The translations under genes and the position numbers were made by a program. A stretch of DNA of 64,000 bases from Roridomyces roridus (Eukaryota > Basidiomycota > Agaricomycetes > Agaricales > Mycenaceae), in contig JARKIF010000058.1 of assembly GCA_029378245.1 (NCBI GenBank), positions 62,001 through 126,000 of the forward strand, read 5' to 3'. A model generated the notes under the pieces. It worked only from the letters and a program-made list of their open reading frames with translations. It was not told the origin of the DNA and did not search any database. Below, piece after piece: positions 1 through 64,000 of the stretch (positions are counted from its first letter, which is position 1; each line of letters starts with the position of its first letter).

Positions 1-681
1 CATCCTCCACTCCCTTTCAAGCTGATATACGTGCAACCCAAGGCCTTCGTAAATTCATTCGGCGTCGCCGCCGTCGAAGACGAGGTGGAGGAGTTCATCG
101 AGTTGGTCAACACGACATACGTCCCGGCACTCGTCAGCGTCCTAAGCAGGACCATCGTCGCCCAGCCCGTATTTGTTGAGCTTTCGTTGCCGGGTCTCGA
201 CCTTGCGTCCATCATCCTGGCCGACTTGGAGCTCTACAACGACTCGAACGAATTTTATCTCGGTCTTCTTACCAATGCCACGCCGGTGCGTTGAACATTC
301 TCCAAATACCCCTCTCCTATCTTCTTCCATTTCTGCTTTGATTTCTGATTCGACGCCAGCCGGACCACCTCCCCGAGGTCCTCGAAATCAGACAGGTCGT
401 CACCGATGCATTCAACGAAGTTTTCGGGGCGTATGAGTGCCCTGTAGCTTCGTCCAAGTGTGCGGCGGCTTTCGGTCAATGTGGGGTCCGTACCGCATTC
501 CATTTTCTTACTTTCAAGCAATTCTCTGGCTGACATTTCTCAGGGCACCGGATTTACTGGACCGACACTCTGCGTTTCCGGTGAGTCCACTGTGCGACCA
601 TGTATGAACAACGGCTGAGGTCGACGACGAATTGTAGGTTCCGTTTGCACCGTGTTGAACGCATGTAAGATCTGTTTTTAG
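1..681 (+). CDS. Secreted protein with C-terminal CBM1 cellulose-binding module (5' partial)
   Basis: The frame is open from base 1, so the start lies outside the window. I read four exons: 1-285, 360-485, 544-580 and 638-681, with introns bounded by GT..AG and a TAG stop at 679-681. The last exons encode a fungal CBM1: AFGQCGGTGFTGPTLCVSG followed by SVCTVLN. The GQCGG and GFTGP..C cores are diagnostic of this cellulose-binding cystine knot. The tail after TVLN is odd: it ends NACKICF where CBM1 normally has N-x-Y-Y-S-Q-C-L, so one residue is missing and an extra Cys is present. The upstream part (about 137 residues, acidic, rich in EVEEF and LELY type stretches) matches no catalytic family that I recognise. 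Probably a secreted plant-cell-wall-acting protein. The CBM1 call is firm; the partner domain is unknown. Confidence 0.75.
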
Positions 682-3225
682 CTGTGGAAACACTGGCATG
701 TAAGATTGACTCTCCGATTCCCTAGTCTTCTCGCAGTGTATTCCGACACCGGGCGCGTAGAGCCCGTCGAATTGCATTTATAACAGTTGTTTTCGTTGAA
801 TATTATCAGCACGGTGTGCAATGTGCAGTTTTAGCCTGCAGAATTTTGAAAGTTTAAGCACCCAGGTCGCACGATTTTGATGATCGGAGCAACGAGGGCG
901 GAAGGTCTTTGACAGGTTGAACGTTGAACACCGAGGTCACAGGTCATACACCATGCGAGTTCGTGTGCTCTGAGGATATCAAATACCATTTATGTAAGTA
1001 CTTTGTCGACGGGATTCAGATAGGTTTCACTCAGAGGATTGAAGTTTCAGGTTGAAGAGGGCATCCGCCATGATCCGGCTCGGCTCTAATGGCCTGCACA
1101 ATATGATCCAGTGATCGGACCACATTGCCGAGTACGGCAACCATCCATTGCTCCAAAAGTAGATCCTGTCGCCGAGCGACTTGATTAAATAAGGTGAGGA
1201 GCCCTCGCTCACTGACTAGCCTATCTTACACTGATCCTGTGCCTCAGGCTCGCAAAAGGCGGATTGTGCAAAAGCTGCCGTTGACCCGCTTGAATCAAGC
1301 CGAGTGGTTTCTTTCCCCTAAGATTAAAATTAAGATTAAGATAAGGCCCTAGGTCCCGCGCGGGGTACGGCTGCTCAAGCCTCAGACACGTGAATAAGAT
1401 ACATCTTTGCCTGCCTAAATTCTAATAACATGTCGCCCGAAGCAAAAATAATCACACATCTGCGCCTCATTTCCCCTGACACCGTCTCCCCGCTGGCGAC
1501 ACTTCCAAAGTTCTCAGCCAAGAGCCCATATTACTTGGCTCTTCACTCAACACACCCCGATTCCCGAAGTATCCCAACGGCATGAATGTCATTGAATTTG
1601 CCGTCAATACACCACTGGCAAGGATGAGGGGGAAGCATGTCACAGCCCCAGTTCCAGGGCCTCGGGAATTTCGTTCCAGACTAGTGCAAAGTCCGAGAGG
1701 CACGGCGAGGTTTTGCAATTGTACACGGGCAGCGCGTGCCATCGGTGTGCTGGATAATGGATTAGGTTGGGAATCAGAAGCTGCTTCAAATCAGAGAGGA
1801 GAAGACATATTTTCATGGGTGTGGCGGCGTTCGAACTTCAAGTTGAACGAATTTAGCTGGCATTTTGCCCAAGAGGTTTGGGTGGTACTGTGCATTCTCC
1901 GTCATGGTTTGATTGGGCGGAACAAAATACCTGAGAAATCCTTGCCAGGCTACTTGTGGGTGGCTCGGGGCCGCCGGCACAATGTCTCGGACCTTTTGTT
2001 AGTTGGCCGAAGGAGAATACAAGAACAGGATTCCTCGGGTCCGCTCCGCATTAGACTGAAGAACCTACGACGACCGGCTTTTGGCGCGATGGGGAGGGGA
2101 GGGAGGGAGACTTCCCCAAGAACCTGCAGAAAGCGGCCCTTGCGTCGGTGAGATTGTCGGCCCCAGGCAGTAGATTAGTAGCTTGGAGTCGAGTCAGAGT
2201 CGAGTCTCCAGGTCTGTCCGAGTGGTCGAAGATGGCAGTCGGGACTCGGATCCATCGAGGCGTAGTCAATGAGAGTTTATGTTGCAGGTATTCCCCGCCC
2301 CCGAGGGGACGTAGGTAGCTCGTTGCGGAACACTTTGAGGCCACCACTGGTGGTGGATGGAAACGGAAGCAAATTTTGAATTTGTCGGCGTTGCGATGCC
2401 TGTCAATGATCCGTGATCTATATCGGAAGTACGTACCTCAGAAGACCTCAGAAGACCTCAGACCTCAGATCTCAGACCTCAAACCTCGTGATTGCACTAA
2501 CTGACCTCAGAAGGGAAACGCGGTAAGGGCTCAATGAAACCTCGCATCCGTGACCTCTTTTCTCATCCCAGATAATTTACAACGATAAAAAACGTCATAT
2601 GCATTGGACAGAATTCCGCTGGCATATTATATACACGTAGATATATGTCTGTCTCCCTTTCATTGCTTCAAGAGTGTTCAAGTTCTTTTTGTTTGAATCC
2701 AGGTGCCGACACGCGCACTGTTCTGTTCCAAATTCCAAGCGGCGCCCCCAGAGATCCGGTTCGAAATGCCTGTTCAAACGGATTCTCGCAGCGTGTAGGA
2801 GCATTACTGACACTTCAGGCTCTGCATTGCGAGCAGACTGGGTGGGGAATTATGAGCAGTCGCAGTCAACGATCGTCAGACTGCGATCTGTCAAGTTGTT
2901 GTTCTGCTGGTTCGACTCTTCCTTGCTTACGCTATAAAATCAAATGTACCCTGCTGTGCTTTCCAGAATCCAGAGTTTCCAGTGCATTCTGTCATTACCC
3001 TCGAGAACACTCGACGCTCGGCTCAATGGAAGTAAAACAGCAAACTGGCGTATATTCTCAACACTGAACTACAGGCCTACAACAACAAAGACGAAAAATG
3101 GTCCCTCCTTCCAGATATCCTAGAGTATATAGTCTCTCTGTACCAAAGGTCGTTCGTTTTCGAAACTGAAAGTGAAACCAAAAGAAAAAATAACTCGAAA
3201 AAAAGATGACCGACCGCACGCACGC
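682..3225. other. Intergenic stretch, no supported gene
   Basis: Several open frames exist (for example 1582-2151 on + and 1467-1742 on -), but none shows a recognisable motif, splice-consistent extension or promoter. A short direct-repeat cluster lies at 2435-2487. I see nothing else I can support. Confidence 0.5.
2435..2487 (+). repeat. CTCAGA-type short tandem repeat
   Basis: The sequence repeats ACCTCAGAAG and then ACCTCAGA/ATCTCAG/ACCTCAA about six times in 53 bases. It is an imperfect microsatellite-like array with no associated gene. Confidence 0.7.
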
Positions 3226-4279
3226 TCAAAGGACAGCAGCGAGGAGCGCAGCACCAAAGACGGCAGCGATAGCCACGCCGGGGAAGGCAGTGGTGGCTAC
3301 AGCGCCGCTGGGCGGGGGCGTGGAAGAGGGCGAGGTCCCAGCACTCGACGCCGAGCTCGGGGCGGTCGATGCAGAGGAGGAGCCGGGTGCGGTGGACGAC
3401 GGGATGGGCGCGCTACTCGTGGGAGGAGGGACAACGGCTGAGGTGCTCGTGGTCGTGGTCGTCGTGATGCTGGTGCTGGTGCTAACGCTGCGGCTCGCCG
3501 ACGTGGACGCAGAGGTGGAAATAGACTTGGAGGAGCCCGAGGAGGTGGGCTTGCTCGAGCCGGAGGAGGAAGAGCCGCTGCTCGAGGGGCAGAGGCTCGG
3601 GTCTACAAGGAAATGAGTATGTCGAAACAAGAAAGAAAGAGGCGGGACACGCACCACCTGTGCCGACGATCCACGGTGCCGAGTTCTGCGGAGTACCCTG
3701 ACTATCCCTGATCACGAACTCGAGGCTGGTGCCTGGCCAGTCGTCGTCAGCGGGAACATACGGTGAGAGGGGCTGCAGACGCACCCGGGGGCTCGGTGAC
3801 GCGCCAAGTAATAGAGTTGTTGTTGAGGCTCCCAAAGCTGATGACTTGGCTAGAGTCGGCGGTCCGGACGACACTAGTGCGGGTGAGATACAGAAAGACA
3901 AGTGGATGGTAAGATGACCCACGACTGTGTGGTGGATTTGAACACGGCAGCAAGGGTGTTAAGAGGGGAGAGGAGCACGTACGACGACATAAGGGGCTAC
4001 TGGCATGAGTCCAAGAAGACCGAGATAAGAGGACGATACGCACCAACTCCTCCACTCCATTGCAGCTGAATTGGATCACAAAAGCCTGTAAAGACTCGCG
4101 CTTAGGCCAAAAACGGACCCTACTAGCGCTCCGTACCTGGCGGGGGGCTGGAATGCAGTCAGGACTCGGGCGGCAATAGACGTAAAAAAGACGTACACTG
4201 GCGTGACGATGCTCAACTGAGCCATGGCCGTGCCGAGGAGCGATGCGGCGGCGAGGAGAAACGCAAGTGAGGTTCTCAT
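3226..4279 (-). CDS. Kre9/Knh1-like Ser/Thr-rich GPI-anchored cell-wall protein
   Basis: ATG at 4279-4277 starts a clear signal peptide (MRTSLAFLLAAASLLGTAMA) followed by QLSIVTP. The next exon reads CDPIQLQWSGGV, then APYVV; a later exon reads FGSLNNNSITWRVTEPPG and then GTSLEFVIRDSQGTPQNSAPW. This pattern (early TP, QW-SGG-PPY/APY, SITW, G-S-L-x-F-V-I-R-D-S-G) is that of the fungal Kre9/Knh1 Ser-Thr-rich GPI-anchored domain. The last exon (about 3610-3226) is a long Ser/Thr/Pro-rich stalk ending in a hydrophobic tail, GVAIAAVFGAALLAAVL, expected for GPI attachment. About five introns are implied. The joins of the first intron and of the exon near 3900-4000 do not give a perfect frame in my reading, so either splice sites are misplaced or the gene is damaged. 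Role: wall beta-glucan or surface protein. Confidence 0.6.
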
Positions 4280-4791
4280 TGGGGGCTACAGCAGCGGGTG
4301 GACGGGCGAGGGCTTTGGATGGGAAGAAAGCGAGGTCCGGGTGCGTTTGCCATGTGGCACGATAAATGTGACTCGGCCGCAGCTGCCGAGCTGATGGTTT
4401 GACATACCGTGTGATATCCGATGCAGGGCCATCACTTGGCATATTCCGGGCCAATATTGTCAAACAGCGAGTGTTGGCGACCGTTGAATCCGACCGGTCG
4501 CGATACAGGGCCTCGGGCAGCAACGCTAATGCGCGTGTCGCTGCCAAGACTCAACGCAAACTCAACCAAGGAGGACTAGAACTCTGTGAAATATGGTGAG
4601 GGGATGTCCAGTGGCATTGTCCACAAGTCATTCATATCCATTTAGCCAATATTCAGCGCAACATCAATCATCTCCAGCCAGCAACTTGCCAGCCACTTGC
4701 TGATGGTCAAGAGAATCCTTTAGTCCCCGTCGGGCCGATGGTGTAGTTGGTTATCACGCTTGCTATTAAATACATTCCGCAGCCTATCTGA
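4280..4791. other. Intergenic; contains no supported gene
   Basis: This stretch separates the start of the wall-protein gene from the 3' end of the P-loop/TPR gene on the same strand. The open frames here are antisense or overlapping shadows. Confidence 0.4.
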
Positions 4792-7700
4792 TTACATTGC
4801 TACTACATCTGAGGCACATTGAAGGTCAACTGCCGAGCTCTCAACTTTGCTGCACTTGACAACCACTTCTTGCGTCTCCTTCTCAACATGAGCCAGCCTG
4901 TCATCAATTTCAACAACATTCTTGATTTGGCACGTTCTTTCAAACAACATGCGGGCCTCTCTCCATTGTTTGATTGCCTGAGAAAACTGCCCCATTTTCT
5001 GGCTCTTGTCTCCCAGACGATGTAGACATTCAGCTTTTCCACGATGTATATCCATGGAGGAGAACCCCATCAGGGCTACAATGAACAGGTTATGAGCTGT
5101 TGTCTCATCATGCATTATCAACAGAACATCTCCAATGCATACAAGTGCCTTGTGCAAATCCCCTTGCCTGTTCCACTTCACTGCATAAGCTAGATAAATG
5201 AATGGGTAATCAGAGGTCCAGTGGAAATTCCTGCTGCCCCATGTTTTGATTTCTGCCATCTTTTCGAAGCAATAACCTGAACAATCTGTTCTAGATGCTG
5301 ATGAGATACATGCCTTCAGCGTGGCTTTGGCCTCAAGGAGAGCCCCCTCTCTCAACTGGAGTCCTCCCTGGATGGCCTGGATTCTAGCTGATTCAAATGG
5401 AGCTGCAGTATCCCCGAGGGCTGTCTTTACATCATCAAGATGCTTTTGTACCACAAATACTGTCTGACCAATTTCAAGATCAGTTCTTGCCAAGCGGAAG
5501 AGACTAGAGGCATGTCTCCATGTTTCTCCATTGTCTGATGCATATTGTGCCTGTTCAACAAGTATTTCCCGGGCCTGAAGATACTCAGATTTAGCAATAT
5601 GCACTTCTGCTGTGAGAGCCCGATTTATGTGAGCTGCTGTGCCATGCGATACTCCACACAGGTCCAGGAGCTTGCATGCCCTGTGCAGCAGATCCAGACA
5701 GTATACATATTTCCCCTGAACCAGCAAGCAATATGCCTGTGTATTTAATCCATGGGCTTGCAGGAGTAATTGGGAGCCCATTTGGGCCAGTGCAGTGCCT
5801 TCTGTTGCCAATGATAAGGCTTTTTTTGACTATGGCCACATTTATCAAAGCAACTGATTGATGGTGAAGCTCAGTGGCACTTTTGGCAAATGTAAGAATC
5901 TTCTCCAGACAAATGGCCACATGGGTGATGTTTGAAGTCCGATAATAGTGGTCAACAAGTGCACCGTAGTAATCAACTAGCAAGCTGTTATTAGAAGTGA
6001 TATTTGTACAAAATATATAATTCACCTTGAGCCTGGGGGTTACTGCAATGAGGGAGATATTTGGATGCTTGGGCAATGAGCTGATCCACATTGACAGCAT
6101 GGTTGAAACGGATCAACTTCAGTCTTGCTGTGAAGATTTTTATTGCCAACTCGTCATCAACAGGTTTTGGCAAGAAACTGATGAGGTTTTGCATCAAGCC
6201 AGGACATCCTGGCCCCCAGCCACATTCCTGACTAAGTTTATTGAAGCCAAGGACACATTTAATGGACTCCACCAGGTCTGGATTTTGAGCTGTCAAACCC
6301 ACTGAAAACACGGAGACAAGATTCCCAATGCTGATTTTTGATTGCTGCATTATTTTGCCACCTTGTGCAGTCCCCAGATGTACATTTTGTAAGTCTATGA
6401 GTTTTTTGAAATGTCGTTGAAGCGGTCGAATCAGGGACAATGAGACTTGGTGGAAATGATGCACATGCTCCCGAACGGGAACAAGAGCCTTGAGCTGTTT
6501 TTGATGATCCACATATGCTAGCGAGGTACTCAAAAGTACTGATTTGGCAGACCGGATATTGTCAATGTCAAAATGGCTCTGCAGAAGCTCTGTCTCTGAT
6601 AATCCAAATGGAAGAATTGACAGGATTCTCAGGAGATCCAGTGCACCGGGATTTGAATGCATGCGAGGACTGGATATGGAGAAGCTGATGGATTTGTCCA
6701 AACTGCTTTGTCTGTCGTGGCCCTGGAATAATAATGTAGTCCTCTGAATTTCCCAACGAGACAAAACATTGGCACAGTTGTCCGAATCCACCAAATGAGC
6801 CATTAGATCTACTGCCAGTGGCAGATTATCCGTCAGTTGAAGCAATTTTGCTACTTCCTCTGCAGGGTGTATATCATCTGCAATATCGATGAACATCCTG
6901 TGAGCTGCATCCATTTCCAATGGTCTCAGAGGCAGCAAAAATGGGTGTGTCCAGGCAACTTTTGCAGGTCTCTCCGTGCCCCGCATGGTGATCTGTAAGG
7001 GATGGTGAGCATCGGATTGCTTGTGTCAGTTTGCACTTACAAGAAGCAAAAGTGACTTGACACCACTGAGTAGACCCAAGAAGTCTTCAATTTCATGCCT
7101 GGATTCCATGGGCTCCCAGACAGTTTCCAAATTATCCAAAATGAGAAGTGAGGGCGAATTCTCAGACAATCTTTGATTAACAGCCTTGGTGCTGTTAGGA
7201 CCAGGTGGAAGACCCAAGTGAGTTCCAATGAGACTGGTTAGCTCACTGCTGGTTGTTGTCGAGTCACAGGAGACAAAGAATCTCTGTGTATACTGGGTCT
7301 CAATGTCCGGATGATGCAGCACAGCTCTTGCCAAAGTTGATTTTCCCATCCCTCCGGGGCCCAGAATGACCACTCGAGCTGGTGATGCCTTCCAAAGAGA
7401 CTGCACAATTTCATCCAGTTCTTTGTCTCTACCCTGGAATATCTTGGGCCTTGGTGGTAGCATAGAGAATGATCGGGAGCTGAACTGTGAGCCCACAGAT
7501 GTGGGGTAGCCCTTGGAGCAAATATCAGTGTATGTGATTAAATACTATCCCAACTGACTTACACTCAATGCTGAATCTGAGACTGTTCCATCTGAGAGGT
7601 TGGCAATGACCTCAAGGAGTCCCCGGTGTATTCTTTCAGCCACAGCTTTCATGCCCTCCATTTGATTGAGATTGCAAGAATCTGATTGCAAGTAATTCAA

Positions 7701-8283
7701 CATCAGTATCAGTTTTCAGGTCTGTAATGTGGGGGATCACAAACTTTGAACACATCAAGAGCAGTCTTCATTTCAGTTTCACAATCCCTTGAAAGAGCAC
7801 TGATTCCGCCCTGATGCAACCACTGCTTAAATATGCTCCCCCCCTTGCTGTGCCTCAAAGAATGTGTGCATCTTGTGCATAGTTCTGAATGGAATGATCT
7901 ATAATCTTCATTGCGAGAGACCACTTACTTACTTTGTAAACTTTCCAACATGATCCAGCATGTCAGGAGATAGACTTCCCGGAGTTTCCAAATTGATGTG
8001 TAATTCAGCAATCCCATAGAGAACCTCATGGATGTGCTCCATGAGATCAAGGCAGAAGTCCTTGTTCTTCTTCACACCCTGTTGTACATTGTGAGAGACA
8101 GTGTAAGGAAGGGCCTATATACTCAACTTGAACCAGTTTGATGAGTGCCTGTGCTGTGTTTGAAATGGCGGGAATGAATGAAGTGCCAAATGCATCATGC
8201 ATCTCATCAATAAGAATAATAGCTGGCTCCAGATGGGCAATCACAATGGCAAGACGACTTTCTGCTGTTGATCTAGTCGACAT
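4792..8283 (-). CDS. Large P-loop NTPase with C-terminal TPRs (NB-ARC/STAND-like), two apparent frameshifts
   Basis: Start ATG 8283-8281 (MSTRSTAESRLAIVIAH), stop 4794-4792. Reading down the minus strand: an N-terminal helical region (exons near 8283-8110, 8085-7930, 7890-7570); a P-loop exon beginning near 7496 with GPGGMGKSTLARAVL (Walker A) and LLILDNLETVWEP (Walker B); an intron at about 7039-6990; then ITMRGTERPAKVAWTHPF, an NB-ARC-like winged-helix region with the GLSETELLQSHF stretch; and a TPR-like tail (TAHNLFIVALMGF, MDIHRGKAECLHRLGD, KAQ/AIKQWREAR repeats). The order matches the large Agaricomycete STAND family. Two breaks are seen: a run of seven C at 7838-7844 (frame needs six) and a run of seven T at 5821-5827 between the INVAIVKK frame and the LATEGTALAQMG frame. 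Either the gene is decaying or these are homopolymer errors. STAND proteins are signal-dependent oligomerising switches; some fungal ones act in non-self recognition. The role here is unknown. Confidence 0.7.
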
Positions 8284-8583
8284 CTTGAACCAATTTTTAG
8301 AGAACACCTCAGGCCTCAGGAGTGTTAAGACGCACAGGAGAGACTGATATAAGGTGAATGGTGCCTGTAGCCAGAATAATTTGGAGATCTGAGGTTGTAG
8401 AATGCAAGAAAAGGGAGAGAAACCTGCAACTGGAACGGTAGTTATACCTCAAGTCTCTGAGACACTAGCAACAGATGAAACCCGGATGCCACAAGTCATC
8501 ACTGTGGATGCTGTGCCATTATGCTTGCATCTTCATGTATCATCGGAAATGCTGCATCGCTGATAGCCTATAGGTGCAAAATA

Positions 8584-8920
8584 GGTGCGTTCAAAGTTAA
8601 AATTTCACCCGGTGTGCAACGGGTTGTGCAACGGGTTTTGGATTTCCACAACGAGTGTCGCACCGGGTTTTTTGGATGGTGCGTTCAAAGTTGAAACCCG
8701 TTGCGATGGCTGGTTTGACGGCGCCTAAGAAGCACTACCCGCTGATCCGGTGATTACCGACGCAGGAACTCGGCAGAAACCCATCACAACGGGTTTTGGC
8801 CACAACGGGTTTCGCTCACCGGATAAAAAGTCGGTGAGCAAAAAACCTGTTGAGCAAAATCCGGTGTGAAATCCACAACGGATTCCACACCGGGTCCTCA
8901 TCGTCAACTTTGAACGCACC
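8584..8920. mobile_element. MITE with TA target duplication (Tc1/mariner-like), 337 bp
   Basis: Perfect terminal inverted repeats: GGTGCGTTCAAAGTT at 8584-8598 and its reverse complement at 8906-8920, each flanked by TA (8582-8583 and 8921-8922). Homology between the two ends resumes internally (CCCGGTGTG), so the TIR is longer than the perfect core. A third copy of GGTGCGTTCAAAGTT sits inside at 8679-8693. AACGGGTT-type subterminal motifs recur. No coding capacity. It lies upstream of the P-loop/TPR gene. Confidence 0.8.
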
Positions 8921-9410
8921 TAATGTACCACAGGCAACGTGGGCTGCATCGGAATTCATTAATTATTGACTGAAGCGGTCGGCCGTTTGGTCAGATTGAA
9001 ATGCTGACATCTCAACCGACTGGTTACAAACTTACCAACTAAGTGGCACTGCCAACTGTCACTTGATTGTCATGAATACTGTATTGCTACCAAACTCAAG
9101 TGAGATATAACGGAGTTTCAGCTTGGTAGGCAACACTTGGGTGAAGAAAGAACGGAAGGACAGAGTGAGTTCCAGGCTTCCAGCTCACACCAGGACTATG
9201 TGTCCATGCGACAATCAAATAAATTTATTCCGGAGGGATGTCGCCTCTTTATTGACGGCTGCCAGTGAGGATCGGAATGAGACGTGGAGACTGAGGGAGG
9301 AGATAAAGGATGCTGTGAGGAGGGGTGTGCCGTGTTTGTTGTATTGTGGGGTCAAGGTTGGGTCAAGGTTCCTGGGAAGGGCATTTTGGTGAGCGTCAAG
9401 GGGCACCATA

Positions 9411-9941
9411 AGGCTCCAACCCTTTCCGTTTCCAAACCGTTTCTTTGGAAAAAACGGTTTTTATTTCCGTTTTGTTTGTCTGTCCTGGGAAACGGTTTGG
9501 GAAACGGTTTGGAAACGGTTTCCGTCGGCCTAGCTGGGGTCTTCGAAATCAGTTGAATTTCGTTCACTCGGGGTACCCGCACATGCCCTCACATCTCTGT
9601 CCAGCAGCATCCTCAAAGCCTCTTGCAACATTGGGAAATTCAGCCAATCTGCGGCTGTGAAATTGAGCACAGAATGCTCGGCAGCCGCTTCGCCGGACTG
9701 ATGCGCACGGGTGATTTCTGACGAACCTCACAAATGGCTTGGGACTAACTCTAATGCCTCCCGAACAGTTTCCTTTACCTATCACACCATCCTGGAGACA
9801 AGGGGACCACCCTGGCCACTGCAAAACAATGTCCGAAATTTAACCGTTCGGAAACCGTTTGCAAACGGTTTCAAACGGTTTCCTATCCGTTTCCGTTCTG
9901 TTTGTCCGGAATGGCAAACGGAAACGAAATGGTTGGAGCCT
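9411..9941. mobile_element. TIR element with TA target duplication, 531 bp
   Basis: Ends AGGCTCCAACC (9411-9421) and GGTTGGAGCCT (9931-9941) are perfect 11-bp inverted repeats flanked by TA at 9409-9410 and 9942-9943. The subterminal regions are packed with AAACGGTTT/GGAAACGG palindromic motifs (9425-9530 and 9840-9930), typical of transposase-binding arrays. No transposase frame. It abuts the next element directly. Confidence 0.7.
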
Positions 9942-9943
9942 TA

Positions 9944-10343
9944 GGGCACCAAAGATAAGAGATCAGCACATTACCTCGAAGTTTTCTTTTTTCAGCCGAA
10001 TCGGTGGACCCTCCCCCCTCTATATGCCTCCAAAGGGCTTCCAATGCATTCCAAGGGCATTCTCTCAGCTTTGGAGCCCAAGATCGGGGTTTCCACCGAA
10101 ATTCCGAATTGACGAGGGTCCGCATGTGACCTGAGCACGTTACTATTTGGACACGTGATCAAATCGGGACTGTTTACTTACTGAAAAATTTGAGAAAGTC
10201 CACTGGGGCTCTATTCAGTGGCCTAGCTATGCAAACAAAGCCTTTCCAGTGTCTGCGGAAATTTGGCACAAAACTTTTTTTTTCAACCCTTGGAGGGACC
10301 CCCCTCCCCTCCTATAACAGGAAATTTCTTATCTTTGGTGCCC
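9944..10343. mobile_element. Second inverted-repeat element adjacent to the 9411-9941 MITE
   Basis: GGGCACCAAAGATAAGA at 9944-9960 is exactly repeated in inverse orientation at 10327-10343 (17 bp). Inside, two similar direct segments occur (T-rich tract then GGACCCTCCCCCCTCTATA near 10008 and GGACCCCCCTCCCCTCCTATA near 10299). The sequence GGGGCACCA also appears just left of the 9411 element, suggesting that the two elements are related or nested. No target duplication is certain. Confidence 0.55.
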
Positions 10344-11720
10344 CTTGGGCCTAAGATAGGCCTCAGCCATCCGCGTCCAAATGTGACTGACTGCGGTCAC
10401 GAAATTCCTTCTCACTCGTTGCTCCATGAAGAGAGAGATAGTGTATGCGGGACAAGGGTTGGACAGGGAAGGAGGAGCAGTCGAACATGATTTCGGAGGA
10501 CTTGACGGACGGGCATCCACTGTCGATGTGATTTTTTAAATTGGCGCGCATTCAAGAGTGCACGAATTTCGGAGGATTGGTTGGAGGACGAATTGCGTAG
10601 CACACCGAGGAGCAATTGTGACTCCCTCACATTTGTAGAATACTTAGGTTACGACAGAACGACCTCGTGGTCTGTTTTTGCTTGAGGGGGAAGGAATCAT
10701 CCGCCTGTTCGCACTCGCAGAACAGCACCAACAACAGCGCGCATGGTGATAAAGTGAACACCAGGTCTGGGCTGTGCGATCGACCCATCATTCTCCGTGG
10801 CTCTGAACAGTTCTTGCCACTGAGACAAGGCTATAATCCGCCACATGCGCCTTTCATGCCTGGGGATACTGTATTCTGTGAAGCATCGGAATTTCCCTAT
10901 GATACTTATGTATATCGGAGTGAGGTCGGCTTCGCTACCCCATGCACTCTCATTCAACAACGAAGACATTCTCCTCCCTGACCCAGCCCTGAATACCCCG
11001 CCTCTGCACGCGCAACACCTTTCTCCCCTTCCCATTCGACCTCCGCAACATTCCTTCGGCGGCCGTAATCACCTCGTCGACGGATGGCGGTGGCGGGGCG
11101 TGTGAGTAGTAGGTGTAGAGATTCTGCGAGGTGTCATCTCGAACTCGAATGATGAGTGTAGTGAGGGATCCGAAGGTGAGCGAGGTGAGGAGTGATAGCT
11201 CAGCCTAATACCGATGAGAATTACATAGAGAGACCAGAAGCGCACGAACCTGGCTGAGACTCTGCCATATTGAAATACATTGTAGCTGAGGAATCTTCTC
11301 CTGGACGGCTACGGACGTGTAAGGCGGGGCAATAAGGATAGTCGATTACACGTACATTGAATGAACTCGCGCGTGACTGGGAGGTTATGAATCGTATGGA
11401 CATGCTCATACACTTCCCTTGACTTGCTCAGAAGTATCTCCTTCACCGTCGCATTCAAGTTCCCGCACGGAATAAGGGTATGAACATTGGGGAAATAAGG
11501 TAAAAGCGCCGCCATAATCGGTGGGATCGCAAGCGTTTCAATCGTCGGGAAAGTTCTGCCTTTGAAAGTCGAGTCAAGGAGATCGACAATATCGGTGAGG
11601 ACGTTGAGGACGGTCAGAGATCGGAGATTTGGTAGCAGACCTAAGACCCGAACGAAATGCGCGACGGGCTCCCAAGTGTACATGTTGCAACCAATGAGGC
11701 TGATCGTCAGGGAACTGAAT

Positions 11721-11983
11721 TGTAGAAAATAAAGATATATGTGTATGCACGGATGGGGGGTAAAGTTCAATTTTCAAAGTGCGAATACAGGCTTGCTTTT
11801 ATACCTTTCTAGTAGCTAGGATACCGTAGATAGAGACCAAGAACACAGCCAAGTATCCCAGCAAACGAACAGCTTTGTGGCGTACGAGACGCGTTTCATC
11901 ACTACGTTTGATAGCTACGAGACGGTTGCATGCACTGCTCGTCTCTTCGCTCTGGTTTGCTTCATACCACGACGACTCCAACA
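11721..11983 (-). repeat. Copia 3' LTR
   Basis: This 263-bp LTR is identical to 16400-16662. On the minus strand it begins TGTTGGAGTCG and ends CTACA. It is preceded by the polypurine tract at about 11984-11995. Confidence 0.93.
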
Positions 11984-11995
11984 CTCCCCCTCAAA
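11984..11995 (-). other. Polypurine tract of the Copia element
   Basis: On the minus strand GGTTTGAGGGGGAG lies immediately before the 3' LTR end TGTTGG. This is the expected site for plus-strand priming. It includes the pol stop codon TGA. Confidence 0.75.
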
Positions 11996-14900
11996 CCAGA
12001 ATCAACCCCAACTTTCCAACCAAGGGTTTGAACTTGAAAGCGGCCAGCGCCTTCGTGAAAACGTCCGCCGTCATCTCAGCCGTTGGACAATAAACAACCT
12101 CTAGAGTCCTCTTCTCGATCTGCTCCCGAATAAAATGGTAGCGTATGTCGATGTGTTTGGTGCGTGCATGGAATTGACCCAGTTCGGCGTGTGCAAGTGA
12201 AATCGCCGACTGGTTGTCGTTGTAGATGATGAACGGGAATTCGATGGACCCGAAAAGTTCGGCCATGAAATAACGGAACCAAATGGCCTCCTTCGCCGTG
12301 TAGGTGATGGCCACATATTCAGCCTCCGTCGTTGAAAGAGATACAATCTCCTGTTGTTTCGACGACCAAGAAACCACCGCTCCATTCAACACAAAAGCAT
12401 AGCCCGAAACGGCCTTCCTATTCTCCAACGACATTCCATCTGCATCCGCATAAATTTCCAAACCAAGTGTAGTATCAGCTGTGCTGTACACCAACGCCAG
12501 CGTGCGTGTTCCCTTCAAGTATTGAAGTACGCGCTTTGCTGCATGCCAGTGCGGTAGTCCTGGGTTGTCGATAAAACGAGACAAGACGCAGACCGCAAAT
12601 GCAAGGTCAGGTCGAGTTGCCGTAGCCAACCAGACTAATCCGCCAATCAACTCGCGATATGGGATGCTCCGCATTGCCGATGCTGCCTCTGAATCCACAG
12701 GGCACTGTTCGCGAGTGAGTTGAACCGTGGGATCCAGCGGAACCGAAACTGGTTTACAATCCACCATGTTGAACTTCTGCAGCAACGAGTCGATGTACGT
12801 CGTCTGCGACAAAGCCAAGGTCCCCTTCTCCCGATTCCTCTTTACTTCCATTCCCAACAACCAACTGATTGAACCCAGCATTGTGATTTTAAACATCTCA
12901 GCAATCTCCTTCTGAATCTCGTCAATCAATGCAGGTGAGTTGCCGGTAATAGTGCTGTCATCAATGTGAATGGCAAGCAACGCGATGTCTTCGCCTCGAG
13001 TTACACGATAGACGGCATGGTCGGAGTGGAGTGGGTAGATGTCGAGCGTGGCGAGAGATGCTGTGAGCTTCTCGTACCACTTTCGGCTAGACTGCTTCAA
13101 GCCGTAAATGGTCCGCTGAAGTCGGATCACCTCCGCCGAATTGCCGTTCGAATAGTACGGTGCCTGCTCCATGTAAATCTCCTCATCCTCCGAGAACTCG
13201 CCGTTCAAGAATGCCGCCGAGAAATCAAACACCTTGATCTCCCAGTCGTAACGCGCGGCAATAGATAAAATTGTGCGTAGTGAAGACAGTTTGGCTGTGG
13301 GCGAGAATGTCTCGAAATAATCCACACCTGGAACCTGCGTGAAGCCACGAGCAACGAGACGAGCTTTGTATTTATCGATCTCGCCGTTCGCCTTCCGCTT
13401 GATCCGTAGTGCCCATTTGGAGCCGACGACATTCCGGCCATCAGGTCGGGTGACTAAGCCGTCACCAAACGTGCCTGTCCTTCTCATCGCTTCCATCTCC
13501 ACGTCCATGGCTGCCTTGAACTCCGGCCAGTCTTCCCTCGTCATCGCTTCTTCGACTGTAGGTGAGTCTGATAAACTCCCCGTCCCTAGATATGCGAACT
13601 CCATCGCCACTTCCTCCAGGTACACGTCATCCGCCAACTCCGCTACGTGTGCGGCAGCCCGGCGCGTCCTGGTTCCCTCGATGATGTTTCTCGGGTCTAT
13701 GGTGCTCGAAATATCCTTCGGAGCAACCTGTGTCGACTTCTCCGGTGTATTTGGAGGTGTGGAGAGCGGAGATTCGGGTGGGGTCGGGGTGGAAATGGGA
13801 TCGGCGGGCTTTTCAGGTGCGTGCTGGATGCTCCTTGCGTCTGCCTTCTTCTCAACTTCCTTCTCCCCCTCATTCAGCACCCTATACAGCTCGCCGCTTC
13901 GTCTCACATCCGGAAACTTGACGCTCCGCTCGACACGAATCGCCCGTGTATCCGGGTAATAAATACGATGCCCGTCGATACTATCTGGATCAAATCCGAG
14001 CCATCGTCCCTCCCGCGATCTACCATCCAACTTGCCGCCGTCCTCGACGTGCACATCGACTTCGCAGCCCCATTCGTAAACGTGCCGCAAGTCTGGCTTT
14101 GTTCCGTGGAACGCCTCGTATGGCGTGCGACCGCCGAGTGCCCGTGTGGAAGTTCTGTTCTTCAACCACACGGCGTGCTTCAACGCTTCGCCCCATAAAT
14201 TCCTCGGCAATCCTGCCGCATGTAACATCGCTCGGACCTTCTCCAGGAACGTGCGATTTACTCGTTCGGACAGCCCGTTGTGTTCAGGTGTGTCGTGGAC
14301 CGTATACTTGCGCCGGATACCTCTCCGTGCCAAGTAGCTATCGAATTCATGATTTTTGTATTCTCCACCGTTGTCCGAATGCAATATTTTGATTTTAATC
14401 CCGTGTTCCCGCTCCCATCTAGCATCGAGATTCTGAAATGCCTCGAGGGTCTCGTCCTTTGAGTGCATCAACACAATCACAGAGTATCGCGACGCCTCGT
14501 CCGTGAATGACGCGTAATACTGCTTGTGCTGCGGTGTTTTAACGGTCGCAGGTCCCCACAGATCCGTGTGCACCTCGTCCCCGACTTGTCCCGCCGGTTC
14601 ACGTTCCTTCGCCCTTGAGATCGGCTTCCGCGTCATCTTGCCGTGCAAGCATGACTTGCAGTCCCCCGTGGAGGTGCCTGCCGTCTCATCCAACTCAACT
14701 CCGCTGACCAAGCCATTCTTTACTAGCTTCTTCGCCGCCTCGACTGGGACGTGTCCCAACAACCGATGCAGCTCCTCCGGAGTTGCTATCAAAGGACCAA
14801 CATCCGCAACATTCGCCTGAGCTATATACCCTCCGCTCTCGACTGAATACAACCCCTGCACCAGCGGTATCGTCCCGATCCGCCGACTCTTGTGGTCCAA

Positions 14901-16334
14901 AATACGGCATTCCTTGTCTCGAAACTGGACTGCGTAGCCGGCTCGCGCAATGCGCCCGATTGAAATCAACGTGACGCGCAGGTTGGGTACGTAGAGTACG
15001 TCCCTCAACAACACTCTCGTCTTACTCCCTCCATTTGGGACCTCCAGGTGCATATCACCCATCCCAACTGCGCTCAATCCCTTGTCGCCCGCGGCCATAA
15101 TTTCCCGCGGCGCGAGGGTCTTGTAATTCATCAACCGATATCGCGACGGTGTCATATGTTGACTAGCGCCCGAATCATATATTTCCCGCTCTTTGGTCGG
15201 TGTGGTGGTGGTGACGTTGGCTGCGACGATGCACTCGTCGAAGGTGCGTGATTCTAAATCGTGATTTAATCCACTACCTCCCGGCTCGTCTTCGTTATCT
15301 GTCGTCGACGAGACCGGTGGAGCTGACACACTCTTGTAGCTTCCTTCCGCATCCCGCCTGTCATCTTCTTCGTCCATCTCATCGAATTCAACATCGTCAT
15401 CCAACTCTGGCACCGTGGCTATCCAAGCCGCGTCCAATTCATTGACGGTCTCGGCGATGTTCGCCCTGCCGTTCTTCCTCTGGTGAGGGCTTTGTCCTTC
15501 TCGTCCGCCGCCCTTCGCCCAGCACTCTTTCGCAATATGCCCCTTTTTATGGCAATTGTAACATTCCATTGTCTTCTTCGACTTCTTGCCGCCATTCCCG
15601 TACCCGCCGTAGAATGCAGCTTCCTTTTCTCCCTTGCCCGTAGGCCGTGCCGCCTTGCGGTCGGCTTCATCACTAATGCCCTGCAGCACTGTGTCCGGGT
15701 CGAGAGTCTTTCCGAGTAGCGTCGCTGCACCTGTCAAAGCCGACAAGTACGTCTCGTAAGACGCCGGCAGTGAACCGAGCACGATCGCCACAAAGTTTTC
15801 ATCGCCGGGATCAGCCTCCATCGCAACGAGGTCTGCCCGAATCGTCTGTAATTTATTTATATGCGTCTTTACATCGCCTCCCTCCGCACAACGCTCGTCT
15901 TGAAGTTTCCTCCGTAGATCAACCGTAACCATTTTAGATTTCTTCTCAAATTCCCCCTTCACCTTCTCCCACATCACCCTCGCCGTCCCGGCACCCTTCA
16001 CCTTCAGAAACAACGAATCAGGAATGACAGACGCAAGCCCCTGCTTCAGGATCGCTTGCTCCGACTTCCAAAATCTCCTGCGCGTCATATGCGCGCCCAA
16101 CGCCGTTGTCTCCGCCGCTGTAGGGTTCTTGGGATCAACGACAGTGGGAGCCAATGGCTCCTCTGCCGTGCCCAACGGTCCGTCTTCGAAATGGTCACTA
16201 AGCCCGGCGGCGTCCACCGCGAATAGGAACCGATCACGAAAGAAGACCCAATTTGTGCCGTCGGCCTTGCAACTCGGCAGCTTCGTGAAGTACTCACCGA
16301 GTTTGGCCGTTGACGAGAATGTGTTCGTCGACAT
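11991..16334 (-). CDS. Copia Gag-Pol polyprotein (1447 aa, intact)
   Basis: A single frame runs from ATG 16334-16332 to TGA 11993-11991. Domains in order: Gag with a CCHC knuckle [14 protein letters not shown] near residue 255; aspartic protease with YDSGASQHM near 385; GAG-pre-integrase HRLLGHV and zinc motif CKSCLHGK; integrase core with D in VHTDLWGP (about 588), D in LHSDNGGEY (about 650) and E in [11 protein letters not shown] (about 687); reverse transcriptase beginning [14 protein letters not shown] with the catalytic HIDD (variant of YVDD) near 1125; RNase H with [19 protein letters not shown] and [12 protein letters not shown], ending [17 protein letters not shown]. The integrase-before-RT order defines Copia. 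No stop or frameshift interrupts it. The stop codon overlaps the polypurine tract. Confidence 0.95.
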
Positions 16335-16399
16335 GGTATGTGATGAATGAGGTGTATGTGTGTATTGAGTTCAGAGTTTCAGCGCGGGGGCCAATAACC

Positions 16400-16662
16400 T
16401 GTAGAAAATAAAGATATATGTGTATGCACGGATGGGGGGTAAAGTTCAATTTTCAAAGTGCGAATACAGGCTTGCTTTTATACCTTTCTAGTAGCTAGGA
16501 TACCGTAGATAGAGACCAAGAACACAGCCAAGTATCCCAGCAAACGAACAGCTTTGTGGCGTACGAGACGCGTTTCATCACTACGTTTGATAGCTACGAG
16601 ACGGTTGCATGCACTGCTCGTCTCTTCGCTCTGGTTTGCTTCATACCACGACGACTCCAACA
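16400..16662 (-). repeat. Copia 5' LTR
   Basis: This 263-bp LTR is identical to 11721-11983. Transcription of the element would start here on the minus strand. The putative primer-binding site follows at about 16399-16387. Confidence 0.93.
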
Positions 16663-17012
16663 TGAATTGGGAGTCGCAAGTCAGTCGGGGATGCAGAGTG
16701 ATGTCTGTACACACCGGACGGATGGAGCCACATACGGCGTCTTCTCGATCCCTATCATGCGTCGCCGCAGCATTTTTGAGTGCGGTCGGAACCAGCGATC
16801 GTCACGCTGCCAGCCACTTCTTTCTGGCTTGCGCGCATCCGTAATGGTGTGCACGCGTTTCCAGAGTTCCGGGAGGGTTACCTGTCGCAAAGAGCGACAG
16901 GTGTGTGAGAGAGCGCGCAGTGGATGCGGGCGTCGACGTCAATGAGGAGCTCGGGATGGTATTTGGTGATCTCAGTGAGCAGTTCGGGAGGAAGGGAGGA
17001 AAAAGAGGGCAT

Positions 17013-17508
17013 TGGCCGTTAGGCAGACGTCGTGGGTCCAGTCAAGTCCGAAGGTCACGAGTCGACCACGGCATTCAAGAGCATCAATTCAGACATCTGT
17101 CGCGGGGTCGGGGCCCGAGGGCGGCCGGTCTGTGATGTTGAATTCGACAACTGATCAGATACAGGAAGCCGGGGGGCTTGAGCTCGCAAGCCCCCGTATA
17201 TATACTAAATCTAATGCTGCGCCGCAGCGCTGCGCAGATTCCGGCGCAGCCGTAGAAGCAGAATCCGCGGCGTCCCAAATATTCCCCATCCCGTGGTTTC
17301 TCCGTGCACACAGCGGGCCTATGCCCAACATGTGAGGTAGTTCATTGATGTATCAAACTAAGGCATAGGGGTGGGTGCTTTTGGGGTGGGGCCATGGTGG
17401 TCGGGAGGAAGGCCAATGGATGATCCGAGAATGACACCGCCCCTCGGCAATCACGAGTGATCTAATCGAAACAAAGGAGAATCCTTTTTTCTCCTCCCAC
17501 CATCATCC
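17013..17508. other. Divergent intergenic region between F-box pseudogene and MYND gene 1
   Basis: About 500 bp separates two divergently transcribed starts, so promoters of both are expected here. A small CGCAGC-rich palindromic patch (GCTGCGCCGCAGCGCTGCGCAG, about 17215-17236) is present. No gene is supported. Confidence 0.4.
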
Positions 17509-19523
17509 ATGTCACTCCTGGGTCCGCCCAGCGAGCTGGCTGCCACAGACCCAGTGAAGTGGGATGCTCAGTGGGAAGAAGTCCTTGCCCTCTCGCACAC
17601 TGATCCCAGCGCTGCCGATCTCATGGACTCTCTCCAAGCGTACCGCGTGCGTGTCAAGATCTGTAATAGCGCGAATAGTGCGTACCTCAGTTCACCCGCA
17701 ATGTGGGATAAAAGACTGATATATTAATCACCTGTAATAGCGCGAATAGCGCGTACTACGATACAAGTAAGTAAATAAAATATATAAAGTGAAAGGCTGT
17801 GCTCACCCTCAGTTCACCCGCAATGTGGGATAAAAGACTGAGGGTGAGATGCGAGCATGAGCAGTATATATACGTAGAGTGTGGTATGAATCTAAGAAGA
17901 GATGGGAACTGTCAACGGAGGCCCGGGCGGAAGATCATCATTTCTTGACAGTGCGCACTATGGCGGGGACGTACCAGGACCCACATACCATGGATGGAGT
18001 GTCTTTCGGCTACCGCGAGCTCCGTATGGGTCTCTGTGCTATGCAGGCAGCCCTGACAACCGAGGTGCTCCTCTACTTCACGCGGAGGCGCTTCGAGGAG
18101 CGGTGGCTATCGGCCCCTCCCGCCGAACGCGGGAAGCATGTCCTTGCCGGCCTTGCCTCTGTGTGCCCCCTGTCGCTGACTCTGCACCAGTCCCGCGCCT
18201 TTTGCGTCAACGAGTTGAACGTCGCTGCGCATAGGAACGACGGCCGACTGCTTATCAAGCTCCTGCGGGGGATGCTGGTCGCAAACCCTGGTAGGATCCC
18301 AGAAAACCCACTCTACATTCCGGACCCCGTTTGGGACGCCATCGCTGCTCATCAGCGGACCACGGGCGCCTCGGCCGAAGAAAAGCTTGCGTTGGAGGTG
18401 GTACTCATCATGCGGAATGATTTGATCAGTGCGTCTTGAAAAGTCTTCGTTTAGAATGAATCTCAAACCATCTAGCCCACGTTATCGTCTACGTCCTGCG
18501 GTCTTTTCTTGGTGTGGAACTGCCCAAAATGGTCATTTCGCATCACGGCAGGAGCAAAAAAGAAAATCACACCAAGTATATAACGCCCCGCTTACCGGCC
18601 CCCTGGCTGAAAAGCTCCTCCGGCTGCAGGTCAAGCACGCTGGGAGCTTTAATGACATCGAGAAAAAATCCAAGCAGTACTGCATCTACTGTCGAAAGCC
18701 CAACGAGACGACCGTCAAGTACTCCCGGTGTCGACGCTGCTGGGAAGCCATTGGGCTCGAAATTCTCTACTGTTCAGTGTGCGTCTTACACTGTCGATTG
18801 GTTCCATCCCGCCTGACCAGAACGTAGCGCCTGTCAGAAGGCCGACTGGAAAACTGGTCATAAGGTCGGCTGCGGCAAATCCCTCGATTTGGAATCCATA
18901 AAGAAAGAGGTTCCTGTAGTCCGTGGTGCCCCAAAACACCCACCCCCCATCGTCGGCCCGCCGCTCCCCGGTTTTACCCGCTCGTCCGCCCTTGGCTACC
19001 AGGTCATGCAGCTCAACCTGTGGCAAGAGTACGACTACTTTTTCACGCCTCAAACACGCCCGGTGTACTTGAAATTCACGCACGCACCTGTACAAGCCGT
19101 AGTCCGCGCAGCACGCTCCAAGGCGCTCGACAGCGGTGATCGTCCTACTGTCGCCAGACTGGCTCACTTCCTTTGGGCACTTTCGTCCAAGGATACACGT
19201 GCGCCATCGTTCGGGCTCACCGGTGACTTCATTCTCGAGCAGTTCAAGGCCGAGTACGAGTTCGAAGAGATTCATGCGGCTGTGGACGAGATGAATAATC
19301 GGATGATAAGGGATCCCCTTTTGCGTCCGTGCGTGTAGTTCTTTGTCTCCTTTTTGTTCCAGAAAGGGCTGACGGTGTGCTCAGACCGCTCCTCGCTGAA
19401 GCAGGTTTTTCGGCGGGAAAATGGGAGGACTACTACAAGACCTGGCCGGCTAACAAACCCGTCGAAATCGCGTTCGTCCCAATCGACGCTGATCTTCTCG
19501 AGAAATATAATTTTGAACGGTGA
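17509..19523 (+). CDS. MYND zinc-finger protein 1
   Basis: ATG 17509 (MSLLGPPSELAATDPVKWD). Exon 1 is 17509-17646, then an unusual repeat-bearing intron to about 17896, exon 2 to 18428 (RWELSTEARAEDHHFLT ... IPDPVWDAIAAHQRT), and an exon carrying VIVYVLRSFLGVELPKMV. The MYND finger is split by an intron at about 18779-18827: YCIYCRKP, YSRCRRCWEA, EILYCS, then CQKADWKTGHKVGCG, giving all the expected Cys/His ligands. The last exon reads RADGVLRPLLAEAGFSAGKW and ends at TGA 19521-19523. Near 18575-18590 the frame changes between HTKYI and APLTGPLAEKLL without a plausible intron, so a one-base shift is likely. MYND fingers bind proline-rich peptides; the rest of this Agaricomycete family has no assigned function. 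Confidence 0.7.
17661..17841 (+). repeat. Interleaved direct repeats and hairpin inside a MYND intron
   Basis: Unit A (25 bp, CTGTAATAGCGCGAATAG followed by C/TGCGTAC) occurs at 17661-17685 and 17732-17756. Unit B (34 bp beginning CTCAGTTCACCCGCAATG) occurs at 17686-17719 and 17808-17841. The second B copy sits in a perfect 11-bp inverted repeat, CTCACCCTCAG ... CTGAGGGTGAG. Confidence 0.8.
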
Positions 19524-19671
19524 TTGGATTGTGGTTGATTGGGGTTTGGATGTTAGAATAATCATGCGAAATCAACCCGAGGCACCGATATACAACTCAA
19601 AGAATCCCATTCAGATTCGCACATAGAGATCGTAAGTAAGAAGGAGTGAGCCAAGTCGCTGCGAGGAGCCA

Positions 19672-22600
19672 TCAGTACGGAGAGTACCACCATGACTGAG
19701 TCGTCATGGTGTGGGAGTACGTGTAGGGGTAATTATACCACTCCACCCGGAATTCATTCGTCACAGCGATAAACTGGTAAAAAGGCCACTGAACCAAGTA
19801 TCCGGGAGCCGGCTGTGCGACAAACGGCTGTGGGGGGATGAACGGTGGTTGCATACTCAGTGCTGTTGGCGGTATGGCACATAGTGTCCAATAATTCAAA
19901 GGAAAAAAACACGCACCTCGTGCAAAAAAACACGCACCTCAAATGCACCTTGCAAAAAAAAACATGCAAGTTGCACCACTCCAGGAAAACACACACCACA
20001 CTATACCCCTGGATTGACCCAGTAAGCCGTGTGGCCGGCTGGCCTGATTTTGAACAATCTCATCAGCAATCATTATACCTGATGTGCATTGATGGCATTG
20101 CTAATCCATGGTTCAATTTTCCACGTTCAACTTGAACAGGATTCAAGTTGAATTGGCTGACCTGTAATGCAAGACAACTTGATCTGCTTGGGCAGTCTGG
20201 TACGGCTTACCATAGCTGCAAACTGCGGACTGCCTAAATAACCTTGAGCTTGAACACTGAGGTGGTTCAACCTCGAAGACTAGCCCTTACAACCCCCCAG
20301 GCCTCCAGCCAATGTCAGGGATGGCATTGCAGCCCCATGTAACCCCGGTTGAAACATTGATCTCCTGCCAGTGGGCTAGCACCGGCAGGCTGTATGCAGG
20401 CACAGGCTGCAAAGCCGTATTGAATTGTTCAAGTTGCACTACTGAACATCATGATCAGATCAGGGCTTGCCGGACAATCATCACGGCAACTCGCAGCATG
20501 GTCAGCTGGCTTCGTTTCTGAGCTGCATTGAATTGAACTTTTGACTCCCAGTCCAATGTTTGCAATTTTTCCAAAGCTGAGGGTGTGTCCTTTTCTGCGG
20601 AGTTGGACTCAACATGCATGTTTTTTTTTTGGTGATTCCACTGAAGTTGCGTCTTTTCTCAAGATTTTCCCTTGTTGTGCAATTTTTTATTTTTTGTACA
20701 ATATATGTGCCATATGGCGGTCCGAAAACTGGTGGCGGAGGAATGAAGGGTTCTTGTACCCGCGGGACCGGCGCATAAGAACCGGGTGGCGGCGGAACAG
20801 ACTGTGCGCGGGGACGATGCAAATTTGGTGGAGGGTTCGGAAATGCAGGGGCTGGCCATGTGTAGAAACCAGGTGGAGCTGGCGCTGGAGGGGCTGGCGC
20901 GATAGCAGGTCGAGCAGGGGCTGGAGCTTGAGCCCTAAATTGAACTCGGGCTCGGTCTCGGGCTCGGCTTCGGGCGGCCGCTTCCAGCAAGTCTCTTTGA
21001 GCCGCCATATCGTTGACGTGGAGCCAAGGGACCTCCCATCTCTGCGCAGCATTGTCTCCTTGTCGCTCCTGCTGGGCCGGCCGAGCAAACTGACCACGAT
21101 TGTCGAAATCCCTGTGTGCGGTTGCGGCTCTCGGTTGCTGTCTTGGCGGCACCATACCCAAAAGAGCCTGGCCTAGAGTCGGTACAGGCCTGGCACGTGG
21201 GCGTACGTTGGATGTCCCATCCAACGACTGGTTGATGTCGTATGGAGGGTTATGCGTACATTGCCCACTGTCGCGACTCAGCGGGTCTAATTCATATGCG
21301 GTCAGTGGAGAATAGCACAGAGCGGAGATGACTCACAAAGGCAGCGGAAGCAAAAGCGGTAGCCGCATCCGCAGCGCATGTGGTTGCAACCGGAGATTCG
21401 CTCGATGTAAGCCTAAGAATTGATTATTACAATGGCCTCGTGGAGGGAGAGACGGAGAAGTTTACCCCGCAATCTGGGCACTGGCGCCAATTTTCTCCCT
21501 AAATGAAAGCATAGGTGAGTCGTAATTCGTAATGTATGCAAGGAGAGTCCTCTGCTACCTGTGCCAGTTGATGCAACGCCGCATCTTCAGGCGACTCCCT
21601 TTGCTCCGGCGGAAGATTCTTGATACAGTTACTTGTGTGAGCAGCGAAAACCATCTTCCCTGTGGGACGACTTACCCTGTATCCCTCGCACGATATGCCT
21701 GTTTATTTTGATTCTTGAGAACATGCTCCAGGATGATTAATAACCACCTTACCTTGGTGCCACGGCACACGGCATCGCACGCACATCTGCATTCGACATT
21801 CAGGGCACAGAGTTCGAGGATTTCCGACATTCGGCGGTACTGGGAACTCGTGTTGACAATCCCTGTTGGGGCACCGAACATGGGGGACCGTTGCTCGGAG
21901 TCTCCTCGTGCGCTGGGTCAATTTAGTTGACCACATTGGAGCACAATTTGAAGTAAAAAACACACCCACAACCGCAACTCTTCAGTACTCAACACCATCT
22001 CCGCGATCTCGTCAGAGATCTCGAACCCACCAGTCACGGGAGCGTTGTCTTGCGCCGTTGCGATACAACCAGGACACCGTATCGGGAACAACCGCCCGTC
22101 TTGCAAGGATCGGTCATTCAACTTACGCATGATGTACTCCACAAGGCAGGGCTTGCAGGATACGTGCTGATGAGGACACGGGAACTGGAGGTCGACATGG
22201 TCATCACATCCCCCAGATTGAACACTCACGTAGGGAAAGGCTTCTAAGCAGATTCCGCAGTCTGCGCGACCCGCGTCGGGGCCTTCATCAGGCAGAGGGG
22301 GTAGAGGTTTCTCGATCCGGATGTAAGCCGATACAGATGAACCGGTTGAGGATTCCGACGCAGATGAATCATCCGGGAAGTAGGGCCACCTGGATTGTTC
22401 AGCAGCGTATGGATCGAGAGCACTGTGTCGGAACAGATAAGTTCAATGCGATGATGGGCCTGCCGACTTACCCCTCCACATCCCAGAGTCCATCAATGTC
22501 CACACCGGCGAATGATAACTCCTGCAACGCTCGCGCAATTCTCTCGTCGTTCCTTCGAAAGGGAAGTGAGTTTCGGCAGGGTGGAAATATGGAATTGGTG

Positions 22601-22718
22601 GTCACCGTTCTTGTTCAGACAGCCTTCTTTGCGAAGGATTCCCTTGATTAACATACCTCGGTCATTTCTCGAAGTTCGTTACTCGTTTCGGCAGCTCACC
22701 TGAGTTGTTTGAGGACAT
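19672..22718 (-). CDS. RBR-type (RING1-IBR-RING2) E3 ubiquitin ligase, C-terminus interrupted by a TIR element
   Basis: Start ATG 22718-22716 (MSSNNS then an intron). Early exons give RIARALQELSFAGVDIDGLW. RING1: CGICLEAF ... CPHQHVSCKPCL ... CPGC. IBR: VRCPNRDCQHEF ... CPECRMQMCVRCRVPWHQG then ISCEGY. RING2: WRQCPDCGAYIERISGCNHMRCGCGYRFCFRC, where the Cys of GCNHM is the expected catalytic residue that accepts ubiquitin from E2. A long Pro/Ala-rich tail follows (exon from about 21290). At 20714-19873 an 842-bp TIR element interrupts the tail. Removing it with one copy of the target duplication restores VFGPPTALSMQPP in frame through to the stop at 19672. As it stands, translation reads into the element and stops at 20502. 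About seven introns. The catalytic module itself is intact. Confidence 0.8.
19873..20714. mobile_element. 842-bp non-coding TIR element inside the RBR gene
   Basis: Terminal inverted repeats TATGGCACATA (19873-19883) and TATGTGCCATA (20704-20714). The target duplication TGGCGG lies at 19867-19872 and 20715-20720 (a seventh base T could be included). Subterminal repeats: AAAAACACGCACCTC twice near 19905-19940, and A/T-tract plus ACATGCA motifs near both ends. No transposase frame. Six- or seven-bp duplications do not assign it cleanly to a superfamily. Confidence 0.8.
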
Positions 22719-23453
22719 TAGACGATCTCGAGTACCTGGGGAGGATTTCGGGAAGGTCGATGGACTGAAGAGTAGAGTTGAGGAGTGAGCCCAATTTATA
22801 TGGTTTGTAGGAACAAGTGTCGCCGGTGGCCAATTGTACAGTGAAGGACAAGGTGACGACAGTATCCAGAGTTTACTACGGAGAGCCTTTGTCTTGTTAA
22901 GCCAACTGCGCCCACATATTGCTCGCTAATTCTGGCCTTTTTGTCCCGCAGCTGTTTTCTATTAGCGAGGTTAAGTATTGTGTCATGGCCGAGTGCTCTG
23001 CGAGACGAACAGAAGTGGTCAAACCTTTTGTTTCAAGTTCAACAAGGACGGAACGGACGGCGGATTGGAGGTCTTTCGAAGACGCCGTTTATTCCTTGTG
23101 TTTCGTTGTTAGACGCACCGAGATGCAGAATGGAGAAGTGCTTGTTGTTTTCGCTCTATTGTGCCCTTGCGCAGGTGTCAGCCATTACAACTAGCCACGT
23201 CGGGAAGGCGTGCAGTTACGAATACTATGGCGCCAAGCCAGTGCAGAGCGAAGACCTAAGACCGAGAGTCGATAATCGAGAGCGGACGAGATGTTGACGA
23301 GATGCGTCAAGGGAAAGGAGTGAGCCATATCAGCCCATAGCGTCGATTATTGGTGTTACGGATGGAAAGTGGGGACCCACCCTACAGGATGGACCCAAAC
23401 TCGAGGAATCCATCCGTCACCGTCCAACGAGGAGTACTTCATCGATTAATCTC
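22719..23453. other. Intergenic; no supported gene
   Basis: This stretch lies between the RBR start and the BTB stop, both on the minus strand. Small + frames here show no motifs. Confidence 0.4.
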
Positions 23454-24470
23454 TCAACAAACAAACGCCGCATCCTTCATCTGCTCCAAATCCTCCCAAC
23501 AATGCAACCGATACATCTTGGGCAACCGATCCCAAAAGCTCTCCAGGGCCATCTCATGCGTCGCCCTCATCACAGTCACACAGACTCTGCAAATCCCCGG
23601 CCCAAGTTCTAACCAATCCTCCTCGCACCACAGCTCGAGCGGATTATACCCTCGCTGATACAGGCTGCCTTCCCGGTACTTGCGCTCCGCATACCGCCCG
23701 GCGTGGCAGCGCGTACTCGAAAGACAGTGCGGCGTGTGGTCGGGGTGCCATAGGAATTGTAGTATCGCCGACGCGCCCTCGCGTTGCTCGTAGCACCCCT
23801 CTAGGAAGACGGCCAGATCGCGTGGGTAAAGCGAGGCGGTTTTATTACGGAATGGTACACCCGACGCGATGAGGCTGAATACATGCGGCGTGGCTTTGCA
23901 GAGGGAGTAGAATGCCGCGGGGAGGATCCATAATGCAGAAGCCTCCCGTGCGAGGTTGATGACGGGGATCAGCTGCTCGGGCTTGAGAGTCCACGATGCA
24001 GGCTGCGGATGGAGCCACTCTTTCAGCTCGGTGGGAAATCGGGATGACAAGTGACCGAGGGCGCGCCGCCGCAGGTAATCCACGAGGTATTTGCCGCTGA
24101 GGAGAAGTACTCCATGGATGGTATCAAAGTCCGTCTCCGATGGGTATGGTTCGAAGAATCTGATGAATCAGTTCGGTGAAATGCAAACGGCTGGGTGGTG
24201 AGCTGGCACGCACTCGGAGTCAAATATCGCGCGTAAGAACAACGTGGTATCGGCGGGGTCATCGTACAGGTATACAACAGGGCATCCTTCAAAGGTTTCT
24301 GCTTTGACAGGCTGCGGGAACTGTAGCATGTCGCGAAAGACGGGAGACTTGGAAGCCAGGATTTCGCCCGAGACACGGAAAGCGAGAGGACCTGCGCGGA
24401 TGACGAGCCCACAGTCGTTGAACCAGAGGCAAGGGACTTTGGTGAGAGGCTGGGAGGAGTCAATGTCCAT
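23454..24470 (-). CDS. BTB/POZ domain protein
   Basis: ATG 24470-24468 (MDIDSSQPLTKVPCLWFNDC), stop TGA 23456-23454. One intron near 24216-24162 joins FDSE to FFEPYPSETDFDTI with frame kept. The N-terminal 100 residues follow the Agaricomycete BTB pattern: LWFNDCGLVIRAGPLAFRVS, GEILASKSPVFRDML, then EGCPVVYLYDDPADTTLFLRAIFD. The C-terminal part (LREASALWILPAAFYSLCK-like helices, several Cys and Trp) is the usual lineage-specific extension. About 320 aa, with clean frames. BTB proteins typically dimerise and can bridge substrates to Cul3; the target here is unknown. A standalone gene without obvious functional neighbours. Confidence 0.8.
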
Positions 24471-25311
24471 GAGGATGATGATGGTGTGGAAGAGAGAGTG
24501 CGCAAACAGATCCAAAGTTACAACCGCCTTTTCTCTGATGCGACCACGCGTGACGAAGAAGTTGATCAAGAGTCACATGAGGATTTCCGTTGCCTAAATG
24601 GATACATTCCCGGAGAAGATCGGCGTCAACTGAATGGGATTGGTTCAAGAATCGAAAGTACTCCCCAGAAATAGCCACTTCGACGAAGCGGCGGCGGCGC
24701 AAATGGAAACGGAACGGAACTGCGACGGACAGAACAGGTCCATGGATGTATCGGTGTGCGTGGGTGCGAGTGTTCCCGCTCCTGACTGCCACCGGCGTTT
24801 GCGGTGCCGTCGTGTTGAACGTCGGCCGGCTCATGGTGGGAAGAAACGAAGATGATTTTGATTGGCCCTCGGGTTGATTTCGCACGATTCATCTTTAGAC
24901 TCTACTCTGTAGGTCGGAGACCATTTCGCCCCAGATGACAGTTCCCAGAACAAAACAGGGACTAACAGGGCTACCTCGCCGGCAGGGGATAGTGACGGCA
25001 AGCAGCGGGTCACTGATTGTCACAACCGTCTCTTGCTTCCCGCTGTCATCATCCTTCGCTCTCGAGCCTATTTCCGCTCTCAAGCCACCGTTCAAGGTCC
25101 ATCAAATGGCGTCGGATCGTGACCGTATACAATCCCCGTCGTGGGAGGAGGACCGCCGTGGTGTGTGCGCATTCTAGCAGGATTTACAGAGATCTGACTC
25201 AGGGGTCCCAAAGCATGGAACGCCGCTCGTGAGCTCGAACTGGCCAGATATTATGGCTCTGCCATCGAAATATCATACACGGGCCCCCAGCCTATACTCT
25301 CACTTGCAAAG
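24471..25311. other. Divergent intergenic region between BTB and MYND 2
   Basis: Promoters of two divergent genes are expected. No gene, RNA or element can be supported. Confidence 0.4.
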
Positions 25312-26669
25312 ATGGCGAGCATAGCCGGTACGAAAGTCTTCGAATCGAATGTCATTCAGCTTCAGAGCAAGACCGCGTCAATCTGCAGCCTGCAGTACAA
25401 TCTGACACGCGAGTGGTCCAAACATGTGGCAGTAGACGACTTCGAGAATCGATGGATGGCACAAAGTGGGCATCAGCGCGAGGAGCTCATCTTGGAGGGC
25501 CTGGTGCGTTTGTTCCAGAATAATCTTGATCCGCTGGGCAAAAACTTGTAGGCATTTTGCACCGGGTTTGTAATTTCCTTCTGAATGGAAATCAGGTGTC
25601 CAGAGCTTACGCTCGCACGACTCAATCATCGGTCCGGCAAAGGTTTCATCGACCTCGTCGGGAAGTTGACGCTTCAGGACGTCAGCAAGGTCCCGACGGT
25701 GTTTAGAACTGTGCCGAACGACGTCTACGAAGTTCTTCACGAGGGATCTGCCGCTCCCCGCCGTACTGTGGGTTAAACAGGACCACGACGCCGACCGTAC
25801 ACATTGCCTGACCATGGTTGCGTGGCATATTCTGCTGGCATTCGTGCGTATCTCTCTATCCCGGTGTGCCTTCAATGGTTTACGTACGAATTACAGTACG
25901 GCGAATCCCAGACATTCGGCCTCTCAAAGGGACCGCGGCCTGAGCGAGAACAGCTCGAGCACTTCAGAGAGAGCCTCCGCATTAGCGGGGCACCGGTCGA
26001 CGCAGAGAGCATCATAAACAAAGTGCGGGCAATCCGGGCGTCCGCCCAACGCTCGTGTCACTCCTGCAGGCTCGTCGAACAGTCCGACATGGGCCCTATC
26101 ACGTCTGCGTGTCAGGGCTGTAAACTGATTGGTCGGCTGGTGTACTACTGCTCCAAGCGGGTGCTCTGTATTCTCAAAGCTGACCAACGTCTGATCTCAG
26201 TAGACAATGCCAAGCGACGGATTGGAAAAGTGGCAATCCACCGCACAAAACTATTTGCGGCAAGAAGGATGCAATCCTCGACGCGTTCCTCGCCGCACCC
26301 CCGCCCTCCCACGGCCCCACTGCCCCGACGGGGGACGATCGATTCGGACCAGCTGCTGCAGGATACACCCGGTCGCCTGCGCTCCTCCACCAACTGGCAT
26401 TACTGCAGCAGAATCCGAGAGCCGAGTACGTTTTCATGAAGCCTCACTCGCTCCAGTTCTTCGCCGCTGTCATGCCACATGGGACGCCGGGTGACCTTTT
26501 CAAGAACGCGATGCGGCGTGCGGTGTGCCAGCATTCGCCGGCGGACGTGGTGGTGATGTACTGCTTGTTGAAGAAGACGGCGCGTGTTGCGCCGGGGATT
26601 GGCGTCGAGAATTTGAGAGACCAGTTGTTGAAAGAGTATGGCGTGGATGTGAGTCGGTTCATGACGTAG
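25312..26669 (+). CDS. MYND zinc-finger protein 2
   Basis: ATG 25312 (MASIAGTKVFESNVIQLQ), stop TAG 26667-26669. Segments: SLQYNLTREWSKH ... PLGKN, then LCPELTLARLNHRSGKGFIDL, PAVLWVKQDHDADRTHCL, YGESQTFGLSKG, and the MYND finger CHSCRLVEQSD ... CQGCKLIGRLVYYCSK ... CQATDWKSGNPPHKTICG, followed by a C-terminal domain ending YGVDVSRFMT. Between DVY and KFFTRDLPLP (about 25725-25732) the frame changes by one base with no plausible intron. The junction within the finger near 26155-26205 also lacks a clean GT..AG phase in my reading. Family architecture is the same as the genes at 17509 and 53666. Probably a decaying or miscalled paralog. Confidence 0.65.
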
Positions 26670-27053
26670 ATTGCTTCAAACGAAATTCGAGGATGTAACC
26701 CGTCCCGCCTCGAGGCACAATACACCGTTCGATTCGGGTTTGCTTATAAGATCCACAATGGCGACCTGAACAACTGGCTGTACTTATGAGGCCGTCGTAT
26801 GCACATGGCAGTTGATGTCGTGTGTCTCAGTGCCTGGCGATTGCGAGTTTCGAGTTCTCGGAATCGACGACGCGATAAAGTACTGTCCCACAGATAGGCA
26901 AACATTTTTTCGGCAGAAATCGTGACGGATGACTGAGCACTCTCCGAGTCAACTACTGGTGTATTGACCCAGGTCCGAGGATTAGCAGTTCCTGTGGAAC
27001 GTCCCCGTCCAGCGCACTATGAAGCCCAAATTGAGGTGTCGCCAGCTTCGAAG

Positions 27054-27149
27054 GCATGGATATGCGGCTACGATCCTACCTGGGTCGTTGCCATTCGGTG
27101 GAACAGACATTTTCTCGACCTGCCGGGGGTTCGATTCCCCCTTGATGCA
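27054..27149 (+). pseudogene. tRNA-Gly(GCC) pseudogene
   Basis: The 3' half is well preserved: anticodon stem-loop GGTCG-TTGCCA, a short intron, T-CGACC, T-arm GGGGGTTCGATTCCCCC and acceptor strand TTGATGC. The 5' half has lost the D-arm and A-box (GCATGGATATGCGGCTACG) and cannot pair fully with the acceptor strand. Compare the intact copy at 32705-32804, which shares the anticodon stem-loop and T-arm. Confidence 0.6.
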
Positions 27150-27969
27150 TGATGAGCGCGCTCAACTTTTTGCTGCTGAACTCATCCACGCATCCGGCTA
27201 TCCACCCATTCCTGGGCTTCGCCGTGACATACGCGGGAGCCATTCATGACAAAGAGAAACATAGACACCAGTGCAGACGGAGACCAATAAAATTGGAGGA
27301 AAAAATAGTTTACACGTCTGCTTTGGATACATTTCAGGCATGGAAACTGTGTGCTCGCGGCACTCATATTTGGTACCAGTCATAAGGCCGATGACCTGGG
27401 CCTTGACTGAACTACAACTTCGCACGCAAGCGTTAGTATCCATGTGGCAGTGACCCCACGTTCTCGGACGTCTTGGCACTCCCTTGAAAGTGGAAGGAAG
27501 ATTGAACCCAACACTCAAAGAATAGAGCGAGAAAAACCTCCCATGAATCCGCGGGAGCTAGTCTTTCCATTTGGTTCCAATTCAGTGAGCCTTTGGCCGT
27601 TTTGGGAAGTGCCATTGCGGTCCCCATCCCGAGATAGTGATACCCAGCGCTGTCGCAAACTGTTCAGTGTGCCGAAACAATCAATCATGGATTGATCGTC
27701 CATCACTTTCTACACCGACGATCCAATTTCGACGCCCAAGCAAAAGTCTCGAGTGCGATCATCCAACCTCTGCGATTTGATTTCGCCGGCTCATAGTGCC
27801 GCGTCGCCCTTTTAAAATGGAACTCCGCGGTCTGATGCACACCACTCTGCCGATTCCGCGAACCACACGTAAATTCCACCCAGTAATTATGTCACTTCAA
27901 CTCCACGGCCCCAACCCTGATGATTCAACCAATGCGTAACGATGACATCGTTCCACTCCACCTCGCGAG

Positions 27970-27975
27970 ATATAA
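27970..27975 (+). promoter_or_regulatory. TATA box of the Con-6 gene
   Basis: GATATAAGCCC lies about 75 bp before the Con-6 ATG, within the usual fungal dist­ance. No other element is resolved. Confidence 0.5.
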
Positions 27976-28047
27976 GCCCACAGCCAAGTTGCGTTGACCA
28001 AACACCCACCTCAACCTCCTTTTTGCACGCATTTACAACAACACACC

Positions 28048-28462
28048 ATGTCTGGCACTGGCAAGAACCCTGCACACGTCGCAGCTGGCCTCAAGGGCGT
28101 CTTGGCGAGGGACAACGTCTCGGATGAGGCCAAAGCGAACGCGCAGCATCGTCTTGAGGAGATGGGCGTCGACATCGGTGCGTCCCGAGTCTTTTTTTTC
28201 CATTTTTTCCTTCTTCCTCACGCACGTTCAGGCGACGAGATTTCGGAGAGCAAACACCATGACCACGCGCGTCAGAAGTACGACGATGTCAAGAACGAGA
28301 ACAATGTTATCGGTGGGCACAAGGCCAACTTGAAAAGTGAGTATACCCGACCTTGAACTTGGCTTTGTCAACTCATAAATCCTTCTTTTCCTAGATCCCA
28401 ATACTTCGGAGGAGTCGAAGGAGCACTCTCGCGAGTACTTGGAAGAGGCTGAGATCAACTGA
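28048..28462 (+). CDS. Con-6 family stress/conidiation protein
   Basis: Three exons: 28048-28177, 28232-28336 and 28395-28462 with GT..AG introns, frame kept throughout, giving about 100 aa. Two Con-6 repeats are seen: NPAHVAAGLKGVLARDNVSD (E-A-K-A-N-A follows) and NNVIGGHKANLKNPNTSEES. The N-x-x-V-x-x-G-x-K-A..N-x-x-V/T-S-E-E-A/S-K signature is characteristic. The protein is small, hydrophilic and cytosolic. Con-6 was named from Neurospora conidiation; in basidiomycetes it is found without conidia and the biochemical role is unsettled. A TATA box lies at about 27970. Clean gene. Confidence 0.9.
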
Positions 28463-29312
28463 TTTGAATTTTGAACTGCGCTGAGCTTGGGAGCTGTACA
28501 ATAGAATCTTGGGAAATACAAATGTAATATTAATCCAATTGAAGCTGGGCAACGAAATATGGTACTCTCTTTCTCTTGGTCGGCGTGCTCTGCCCCTGCT
28601 CCAGCAACTCGCCGAGACGAGAAGTGCCGGATCAACGGGGATCAAAGCCGCACGGACCAGGCGGCCATCACGTGCACTTCTCCCTCTTATGAATCACCGC
28701 CATGTCGACAGGTTAGAACTCTAACGAGCAGCGCCCGCAGCTATCTCAACGCACCAGACACCAATCCACGGCCACACCATCCTGGATTCCCTTCTCTGAA
28801 GACGCCACTGTCGGGCGGCATCTTAACGTCCTCCTCGTCTTCGTCTCCGATCCGGATTCCGCTCTTCACCATGCCCCAAACCGCGTGACTTGTCCTCCCA
28901 TCCGACCTGTGATAGTCCCTGTACTTTCCGAGCTTTGGCCGAGGAAGTGTATCCTGCCAACGGGCTCCGATGCCCGCCCCTCTCGTCAATTGTCCTCCGT
29001 GGCGAAATAACCTCTGTGCGCCCCAGCCTGGCCCCGAGGAACATCGCAAGCCGCATTGTTTTCAGTGCCAGTGGATTCATGCAACTTCAAGTGCCGGCTT
29101 TTGTCTTTCCTGGCTTCCGAGTTCCACCCACAACGGGCTTAGACATCATCGACGGTGTGATCCGTGTCCCTGGATGTGTTCATTGTTTATCCGCACCGAC
29201 TTTTGCCCGGGCTGTCATTGCCTGACCACAATCTGGACGGGGCTTGCAGGTGATGTGCCTATGAACTATAAAGGCTTGCTCTCCGCGCTTCGCAGTTCCA
29301 GCAGCTTCCAAC
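28463..29312. other. Intergenic between Con-6 and xylanase
   Basis: Both neighbours are on the + strand, so this stretch holds the Con-6 3' region and the xylanase promoter (TATA at 29267). Long shadow frames are present but unsupported. Confidence 0.4.
29267..29272 (+). promoter_or_regulatory. TATA box of the GH11 xylanase gene
   Basis: ACTATAAAGGC lies 46 bp upstream of the xylanase ATG. Confidence 0.6.
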
Positions 29313-30206
29313 ATGATCGCGCTTCCCCTTCTTTTTGCTCTTCTGGCGAGATTCACCTTCACCGCCGCCGTACCCGCCAACGAGAGCGGCCTCATCTTCG
29401 GTTATTTCTTTGCCTTTTCCGCCGACGATGGGGACGCGGCCACCTTTACCAACGAGGACGACGGAGAGTATGCCATCCAATGGGGAGAGAACAGCGGTCA
29501 TTTTATCGGAGGCGCAGGCTGGACCCCGGGCTCTCCACAGTCAGTGAAGAAATCTTTCTGCATGGACCTGAAAATAACGAAAGGAATGTCAGATCAATCT
29601 CGTACAGTACATTCAGTCCAGTCGGTAACAGCTGGTTCTCCATCTACGGGTGGACGACCGACCCACTTGTCGAGTATCGCATTCTAGAGGAGAATTTCGG
29701 CGGCGTCGATCCGACTGTCGGTCTCACATCAAAGGGCAGCCTGACCTCCGACGGCTCCGTCTACGACATCTACGAAGCTCAAATTGTCGACGGTGTTTCT
29801 CCAGTGGGGACATCCAACTTCACGCAGTATTGGAGCATCCGGCAGTCGCCCGTGAATGCCGGTATTCCGACCGTGACGACGCAGAACCATTTCACGGCCT
29901 GGGCTGCGGCAGGGATGCCTCTCGGGACGTTTGGATATCAAATCGTCGCCACCGAGCAAGTTGGTGGGGCCTCAACGGCAACTAATGCTGGGTCTCTGTC
30001 TGTTCTTGTGCGGACGCGGCCTGCGGACTTTGTAAGTATTTTTTCGTCGTGCCGAGGTCCTGTACTGGCTGAACGTACTTATTCCACAGTGTGCAATCGA
30101 GTACGCGCAGTGTGGCGGAGAAGGATTTACAGGGCCAAATTGCTGTGTTTCCAATACGACATGCGTGCAGAACAACCAATTTTTCTCTCAGTGTTTGGCC
30201 GATTAG
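29313..30206 (+). CDS. GH11 endo-1,4-beta-xylanase with C-terminal CBM1
   Basis: Exons 29313-29539, 29593-30031 and 30090-30206 give 260 aa in one frame. Signal peptide MIALPLLFALLARFTFTAA. The GH11 jelly-roll signatures are present in order: GYFFAFSADDGD, EYAIQWGENSGHFIGGAGW, then after intron 1 SISYSTFSPVGNSWFSIYGW, the nucleophile region PLVEYRILEENFGG, YWSIRQSP, HFTAWAAAGM, and the acid/base region YQIVATEQVGGAST. Only one change from the common EGYQSSG is notable after the second Glu. The last exon is a full CBM1: CAIEYAQCGGEGFTGPNCC, then NNQFFSQCL. A secreted enzyme that cleaves xylan while the CBM1 holds it on cellulose. The intron exactly separates catalytic and binding domains. A standalone gene with a close TATA box; a hAT-type element lies 175 bp downstream. 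Confidence 0.95.
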
Positions 30207-31451
30207 TTACTCTGTGTCATGGCGTACTTCGGGCCAGAGGTTTTGGCGATGAACTATTTACTTATCCAGCGCGAGGAGTGTTTCAAGAAGCCGATATTGG
30301 ACGACGGTTGAAACTGGACATTGCAAACCCGGTAGGCATCACCAGGGCCAAATCTGCCATCAGATGCGATTACTCCTTGTTAGTGTTGCCGCGAGACGAG
30401 ATCAAGATGATCTCGAGATGCCGTTTTGGGCGTCTCGCTGTCATCTCGTCTCGTTCTCGTGAAATCGTCTCGCAAGATTGATGTGCTAAGTACTGTCAAT
30501 AATCTATATATACTTATTCGGTCTGGCGTGTATGTAGGTGAATGTACAATAAATCTACTCCAATTCCTCAGCTAGCACTGGGCGGAAACTTTCCCGGATT
30601 CCATCCAATCCACCCGCCTCATCTATCTCCTCCTTCGATAAACCCGACACCATCTGCTTGATGTCAATCCATTGCGCGCGGGTTTTGGGCTTGGATTGCA
30701 TAATGGTAGCTTGCTGAAAAACAGAGGGAGAGTGAAGGGAGGAAGAGAGAATACGACACGGCGTTGGGACCCTGTAAATTAGGTTAGGCGGGCCCGAATA
30801 TTGCGCGTCGCTACGCGCAACCGTAGCTTTGCCGCTTAAAAAGACTGAGCCGACGTGCCTGAGGCGTTGGGACGTGCGTTTAGGTCGAGAGTGGAGGGAA
30901 CATGGAAGGTGGGATGCCGCAACAAGAGCAGTATCAGCCGGACGTGATGAGACGTGAGACGAGACCGAGACGAGATCATCTCGACTTGCCAAATTTAGGT
31001 TTAAGTATCTCCGTCTTGCGGCAACACTACTCCTTGTTCAACTCCCGTGTCGGACGGCCATCTCTTTTGCGAGTAGTTCGGCGGGAAAAGCAACTTGCGA
31101 GAGACGTGTGTGAAGTGGGTCGACTCGCGGGTACTTGTCTTGAGGGCGGGACTGTCAGACTAGTGACCCAAATTGATTACACTGCCGGGAATGTGGGTCG
31201 GGCTATGTCTCGAATTGAATGGGATATTTAACGGTTACAGCGGGCGCGGGTGTGGGTCAGGGGCGGGCGCCGATAACTACGCGTCAAGCTTCCGTGTTCG
31301 GCTTTCTGCTCCCAAGCGTAGTTATGTTCCGTTACATTACCAAGGTGCAAGGTCCCACACGGCAACGGCCAACTCAAACCGCATAATACGTATTCTTCCC
31401 GCCCGGTATATAAAGCCAAGAACTGGGCTCACTTCACCAACAGCAGTCGAC
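30207..31451. other. Intergenic, largely occupied by a hAT-type element
   Basis: The element is at 30381-31029. The rest contains the promoter of the next gene (TATATAAA at 31407-31414). A 145-codon minus frame inside the element is not supported. Confidence 0.5.
30381..31029. mobile_element. hAT-type non-autonomous element, 649 bp, 8-bp target duplication
   Basis: Ends TAGTGTTGCCGCGAGACG and (reverse) TAGTGTTGCCGCAAGACG form 18-bp inverted repeats with one mismatch. The eight-base duplication CTCCTTGT lies at 30373-30380 and 31030-31037. TIRs starting YAGTGTTG and an 8-bp duplication are the hallmarks of hAT. Subterminal GAGACGAGA motifs are repeated in both orientations (30393-30475 and 30950-30985). 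A minus-strand frame ending near 30555 is uncertain and does not resemble a full transposase. Confidence 0.85.
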
Positions 31452-32384
31452 ATGTTTTGGTTTACATTGACCCTCAATCTGCTCCACCTTTCTGCACACG
31501 CCGCCGCGTCACTGCCGACCACAGTGCTCTTCTAAACCTCGGATGGATCGTCTCTCGAAAATCTGGCAGCGCGCGCATCTTCCGAGCTGCTCGTCACTTC
31601 CACCTCAGTCTCCACCCTCTTCTCCTTCGATCCCACCGCCAAGAACCCTACCCTCACCGACGTAGTGACCTTCCCCAACGCCAATGCACTCCTCGGCATC
31701 GGGGAGATTCGTCCCGACGTCTTCGCCGTCGTCGCCGCCGAACTCAACACAACTACCCTCACCGCTACGCCAGGAAGCGCGGTCATCTGGACAGTCGACT
31801 TCACCGTGCGTGGTACCCCAAAGACGACGAAGGGCGCGAGCATCCCCCAGGCCGGCCTCGCCAACGGCCTTTGTGCTCTCCCCGGCAACCCCGACGTTGT
31901 CCTCGTCGCGGACTCGGTCCTCGGGGTAGCCTGGGGGGCGAACGTGCGCACTGGTGCTGTGAGCGTCTTCTTGGAGGACGTAGCGATGACGCCCATCGGG
32001 CCCAGCGACCCGGATGCACCTCCTCTCGGCATTAACGGACTCCACGCCCAGGGCGGCCAGCTGTACTTTACCAACTCGCAGCGTGGAACGTTCTCGCGGA
32101 TGCCACTTGCAGGCGGAGCCGTACAGCAACTTGGGACGAATTTGGGGCTACTTGATGATTTTGCGTTGGATAGCCAGGGCCGGGGGTGGTTGGCTACGAA
32201 TCCTGGGTCGTTGACGTTGATGGACCCGGCGAGGAATGTGGAGCTGGTTGTGGTTAATACGACGCTGAATGAGCCCAGCTCGGCGGCCTTTGGACGGGTG
32301 GGTGCAAAAGCGACCAAGACATTGTTTGTGACTACCAGAGGGGGACAACTTGCTGCGGTGGATACAAGTGGGGTGGCCGCATAA
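31452..32384 (+). pseudogene. Secreted SMP-30/six-bladed beta-propeller-like protein with an early in-frame stop
   Basis: ATG 31452 begins MFWFTLTLNLLHLSAHAAAS (signal peptide), then LPTTVLF, then TAA at 31533-31535. The same frame continues without another stop to TAA 32382-32384: TSDGSSLENLAARASSELL, GIGEIRPDVFAVVAAEL, PGSAVIWTVDF, GLANGLCALPGNPDVVLVAD, GINGLHAQGGQLYFTNSQRG, LLDDFALDSQGRGWLATNPG, EPSSAAFGR, KTLFVTTRGGQL. These blade-like repeats match fungal propeller lactonase-like proteins. There is no intron. The stop replaces what is likely CAA (one C-to-T change). TATATAAA lies at 31407. Either a recent pseudogene or a read error; the rest of the frame is intact. Confidence 0.6.
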
Positions 32385-33028
32385 AGTGTGTAGGTTCCAA
32401 AGAGAATATATGTATACGTCGGAAGAATCTAGAGGCGTTGTTGAAGCGTAAGAGCAGAGAGCTTCTATGACTTCGCGCGACATACTTATGGCATGCGGCA
32501 TCTCGGACGAACAGAACCGCGGCGATTCAAACTAGTCAAGTCAAAGCCACCCATTTTCTCCTGATATGCACTGTCCGAATCAATTGGTACACCGAACGAC
32601 AATTAGTCCTGGGAGAGCTCCCTGTCCGAGATGTCGCTGACTCAAAGAGCAAGGGAACCGCAATTGATACTGATAGTGGAAATCAATATACACCTCATCG
32701 CAACGCATTAATGGGGTAGTGGTAACCTGGGTCGTTGCCATCGTTGCCATCGTCGAACTTTCGCTAGTTTCGACCCGCCGGGGGTTCGATTCCCTCTTAA
32801 TGCATTCGTGACATTTTATCAGATTTTTGTCCCTGACCTTCCACGCATCCGGCTGAGGCGTGAAGCTTCGCCGCCAGGGCTCTTTTGTAATCCAGAATGT
32901 TCCCAAGATCTTGGATTTTGCTTTGTAGAAAGATGACGGTCAGGGACAACTCCGACCAGAGGGATTGATGATCAGCAATTGACGGATGCAATTGTCGCTT
33001 GCTTCTGACCGCCACATCATCGCCAGCA
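32385..33028. other. Intergenic with tRNA-Gly
   Basis: This stretch holds the tRNA gene at 32705-32804. Nothing else is supported. Confidence 0.5.
32705..32804 (+). tRNA. tRNA-Gly(GCC) with a 29-nt intron
   Basis: Acceptor stem GCATTAA/TTAATGC pairs perfectly, discriminator A. D-arm GGGT-AGTGGTA-ACCT. Anticodon stem GGTCG (32730-32734) and CGACC (32771-32775). Loop TTGCCA plus T, anticodon GCC at 32737-32739. Intron at 32741-32769, after the base 3' of the anticodon, as in eukaryotic tRNAs. T-arm GGGGG-TTCGATT-CCCTC with one G-U pair. Both the A-box (TGGGGTAGTGGTAA) and B-box (GGTTCGATTCC) are present. The intron begins with a repeat of the loop sequence (CGTTGCCAT twice). Confidence 0.85.
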
Positions 33029-34033
33029 ATGGCTGACGATGCACCTCTCGTGTTCGCTCCGGTCCTGCCTCACGAACTAGAACAGGAAATCTTTGTTACT
33101 GCAGCTTACATTGAGCCGCTCGCCATCCCAAAATTTATGCTTGTAGCGTGGCGCGTCAAACTCTGGTCTGTCGACTTGTCCTGAGCCCTTTCCCCGCTCA
33201 TCAGCCCAGGGTCGAACCACTCCTATACCGCGTTGTCATGCTCTCCGGTTCAGAAGCAGACAATGCCTTGGGCCTGAATGCAGCGTCCTGGTATCCCTGT
33301 CGTTCGGATCTCTTCATACAATCGCTTGGCTCTCCATCCACACTCGGGGAGTCCATCCATCATCTCTGTCTGGTCTCGGTGGACCCAGACAGAATCCAGC
33401 CCATCTTATCCACGGCCTCCAACGTCCAAGATCTCTGGATCAATAACCTTACGCGCGACCACTGGCCTATCGTCAGCACAATGCCTTTACGGAGATTGCA
33501 CTGCAGTCTCGAGGCGTTCACTCTCCCAAAAATCGACTTCAGGCATCCCATGTTCTCCCAACTCACCCACTTCGAGCTCACCTTCGTCCCACATTTCACC
33601 GAGGACGTCTGGTCCGCGGGGCTTGCCGCAATCCCCAATCTCACTCATTTGGCCTATAACAGCGACTTGGAGCTGCTATCGCTGTCGCCCACGTTGTTAC
33701 GCGTGTGCGAGTCCTTGCGTGCACTCATATTTCTCGCGATGGCGCACATGCCGATCCTCGCCAGGTCCACCATCGACCCGCATCTGAAGGACCTCGCGCG
33801 TGACCCTCGGTTTGTCCAGCTCGTTTGTACGCGATATGTCAGAGACTGGCAGATGGGCGCTCTGAAGGGCATAGACTATTGGGCGCGCGCAGATGAGTTT
33901 ATATCGAAGCGCAGATCGGGAGAGATTGATGGTACGGTTCCGACTAGCCTGTGTCGTATTCTTCTCCTGATTGCCGTTATTTTCAGCTCTGCAGTATATG
34001 ATTCCTGGGGATGCCAGCCACGATCTGCCATGA
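33029..34033 (+). CDS. RNI/F-box-like Agaricomycete protein, copy 1
   Basis: ATG 33029 (MADDAPLVFAPVLPHELEQE), three exons with introns at about 33163-33208 and 33930-33986, stop TGA 34031-34033. The N-terminus LPHELEQEIFVTAAYIEP plus LMLVAWRVKLW resembles an F-box helix pair, and VEPLLYRVV starts the body. Leucine-rich segments follow (NVQDLWINNL, MPLRRLHCSLEAF, FSQLTHFELTF, IPNLTHLAYN). The end is FVQLVCTRYVRDWQMGALKGIDYW then AD-FISKRRSGEIDALQYMIPGD. All frames are clean. A second copy is at 43308-44209 and a relic at 57680-57966. Possibly a substrate receptor; no function is known. Confidence 0.7.
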
Positions 34034-34276
34034 TCGAAGCAGGCATCTGCTGCACGACAGGCTGTCGCTATCGGGCAAAGACGTGGCCCCATTCCTCGAG
34101 GCCCTCGCCTCTCCCAAAAACACCTACTTTCCCTTCGTGCAGACCATAGCGTCACAAGCCATACCACATCAAATCATTACTGGATCTGAACCCTTGCTTC
34201 ACGATTAAGCGCCATCAATTTCACCTTGAGTCCATATTCTGGTACGAAAGCCTCAGTCGGAAAGATCAACGACGCC

Positions 34277-36470
34277 TCATTGAACACCGCCAACCCCTGA
34301 CCCAGCAAATATACCATCCTCCTCAACCTCGAACTTCTCAAACATCTCCCTCTCCTCTTGAAACCTCCTCCGAATGATCTCCGCCTTCTCGGCCGAGCGC
34401 GGGGTGATTTGGCAGCGGAACGGGAGCGGCGTGGTCACCACGCCCTGTTTTATCATGTCCGAGTGAAACATTTATCGGCACGAACACGTACCTTGGAATA
34501 AGCGAATGTATCAACCTCTGCGTCAACGGCTGGTTTGAATTCAAACGCCCAGATGAGGTTCAAGACGTTGATATTCTGCGCCGGACGGCATGTGAGTAGC
34601 CGATCTACAGAGTGAGAAAGAAACGCACGATGGAGTTTTGTGCGACGTGGATTCCGGGGCACGATCGCTGAATGCATCAGCAACAGAAAGGAATGGGAGA
34701 ACTGAACTGACCCGTCCAACACCAAAAGCCAGACTCGTCTTGAGACTGCTAGTGTCGATATCCAGATCAGGTTTCGTGCCGTTCTCCGTCAACAGATATC
34801 GCTCTGGACGGAAATCGTCCGGATCGCTGAATAGTTCTGGGCATGGTCGACATCAGACGCAATCCAATATTGCACGAAATCGGGGCGAACCTGGGTCATG
34901 AAATATTCCCCCTAAATATTCCGAAATCAATCAACGGGCTGCTCAGATGGACGGGAGGTGCGACACACAAGCATTGACGAATACGGTGGAGCCGGAGGGA
35001 ATCGTGTAGTTCCCGCACTAGATCATCCATATCCGTCAGCGCCCTAGCAGGTAGATGAAGCTTAATATGCAACCGACCTTCTCGACCGCCATTGTGGCGT
35101 GCGGGACGAGCAGTGGTGTGACAGGGCGAAAACGATGGGTCTGCACGCATTGCGAAAACGAAAAGGACTCAATCAGGGCACGTACCTCGTGAATCATAGC
35201 CCGGACAAACGGAAGATTTTCCCAATCTTCCAAAGTCAGCATCCGATCCTGCCCAACGACGCTGTCGATCTCCTCCTGTGCTCTCTTCTGTGCCTCGGGA
35301 TAGACGACGAGACATAGGATGAACGAGTTGAGGAAAGAGGCAGTCGTTTCCGAGCCGCCTTCGATGAGCGCGCCAGCGAGGTATCTGGGGCCGTTAGCAA
35401 CTAACCTAAGCCGAAGCGAGGCGAAACGCACGCAATCATCTCCCGATCCAACCCAAACTGCTCCTTCTTCTCAAGCAACTCGGCTACGAAACAGCCGGCA
35501 CCCGACTCACCCCTCATCTCCGTCCCTTCCAACAGACCGAAAAACAGCTCTCTCTGCATCCCGCGTACCTTGTCCGCATCTCGCTTCCACTTGGTAAACG
35601 GAATGAATTTGAGAACGGGGAAGATATCAATAGGGGGAGTCGCTCCAGGCTCGAGTAGATTCATCCATTCGTGCATCATCCGGAAGAAGGCGGTCGTCGC
35701 GGGGGTGGAGTATCGTGGCGCGCGAATACCGTAGAGGATGGACAGCATCACCGAGTTGGTGGAGCGTGCGATGTGCGTGTGGAAGGACTAGAGTGTGTCA
35801 GCCCAAGCAGCAGGAATGCAGGACGACCGAGCGAACCTCCGGCGTTTGAAGTATGTCGTACAGTAATTGCACTGATTCGGCTTGTTGGATGGGCAAGTGG
35901 TGTGCAGCGGCTTGAGACATGAAGATGGTATGCGCGGCCTTGCGGAGGGCTCGCCACGTGTCCCCTTCCAGCGCGAGATGAGCGTGTGGTTTTTTAATTG
36001 TATGTAAAGGAAGGGCCACGTACCGTACCGGGCAAATGCTATATGGAGTCCCCCGGTGACTACGTCGACGATGTGCGAGCCAGGTCTATCAGACGTCGTC
36101 AGGCTCCGTTTCTCAAGCAGCTCTTTCACGACGGCGATATCGGTGACGACCACGAGGGTGCCAGGTCCAATTTTGAGCTGTGGATGTATTGAACGTCGTC
36201 TGTGGCGTAGGGGAATTACTGACCGAGTAGATACCGCCGTATATTTTAGCCCATTCCGTGAATCTGTCGGAGGAGAGGTGCGTCAACGGCGTAGGGAGCG
36301 CGTATACACACCCACTTGAAATGCGGGTACTCCTTGGGGAATACGTGAAGATTTCCTATGATCGGCAGAGTGGGAGGCCCAGGTGGCAGTCCATCCTCCC
36401 GCGCGCCGTACTTGCGGAGAAGTAAAGCCAAGATTGTAGCCAGCAGAGCGGTGAGCAGTAGACAGAGCAT
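34277..36470 (-). CDS. Cytochrome P450 monooxygenase
   Basis: ATG 36470-36468 (MLCLLLTALLATILALLLRK, membrane anchor), proline hinge LPPGPPTLPIIGNLH, stop TGA 34279-34277. About twelve short introns; with acceptors chosen as below all exons join in frame. Landmarks: FTEWAKIYGGIYS, LKIGPGTLVVVTD, WRALRK (C-helix), I-helix AGALIEGGSETTASF, ExxR as HE-THRFRP across an intron, then CGNYTIPSGSTVFVNAW (intron ends at ..GATCTAG), GIFHDPELFSDPDDFRPERYL, and heme loop FGVGRRSCPGIHVAQNS with the Cys ligand. About 500 aa, ER-anchored, needs a P450 reductase. The substrate cannot be told; the family resembles fungal O-methylsterigmatocystin-oxidoreductase-like P450s. No biosynthetic cluster surrounds it. 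Confidence 0.88.
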
Positions 36471-37336
36471 AGTATATTGACGGAGTGGAAGATCGCAAGA
36501 GTGCTCTTGTGGGTGCATCCGTGCGCTAAGGCCATTCTAATAGTACTTGGTCCACGAGCCTCGAGGAGTCGAGGACCGGATCGCGGTAGTTATCTTGCCA
36601 TCCGCGACCATCCGACTACCGGATCCGACTAGACGAAGAAATGGAAGCAAGTGTTCAAACGAGGGACACCATCGGGAAGAGAGACCGTTGAGGAAACGGC
36701 AGACCTGAGACGGGGAGATGAAGGCGTGAGGCAAGGGACGTTGATTACGTGTCACTGTCACAGGCGACCGGGTGATCCGGGCTCAAAAATTCAATCTGCG
36801 AGATAAGTACTTGGTATCTGCGTCTTGTCCTGGGACCTACATCCGCAGCGCATATTCCTAGAGTCACTGTTCTGAGCTGTGACGCCGTTCCTACTGCGAC
36901 TCAAAAACGAGAGTAAGTATGATTCATCCGCGGGTGGTTCGATTCCACGCGCTCTCATTCGAGGGCGGTTACTGGCGCTTTTTCTCTGCCTTGTTGTCCC
37001 AAGAGATTTTCGTCGCGAGTTGTGGGTGGGAGAGGTGGCTTTACTACTCAAGTACGTATGCTTATCTTGGTTGGTACTTGGGCGGATGACTCCCCGGCCC
37101 TCATTGCCAGATCCGAGGGGCTCGAGGTTGGTTTCGCACGGCAAACGTTGTATTTACACCGCACGTCACAATCACTGGCAGAGTGCATTGCGAGATACAA
37201 ACAAGAAAACAATGCTTGAACAATGCTACTATACACACGAATGCCAAGAACCACAAGAGACGCCCACTCATATCTTTCCTGTTTGCCCCCCTTCCTAAAA
37301 TCTTCTTCAACACGACCCTGCCCTTCGTCTGCCACC
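36471..37336. other. Intergenic with a B-box-like tRNA scrap
   Basis: GGTTCGATTCC with partly paired flanks occurs near 36930-36957, but no A-box or anticodon arm is found. No gene is supported. Confidence 0.4.
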
Positions 37337-38445
37337 TCAAAACGGCATATCCCACAGCACACGCAGTCGCGACCGATGTTCAGGATGGGAACCGTGCAGA
37401 GCCTCTTGACGAACCTTCTTCCCCTCCTCGTCGTTCATTCCAACCTTCTTCACCGCTCCTTCTCCATCCATATCTTCCTCACAGCGACGCTTCTTCTGAT
37501 TCCCGTTTTGAATCGCCCCACGCGCAGTCGAATCCTCATCCATCACACCGAGCGACGGCGCCCACCCGCGGACTCTACAAGGCGTTCCGTGGTCGTAGCC
37601 ATTTTGAGTGGGATGCTGTTGCTGCCGCAATTGGTACGCAGCGATCGATCCTGGGAGGCCAGGAGGTGGTGATTTCTGTCTCACCTTTTTCATCGCCCCG
37701 CTCTCGCCCTCGTTCTGAACTACCACAGGCACGCCCCAAGATTCACCCTCACAAACAGTCGAATCCTCAACCATCACGCCCTGCGACGGTGCCCAAGCGA
37801 GAATAAAAGGGGTTCCATAGTCGGTGGGATGCTGCTGCAATTTGTACGCAGCGAGGGGGTGGTATGGCAGGTTGTAGGGATATCGGCTGACGTCGCCGTT
37901 GCTGTTTTGTGGAAGACAAAAATAAGGATGAGCAGAGGATTCGTCGGTCTGGCTCTTCTGCAGGTGTGTGTACCCTTAGTAGGCGAACGGAGGGAGAGAT
38001 ACGGACAAAAAGAGACCAGTCGACACTCACCGTCCCACCTGCACCCCGCTTAATCTGTCGTTTTCGTTGCCCACAGTCGGCCGGTCTAGGGCACGAATGT
38101 ATTCGTTCGTGAAGGCCACATTTGTTACACAACTAAAACCCGGCATTTCATTAGCATCCAAGCAAGCAGGAAAACACGCACTACTTTCCCCACACTTAAA
38201 ACGGAGCGCCGCCACACGCTTGTCTGTACTGTGCGGCAATTGAAACACCTGCGGTGAATGGTTTCGGAGGGCTTGGTCGCCACGTCGTCGGTGAACAATA
38301 TAGATCCTGAGGAGCCACCAACAGACACGCGCGAAGGAGAGCTGTGTGTGGAATGCACTGGGGGACTCGAGACGGAGCTGTGGCCGCCGTGGCGCTCGTA
38401 CGCCGGGCTGACGTGCTGAGGCTCGGGCTCAGGAGTCGTGGACAT
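37337..38445 (-). CDS. GATA-type zinc-finger protein (single finger)
   Basis: Exons 38445-38186, 38132-38031 and 37957-37337 join in frame. ATG 38445-38443 (MSTTPEPEPQHVSPAYERHG). The finger straddles intron 1: RRCFNCRTVQTSVWRRSVLS then GKLCNKCGLHERIH, i.e. C-X2-C-X18-C-X2-C. Arg, Lys and Pro-rich residues follow (PRPADCGQRKRQIKRG). The C-terminal 200 residues are low in motif content, with repeats KLQQHPTDYG and RQQQHPTQNGYD, ending SRLRVLWDMPF. GATA factors bind WGATAR sites in the nucleus; X18 loops are seen in fungal light- and nitrogen-response regulators. The upstream start could be extended by another exon. Closely related to the fused gene at 44194-46717. Confidence 0.8.
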
Positions 38446-39682
38446 CAATGGACGCGATGAGAGGGCTGTCTCGTTGTCGATGCTGATGAGCCTGAGGGCT
38501 GGGGAAACAGTGATGACTGAAAAGGAAAGAAGAAAAAGCGATAGGCTTACAAATCCGGATCATGATCATGAGCTACTCTGATCCACGCATCAAGTGATTT
38601 CGACATGCGGGTCTCGATATGAGATCGATGAGAATCACTGTCGCAGACTCGCAATCAGTCGCGATGTGGGGGAAATTTTTCACAGCTGTCTCGTTATGTC
38701 TCAGTGAAGAGAGGGACTCATGAACTCGTTTGCGGCCTTCAAATGAATCAAATCAACTTCCAAATTATCATTTCTCTTCTCATGAACCGTAATAGTCAAA
38801 TGAACCGGCTCGTAGTCGGGACATCAGATGTTGAGTGAACAGCGAAGAGTGCCGATGTCACTGTTCATTTACAACAGCATACGTCCGCCTCCCTGGACGC
38901 TCCATGAACTATCATTCTGGGCTCGGAGGCTAGCTCCGACATACCCTTCATGGCGTTCAATCGTTTTTGAACATTGCTTTTGGCCAACGAAAGTGTTCTT
39001 GACATTGACCTTTCGATTATTAATACTGGTTCAAGTCTGACCACCAGAAATGAACTTTCCAGTCGGCTTTTGAACAAACCATGTGTTCGGGAGGCTTTGA
39101 TTTTTCGACGTGTGCGCGGGATGTCGAGAGGCGGCCCTCAGAGGCCTTCAAGTTCTGGCGCTGTGACTCCGTGATTGCTTTCTCGCAAGTTCCCACAAGC
39201 ACTTCTGGAGCATGAAGCCTGAGGAAGCACTTAGCTTGGACATAGTACTAGTAATACGATGTCGTTGGCAGCTGCGACAGATCCGCAAAAAAAAAAGGCG
39301 GGTTCGACTCCCGGTCTGTGAGTTCGGTAGGGACGAATTTTTTCCCCTTCCTTGTCCATGCCTGGGATATTCGTCGATATCATCGAACTCGCAGATGCGA
39401 GCGTAGTAAGAGACGATTCGCTGCGCAGCTCTGACCAGTGTTGGAGTCACATCATCTTCTACAGCGCATGGCCCCTGCTGCGGGCACACGCATACGCCAC
39501 ACCATACCACCGCCGTACCTGCGAACCCAGGCTCAAAGAGGCATTGCTGGCGTCAGCAACATCAGGCCGGCGTTGGCGCTTGGCGTTGGTCTATGATACA
39601 TTCTCCATCATCCGATTCATCGCAATGGAAAAGAATCAAGTGGGTGAAAATTGTAGAAACGACAAAATGGAAGAACATCGAT
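38446..39682. other. Intergenic; no supported gene
   Basis: A T-arm-like sequence (GGGTTCGACTCCCGG near 39300-39314) occurs without the other tRNA arms. Nothing else is supported. Confidence 0.4.
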
Positions 39683-41212
39683 CTAAAAGTCTGAATCCGA
39701 ATTGGAAGGTTCATATGGATGGACACATTCACCAAATGCACCATCGAGCTTTCCGCGCAAACCATCTACCAATTCTCCTCGGACAGTCACCCGTCTGAGT
39801 CGCGACATAGGCCGATAACCGTTGCTATCCTTTGATTCCTCCGAGTGTTCAGGCCACCAGCGCGACTCGAGCATTGCGGCAAAATTGTCGGTGTGTTTGA
39901 TCTGAACGTCGGATACAGTCAATTCCTCCAAGTTGGGTAGGAGCGTATAATGCTCCTTCGAGTACGTCAACACGTTCCAGAGATCCCTGTCCGCCCGTAT
40001 ACCATCATGCAAGCAGAGCTTGCGAACATTCGTGGTGCGGTGGAAGAGTGAGATCAACTCCTGTGCCTCGTACGGGCTGCGCTCCCCAAGCTCGAGTGTG
40101 TCAAGCTCGAACGGGCCACGATCGTACAACTCGTTGAGCCCCTGGATTTCCTCGTATCCTCCCTGGAGGGAGATTCGTCGCAGTCCCGGAAGCGATAAGC
40201 CCCCGAGGAACGATTGCACTTCGCACGATCTCAGAGCGACGTGCTTTAGTCTGGAGAGCACGCAGTCAGGCACCGCTTCCGGATCGTATGGCGCCTCAGT
40301 CGACCAGCAGAGATCCAAGGTCTCAAGCTGACCACAGAGTCGTATAATCTGCCGCAGTCGTTCCACGCCGTCGGCTTGCAAGCGGATTCCTGTAAGTTGA
40401 CTCCACGGGAAGCTCTCCTCATTTGAAAGCTGCTTCCATCCGAAAAGGTCGACGGATGTCAAAAGTGGCGCCGTGCGGAAAGCATCGATGGTCCCCACGA
40501 TTTGCTCGTGAGGCGTGCGTCCGTACCAGATCTTGCCGGGAATGTACCGAACGACAGTGAGGACCAGAGTCTCCAGTGACGGAAACATGTCACTCGTCAT
40601 CCCAACCAAGGGCTGGAAATACTCGGGGGAAGCCTTCACAGTCAAGGACTGCAATCGGCTACGCAAGGACCAGATTGAAGCAAGAGGCGTACCCAGGGGC
40701 TCCGGGCAGAGTATGGAGATGTTGAGACGCAGTAGGCAAGGGGGGGATCTTTCGGCCATTGCTGCGATGTGTCCGCCGTGGAGGGGCTTCCGCAGATTCG
40801 GTAGCTCGATGGCGCGCCATAACTGTGGAGTGCCGAGTGCGATGGCCCGCCAGCGGGAGCAAATGCGACCCAAGATAATGGGTGGCTGAAGAGCATCGTC
40901 GCTCCGATACAAGGAGGAAGCCAGAGCGGAAGCCAGGCAGACCTTGAATATGTTGGATAGGAGTTCTGCAGGAAAGCAGCGGAGAGGTGAGATGATCCCC
41001 TCGAGGGAAGTGATCTGCTCCTGCAGTGTGGCGGACTCGAGAGAAGCGGCGTCCAAACGCGTCGTGAGCGCTTGGATTTCGCCCGTGATTTGTGCTCTCT
41101 TTCCGTCCGCTTTTGATTTGAGACTCTTGATGTATCGAATACGAAGGCGCACTTCGTCGGCCTGGGGCTCGGTGGGAGGAGAGTAGGTTGACAAAAGTAG
41201 GGTCAGATCCAT
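39683..41212 (-). CDS. F-box protein with N-terminal coiled coil, copy 1
   Basis: The first in-frame ATG is at 41212-41210 (MDLTLLLSTYSPPTEPQADE). A heptad-like coiled coil follows (RLRIRYIKSLKSKADGKRAQ ... LESATLQEQITSLEGIISPL), then the F-box PLRCFPAELLSNIFKVCLAS with the family signature YRSDDALQPPIILGRICSRW and ALGTPQLWRAIELP. The rest is leucine-rich (LETLVLTVV, LETLDLCWS, LKHVALRSCEV, LPNLEELTVS) and ends HPYEPSNSDSDF. No intron in about 510 codons, stop at 39683. F-box proteins link substrates to SCF ligases. A paralog at 58812-60164 shares the whole layout. Upstream in the same frame lies a non-ATG extension, which I leave out. Confidence 0.8.
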   Translation of the reverse strand: MDLTLLLSTYSPPTEPQADEVRLRIRYIKSLKSKADGKRAQITGEIQALTTRLDAASLESATLQEQITSLEGIISPLRCFPAELLSNIFKVCLASALASSLYRSDDALQPPIILGRICSRWRAIALGTPQLWRAIELPNLRKPLHGGHIAAMAERSPPCLLRLNISILCPEPLGTPLASIWSLRSRLQSLTVKASPEYFQPLVGMTSDMFPSLETLVLTVVRYIPGKIWYGRTPHEQIVGTIDAFRTAPLLTSVDLFGWKQLSNEESFPWSQLTGIRLQADGVERLRQIIRLCGQLETLDLCWSTEAPYDPEAVPDCVLSRLKHVALRSCEVQSFLGGLSLPGLRRISLQGGYEEIQGLNELYDRGPFELDTLELGERSPYEAQELISLFHRTTNVRKLCLHDGIRADRDLWNVLTYSKEHYTLLPNLEELTVSDVQIKHTDNFAAMLESRWWPEHSEESKDSNGYRPMSRLRRVTVRGELVDGLRGKLDGAFGECVHPYEPSNSDSDF

Positions 41213-41329
41213 AGAGCGGCCGGCTGCGGGCTCGACGGCAGCGTGGACTGTCTGCTTAGGAATCGTGGTGGGCAACCTGAACCACTGGTCAGAAAATCGC
41301 GGATATTAATGATCGACCACACGAGCACA

Positions 41330-41800
41330 ACGTGCCAGCGCATCCGAAATGAGACTCTCTCCCACCTTGGTCCTCCATCAGCACCTCGATGTGCTTCCCA
41401 TCCGCCCTCCTTCATGGGGCGCTCTTCATCCTCCCGACTGCGACTCCGCCTCGCTCTTGCCCTTTGCCGCTCCTCTCGCTCCCTCGCAATCTGATTCTCC
41501 GCCTCCTCTAACTTCTCCTGAATCTTGACCAGCTTGTTTTGCGCGCGGCGATCCTCTTCGTCAGACGAGTCGGAATCGAAAAGTGCGATGGCCGCTTTGG
41601 AGGCTTTGGGTTTGGGTGAGTCCGACCTGGCGGTCAGACTGAGAGTGAGATGGAAGAAAGGAGGTTCTAACTTCTCACGATGTCGGGTGCCTGATTCTTG
41701 GGGCAGATTACGGAATGACAAGTAGGACGACTTTTCCGAGCGGGCGAATCCAGCATACATATGCGGTGAGTTTGTCGATTTGATCAAAGTGCGAAAGGCT
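41330..41800 (-). CDS. Possible charged coiled-coil fragment
   Basis: The minus frame reads KASKAAIALFDSDSSDEEDR, RAQNKLVKIQEKLEEAENQI, and REREERQRARARRSRSRED, ending GGWEAHRGADGG before a possible GT donor at about 41367. The composition (acidic DSDSSDEE, then a Glu/Arg coiled coil, then an RS-like patch) looks coding, but neither a start nor a downstream exon can be fixed. It might be an upstream exon of the neighbouring F-box gene or a gene remnant. Confidence 0.25.
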
Positions 41801-42224
41801 GCCAAATGTATACTTAGACTTGAGTCACTCGACCTGATTTCCAAGTTCAAACGACAGGGTCGACCAGAGCGTAAAGAAGCCGGCAGACCAGTGCACCCCC
41901 TAGTTTCGAGACCCAAAATACAACTCAAAGCATTCCATTCAGATTCGTACTAACGCAGAGGTCGAATACTCAGAAGTCCTTTGTCGAGAGTATAAAGCAA
42001 TCCACAACTTCAATTTGATTTACAATATCGAGCACAAAATACATCATGGAAGGACTCGACCGAACAAAAGATGCGCGATAATGTTGCCTCCGCATCTACA
42101 ACGAGTCTCCCCACAACGCAACAAGAAGAACGAAAGTTTGATTCATGGCTCCTGCTCGTCGTCGTCAGCGGTGTCGAACATACATGGAAGGAGAATACAC
42201 ACCGAGCAAAAAGTAGCTCGATGC

Positions 42225-42398
42225 TCAAGCAACGACGCACTGGCCGCTGGTCCCGCCTCCGCCGTCAGCATTGGTGGGGGGAAGGGTGACGTCCTCCTTG
42301 GAGACGACGCATTGGCCGCTGGTGCCTCCGCCACCGTCGGCGTTGGTAGGGGGGAGAGTCTCGTCGGCTTTGGTGGGGATGGTGGTGAAAGTGTCCAT
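42225..42398 (-). CDS. Putative mating-pheromone precursor with tandem repeat and C-terminal CaaX box
   Basis: A 57-codon frame, ATG 42398-42396 to TGA 42227-42225. It starts MDTFTTIPTKADE, the MD-x-F-T-T start common in basidiomycete lipopeptide pheromone precursors, and ends Q-C-V-V-A-stop, a CaaX prenylation box. Two copies of TLPPTNADGGGGTSGQCVV occupy residues 14-32 and 38-56. The first is followed by S-K-E-D-V, the second by A and the stop. The two copies are identical in protein but differ at 11 of 19 codons, all silent. A TATA box (TATAAAAA) lies 57-66 bp upstream. Expected handling by family: farnesylation of the last Cys, AAX removal and carboxymethylation, then export. No Ste3 receptor gene is visible in the window, so this may be an unlinked or B-locus-distal copy. 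A short secreted prenylated peptide of another role is the alternative. Confidence 0.75.
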   Translation of the reverse strand: MDTFTTIPTKADETLPPTNADGGGGTSGQCVVSKEDVTLPPTNADGGGGTSGQCVVA

Positions 42399-42454
42399 GT
42401 GTGGGTGTGGAGTTATCGAGGGATGAACTGGGGTCTGGGGTCGTCGACGCTGGG

Positions 42455-42462
42455 TTTTTATA
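42455..42462 (-). promoter_or_regulatory. TATA box of the pheromone-like gene
   Basis: On the minus strand GGTATAAAAACCC lies about 60 bp before the ATG at 42398. Confidence 0.6.
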
Positions 42463-42929
42463 CCGTTGAGTTCTTTTTGTTTCGCTGAACGAGGAAGGCG
42501 ATCGTGTTCTGTTATGCAAAACGAGGGAGAGGGGTAGCAGGAACAAAAAGGTTTTGTTTCGACAATTCAACCTCGCATTCGACTCAACTCAGTCTCCAAG
42601 GACAAAACACCTTGTTCAAACCATTCAGTTACATCGATTACCTGTGCCTGAATCGCGGTTCGTTTTACTGCAGACCCACCTCACTCTCAACGTAGCAATT
42701 TAGCATGCCTGTATGCATCTCTTCCGAAGAAGAGATGAGGCCCGGATTCTCAACGCTGCTCCGAGTCGGCCTTGTTCCGTTGACTGGACAGGGGTACCTA
42801 ACTGAACGGATCTGGGCTCGTTCAATTCACAAATTGAATGGACCCACAGAGTCCTCGATCACAGGTACTCGATCAATGAATGCGATCAATTGAAGGCGGA
42901 AAAACGTGGTTCGCCGTATGAATGAGGAG

Positions 42930-43480
42930 CGAAACGCGACACGATAAGCGATGCGGAACCGGGTGAGGGTCAATGCTCGCAATGCTGGAGGGCGGAGACG
43001 TGCTGACCTACGCAGGATACTAAGTGCAGAGGGGACGTACGACGAGGAGATAGGGCAAACAAAATTGATGTCGAACAAGGGTGAGCCTGAAATCAAAGAA
43101 GTGTCTGAATTTGAATTCGACTAAGTCAATAGGCGATGTTTGTTCAAACTCTGTGTAGCCAGAATACATTCAAGAGCTACACCGAGAGGAATGCGCACAC
43201 GGAGGATGGTACATCGCCAGAACCAAGACACGTCCTGGTCCGAGATTGATGTCGTAATTCCTGAACAAGGAGTGTAAGAAACTTGGCCTCGCGAGACGAC
43301 GAGAAAATCACTCACTCCCGACTCTGCCCGCCTGTCTCGCTCGAACGAATGCGTCTGCGACGTCCCAGTAGCTCACTCCTGAAGCCGCGCCGCGCTGCCA
43401 ATCCTTCACGAAGTCCAATTGGTGAATCAAGACAAACCGCCTATCGTCCAAAAACGGCTCGACCCTCGAGTCCATCCTGG
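42930..43480. repeat. Segmental duplication, copy 1 (partner 56480-57900)
   Basis: 42930-43060 matches 56485-56665 (shared GATAAGCGATG.GGAACCG.GTGAGGG, GCTCGCAATGCTGGA.GGCGG, CTACGCAGGATA). After an internal deletion in this copy, 43060-43480 matches 57390-57890 (ATTGATGT.GAACAA.GGTGAGCCT onward). The deleted part in this copy corresponds to most of the gene at 56322-57132. Confidence 0.7.
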
Positions 43481-44209
43481 CCACACTTTCCAGCCACACG
43501 ATGCATCCGAGGCGAGGACACGCAGGGAATACGGCTGAGAAGAGATATGCACACACGTCCAAGATGTTGAACGAAAAGTGCGATAGACGCGGGATGTGAG
43601 TTATCCCAGCGAGGTCGCTGTCGCTCACCCTGAAGCCGAGGAGCTCGAGGTGGGTAATATTGCGAAACACGGGATGCGAGAAGTTGGTGGACGACGGGCT
43701 CGGGAAGGTGTCTTCGCAGTTTAGGGTGATTCTCCGTACACTCTTGAGCGATTGTACTTGATCCAAGGGCGTGCCCAGAAAATCGAAGAAATTGGTCACG
43801 TCGGTACATGTCTGGAGAATCAAGCGTGCGTCCGCGTCGAACGTTTTCGGCGAATCTGTGTACCCGAGGAAAAGATGCCTCACGGCCTTCTGGAAGAAGT
43901 CCGCGGGCTTGGCCGCCAGGAAGCGCAGGAACATCGAGTAGGTAAGGGTTGGTATGCTGTCCAGGCTGGGTTCGCCGTCGGAGAGGAAAGCGACGCGATA
44001 CAGCAGCGGCTCCACCCTGAATGTGAGTGAGATCTTTTGGCTGAGGGAATGCGTTTGACTTGCCAGGCTTTGACGCGATGGGCCACGAGCATGAGATTGG
44101 GGATTTCACGCGGGGAAGAGAAGGCGGGCATCTCGAATATCGTGCGCTCACTCGGTTGGTCTTCTCCATAGCACCTTCCTCTCCGCCACCAGCTCACAAC
44201 CCATCCCAA
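43308..44209 (-). pseudogene. RNI/F-box-like protein, copy 2, lacking a start codon
   Basis: Two exons: the 5' one contains RTIFEMPAFSSPREIPNLML then VAHRVKAW, an intron at about 44068-44020, then VEPLLYRVAFLSDGEPSLDS to the stop at 43308. Inner segments NITHLELLGFRVSD, IPRLSHFSFNI and RRFVLIHQLDFVKDWQRGAA correspond to the gene at 33029-34033. The usual N-terminal LPHELE is replaced by sequence continuous with the end of the GATA gene: no ATG is in frame before RTIFEM, and the GATA stop lies at 44194. The coding body is intact, so it is either a 5'-truncated duplicate or is expressed as a read-through transcript. Confidence 0.6.
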
Positions 44210-46717
44210 AGTACCCGCAGTCGCGGCCGAGGTTGAGGTGTCGAGGAGAGCGGAACCTCTTCACGCACTAGATGCTCCTCCCTCCCATCCGAATCCCCGG
44301 TCTTTAGCCTAACGCTCTTCACGGCCTGACGCTCGCCTACCCCTTCTATCTCCACATCCTCTTCACGCAACCGCTTCTTCCCATTCCCATCCTGCATCAT
44401 CGCAACGGCAACCTCACGCTCACGCTCATCCTCCGCCCCACACGCAGTTGAGTCGTCGTTCACCACGCCGTCCGACGCAACCGTGACGATACCATGCACT
44501 CCGTTGTCGTAGCTGTTTTGAGTGGGAGGCTGTTGCAATTGGTCCGCAGCAAGGGGGCGACCGTAAGCGGGGTAGCTGGCGTTGCCGGTGCCGTTTTGGT
44601 GCGCATGTGAGGGGGGATGAGCAGAGGGCGGGCTCGTGAGGTCCTTCTGCAGGTGCGCGTACCGTTAGTAGACGAATTGAGGATAGATACGGGCAAAAAG
44701 AGACTAGTGGGTACTCACCGTCATACCGGCATCCCGCTTAGTGCTTGGCCGCGCAAACCCCTCCGGTCTACACCGCGAATGTGTGCGTTCATAAAGGCCA
44801 CACTTGTTGCACAACTAGACACCCGCATTTCATTCGGCCGAAAGAGAGAGGAAAGAAGACACACCATTTCCCCCGCACTCAACTTGGAGCGCCGCCACAC
44901 AGTCGTCTCTGCGGTCCGGCAATTGAAACACCTGCGGCGTACGTTATCGGTGAGCTTCGTAGCCGCGTCGTCCGTGAACGATATTGATCCTGAGGGGCCG
45001 GGGAGTGACTCTCCTCCTTCCTCTTCGTCGCCCAGCCCATTTTGTTGCGCGTGTTGGGGCACGGCTGCGACCAGGAGTGGGGGGGATTGGGCGTGAGGAT
45101 GAGGAGTGGGCAGGTCCGTGTGGCCCGTCTGCAGGTGCGTGTACCATTAGTAGACGACCGGAGGAGAGATACGAACCAAAAGAGGCTACTTACCGGGTCC
45201 ATACTCATCAACGTACCGTGACCCCGCTGAACTCTTGGCCGCTCCGGTCTTGGCCTCGAATATGTGCGTTCGTACAAGCCACATTTATTACACAACTGCA
45301 ATGTCGCAACTTTCTTTTTCTTCAGATATGTGCTGAATCGGTACAGTGTAATGGGGTTCAATGAACAATCACTTTGATCTTTTGTCCATACAGCTCGACC
45401 ACAGCGGCAGAAAAATCTAGGTTTATTTAGGAGCATATTAGACCCTGTATGGAGTATTTCTGCCACTTAGGTTGGGGCATTATACTCTGAGCCAGCAGTG
45501 AGAATGAGAAAATGTGTCGAAAAGCGGATTTGTCAGCATTCGGGGTCAATGAACAATTTGCGTTTGCGGCTCGCTTTGCCATCCATTTGGCCTCGTTCTT
45601 TGCGTGGAGCATTCCTGACGAACCCTTGAGCTCTCCTTGTGACCTTAGGAACAACTCCTGGCCATTTAGGGCCCGCCTCTCACTGTCAGAAGCAGCCATC
45701 AGGTCAAGTCTCCACTGAGCAAAAGACAGATGTTCCACATTAACCAGGCTCTCTATATCATCCATTTCATCTCCTGAATATCCCCAAGTCATCCCAGCAA
45801 CTCCTGCTGGTGCGAACAGAGCACTGCGGGATGAGTGATCACACGACCGATGCCATGTCAAGCAGGGCATCAATTCTAGCACTTTCAATTTTGGTCGGAT
45901 TCTTTTACATATGGGGCAGGAAATGGAGCTATAGTACCCACCTGTTGACCAAAAAAAATCGGGGCCAATTGGAATATTACTTGCCCCAGAATGGACCAAA
46001 AGGAAACCTGATTGATACAAGATCAATCACTTTTTGAGACAAAATCGTGTCATGCTCACCACCCAGGGCCACTGGCACTCTGAAATTAATTCAGTGGATG
46101 GATAAGGTATGCTAGAGAATGTATGCAAAGGGGCCTGAGCCCAGAGTATCTACAAATTGAGAGAAAAATGAATTGTTCATTGACCCCCATTTAGTCATCG
46201 AACCCTAGTATACTGTATTAGTGAAGGATATCGGGTCTGACGGGACCTGATCAGGGCATATATGCGAGAACTTGGTCGGTATCAGGACGAATATGGACCC
46301 GTCTGACCCAATATCCTTCGAAAATTCCGATTCAGGTCTAATCGGGGAAAAAAGAAAGTTGCGACAAACCCAGCCATTTGTTAAAATTCAGCCGAACAAA
46401 TGGACACAAGCAAGCAGGAAAATAAAACACACCACTTTCCCGGCACTCAAATTAGAGGTCCGCCACGCACTCGTGTCTACCGTCCGACAATTAAAGCACC
46501 TGCGGTGCAAGCTATCTGAGGGCTTTGTCCCCACGTCGTCAGTGAACGAGACTGATCCGGGGAGATCCGCCTGGCTGGGAACGCCGCATGATCCAAAAGG
46601 CGGCGGAAGGGGTGGGTGGCCGTAGGGAATCGGTTGTGGGCTGTGGCTCTCGTCGTGGTGGTACTCGTGCGCGTTTGAATGGCCGTTGGACGGAGACGGA
46701 GGTGGCGACGCGGTCAT
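44194..46717 (-). CDS. Two-finger GATA-type protein formed by tandem duplication
   Basis: Exon 1 (from ATG 46717-46715, possibly earlier, to 46436) carries LHRRCFNCRTVDTSAWRTSN and LSAGK. Exon 2 (45295-45194) gives LCNKCGLYERTYSRPRPE, completing finger 1 (C-X2-C-X18-C-X2-C). The intron between them holds a 1.07-kb TIR element. Exon 3 (from about 45139) begins TGHTDLPTPHPHAQ, like the tail of the single-finger gene, then switches to PGPSGSISFTDDAATKL and RRRCFNCRTAETTVWRRSKL, the start of a second unit. Exon 4 (LCNKCGLYERTHSRCRPEG) completes finger 2 and exon 5 ends SSTPQPRPRLRVLWDGL at 44194. All joins are in frame. The donor of exon 2 has shifted (GTGAGT lost, new GTAAGT 15-18 nt on). It could be one two-finger gene or two tandem genes with a truncated spacer. 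Start uncertain: an ATG at 46975 precedes a TATA-like sequence. Confidence 0.65.
45302..46366. mobile_element. 1.07-kb TIR element in a GATA intron
   Basis: TGTCGCAACTTTCTTTTT at 45302-45319 is repeated inversely at 46349-46366, with further matching (CTGAATCGG) inside. The flanks show only a possible 2-bp duplication (AA). Inside is a long minus-strand frame without ATG at its start (45427-46026, about 199 codons; internal stretch GMTWGYSGDEMDDIESL) and several inverted copies of GGGGTCAATGAACAAT. A foldback segment lies at 46224-46320. Confidence 0.7.
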
Positions 46718-46975
46718 GTGTTCTCCGGGAGCGTGTGTCGAGTCAAAGCAAGCGGATGAGGTGCGATGGGGGCGCGGGATTCGCGAATGAGTGCTGCGCG
46801 GATCTATCTGGGTGCGTCGAGACGGTGATGCCTGGCGGTAGAGAGGCCGGATGGCACTCGTGTGACATGGATGGAAGCGATGGGAGAGCTGCTTCGTCGT
46901 CGTCGAGGCTCGCGAGCTTAAGCTCTCAGCAATGATGGGTGACTCCAGGAGATAAGGGGAGCTTATAAAGAGCAT

Positions 46976-47598
46976 TCGCTTCCAGACTTCCGAGTGGGAG
47001 ACATTGATTCAACTGCTTATCTGGCAGCGTTGAACTTTGAAAATGTGAATACAGCCTGGGGTGTGGGTAAGTATCGTTTCAAAATGTGCGCTCCATATAA
47101 GTACACCCGGTCGCCTGCATCAATCGATTAATCACACCAGAAGAGTTGGACAGTCGAGTACGATCCGAGTCTCATGAAGCCTCACTCGCTCGAGAACTCT
47201 GGAGCACAATCAAACATTGGACAGTTGAGCATTTCCGTCGTACCTTTTGTCGCTTTAGCTGACTACTAGTATGCGCCCGCGGAATCAAATGTGCCAGTTG
47301 AACGTGGAAGACTGTAAGTCAAGCCCGGGTCACGCCCGCTGCAATCACTGAAAGTCAAGTCCAATGTGACAAAATCAAGCAATAGTGTCACCCTGGCAGC
47401 TGACAGTGGGGCCACTGAAAACCCTATGGTCTTCCCCAGGATTCTTTGAAGTGCCCGTTCGACTCGGGACTGGATCATGTTCTTGTACCGCTCCTACTTT
47501 TTCAACCTCTGATCCATTCAAAAAATGATATTGCATAGAACATGTACTTATCCATTGAACAATTTACAACGAACGCAGTTTCCGCTTGAGCGGGAACT
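46976..47598. other. Intergenic; no supported gene
   Basis: This stretch lies between the GATA 5' end and the sedolisin 3' end, both on the minus strand. Nothing is recognised. Confidence 0.4.
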
Positions 47599-49824
47599 CT
47601 AATCCCTCAAACCCAACGCATTCAACATCCCCTCGAAATTCGGAGTCCCCAATCCAGTGATGGGATCCCATCCGGTGGTGGCGTTCCACCTGTGATTTGT
47701 TTTATAGGTCAGTGCATCTGGAGGAGAACCAAGTATGACACACCCTGTTGTACCAGACTTTGAACACCCCGAGCTTTGACCTGGAGGGTTCTCAGCTAAT
47801 GTCCGAGAACTGGGTGAATTAGTATTATGTATGGACTCACCAACAACGACATCATCCAAGCCCGCCCTGCCAATCGAATACAACAACGGATTGAGGAACC
47901 CGAGCGCGGGTCTTCCAGCTGCGATGAGTCGATCGTTGACTAGCGCTATGAAGGATGCAAAGATAGGGCTCGCGCAGCTCGTTCCTCCTATACTGGTGAC
48001 CTACGTCCGAGTCCAGTCAGTCGGACGCGAATTTACACGTAGGTAACATACACACCCCTCCAGCTGAATCATCGGATATCTCCAACTGTAATGCATATGG
48101 TAGAGTGGAGGCAACGCACCATTCACAACATACACCTCCCACTCCGCAGCCACGTCAGGAAATCCTCGTCCGCTCTTATTATACATCCCACTATACGCTC
48201 CATGCACTGCGGTCTTGATGTAGCTTTGGGTGTCAGCAACTTGGAACCTCGGTACGGGGAAGTAGTTCGAGAATCCGCCGGCGGAGGATTGGAATGCCGT
48301 CGGGGGCTGGAAGAATGTTCCTCCGACAGACGTGACGCTACGCACAAATCAATCTGTTAGATCTCAGTTGCGAAAGCCACGACTACGTACTATGGGCAAG
48401 TAGGCGGAAACATAGGTACAAATGACGTACAGCCAAACTGATTGTCCGCCGCACCGCCATCTCCAGACGCGAATATCATCGAAATTCCTGTTGGTGCGGA
48501 TGGCCAGTGAGTTTTACTAAGCCTGTTTCAAAGAGGTGCATGTCTTACCCATCGCAGCCAACTGCATGTACCCGTTACATACGGCCGTCGCGGCACTCCT
48601 CGTCAAATCCGTCTCTTCGTTTCCATAACTCGTCGTAAATACCCTGGGTGGATGTTCTTGCGAAAGCAGCCAATTGATCGTATTCTTTGCGATTCTCAGA
48701 CTCCCATCCAAAAAAGCAAGCAAAAACGTACCATGTATGAAGTGGCCGCGTCATCACCGCCCTCGTCCAATAGATACGTGACAGGGACGCCCCCAGCCAC
48801 GCCCACCGTGTATTGAATGTCTATCTGCCCTTCGAGGCCACCGCTGTTGTCCTGGAGATTCTTCGCACCGTTCAATGAGACGAGCTGGAAGCTTGTGGTT
48901 GCGGGGATATCCGGTCTGAATTGACCGAGGAAGAGTGAGAGGTCGTTCAAGTTGGCGTATTCCTACGTCCAATGAGCAATCTCAATGATGAAAAGCAATG
49001 AATGCCACTCACGCCGAGTGAAGGGTCGTTGTATCCCTGAACGCCGATTTTGTTATCAGCTGAACTGGAGATCGTTTTATTCGGAAGCCCGTAGAATTCC
49101 TGCAGGCATACCTAGAAGTATATCGGTCAACAACCGAGTTAATTGACACAGAGCAGCCTCACCGGCTGAACGAAGTCCTCACAAGGCGCGAGCTGTCTCC
49201 GATTGAACCTGAGATCATCGACGTGCTGCGGGAACGGCGCTAGTATCCGCGGACGAGTCGCAAACGCCACAATCGGGTGGACGAATTGGATGTGGGGCTG
49301 AACCACGTCCGGCACCGAATAGTTCATCGCCCGGATCATGGGCGGCCCATTGGACGGCATGTGGGTGTACGTGCTGAACTGGGTATCGAATAGAGCCTCC
49401 GCTTGCGCGACGCTGAGGGACACTTGCAAGATATCGCCGGCTGGGGAGTAGGGTGTCACAGACGCAACGTTTGGTCCGAGCCAGGACAAGACTGTCGATA
49501 CAGAGGCCGCGGGAGGTTTCACGTACTGGACGACCTAGCTGCGTGTGAGATAGCGACGATCATAGGAACCACTCCAACTTGCCTGGTCAGCACTGAGATA
49601 CTGTCCGTAAGACGGACTGGAGGGGGTGGAGACGGCCTCCACGACCCACTCAAGACCAGTCATATTCGATTGAACGAGCGCCACCAGTAGATCAATCTGC
49701 TGAGAGGGTGCGGGGGTGCCGAGTAGCTTGAAAGCCGGAGGAACGGAGGAGATACGTTCGTGCATCACCATCGAAAGCACAGAACGAGTGAGGGATAAGA
49801 GGAGTGCAAGGCGGGTTGGAGTCA
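47599..49824 (-). CDS. Secreted sedolisin (S53 tripeptidyl-peptidase)
   Basis: ATG 49824-49822 with signal peptide MTPTRLALLLSLTRSVLS; stop TAG 47601-47599; about nine introns. The propeptide contains APSQQIDLLVALVQSN, LEWVVEAVSTPSSPSYGQYL and VSLSVAQAEALFDTQFSTYT. Catalytic domain: LEGQIDIQYTVGVAGGVPVT (the Glu and Asp of the S53 triad), TSYGNEETDL, ASGDGGAADNQFGC (oxyanion Asp), YVTSVGGTFFQ, GFPDVAAEWEVYV, and SIGGTSCASPIFASFIALVN with the nucleophile Ser. The calcium-site end reads WNATTGWDPITGLGTPNFEG. All motifs are in the usual order, so the gene looks functional. Sedolisins act at acidic pH outside the cell to remove tripeptides. About 600 aa. Confidence 0.88.
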
Positions 49825-51229
49825 TTGCTGTGAATGGGAGTCGCACCGAGCGAACCTTTATAAACGCACTGCTACCCGTGGGTTACTTGTTCCGGGCCCT
49901 AGTCGACGAGGTCCAGCCGGCGGCTCCCTCGTATTCTTAGACCGCAGACCATTCTGGATTACAAGAGGCTAGAGCTTTCCTGACGAAACGACCAGTCGAA
50001 GAAATAGGGGGTTTTGCTGCAGTCGAATGCGCTCCAAGCACACCGTCAAGCCACCTTCGTCCTGCTGCCCACTAGCTCCACTCGCTCCAGATAGTCGACA
50101 GGGTGGCTGGAGCCTTCATTTGGGCGTGTGTTGCCGCCAGATGCCGCGGCGCCACCGTGTACGGCTCCGAGGTTAACATTAGCCCAGTGAGAAACGACCT
50201 GCAATTCAGTCTCACAGTCTGTATTGGAGCAACCGGTACCGAAGGCAATCTCAAACCGATGTCAAGACCTCCACGTCGTGTAGTTACATCGGCGGGACTG
50301 GTAAGCTGATCCCAATGAGCCCATCAGGACAGAGGATCAGCCTACGCGAGGTGAGAGAAGGGCGCGTGACTCAGCTATACGCTGCTATACCGTACGACAT
50401 GGATTGGGTGGCGAGGACTGCGGCGTGGTGGCGTGCGTGAAGAAGCAGCAGTTACGGATCAAAATCTGATAGGCGCCCTTTATACCTTGCTTCTGACCAT
50501 GTCCTCTTGAAAGTCGAGTCTTCCAGTTTCCCCCATCCGCGTCTCAGATCCTGACGACTGCCCGAGTCAAATTTGCGCAACATCTCACCTATGAAATCCC
50601 CTGCGTCCAACTGCTTCCGACTTCGCACGACGGTCCGATATACCGAACGTCTGCTTCATGATCAATCATCATACCACCGTGACACCGTCTGCTCCGTGCC
50701 CACTTGCTTCGCGAACTCTCTCGGGTTTCCTTCATCGCGGCTCAAGTTCTTTCCTTCTCGACAACACTCAGGACTCGCTTATAGTACACGTGTCTCATTT
50801 CCGTGCCTCAAGCTGTCTGCATCTCATCTCCGTTTGACACAACTTGTATATACCGTGTCGCAGACTGTGAGATTAGCCGCTTCGGATCCTGAGACATCGA
50901 ATATCCCTCAGTTGCAGCGCAAATGTTCCTGCCCTCTATCGGGAACACGTTTTTCCGTTCGAGTGGAGTTCCTTTCCGGAATTCAAGGTCAATCCAGAAT
51001 CCTGGGAGCTCGCTTGTCTCGATTGGCCTCGACTTGGTACCCGTCCAAAAGTCTTCCCATGGAAACGAACACGATACTTGGAATCTCATTTATTCGGCGG
51101 CATCGTCGGCGTCCTCGGTGTAGCACAGGATGGGGAAATTTGGATGCTGTGCCTGTGCACTATCATCTATGAGCGCTCGGAAAGCCACTTCCTTTCCTCC
51201 GTCGTATACTCCGTTACAGTGCACGACTC
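49825..51229. other. Intergenic; unsupported long frames
   Basis: A 199-codon + frame at 50573-51172 has no family features and is rich in Ser/Arg/Leu. I do not call it. Confidence 0.4.
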
Positions 51230-52563
51230 TCCTCTGCCTGCATCGCTACGTGCCCCGTCTCTTCGAGCTATATCGTGAATATCTTCCCAGACCACAGTCC
51301 ATTCGAAGAATCACCAATGCCTGGAATTGTGAGCGAGGTTCCGGAGAACTGCGCACCGGTACGTATAGAGTATTAGCTGCATAACACTCACTAATGATTC
51401 GCAAACTACTCCAGCTCAACAATCCTTCTGGCAATGGACCCTGCACGCTCCTCAGCTTTTGCGGCTTCGACAAATCCTGTATTTGTACCGCGGTCGAATA
51501 TTTCCTTTCAACTGCCTGCGCAACCTGCAATGATCTTTTACCGACGCGGTATATGAAGCTTCATCAGAGACCGACGGGTACTGACGATTCACAAGCTGGT
51601 CCAATTATTCAACGTTAGAAGGCTGTGGAGTGGCCCCTCTTTCGTACGCCGCTTGCCCGTACCTGAAGATTTGCTCATCTTCATTGTAGAATACTCCCAT
51701 CTCCTTTACCTCGTAAGCTTCACGGTCCATGAGGCATCACTTTCCTGATGCAACTTCTCGTTTCAGAAGGAAATCTAACTCTACCATCCTGGGCCATCGC
51801 AATGGCCTCTGCGACACCCTCAGTGCGTAGTCCATTCCAAAGGGAGCATCCTGATCTGAAGCTCGAGTTATATTAGCCGGTTACACTCGACTTCCAAGCT
51901 GCGGTGACATTGGCCAAGACCACCCCTGCAACTGGTTCCGCAGCAAGTAGCTCGCTGTCTCCTGGTCCCAGTGGTTCGAGTACCATCTCCCTCGGATCCA
52001 CAGTGACCCTCGGACCCAGCTCCTCTCAAATATCCGCCGACGGTGCGCATAAGTAAGCCATCTCCACGGGAGCCATGGCTGGAATCGCCGTGGGGGCCAT
52101 CGGTATCTTCTCCGCCGCCATCGTTCTGTTCCTCCTTTTCAGATACCGCCGACGGAGACGTGGATCAAATCGCGAGTATACCGCCGTCGACGTCGCACGC
52201 CCGTACCCTGTCTTTCATTCCACCGTGGCTGGCACCACGTCTTCGACCAACGAATCCCGTGACGAGCCGAGGGTACAGGTAAATAGCAAAGCTCGGCAGG
52301 AATATCTCCACAGCGAGCTACAAGCCACAACGGAGAAGTTAACGCACCTACGAGATCAACGACGCTTCCCCATGGCCAGCCGGTTGGGGTCTCATCTCGT
52401 ACCAAGTGCAACCTCCAGGACACTTGCCAGTGTGTCGCGCATGCAGGAGCAGCTTGCGGCCCAAGAGGCGCAGATTCGAGAGCTCCATGCACAGTTGTCC
52501 TCGCCTGGACTTTCGGATGAACCGCCGCCGGGGTATTCCGAAGGGTCGCCGACAGAGGTGTGA
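51230..52563 (+). CDS. Single-pass membrane protein with Cys-rich ectodomain (start uncertain)
   Basis: Exons seen: ..IVSEVPENCAP, intron 51360-51414, LNNPSGNGPCTLLSFCGF then DKSCICTAVEYFLSTACATC, an exon with GNLTLPSWAIAMASATPS, then DFQAAVTLAKTTPATGSAAS and a Ser/Thr-rich stalk. The C-terminal part is one membrane helix AGIAVGAIGIFSAAIVLFLLF with stop-transfer RYRRRRR and a cytoplasmic tail ending EPPPGYSEGSPTEV at TGA 52561-52563. A TAA at 52054-52056 lies in frame between stalk and helix. The layout matches a common Agaricomycete surface-protein family. Start and signal peptide could not be fixed. Confidence 0.5.
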
Positions 52564-53665
52564 CGTTGAAGAGTCGAGTCGAGGAGCGAAATGCTTGGGT
52601 GGATTTTCAAATATCGGGTTTTGACGAGGACTCGCAGAGGAGATAGATACGTTGGCATCCCAAGTGCGGCGCATTTGCAAGCCAGCCAGCAATCAAATCG
52701 AACCTTGAACTCGGTGTTCTCGGATGAAACCTCGGCTCCATGATAATTGATTGGGTCATGACGAAAGTTGGTTCATGGCGAAAGCTGGTTCGTCGAAGAG
52801 ATAATATATATATTTCCTGATGTACAGTAAGTTTGTCCAAGGCGGCCTTGGATATGCTGCACGTCCCGCGGAGGGCGGCACGGGCTTTCGGGCCAAACTG
52901 CAGGACCGGAAGTCAGTACATGTCCAGGTGAAGAGCGTCAGGGCGCACCACTTTTCCTATCTCCCCCAACAGCTCCAGCGATAGCCCTTGAGGGCAGCGT
53001 CCGCATCCAGGACGAGTGTGTTCAATGTTGGTGGAGGAAGGCAAGAGCGATGGAAGAATATATGCTTCTTCAATGTGCGCAACTGACGAAGAAAGAGAGG
53101 TCTGAAACAAAGGTGTTGGTGCGTGTATTCACCATCCATTGCGGGCATGTACTCACGCTCGTTGACCGATCACCGAGCGCGTCGGGTTGCCAGAGATTCT
53201 TGCCCAAGATCGACGATAGAGAAGGACAGCTTGTTGGCCTGGAATGTCGGCCCACAGTTATTCGAAGAAATGGATGTATCAAGTCCGACGGGGAGATTTT
53301 ACTGCAGGCACTCCCCAGGCTCAATGAAGACGCAGAGAACGCGGAACCGAGTAGCACTCCCGAAGACTCCTCAGTCCCGACTCCCAGGCGCCCGCATGGC
53401 GGCTGCCTGGGAAGGAACTAGGATCACGCGAGGGGGAGATAGCCGTCGGGCCAAGTGAGCAGCGCGGGTGCGCGGAGAATTGAGTCAACGAGTAAAGATC
53501 TGCGGTGGATGTCCATCATGGTGGTCGGGAGCAACTCGTTCTTTGTTTGTTCTTTGATGTGCCGTTGCCGGTGCCGAAGGAAATGTGTACCGATCCGATT
53601 AGCTAAGCACCACCTCATCTTTTCTCTTTGGCCATCTTGCCTCCATTTCGTCATCCTGCGCAGAG
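52564..53665. other. Intergenic; weak LRR-like scrap on minus strand
   Basis: The minus frame near 52960-53100 reads LRQLRTLKKHIFFHRSCLPP then PTLNTLVLDADAALKG, reminiscent of F-box/RNI tails, but it is isolated and unconfirmed. Confidence 0.3.
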
Positions 53666-55789
53666 ATGCACCCCAGCCTCAGCCCGGCGGCACTGCAGTC
53701 TCTCCCTCTCTCCCTTCGTGTACGGGCACATCTTTCTCTCCCATGCCAGGCTTCTTTGCAGAGGACCGCAGTCGCGGCCGCGAAGGGCTCTCTCAAAGAC
53801 TTCACGAAGCTGCTTGGCGATGTCCCCGCTTTGTCTCCGATTTCTCACCATCTCCTCCCTGCTTTATACGGTCTGCTCGATCCAATGCAAGCCGAACGTC
53901 TCGAGGGTCTGGATTTCATAGCCACCGCAGGAGACACCGCGCTTCTCCTCTCCGCTTTTCTAGCAGTGGATCGTCTTTGGTTGCTTCCAGACATGCCGAA
54001 GGAATGTTACGGCGATCTATGGCCCCGGCTCTGGAGGTGGTCGCTGCTCATCATGCGACACAATTATTGTGTCCGGCAGTACACCCGTGAAGAGGTATGC
54101 CAAAGCAGATTTCACAACTTGAGATGCCTCACATCTCTTTCCCTCAGTTCCATATCACCATCATCCAACTCTTTTCAAGGCTCCATCGCAATTGCGAGAG
54201 AACTGCGAAGACCATCAGCGCGACCCCGGGACTGCGCCAGTTGGTGGCCCGAGTGTGGGTCCTCCTGTCCCGCAAGACCAACTCCAAATTTGCCGACTAT
54301 GCCCGCGACGATGTCCTCGACTTCATTCACTTTGGCCTTGATCTAAAAAATCCCGAGCATCTCAACGATCTCGTCGAGGGCTGCGGAGGCAGCCTCGTGC
54401 ACTTTGCGGATGTCCTTGTTGGCTTCTTCGCCAACCTCGCGAGCGACAACGCGCACAAGTCTTTCCGGCTAATGACGGGTGCTTTCAGCGTCTTGGAACA
54501 CACGACGGACATTTGGCCAGAGTTTCCCCAGCTACTTCTTAATAGAGGGATTGTTCGCGCGCAGGTGGTGATGCTAAGAAGACTTGCCTCTCATTCTCTG
54601 CCCAAAGATTTTGCACTTGACAAGTCTTACCATTCCTTAATATCGAACTTCTTGGACTTTCCATCTGAAGAACGGATGGTCGAGGCCGTCAGAGCCGGGC
54701 TCCTCCAGCTCATCGCATCCGCTCTGCAAACCCCGCGATTAATTTCTTGGCACCTTCTCGAACTCACCATTGTCGACCTCTCCGGATATTCGCCTTACCG
54801 CTCGGTCGTGGCTCAACTTTGGTTATCCATTGCCGAGGTTGACGCAACTATCGATGCTACTCTGGCGAGCCGCTCTCCGTTGTGGAAATCATGGAGACAA
54901 TTCCGCGATAGTGTGAGTGAGATGGTCAACACACTTAGAATCCATCGTGCGCCGGATTTACCGCCGATGCGCGCCTGTGATAATATCGAGGTACGTTCAT
55001 TTATATCTTTCGTCATCCTGCTCAGTCCCTGCTTCCAGTGTGGTGTGCTGTTCGGCAAACATGACCTGAAGCGCTGCTCTTGTTGTGAAACCGTTTTTTA
55101 CTGCTCCACTAATTGTCAGCGGCTTGATTGGCGGCGAGGCCACAATCAAACATGCGCCAAGATCCGAACTCACTTTCTTCGCAAGTCACCCCCAACTGGC
55201 TCATTATCATTTTTTATTGACCGAGCAGTGTCTAGATTCTCCTGAAATGCTTACCACGCAGTCATCTCGAGACGAGTCTTTCTTGCGCACGGTCGCATTT
55301 GCGACATACCACGCACGCCTGCCGTTCATACTCCTCGAAGAACTATCGTACATGCTCAAGTACCCCGATCAATCAGGGCCATTCGTTTGCTTCTTCGACA
55401 TTCAAACCGGCGAGCTCACATTTAGCGGGTCCGCTGAGAGCAATCTCGAGCGGGGGCACCGAATCTTCGGCCCAATGTGGGACGATCAAATGGCACGCGC
55501 TGCGAGCAACTGGGGGCAGAATCATATTCAACTCCTAAGTGTTTCGTGTTCCATCGGCAAGAAGCCAATCGCGACTCACCTGTTCACCATTCCGAAACCG
55601 ACGGGGCTACGAGAGGAATCGGTGGCGCTGGCAATGTCTGGGGAGCTTCCGCCAGGAGTGGTGGAGGTGGCGGACTTGAAAGTTGTGCCGGCGGTTATGC
55701 ATAGCATTGAGGTAATGGTCAAAGATCTGGACTTGGGGTGGTTGGGCGATCAAAGGGGGTTCAAATGCCATAAGGGAAGCTTCAAGTAA
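53666..55789 (+). CDS. MYND zinc-finger protein 3
   Basis: ATG 53666 (MHPSLSPAALQSLPLSLRVR), intron 54095-54147, long helical middle exon (LLSRKTNSKFADYARDDVL ... LPPMRACDNIE), intron 54993-55040, then the finger CGVLFGKHDLKRCSCCETVF then YCSTNCQRLDWRRGHNQTC. The C-terminal domain (SSRDESFLRTVAFATYHARL ... GFKCHKGSFK) ends at 55789. Between CAKIRTHFL and SSRDESFLR (about 55160-55265) the two parts are in different frames. An unresolved intron or a frameshift is possible. The region upstream of the finger is longer than in copies 1 and 2. No function is known beyond likely protein binding by the finger. Confidence 0.7.
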
Positions 55790-56321
55790 AGATGCGGGAA
55801 GAATTCATTCTAGTATTTTATCTTGGAAATTTTGAATACGGCGAAAGGATGCGGCGCCTGTAAATTTGATTTATTAACCCTGAGAATAATCCGTCCCAAC
55901 TGGCTCCAAGCGTCAGACCCGCCTCTTTCTCAATTTCATCCAACCACTCCCAGGGTACCTCGGGAAGGCGATATACGCATCTCGTTAAAAGGACCCAGAG
56001 TCCTTTGGGTCGCGGGAGATTTTTACACAGCTTGCTCTCCCCTTCAGAAACAGATCTGTATGAAGTTCAAGTTGGGTGTCCGAGTAATTTGTGGGGGCGT
56101 TCGGCAGGAGAGAACTTGATGTGGCGGAAATGTAATATTAATGGCAAAGCGAGAATTCGCTTGGTTTAGGTTGGTTGGCCCGAGAGTTGGGGGTTGCAGT
56201 TGATTGTATGTGTCTCAAACTCGGTCACCTATATATTGCACCAGCCAGTGCTAGTCGTTCAAGAAAAATCCAAGTTCGATAGTACGCCTCGCAATGTCCC
56301 ACATGTACATCCTCCATCTAA
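55790..56321. other. Intergenic between convergent genes
   Basis: This stretch holds the 3' ends of MYND 3 (+) and the unknown minus gene. No further feature. Confidence 0.4.
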
Positions 56322-57132
56322 CTAGCGCCAAGCAGCCTCGTCCATCCAAACCCGGGCCCTAGTTTCAATCTTCGCAACCCAATGAACACCCCACCGTGCC
56401 CTCATCTCCCGGCTGGGCGCCTTGAAACTCACAAGTCGCACATGTCCGAGGTCAGCACCACGAACGCTGCTCATACACGCGAGTGCGACCGAATAAGCGA
56501 TGTGGAACCGAGTGAGGGGTTGGTGCTCGCAATGCTGGATGGCGGGGACGTGCCTCATTCCCGGGGGCAGCAGCTGTGGGATGTCGTCGACCTACGCAGG
56601 ATATTAAGTGAAGGAAGCATTCGCGAAAAAAAGAGAGAGGACGTACGACGAGGATGTAGGGAATCTCCATCGCCGGGATGAATCCGTCGTACATAATCTG
56701 TGCGCCCGCGTCCTGCATGGACTCATCCCCAAGACGGAGGACATCAGCGATATTAACGCCCTGGCCGTCATCGGGGCGGATGAAGTAAATGGCTCCGGGC
56801 ATTTGGTCGCGGTTGGGACTGTGAATTGGGTGACGGCGGACGCAGGTGCACGAGGTCGGTTGGAATTGATCTTGGAATCGGCTCACTAAAGACGCGACGT
56901 CGTGAAACCGAGGGCCGAGCTGCTGCGGGGGTGGGCCGCCGCTGGCGCTCATGGCCGGGGCCGAGTGCCCCGGATGGCTATTGATGTTTGCACGCCAGGA
57001 TACGTATCCCTAAGATGTGCGGTTATGGGCGATGCAACAATGAAGAGACGGTGAACGTACTGGATTCGCCTGCTCAACGCGTTGCGTCACCTGGCTGATT
57101 GGCGGTAGCGGCTGCGAGGAAGGGTTGGACAT
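56322..57132 (-). CDS. Unknown protein, three exons
   Basis: Exons 57132-57061, 57009 to about 56664, and about 56609-56322; frame is kept at both introns. Starts MSNPSSQPLPPISQVTQRVE, continues with a Gly/Pro-rich stretch (MSASGGPPPQQLGPRFHDVA), then PNRDQMPGAIYFIRPDDGQG, RLGDESMQDAGAQIMYDGFI, VDDIPQLLPPGMRHVPAIQH, SVALACMSSVRGADLGHVRL and ends WMDEAAWR. About 230 aa, soluble, no signal peptide. I do not recognise the family. A deleted relic of the same gene lies in the duplication at 42930-43060, next to another RNI-like copy. The repeated neighbourhood implies that both were duplicated as a block. Confidence 0.55.
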
Positions 57133-57900
57133 GATGGTGGAAAGACTGAGATGTGAATGGGGGGGATCGAGTAGAGTTGCTGGAGAAGGGAAACCAGCCC
57201 AGCGCGTTAAATATCATCTTCTGGTGGCCTTCGCTTGGACCCATTGAAGGAGATCGATTTAAACAGGGGTCGATGTAGTTCGAGGGCCAGGCAGTGAGTG
57301 AATGCGTGCGCCTTCAAAAATAACGCGAGGCCACTTTGGCGGGTCATAGCGGCATTCAACGTGATCGAATGATCGCCCATCATAATGACGAACAATATTG
57401 ATGTGGAACAAAGGTGAGCCTCGAATCAAAGAACGCTGGTCAAAGCAACGGCCCAATAGCCCTCTGGTTCTGTCTGGTCTTGAATATGTGTGAATTCCAA
57501 TTCGACTGGGTCAATATGCGGATGTTTTTGTTTCCAAACTTGCGCAATCGGGCTCCCTTCATGGTCCATATCGCAGATGGTCAGAATATATTCAGGAGCG
57601 ACAACGAGAAGAAGACGCACATGGTATGTACACCGTCAGAACCCAATACACATCCCCGTCCGAGATAGACGACGTGATTCCTGACCACGACTGGAAGAAA
57701 CTTGGGCTTCCGAAACGACGACAACTCACTCCCAACCCTACCACCATGTCTCACTCGAACGAATTCGTCTGCGATGTCCCCTCGCTCACTCCTTCAACTG
57801 CCCCGCGCTACCAATCCAACGTAAAGTGACGGTCTCAAGTCCGACTGGTGAATCAAGACGAGACGCCCATCGTCCAAAAAACGGTTCGAGCGTCCTCGTC
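56480..57900. repeat. Segmental duplication, copy 2 (partner 42930-43480)
   Basis: 56485-56665 and 57390-57890 match 42930-43060 and 43060-43480 in the same orientation, with scattered substitutions and small indels. This copy retains the unknown gene; the other has lost it. Confidence 0.7.
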
Positions 57901-57966
57901 GATTCCATCTTGCAGTCATCTTGCCCATACTTTGCATAAACACGATGCCGCGGGCAGAGAAGAGCT
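57680..57966 (-). pseudogene. Relic of RNI/F-box-like gene (copy 3)
   Basis: Similar at DNA level to 43308-43600 of copy 2 (shared tcgtccaaaaa.cggttcgaNcgtcc and tgaatcaagac motifs). Frameshifts and stops break the frame. The rest of the gene is absent, cut off where the hAT-type MITE begins. Confidence 0.6.
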
Positions 57967-57976
57967 AAGTAGTCAA

Positions 57977-58329
57977 TAGGGCTGTTCGCCGTGCCCGTGA
58001 CGGGCACGGCCGTCGTTTTGACGGGGATACCACGGGCACGGACCGTCGCTCGACGGCCGTCGCCTCATGACCAAAAATCATTAATCAGGCTTGAAGTCGG
58101 GGTTGTGAAATGTGTGGCTGGTGTCCATCGACAAGGTACGGGGTTGCATCAGACGGTCCGGGTTGATTTGAGCGATATATCGGTTGTTTTAGGTGTCCGT
58201 CGACCCGTCGCCGGACGTTTTCGACGGAGACGGCCGTCAGAAATCGTCGCAAAGCAGCCACGGAACGGGTCGGCGTACCCGTCGACGGGAACCGTACAAC
58301 CGGCGCGACGGGCACGGCGTCCAGCCCTA
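57977..58329. mobile_element. hAT-type MITE, 353 bp, 8-bp target duplication
   Basis: Ends TAGGGCTGTTCGCCGTGCCCG and (reverse) TAGGGCTGGACGCCGTGCCCG pair with two mismatches in 21 bp. The eight-base duplication GTAGTCAA is at 57969-57976 and 58330-58337. Subterminal regions are filled with GACGGGCACGG/CCGTCGACGG motifs in both orientations. No coding capacity. Ends and duplication length fit hAT. Confidence 0.85.
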
Positions 58330-58811
58330 GTAGTCAAGACGGAATCTGACGGATGCAAACAAGTGGGCACACATGACCAAGCCATTGAAAGAGCAGTGCG
58401 TCGTGCGATAGATGCGAGATGTGAGTGACCTCGGCTAGTAGGGCAGGGGCACATTCTGCTGCCGTGGTGCAGCGAAGGGGAGGGTCACGCCAGGTCACAT
58501 GCCCATTGTCTGTTTGCTCTCTGATGCGTGATCGCATCAACGACTCTTCCTTCCCACCACCCCGACGGCCGTGCCACCCGATAGGCCCCAGTACAGTGCT
58601 TAGAACAAAAGTAACCGCTTCTTACTATTCCTCCGATATGTTGCTGAGTCGACTGGCACAGTTTTCGTCTGGATGTCGCATCTTTGCCTTCGCAATAGCG
58701 CGCCCACCGAGCATGAGACCAACGCAATTCGGCAGCGTATTCTAGATATCGACACACAGAAAAGAAAAATAGATGAAGAGATTTTGGTGCTCGTTGATCG
58801 TCTGGATACCC

Positions 58812-60164
58812 ATGGACGCAAGTCTCGCACTGCAAGAGGAGATGACCGCTCTCCGTGCCACGATTTCGCCATTCCGTCGTCTGCCGGGCGAGGTTCTGTC
58901 TCGCATATTCCTTGCATCTCTCGCGGATGCTCTATCCTCGCCCTCGTATCGGAGTGATGATGTTCTCCAGCCACCCAACATGCTTGCTCACGTCTGCTCC
59001 GCGTGGCGTACCGTCGCACTCGAGACCCCCGAATTATGGTGCACCATCCGTCTTCCCGACCTCGAAACTCTCTGCGACATGGAGAACCCATCCTGCATCC
59101 CGACGTTCGCCGAACGATCCCGCCGTCTTCCCATCGATTTTCAAATATCCGTCTCATGTCACCGATTCCTGGGCCTGTGGCTCGCCGCCATCTGGCCGAT
59201 CTCCGAGAGATTGGAGTCGTTGACGGTTTCCGCTCCGGTGGGGTACCTCCAACCCCTGGTCTGCATGACGAGTCACATGTTCCCTGCATTGCAGACCCTA
59301 GATCTCGAGGTTCATCAAAAGCCCTCCTGGACTCACAATATGTCAGCGGAATGGGATCTCGTCGAGCGCATTGATGCCTTCCGAACCGCGCGTTCCTTGT
59401 CGGTCGTGCGGCTGTCCGGAGCCGTGCGTCTCGCACCCCAGCAGCCACTGCCATGGGCCCAGCTGACGGAACTCCAGTTGCACTGCAACGACGAGTTGTT
59501 CACAGCTCGACAGATACTCAGTCTCTGCGTCGCGCTGGAGACTTTGTCCCTCGAGTGCTGTAGCTCCGTCGGCCCAACGATCGACATTCCCAACTGCGTC
59601 TTGCCGAAAATGCGTTCTGTCTCACTCAAGGTCCCCGATTTCGCGCGGTTTTTTCAGCCATTCTCGGTCCCAGGCCTCCGCGAGCTCACCCTCGTTGGGA
59701 AAAAGGAGCTGACGGCGGGAGAGATCAACTCGTTCATTCAGCTTCACTCAAAGTCGCGATTTGAGCTCCACAGCCTCACGATATTGCGCCTGTCCTTCGC
59801 TGTCGAGACTCTCATTCCATTCCTCCACCGCACTTGGTCGCTCAAAGGCCTACATCTCATCGACAGCGTGTCGGCGGACAAGAACCTGTTCGGTATCCTC
59901 ACGTATTCCGGCGAGCCGGGGATGCACATGCTCCTCCCCGACTTGGAGGAGTTGACGATTGTACACACTCCGTCCAAGTATGTCGCGGCGCTGAAGACGA
60001 TGCTTGAGTCGAGATGGTGGGGTGATGAGGATGGGCGCTCGACTGAGTTTTCTGCGAGCGCACGGTTGGGGAAGGTGGTGCTATCGAAGAAAGTGGCGAA
60101 TGTTGTGCGAGGGAAAGTTGATGCGTCGCTTGGTCGGTGTATTCAACCGCATATTTCCGAATGA
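58812..60164 (+). CDS. F-box protein with coiled coil, copy 2
   Basis: ATG 58812 (MDASLALQEEMTALRATISP) leads into the F-box FRRLPGEVLSRIFLASLADA with YRSDDVLQPPNMLAHVCSAW and ALETPELWCTIRLPD, then leucine-rich segments, ending DASLGRCIQPHISE at 60164. The layout and signature residues match the gene at 39683-41212. Just upstream, in another frame, is the missing coiled coil start (HETNAIRQRILDIDTQKRKI then DEEILVLVDRLD, about 58700-58806). The two halves are separated by an extra eight to ten bases (ATACCCATGG), which shift the frame but also supply the ATG used here. The shortened protein would lack part of the coiled coil. No introns. Confidence 0.75.
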   Translation: MDASLALQEEMTALRATISPFRRLPGEVLSRIFLASLADALSSPSYRSDDVLQPPNMLAHVCSAWRTVALETPELWCTIRLPDLETLCDMENPSCIPTFAERSRRLPIDFQISVSCHRFLGLWLAAIWPISERLESLTVSAPVGYLQPLVCMTSHMFPALQTLDLEVHQKPSWTHNMSAEWDLVERIDAFRTARSLSVVRLSGAVRLAPQQPLPWAQLTELQLHCNDELFTARQILSLCVALETLSLECCSSVGPTIDIPNCVLPKMRSVSLKVPDFARFFQPFSVPGLRELTLVGKKELTAGEINSFIQLHSKSRFELHSLTILRLSFAVETLIPFLHRTWSLKGLHLIDSVSADKNLFGILTYSGEPGMHMLLPDLEELTIVHTPSKYVAALKTMLESRWWGDEDGRSTEFSASARLGKVVLSKKVANVVRGKVDASLGRCIQPHISE

Positions 60165-62199
60165 ATGTGCTTTTGCAGTCCTCGGGACCCATGCAGCTGG
60201 ACGTCAGGAATCCGCACGAATGACCAACATGATTTCTTTCGAGCATGCTGTCTTGGAGGAATCAGATTGGTCTGGGCAGAGTCGCACTGACAGATGCACA
60301 TGGGCAGGGGATCTCGAGCTATCGTGGGTTCAGACCTGTCTGAAAAAACCCCACAGGCGAACTCTCGAGTGCGGCGTGTGTCTTTCATGCAGGGTCTCTG
60401 GCCGGGATCTAATGCGATTCAGTTTGCCAGGCTCTCGAGCCCCGCCCTTCCCGTCGAGGGTACACCGCCGGTACGTGTCCAGCTGGATTTTGGCATCACC
60501 GGTGACAACTCAGTCGGGGAAGTTCCAGATCAAACAGTCGAAATGGTTCATCGGCCGGTGACAATCCAATAGGACTGATTTAGGTGATACATATTACAGA
60601 CCCGCCTCTGCATTGAGAGGTGTTGCTGTCGACTGAGTCCCCGCGCGGCGGTACAGCAACAGTCCTTACGTCCGCGGGTCTGCGTCGCTCGTGTCTCTTG
60701 TACCGCAGTGTGTCGTCCCTGGTCATCCGTGCCGGATACTCACGCCGCGTGCGTGGGCATTGTCCAAAACACAGATGATGTTGATCACACCGTGTCCCTT
60801 TGAAAGGTATCCGAACGTCCTGTACGACTTGCCAAGAGTCTGATTGGGGATTTCACCAAAAGGTCGGTTCAGTTCCAGCTCCAGAGTTTACATCCTGTGA
60901 TCTGACCATCTTTCCCCTGCAAGTAAATTGTCCCCGCGCAAACCCAAGTCGCCGTTCTAATGCGTCCCCGAACGACAGTTCCCATCCATCAACAACTCCC
61001 TCCGAGTCCGCCATACACATGATTATGGAGCTCGTTGAAACGCCGTGCGTCAACTGCCTCTGGGATACTTCAGTCACTCACTCACTCACGACTTCTCTTA
61101 CAACGAGACAATTCATTCATGCGCCGAAACCGACTCCCTCGCGACGTCCCACCCTCGAACTGCCGTACATCACAAGTTTCTCCCTCGTTTGATTCCCCTG
61201 GGATGTCTCGTCGTATGCAGGTATGTTAGTCGGGTATCTTGCAATTGGACGGCAGGTCCTTCTTATCTGAAACTTATTAGGTTTTTAATATTTTCTCGCG
61301 CCTATATCGCAACCCGCGTCTGGCGTCATCGCGCCGACGACGCGGCAACGGATGAAAATTCAATCCGAAAACCATTGATGACGACGACACTCTGTAAGCC
61401 GGTTGAACGGGTACCGGTGCAGCGATGACATTGTCAACCGACGGGAGCGCACCATCTGATCTCTGCGCATCATTCTGCTCTGCCCTTTTTTCCGGCAGGG
61501 AGCAATGTCCGATCACGGGGCAAAGTCTGGGATGCGTCCAGGGCGCCGTGCGAGAGAATCAATTCAAGAACCTCAACGCTGATCTTTGGTTGCGGGAGCA
61601 ATCTGAAATGTTCGGGCTCTTTCAGTCAATTTTCGAGATTAGATACGGATTATAGCCAGACGATTCAAGCGGCATTATCATCCAGTTAGTTATTCAATAT
61701 GACTTTGGGATAGGGCCGCAGGCGGCGAGTGCCGAACCTTCCCATAATGCTCACAGCTAGCTCAACAACGTAGCTTGGCCACAATTATGCAGAGACGAAT
61801 AATTATTTTGATGAGAGAAACATGATATAATTGTAAAGCTTAAGCTCGCTTGAATCCGTTCCTTGGTCCAAGGCTGCTTTCTGGGCTACCTCCATCGTCA
61901 TCGAGTTTTTCAGGAAGGCTTCACACTTCAGGTTACTGTTGGAACGACTATTGAGGACATCCTTCTGCATAAAAAAAGTCTAGTAGAAAGATTGTGAATA
62001 TGGAGTGTCGGTGAACCGGGGCATGGGTACACTGTGTTGTTAAATCAACATCCAAAGAAACAAAATTGCGAGCAGAACCTGTAGCTTGAGTACCGCGATC
62101 CACATTGAGACAGACGTGATGATTCATCGTTAATGGAGTTGTGTTCGTAGATAAACGAAGATGGAGAGGGAGAGGGCGACGCGGAGTGCTGCATGCTCG
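60165..62199. other. No gene supported
   Basis: Several 60-185 codon frames occur on both strands, without motifs or splice-consistent extension. No tRNA or terminal repeats were recognised. Confidence 0.4.
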
Positions 62200-62800
62200 T
62201 TCAGCCTCGTTGCGGTGTGGACGTAGACGGCGGCCGTCGAAGCGCAGGGGTGGAGGTACCAGACGGCGTGGACGACATAGGTAGAATTTCGGGCATTGTG
62301 TGTGTAGTAACCTTATCAGAATCTGAATGAGTCCAAAACGACAGAGGAGAAGAGAGGGACCAAGTAACCTGTGGGAGAATCGCCGAGCTTGTACCAGGTC
62401 CACGGGCAAAGTCGTCGCGGGCCACGATAGAGAGTCATCGCGTGGCCGGGACTCCAGGACGAGATGCAAGAAGCATGCAGCCAGAAATGACATCGTTACA
62501 TCGTCCGAGCCAGAACCAAATGTACCAAATGGATTAGGGTGAAGCCTGCAGGGTGAAGCAGTTTCAGGCTCCAGCCTCATACTGCAGGATTGAGCACAAG
62601 CAGAGGAGTGAGGGCAGGGAGAACACTGTAGCCGCAGAGCTCAAAAGAACCGTGCGGCGGATCCAGACGCATGCCGAAATAGATCGCCAAGGCAAACGAG
62701 GACAGCGAGAGGATATCGAGGGTGGGGTGAGCTGAATAGCTGATTTTGAGGGGCCAGACCGAGTGGGCACAAGGCGCAAGCATGGGCGGCGGGAGAGTCC
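62200..62800 (-). CDS. Possible C-terminal exons of an unknown gene
   Basis: On the minus strand a frame ending DSDKVTTHTMPEILPMSSTP then SGTSTPALRRPPSTSTPQRG (stop near 62201) has the composition of a real Ser/Thr/Pro C-terminus. It follows possible introns near 62400 and 62355. Upstream, hydrophobic stretches such as ILSLSSFALAIYFGM and VLLSSAATVFSLPSLLCL lie in competing frames. It could be a membrane protein. Exon choice is not resolved. Confidence 0.25.
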
Positions 62801-63249
62801 GAGAGAGCCGATGACGCATGCGGCGAGCCGTAGGTTGATTGGTCTTCAGATGATGGACAGCTTTACTCGCAGAAGGCTTCGGAAGGGTCAAGATAACGGC
62901 GGAAGTGAGGCTAGCCCAGGTCCCCGCCGCCACCGGCTTTCGGCAGCGGACTAGAAGCTTGCTGGAAGCCGTTGCTCGCCTCTCGTTCCGAGTCGTCCTG
63001 GTCCACAGCCCACTCCAGCGCGTCGCCTCGCTCTCCTCAACACCTGCCCGACCCTCTGGACATTGCTGACTCGTCACTCGATTCCTCAAACCCACCAGGC
63101 CCTTCCCGGGTGGTCGGCCATGCACGGCCGCCTGTGGAGGCTTGATGCATACGTCTCGGCGGCCCTTACAACTCGATTATGTCGTTCGACCAAGGCTCTA
63201 TGTGCGTGCCAATTATCTCGGAGGTGTGCGAGGCGGACTACTGTGGTGG

Positions 63250-63610
63250 TGCGTTCGTATACTTGTCGCCGCTGCGTCCGCTGAAGGTGCTTGCAGTTTC
63301 CAAACGACTACGCCTTTCGCACCTCGAACGACCTGTCGACCGCGTATGTACATGCCTCATACTTTCCGCCCAACCTCTTCGACGCCTACCTTAAGCAAGA
63401 ACACAAGGGAATCAAAGATGAACGTCGACGACCTCAGGGATGAAGAGGAGAAGTTATACCAATCTTGCAGGGGCCCAACCGTCCAACTTTGAGTATGAAG
63501 GCCACGAAGAGACTACGCGGACAACTACTTTGACAATGCGGAAGGCGATGCCAACGATAACCTCAGCGGGGGCGGGGGCGGGGCGACGAAGCGGATGGGG
63601 GGTATGCGCC
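63250..63610 (+). pseudogene. Fragment resembling the C-terminus of RNA polymerase III subunit Rpc31/RPC7
   Basis: Scattered across three frames are SYFPPNLFDAYLKQEHKGIK, NFEYEGHEE and DYADNYFDNAEGDANDNLSG followed by GGGGATKRMGG. The acidic DYA-NYFDNGE.. plus Gly-run ending is what Rpc31/RPC7 C-termini look like. The frame breaks at least between GHEE and DYADN (one base, near 63510) and near 63425. The assignment rests on a short motif only. Confidence 0.25.
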
Positions 63611-64000
63611 TTCTCTCCTTTTACTTTCTAAACTAATATTCGTCTCTCAAGGGAATTAATATTATGATCTGCTGCTTCTTGTATCGCTAGTTGCAAATGA
63701 CAACATGCTTATCCATGCCCGACAGCACGCGCGTTGACTGGTCAATCCCTGGTACGGAGCGCGTCATCCTGGTTGGCCAAGTCCGACCACGATCAGTCTT
63801 CGTCTTGTCTGCGTCCGTTCCAACCACGCGTGTGCGGGCTCACTGCCTACTTTCCGCCCTGTGGCTGGCACTGTGGAGCCGAGCGTTGTACATGGAGCTG
63901 AGCGTTGTGAGCTTATTGACGGAGCCTCGTGTCCTAGCTCATTCATCTACGCCCGGGCTGGGCCAAATTGACCCACCAATTGGGTGCGCGACTCGGATCT

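Follow-up and report, generated by a model that had tools for sequence, protein, structure and literature searches.

A pheromone-like precursor gene carrying its predicted peptide twice in the mushroom Roridomyces roridus

The reading frame and its surroundings

The window analysed was the whole 64-kb stretch of Roridomyces roridus DNA at positions 62001-126000 of the assembly contig labelled C456. On its minus strand, from 42398 down to 42225, lies a 57-aa frame, MDTFTTIPTKADETLPPTNADGGGGTSGQCVVSKEDVTLPPTNADGGGGTSGQCVVA*, with the layout MDTFTTIPTK-ADE-TLPPTNADGGGGTSGQCVV-SKEDV-TLPPTNADGGGGTSGQCVV-A-stop, and this short frame closes on a C-terminal CaaX box, CVVA, followed by the stop. Residues 14-32 and 38-56 are one identical 19-residue unit; between its two copies there are 11 silent differences among 19 codons and no others. 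This codon comparison confirmed the two units and the silent differences described in the original prediction, which had left the strand unstated. The features of the locus were as follows.

42225-42398, minus strand: coding frame including the stop, two-unit pheromone-like precursor; subtype A, with nine full-length copies in the assembly including the window gene (codon-position identity 0.99/0.99/0.84 versus 0.51-0.72 in the flanks)
42369-42398, minus strand: leader MDTFTTIPTK, lysine last, then unit 1; by a loose test, K or R occurs somewhere in the leader of 51 of 54 homologues
42303-42359, minus strand: unit 1, TLPPTNADGGGGTSGQCVV, from the sequence and the codon comparison
42309-42335, minus strand: predicted mature core 1, GGGGTSGQC, from strong co-variation at -8 to -1 before the Cys, with putative cleavage
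42297-42311, minus strand: internal CaaX-like box plus basic residue, C-V-V-S-K; C-[VI]-[VI]-x-[KR] in 54 of 54 homologues
42231-42287, minus strand: unit 2, TLPPTNADGGGGTSGQCVV, silently unlike unit 1 at 11 of 19 codons
42237-42263, minus strand: predicted mature core 2, GGGGTSGQC, from co-variation, with putative cleavage
42228-42239, minus strand: terminal CaaX box, C-V-V-A, stop immediately after; a box ends 25 of 54 homologue models
42455-42462, minus strand: TATA-like box TATAAAAA, at -64; a TATA-type hexamer lies at -46 to -114 in 20 of the 23 loci shown
42471-42485, minus strand: GCGAAACAAAAAGAA, putative conserved upstream element of subtype A; of the 9 subtype-A copies, 8 have GCGAAACAAAA just above their TATA box

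Among the 23 upstream regions shown, no TATA-type hexamer was seen in L009, L017 or L020 (L-numbers denote places in the assembly). The GAAACA core of the subtype-A upstream element is reminiscent of Ste12 sites; the four canonical precursors that were checked had no such core within 250 bases. Elsewhere in the window were a Copia-type retroelement frame of 1447 aa with RVT_2, gag and integrase (11991-16334, minus strand), a 503-aa frame with a glycoside hydrolase family 11 (xylanase-type) domain (28970-30481, plus strand) and a frame with a MYND zinc finger (54097-55245, plus strand).

The probability that all 11 differences would be silent by chance was 7e-7 to 2e-6 if every change was an independent hit. 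As a shift of the Gly run by one codon could have produced the four differing Gly codons, the prudent figure is that obtained for 8 independent changes, 3e-5 to 7e-5. The coding part of seven subtype-A copies (the nine without L002 and L004, which are probable alleles) was 93.9% identical, with 99.0, 99.0 and 83.7% identity at codon positions 1, 2 and 3, respectively, versus 51 to 72% in the flanks. Other copies and haplotypes of R. roridus differed almost only silently. The silent-only differences between units, together with the codon-position pattern seen against diverged flanks, indicated that the window frame is a genuine gene on which purifying selection has acted strongly, and the codon-position conservation supported the predicted coding selection on the peptide. 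A chance repeat was rejected, given the all-silent codon differences and the coding conservation relative to the flanks.

A gene family in Mycenaceae, linked to the B region

In the 90.8-Mb R. roridus assembly, 26 matches were obtained at E values up to 10, and the family counts given here are lower bounds. At least 17 two-unit frames (L001 to L017) were present, the window gene included; two were faulty, with L009 ending in CVVD and lacking a TATA box and L017 being out of frame with its ATG. Seven frames, again including the window gene, encode exactly the window-gene protein. L018/L019 has two boxes and a divergent second unit, L021/L022 and L026 carry the terminal unit only, as does a further single-unit frame, L066, that came from the PF08015 genome search, and decay has affected L020/L023 (a single place), L024 and L025. 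Of the 22 nondecayed frames, 21 retained the stop and the codons for C-a-a-X, the exception being L009. Several pairs look allelic (L002/L005, 95.7%; L004/L007, 94.3%; L018/L019, 99.5%; L021/L022, 99.95%), and the number of loci per nucleus is therefore smaller than the count.

Two natural variants were observed within this set. L021/L022 (C114:36625-36789 and C334:1050687-1050851) has lost the internal Cys (TNVVCKED), retaining VVCKED and the terminal unit; the internal unit is thus dispensable in at least one gene, and these frames constitute a natural single-product control. L014 (C1:2854738-2854914) carries two unlike cores in one precursor, GSSGTSGQC and TGSGTGGMC, whose two products would be separable by mass. 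Variants of these kinds, with the internal Cys lost or with two distinguishable units, make internal CaaX processing testable.

Homologues were sought with a profile of nine R. roridus two-unit sequences, scored against only the 7977 candidates sharing most words. This search yielded 54 database proteins, four of them from R. roridus itself. All 45 that carry species names were from Mycenaceae, a family of Agaricales; of the 19 species named, 17 belong to Mycena, and the others are Favolaschia claudopus and R. roridus. An internal C-[VI]-[VI]-x-[KR] was present in 54 of 54, a figure that is partly due to ascertainment because the profile was two-unit and only those 7977 candidates were scored. 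The fourth residue of this box was C in 50 proteins, S in 2, L in 1 and A in 1, and was followed by K in 48 and R in 6. A terminal CaaX box ended 25 of the 54 models (the raw pattern count of 26 included a CSLI that occurs by chance in the P0050 tail), and 12 of the 19 named species had at least one such model. Homologues with a conserved CaaX end, the lack of which would have counted against the original prediction, were thereby found. An acidic residue was located about 10 residues before the Cys in the window gene, as predicted for a maturation site: D occupied -9 in both units of 31 of 31 distinct pairs, mostly with E or D before it and with A-D in the window gene.

A divergent two-unit protein, P0056, is encoded on a 2943-base metagenomic JGI contig and has C-V-V-A-R between copies of ESGSGGQSGQC. 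A search from P0056 returned only P0056 itself, and the two-unit layout may, on the evidence of this protein, extend beyond Mycenaceae.

Public gene models differed from our frames at the 3' end. The two proteins obtained when the window sequence alone was the query, P0003 and P0004, are hypothetical proteins of R. roridus, on C57 and C113, whose annotated models splice off the terminal CVVA, and annotation has repeatedly removed the terminal CaaX box in this way (P0003, P0004, P0006 and many Mycena models). Because the box is spliced off, these genes are hidden as hypothetical proteins.

No STE3 match was found inside the 64-kb window. The position outside any visible Ste3 locus given in the original prediction held for the window, but the contig has three STE3 places (5.3-6.3, 209.9-210.9 and 236.5-237.6 kb), the nearest being about 98 and 105.5 kb from the window gene. 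Four single-unit CaaX frames lie near the last two of these matches (208.4, 209.4, 230.3 and 231.1 kb), three scoring above the PF08015 cut-off and one below it. Mapping relative to the B mating locus, a check that had been proposed, placed canonical B-locus precursors on the window gene's own contig, about 104 kb away. Contig C57 looks like the other haplotype of C456. The precursors beside STE3 differ between the two (1020/1022 kb on C57 versus 208/209 kb on C456), and two C57 frames near 1046 kb encode proteins identical to those of the C456 frames at 230-231 kb. The window-gene protein was identical on C456 and C57. A mating-type pheromone gene is placed beside STE3 and differs between mating types, and neither was observed for the window gene. 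From its distance to STE3 and its identity on both contigs, we concluded that the gene is linked to the B region but is not mating-type specific.

A B mating pheromone was accordingly rejected as a candidate, the gene being far from STE3 and identical on both haplotypes. A tandem pheromone gene of a rust lies 0.54 Mb from its receptor (PMC10977897; this and the other papers cited are represented by those parts of their text that were available). Distance alone does not, therefore, exclude a mating role, and the case against one rests more firmly on the identical protein of both haplotypes. The equal-scoring STE3 matches at C456:5339-6287 and C57:762721-763669 were on opposite strands, the other two STE3 pairs being on the same strand; an inversion between the haplotypes at that match is possible.

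Co-variation of the twin cores and the predicted product

The 9-residue cores preceding the two boxes were compared in 55 proteins (49 from the database and six R. roridus types; P0003, P0004, P0006, P0020 and P0056 were left out, and some rows are near-duplicates), 17 of which were without a complete unit 2. Identical cores were detected in 32 of the 38 two-unit proteins, with 16 different core versions among them; whatever the tree, this requires 15 or more changes in each unit. The cores were unlike each other in six two-unit proteins (P0009, P0026, P0029, P0033, L014 and L019, the second unit of L019 having been entered by hand as different), and a mismatch was also seen in at least 4 of the 17 models with an incomplete unit 2 (P0038, P0044, P0048 and P0049). 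When unit 2 was permuted, 13 of 23 distinct 11-residue pairs were identical, versus 0.9 expected (p = 5e-5, the test floor), in a test that left out P0009 and P0056 as outside its pattern and that, like the other permutations, treats related proteins as independent.

Co-variation was then resolved by position in 31 distinct pairs from 37 proteins, a set without P0003, P0004, P0006, P0020, P0056, our own near-duplicates and incomplete models. Observed versus shuffled agreement was 28 versus 10.6 at -8, 30 versus 24.8 at -7, 31 versus 13.7 at -6, 30 versus 21.8 at -4 and 28 versus 15.8 at -1, and co-variation at these five positions was strong (p from 2e-4, the floor, to 1e-3). In the LPPxN linker, p ranged from 0.02 to 1, with a weak excess at -12 and -10 (p of 0.02 to 0.03) and none at other linker positions. 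Strong co-variation was thus confined to -8 to -1 before the Cys, and the boundaries of the peptide are marked by co-variation alone. This boundary fits the lengths of mature pheromones as given in the available text of two papers, 9-14 aa (PMC4101180) and 10-11 aa (PMC8970355). The original prediction had set two lipopeptides beside a passive spacer as options, and the co-variation of the cores favours the former.

These results are consistent with the window gene belonging to a family of Mycenaceae precursors that are of the non-mating-type, a-factor-like (farnesyl) kind and carry the mature peptide twice, so that the predicted products would be two identical nonapeptides, GGGGTSGQC. Judged from sequence, we give this reading a probability of about 0.6. 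A wider proposal is put forward tentatively, at slightly less than even odds: that the multigene family encodes a dedicated, mating-type-independent lipopeptide signal used by Mycenaceae, that two identical farnesyl nonapeptides are released per precursor by a CaaX-K/R cleavage route absent from the mushroom papers examined, and that the peptide co-evolves with some STE3-type receptor.

Maturation could proceed in the following manner. The terminal CVVA would undergo the usual farnesylation, trimming and methylation. An endoprotease would cut after the K/R behind the internal C-V-V-[C/S], and the basic residue at that position suggests cleavage there; the K would be trimmed or tolerated, and the internal box, by then C-terminal, would also be farnesylated. 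A cut on the N-terminal side, near the acidic residue(s) at -10/-9, would give a peptide of roughly nine residues, GGGGTSGQ-C-farnesyl, two of them from every precursor. The freed C-V-V-[C/S]-K end would have to lose its K or act as a box of five residues; farnesylation is known for some boxes of this length, and none ending in K was found in the available part of that source (PMC11121372). Prenyltransferase, ICMT and M48 domains were found in the R. roridus genome, which is weak support as these families are widespread. The reader of the peptide would probably be one of several STE3-type receptors in a mating-type-independent role. The function of the non-mating-type STE3 receptors of mushrooms is described as unknown in the text seen of PMC8305134 and PMC3140503, and the family offers candidate ligands for them.

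It is unlikely, though less so than the other alternatives, that only the terminal unit is matured and that the internal unit is a duplication relic or propeptide spacer whose Cys is never prenylated. The single-unit relatives L021/L022, L026 and L066 exist, the internal Cys is lost in L021/L022, and FTase normally acts at the C-terminus, all of which agree with maturation of one unit. A passive spacer would not, however, be expected to follow the terminal core through 16 sequences, nor to have retained K/R behind the box in all 54 homologues.

Gene conversion or slippage could also make the two units alike in the absence of selection for two products. In subtype A, units 1 and 2 of one gene had 0.556 silent differences per shared-amino-acid codon and 0 amino acid changes, while silent differences between copies were 0.179 for unit 1 and 0.085 for unit 2, and hence divergence within a gene was approximately 3-fold and 6-fold that between like units of different copies. 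In L010, unit 1 encodes Ser(-6) by TCG and unit 2 by AGC, codons three base changes apart. These matched cores with unlike codons speak against recent conversion in subtype A and L010. The same Ser codons do occur in both cores of L011-L013 and L015-L017, leaving room for local conversion there, and a shift by one codon could account for the Gly run of subtype A. Homogenisation as the full explanation is nevertheless improbable: in subtype A, corresponding units of different copies are more alike than the twin units of one gene, the core of the window gene matches LPPTNAD in its high silent divergence (5 of 9 and 4 of 7 codons, respectively), L010 reached its Ser by both TCG and AGC, and the strong co-variation does not extend past the edge of the peptide.

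A prenylated small membrane protein with a second Cys that is perhaps acylated or metal binding, and no secreted signal, is very improbable. The Cys at the fourth residue of the internal box in 50 of 54 homologues does resemble an acylation or metal-binding pair, but the subtype of the window gene has C-V-V-S, an MDSF start and CV[IV]A end are common to most STE3-linked precursor frames of R. roridus, and the co-variation of the cores would be left unexplained. We give hardly any credence to the public models being correct, with an intron removing the terminal CVVA so that the product is no CaaX protein: splicing near the last Cys recurs in P0003, P0004 and many Mycena models and the box is absent at the stop in 29 of 54, but 25 of 54 models end at the box, its codons and stop are kept in all but one of the nondecayed R. 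roridus frames, the 100 bases downstream diverge like flank (0.72) and most spliced tails differ by eye between species, those shared by two Mycena vitilis models apart.

Comparison with known precursor systems

The PF08015 profile gave the window gene 17.1 bits, below the cut-off of 22, and L010 10.6 bits; L019, L021 and L026 had no match. None of the 9 places found in the PF08015 genome search was a two-unit gene of this family. The CaaX frame at C456:230340, approximately 6 kb from an STE3 match, was also below the cut-off (16.4), and accepted Flammulina precursors are listed with E values of 0.0013, 0.45 and 0.035 in the text seen of PMC3140503, indicating that this cut-off discriminates poorly. 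We file the window gene as working like a PF08015-type precursor and not as a Pfam member. It shares with the B-locus precursors of that family a short frame, an MD[ST]F start, a terminal CaaX box and acidic residue(s) about 10 before the Cys; those precursors, in contrast, carry one mature peptide, lie beside STE3 and differ between mating types.

The non-mating-type precursors of Agaricomycetes were compared by their published descriptions, as far as these were available. Agaricus bisporus has four Gly-rich examples that begin with MD[S/A]F and are either unlinked to MAT or linked to it only loosely, at least three of them being EST-supported or expressed; three resemble the consensus peptides GGGSGNGAYC of C. 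cinerea and GGGSGNNAYC of L. bicolor (PMC8305134). In Pycnoporus cinnabarinus, 4 of 7 precursors resemble this class (PMC4101180). Common to the class and the window gene are an MD[S/A]F-type start, a terminal CaaX box, a Gly-rich peptide and several copies with no tie to mating type (PMC8305134, PMC4101180); the class has one mature peptide, whereas the window gene has two and an internal CVV-[C/S]-[KR] box. No Agaricus, Coprinopsis or Laccaria precursor was among the 54 homologue hits. With its Gly-rich peptide, its CaaX end and its several copies untied to mating type, the window gene fits the known mushroom non-mating-type class except that the peptide is doubled, and it may work like a rhodotorucine precursor.

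At the level of sequence layout, the window gene has the rhodotorucine arrangement of tandem peptides with CaaX-like spacers, and the red-yeast spacer, presumably, also ends in lysine. The original view of a tandem pheromone-like precursor resembling those of red yeasts was to this extent borne out, the function being a predicted one. In red yeast, tandem sequences with such spacers give multiple pheromones (PMC3068285), and the tandem-peptide genes of two red yeasts differ by synonymous changes only (PMC3236058), according to the text available. The window gene differs from the rhodotorucine A precursors (RHA) in having two copies only, another peptide, an Agaricomycete host, many loci and a position far from STE3. 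No red-yeast protein was among the single-sequence or profile hits (54), in a short-word search that would miss distant kin. The enzymes maturing rhodotorucine A were described as unknown in 2010 (PMC3068285), and the maturation of tandem CaaX precursors is a question that the family of the window gene could address.

Tandem pheromone repeats in one precursor are likewise found in MFA1 of cereal rusts, which has three, and in Microbotryum precursors (PMC10977897, part seen). Rust MFA1 has been attributed to a mating-type receptor allele, at a distance of up to 0.54 Mb, unlike the window gene, which has two repeats and is identical on both haplotypes. Trichoderma reesei HPP1 has a repeated CaaX motif, the last one terminal, and rhodotorucine-like maturation has been considered possible for it (PMC3068285). 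Its three (LI)GC(TS)VM motifs are accompanied by Kex2 sites; the window gene has two CVV boxes and a single K between copies. The Trichoderma h-type class was rejected for the window gene, which has two CVV boxes and a single K in place of three such motifs with Kex2 dibasic sites. Removal of the HPP1 Kex2 sites did not abolish fruiting (PMC3068285), and basic sites between copies need not, therefore, be used.

In the open-licence literature searched, the available main text, supplementary alignments aside, made no mention of a twin-peptide precursor in mushrooms (PMC3140503, PMC8970355, PMC5473757, PMC8305134, PMC5100862, PMC8686365, PMC4101180 and PMC5755439). The part seen of a paper on a-factors of Leotiomycetes (PMC10569646) held no comparable precursor, and the Roridomyces and Mycena literature, as far as available, held nothing relevant, Mycena occurring only in a reference in PMC10949477. 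What appears to be new in the window gene is the combination of a tandem CaaX layout with the Gly-rich non-mating-type class of mushrooms, each part of which was already known.
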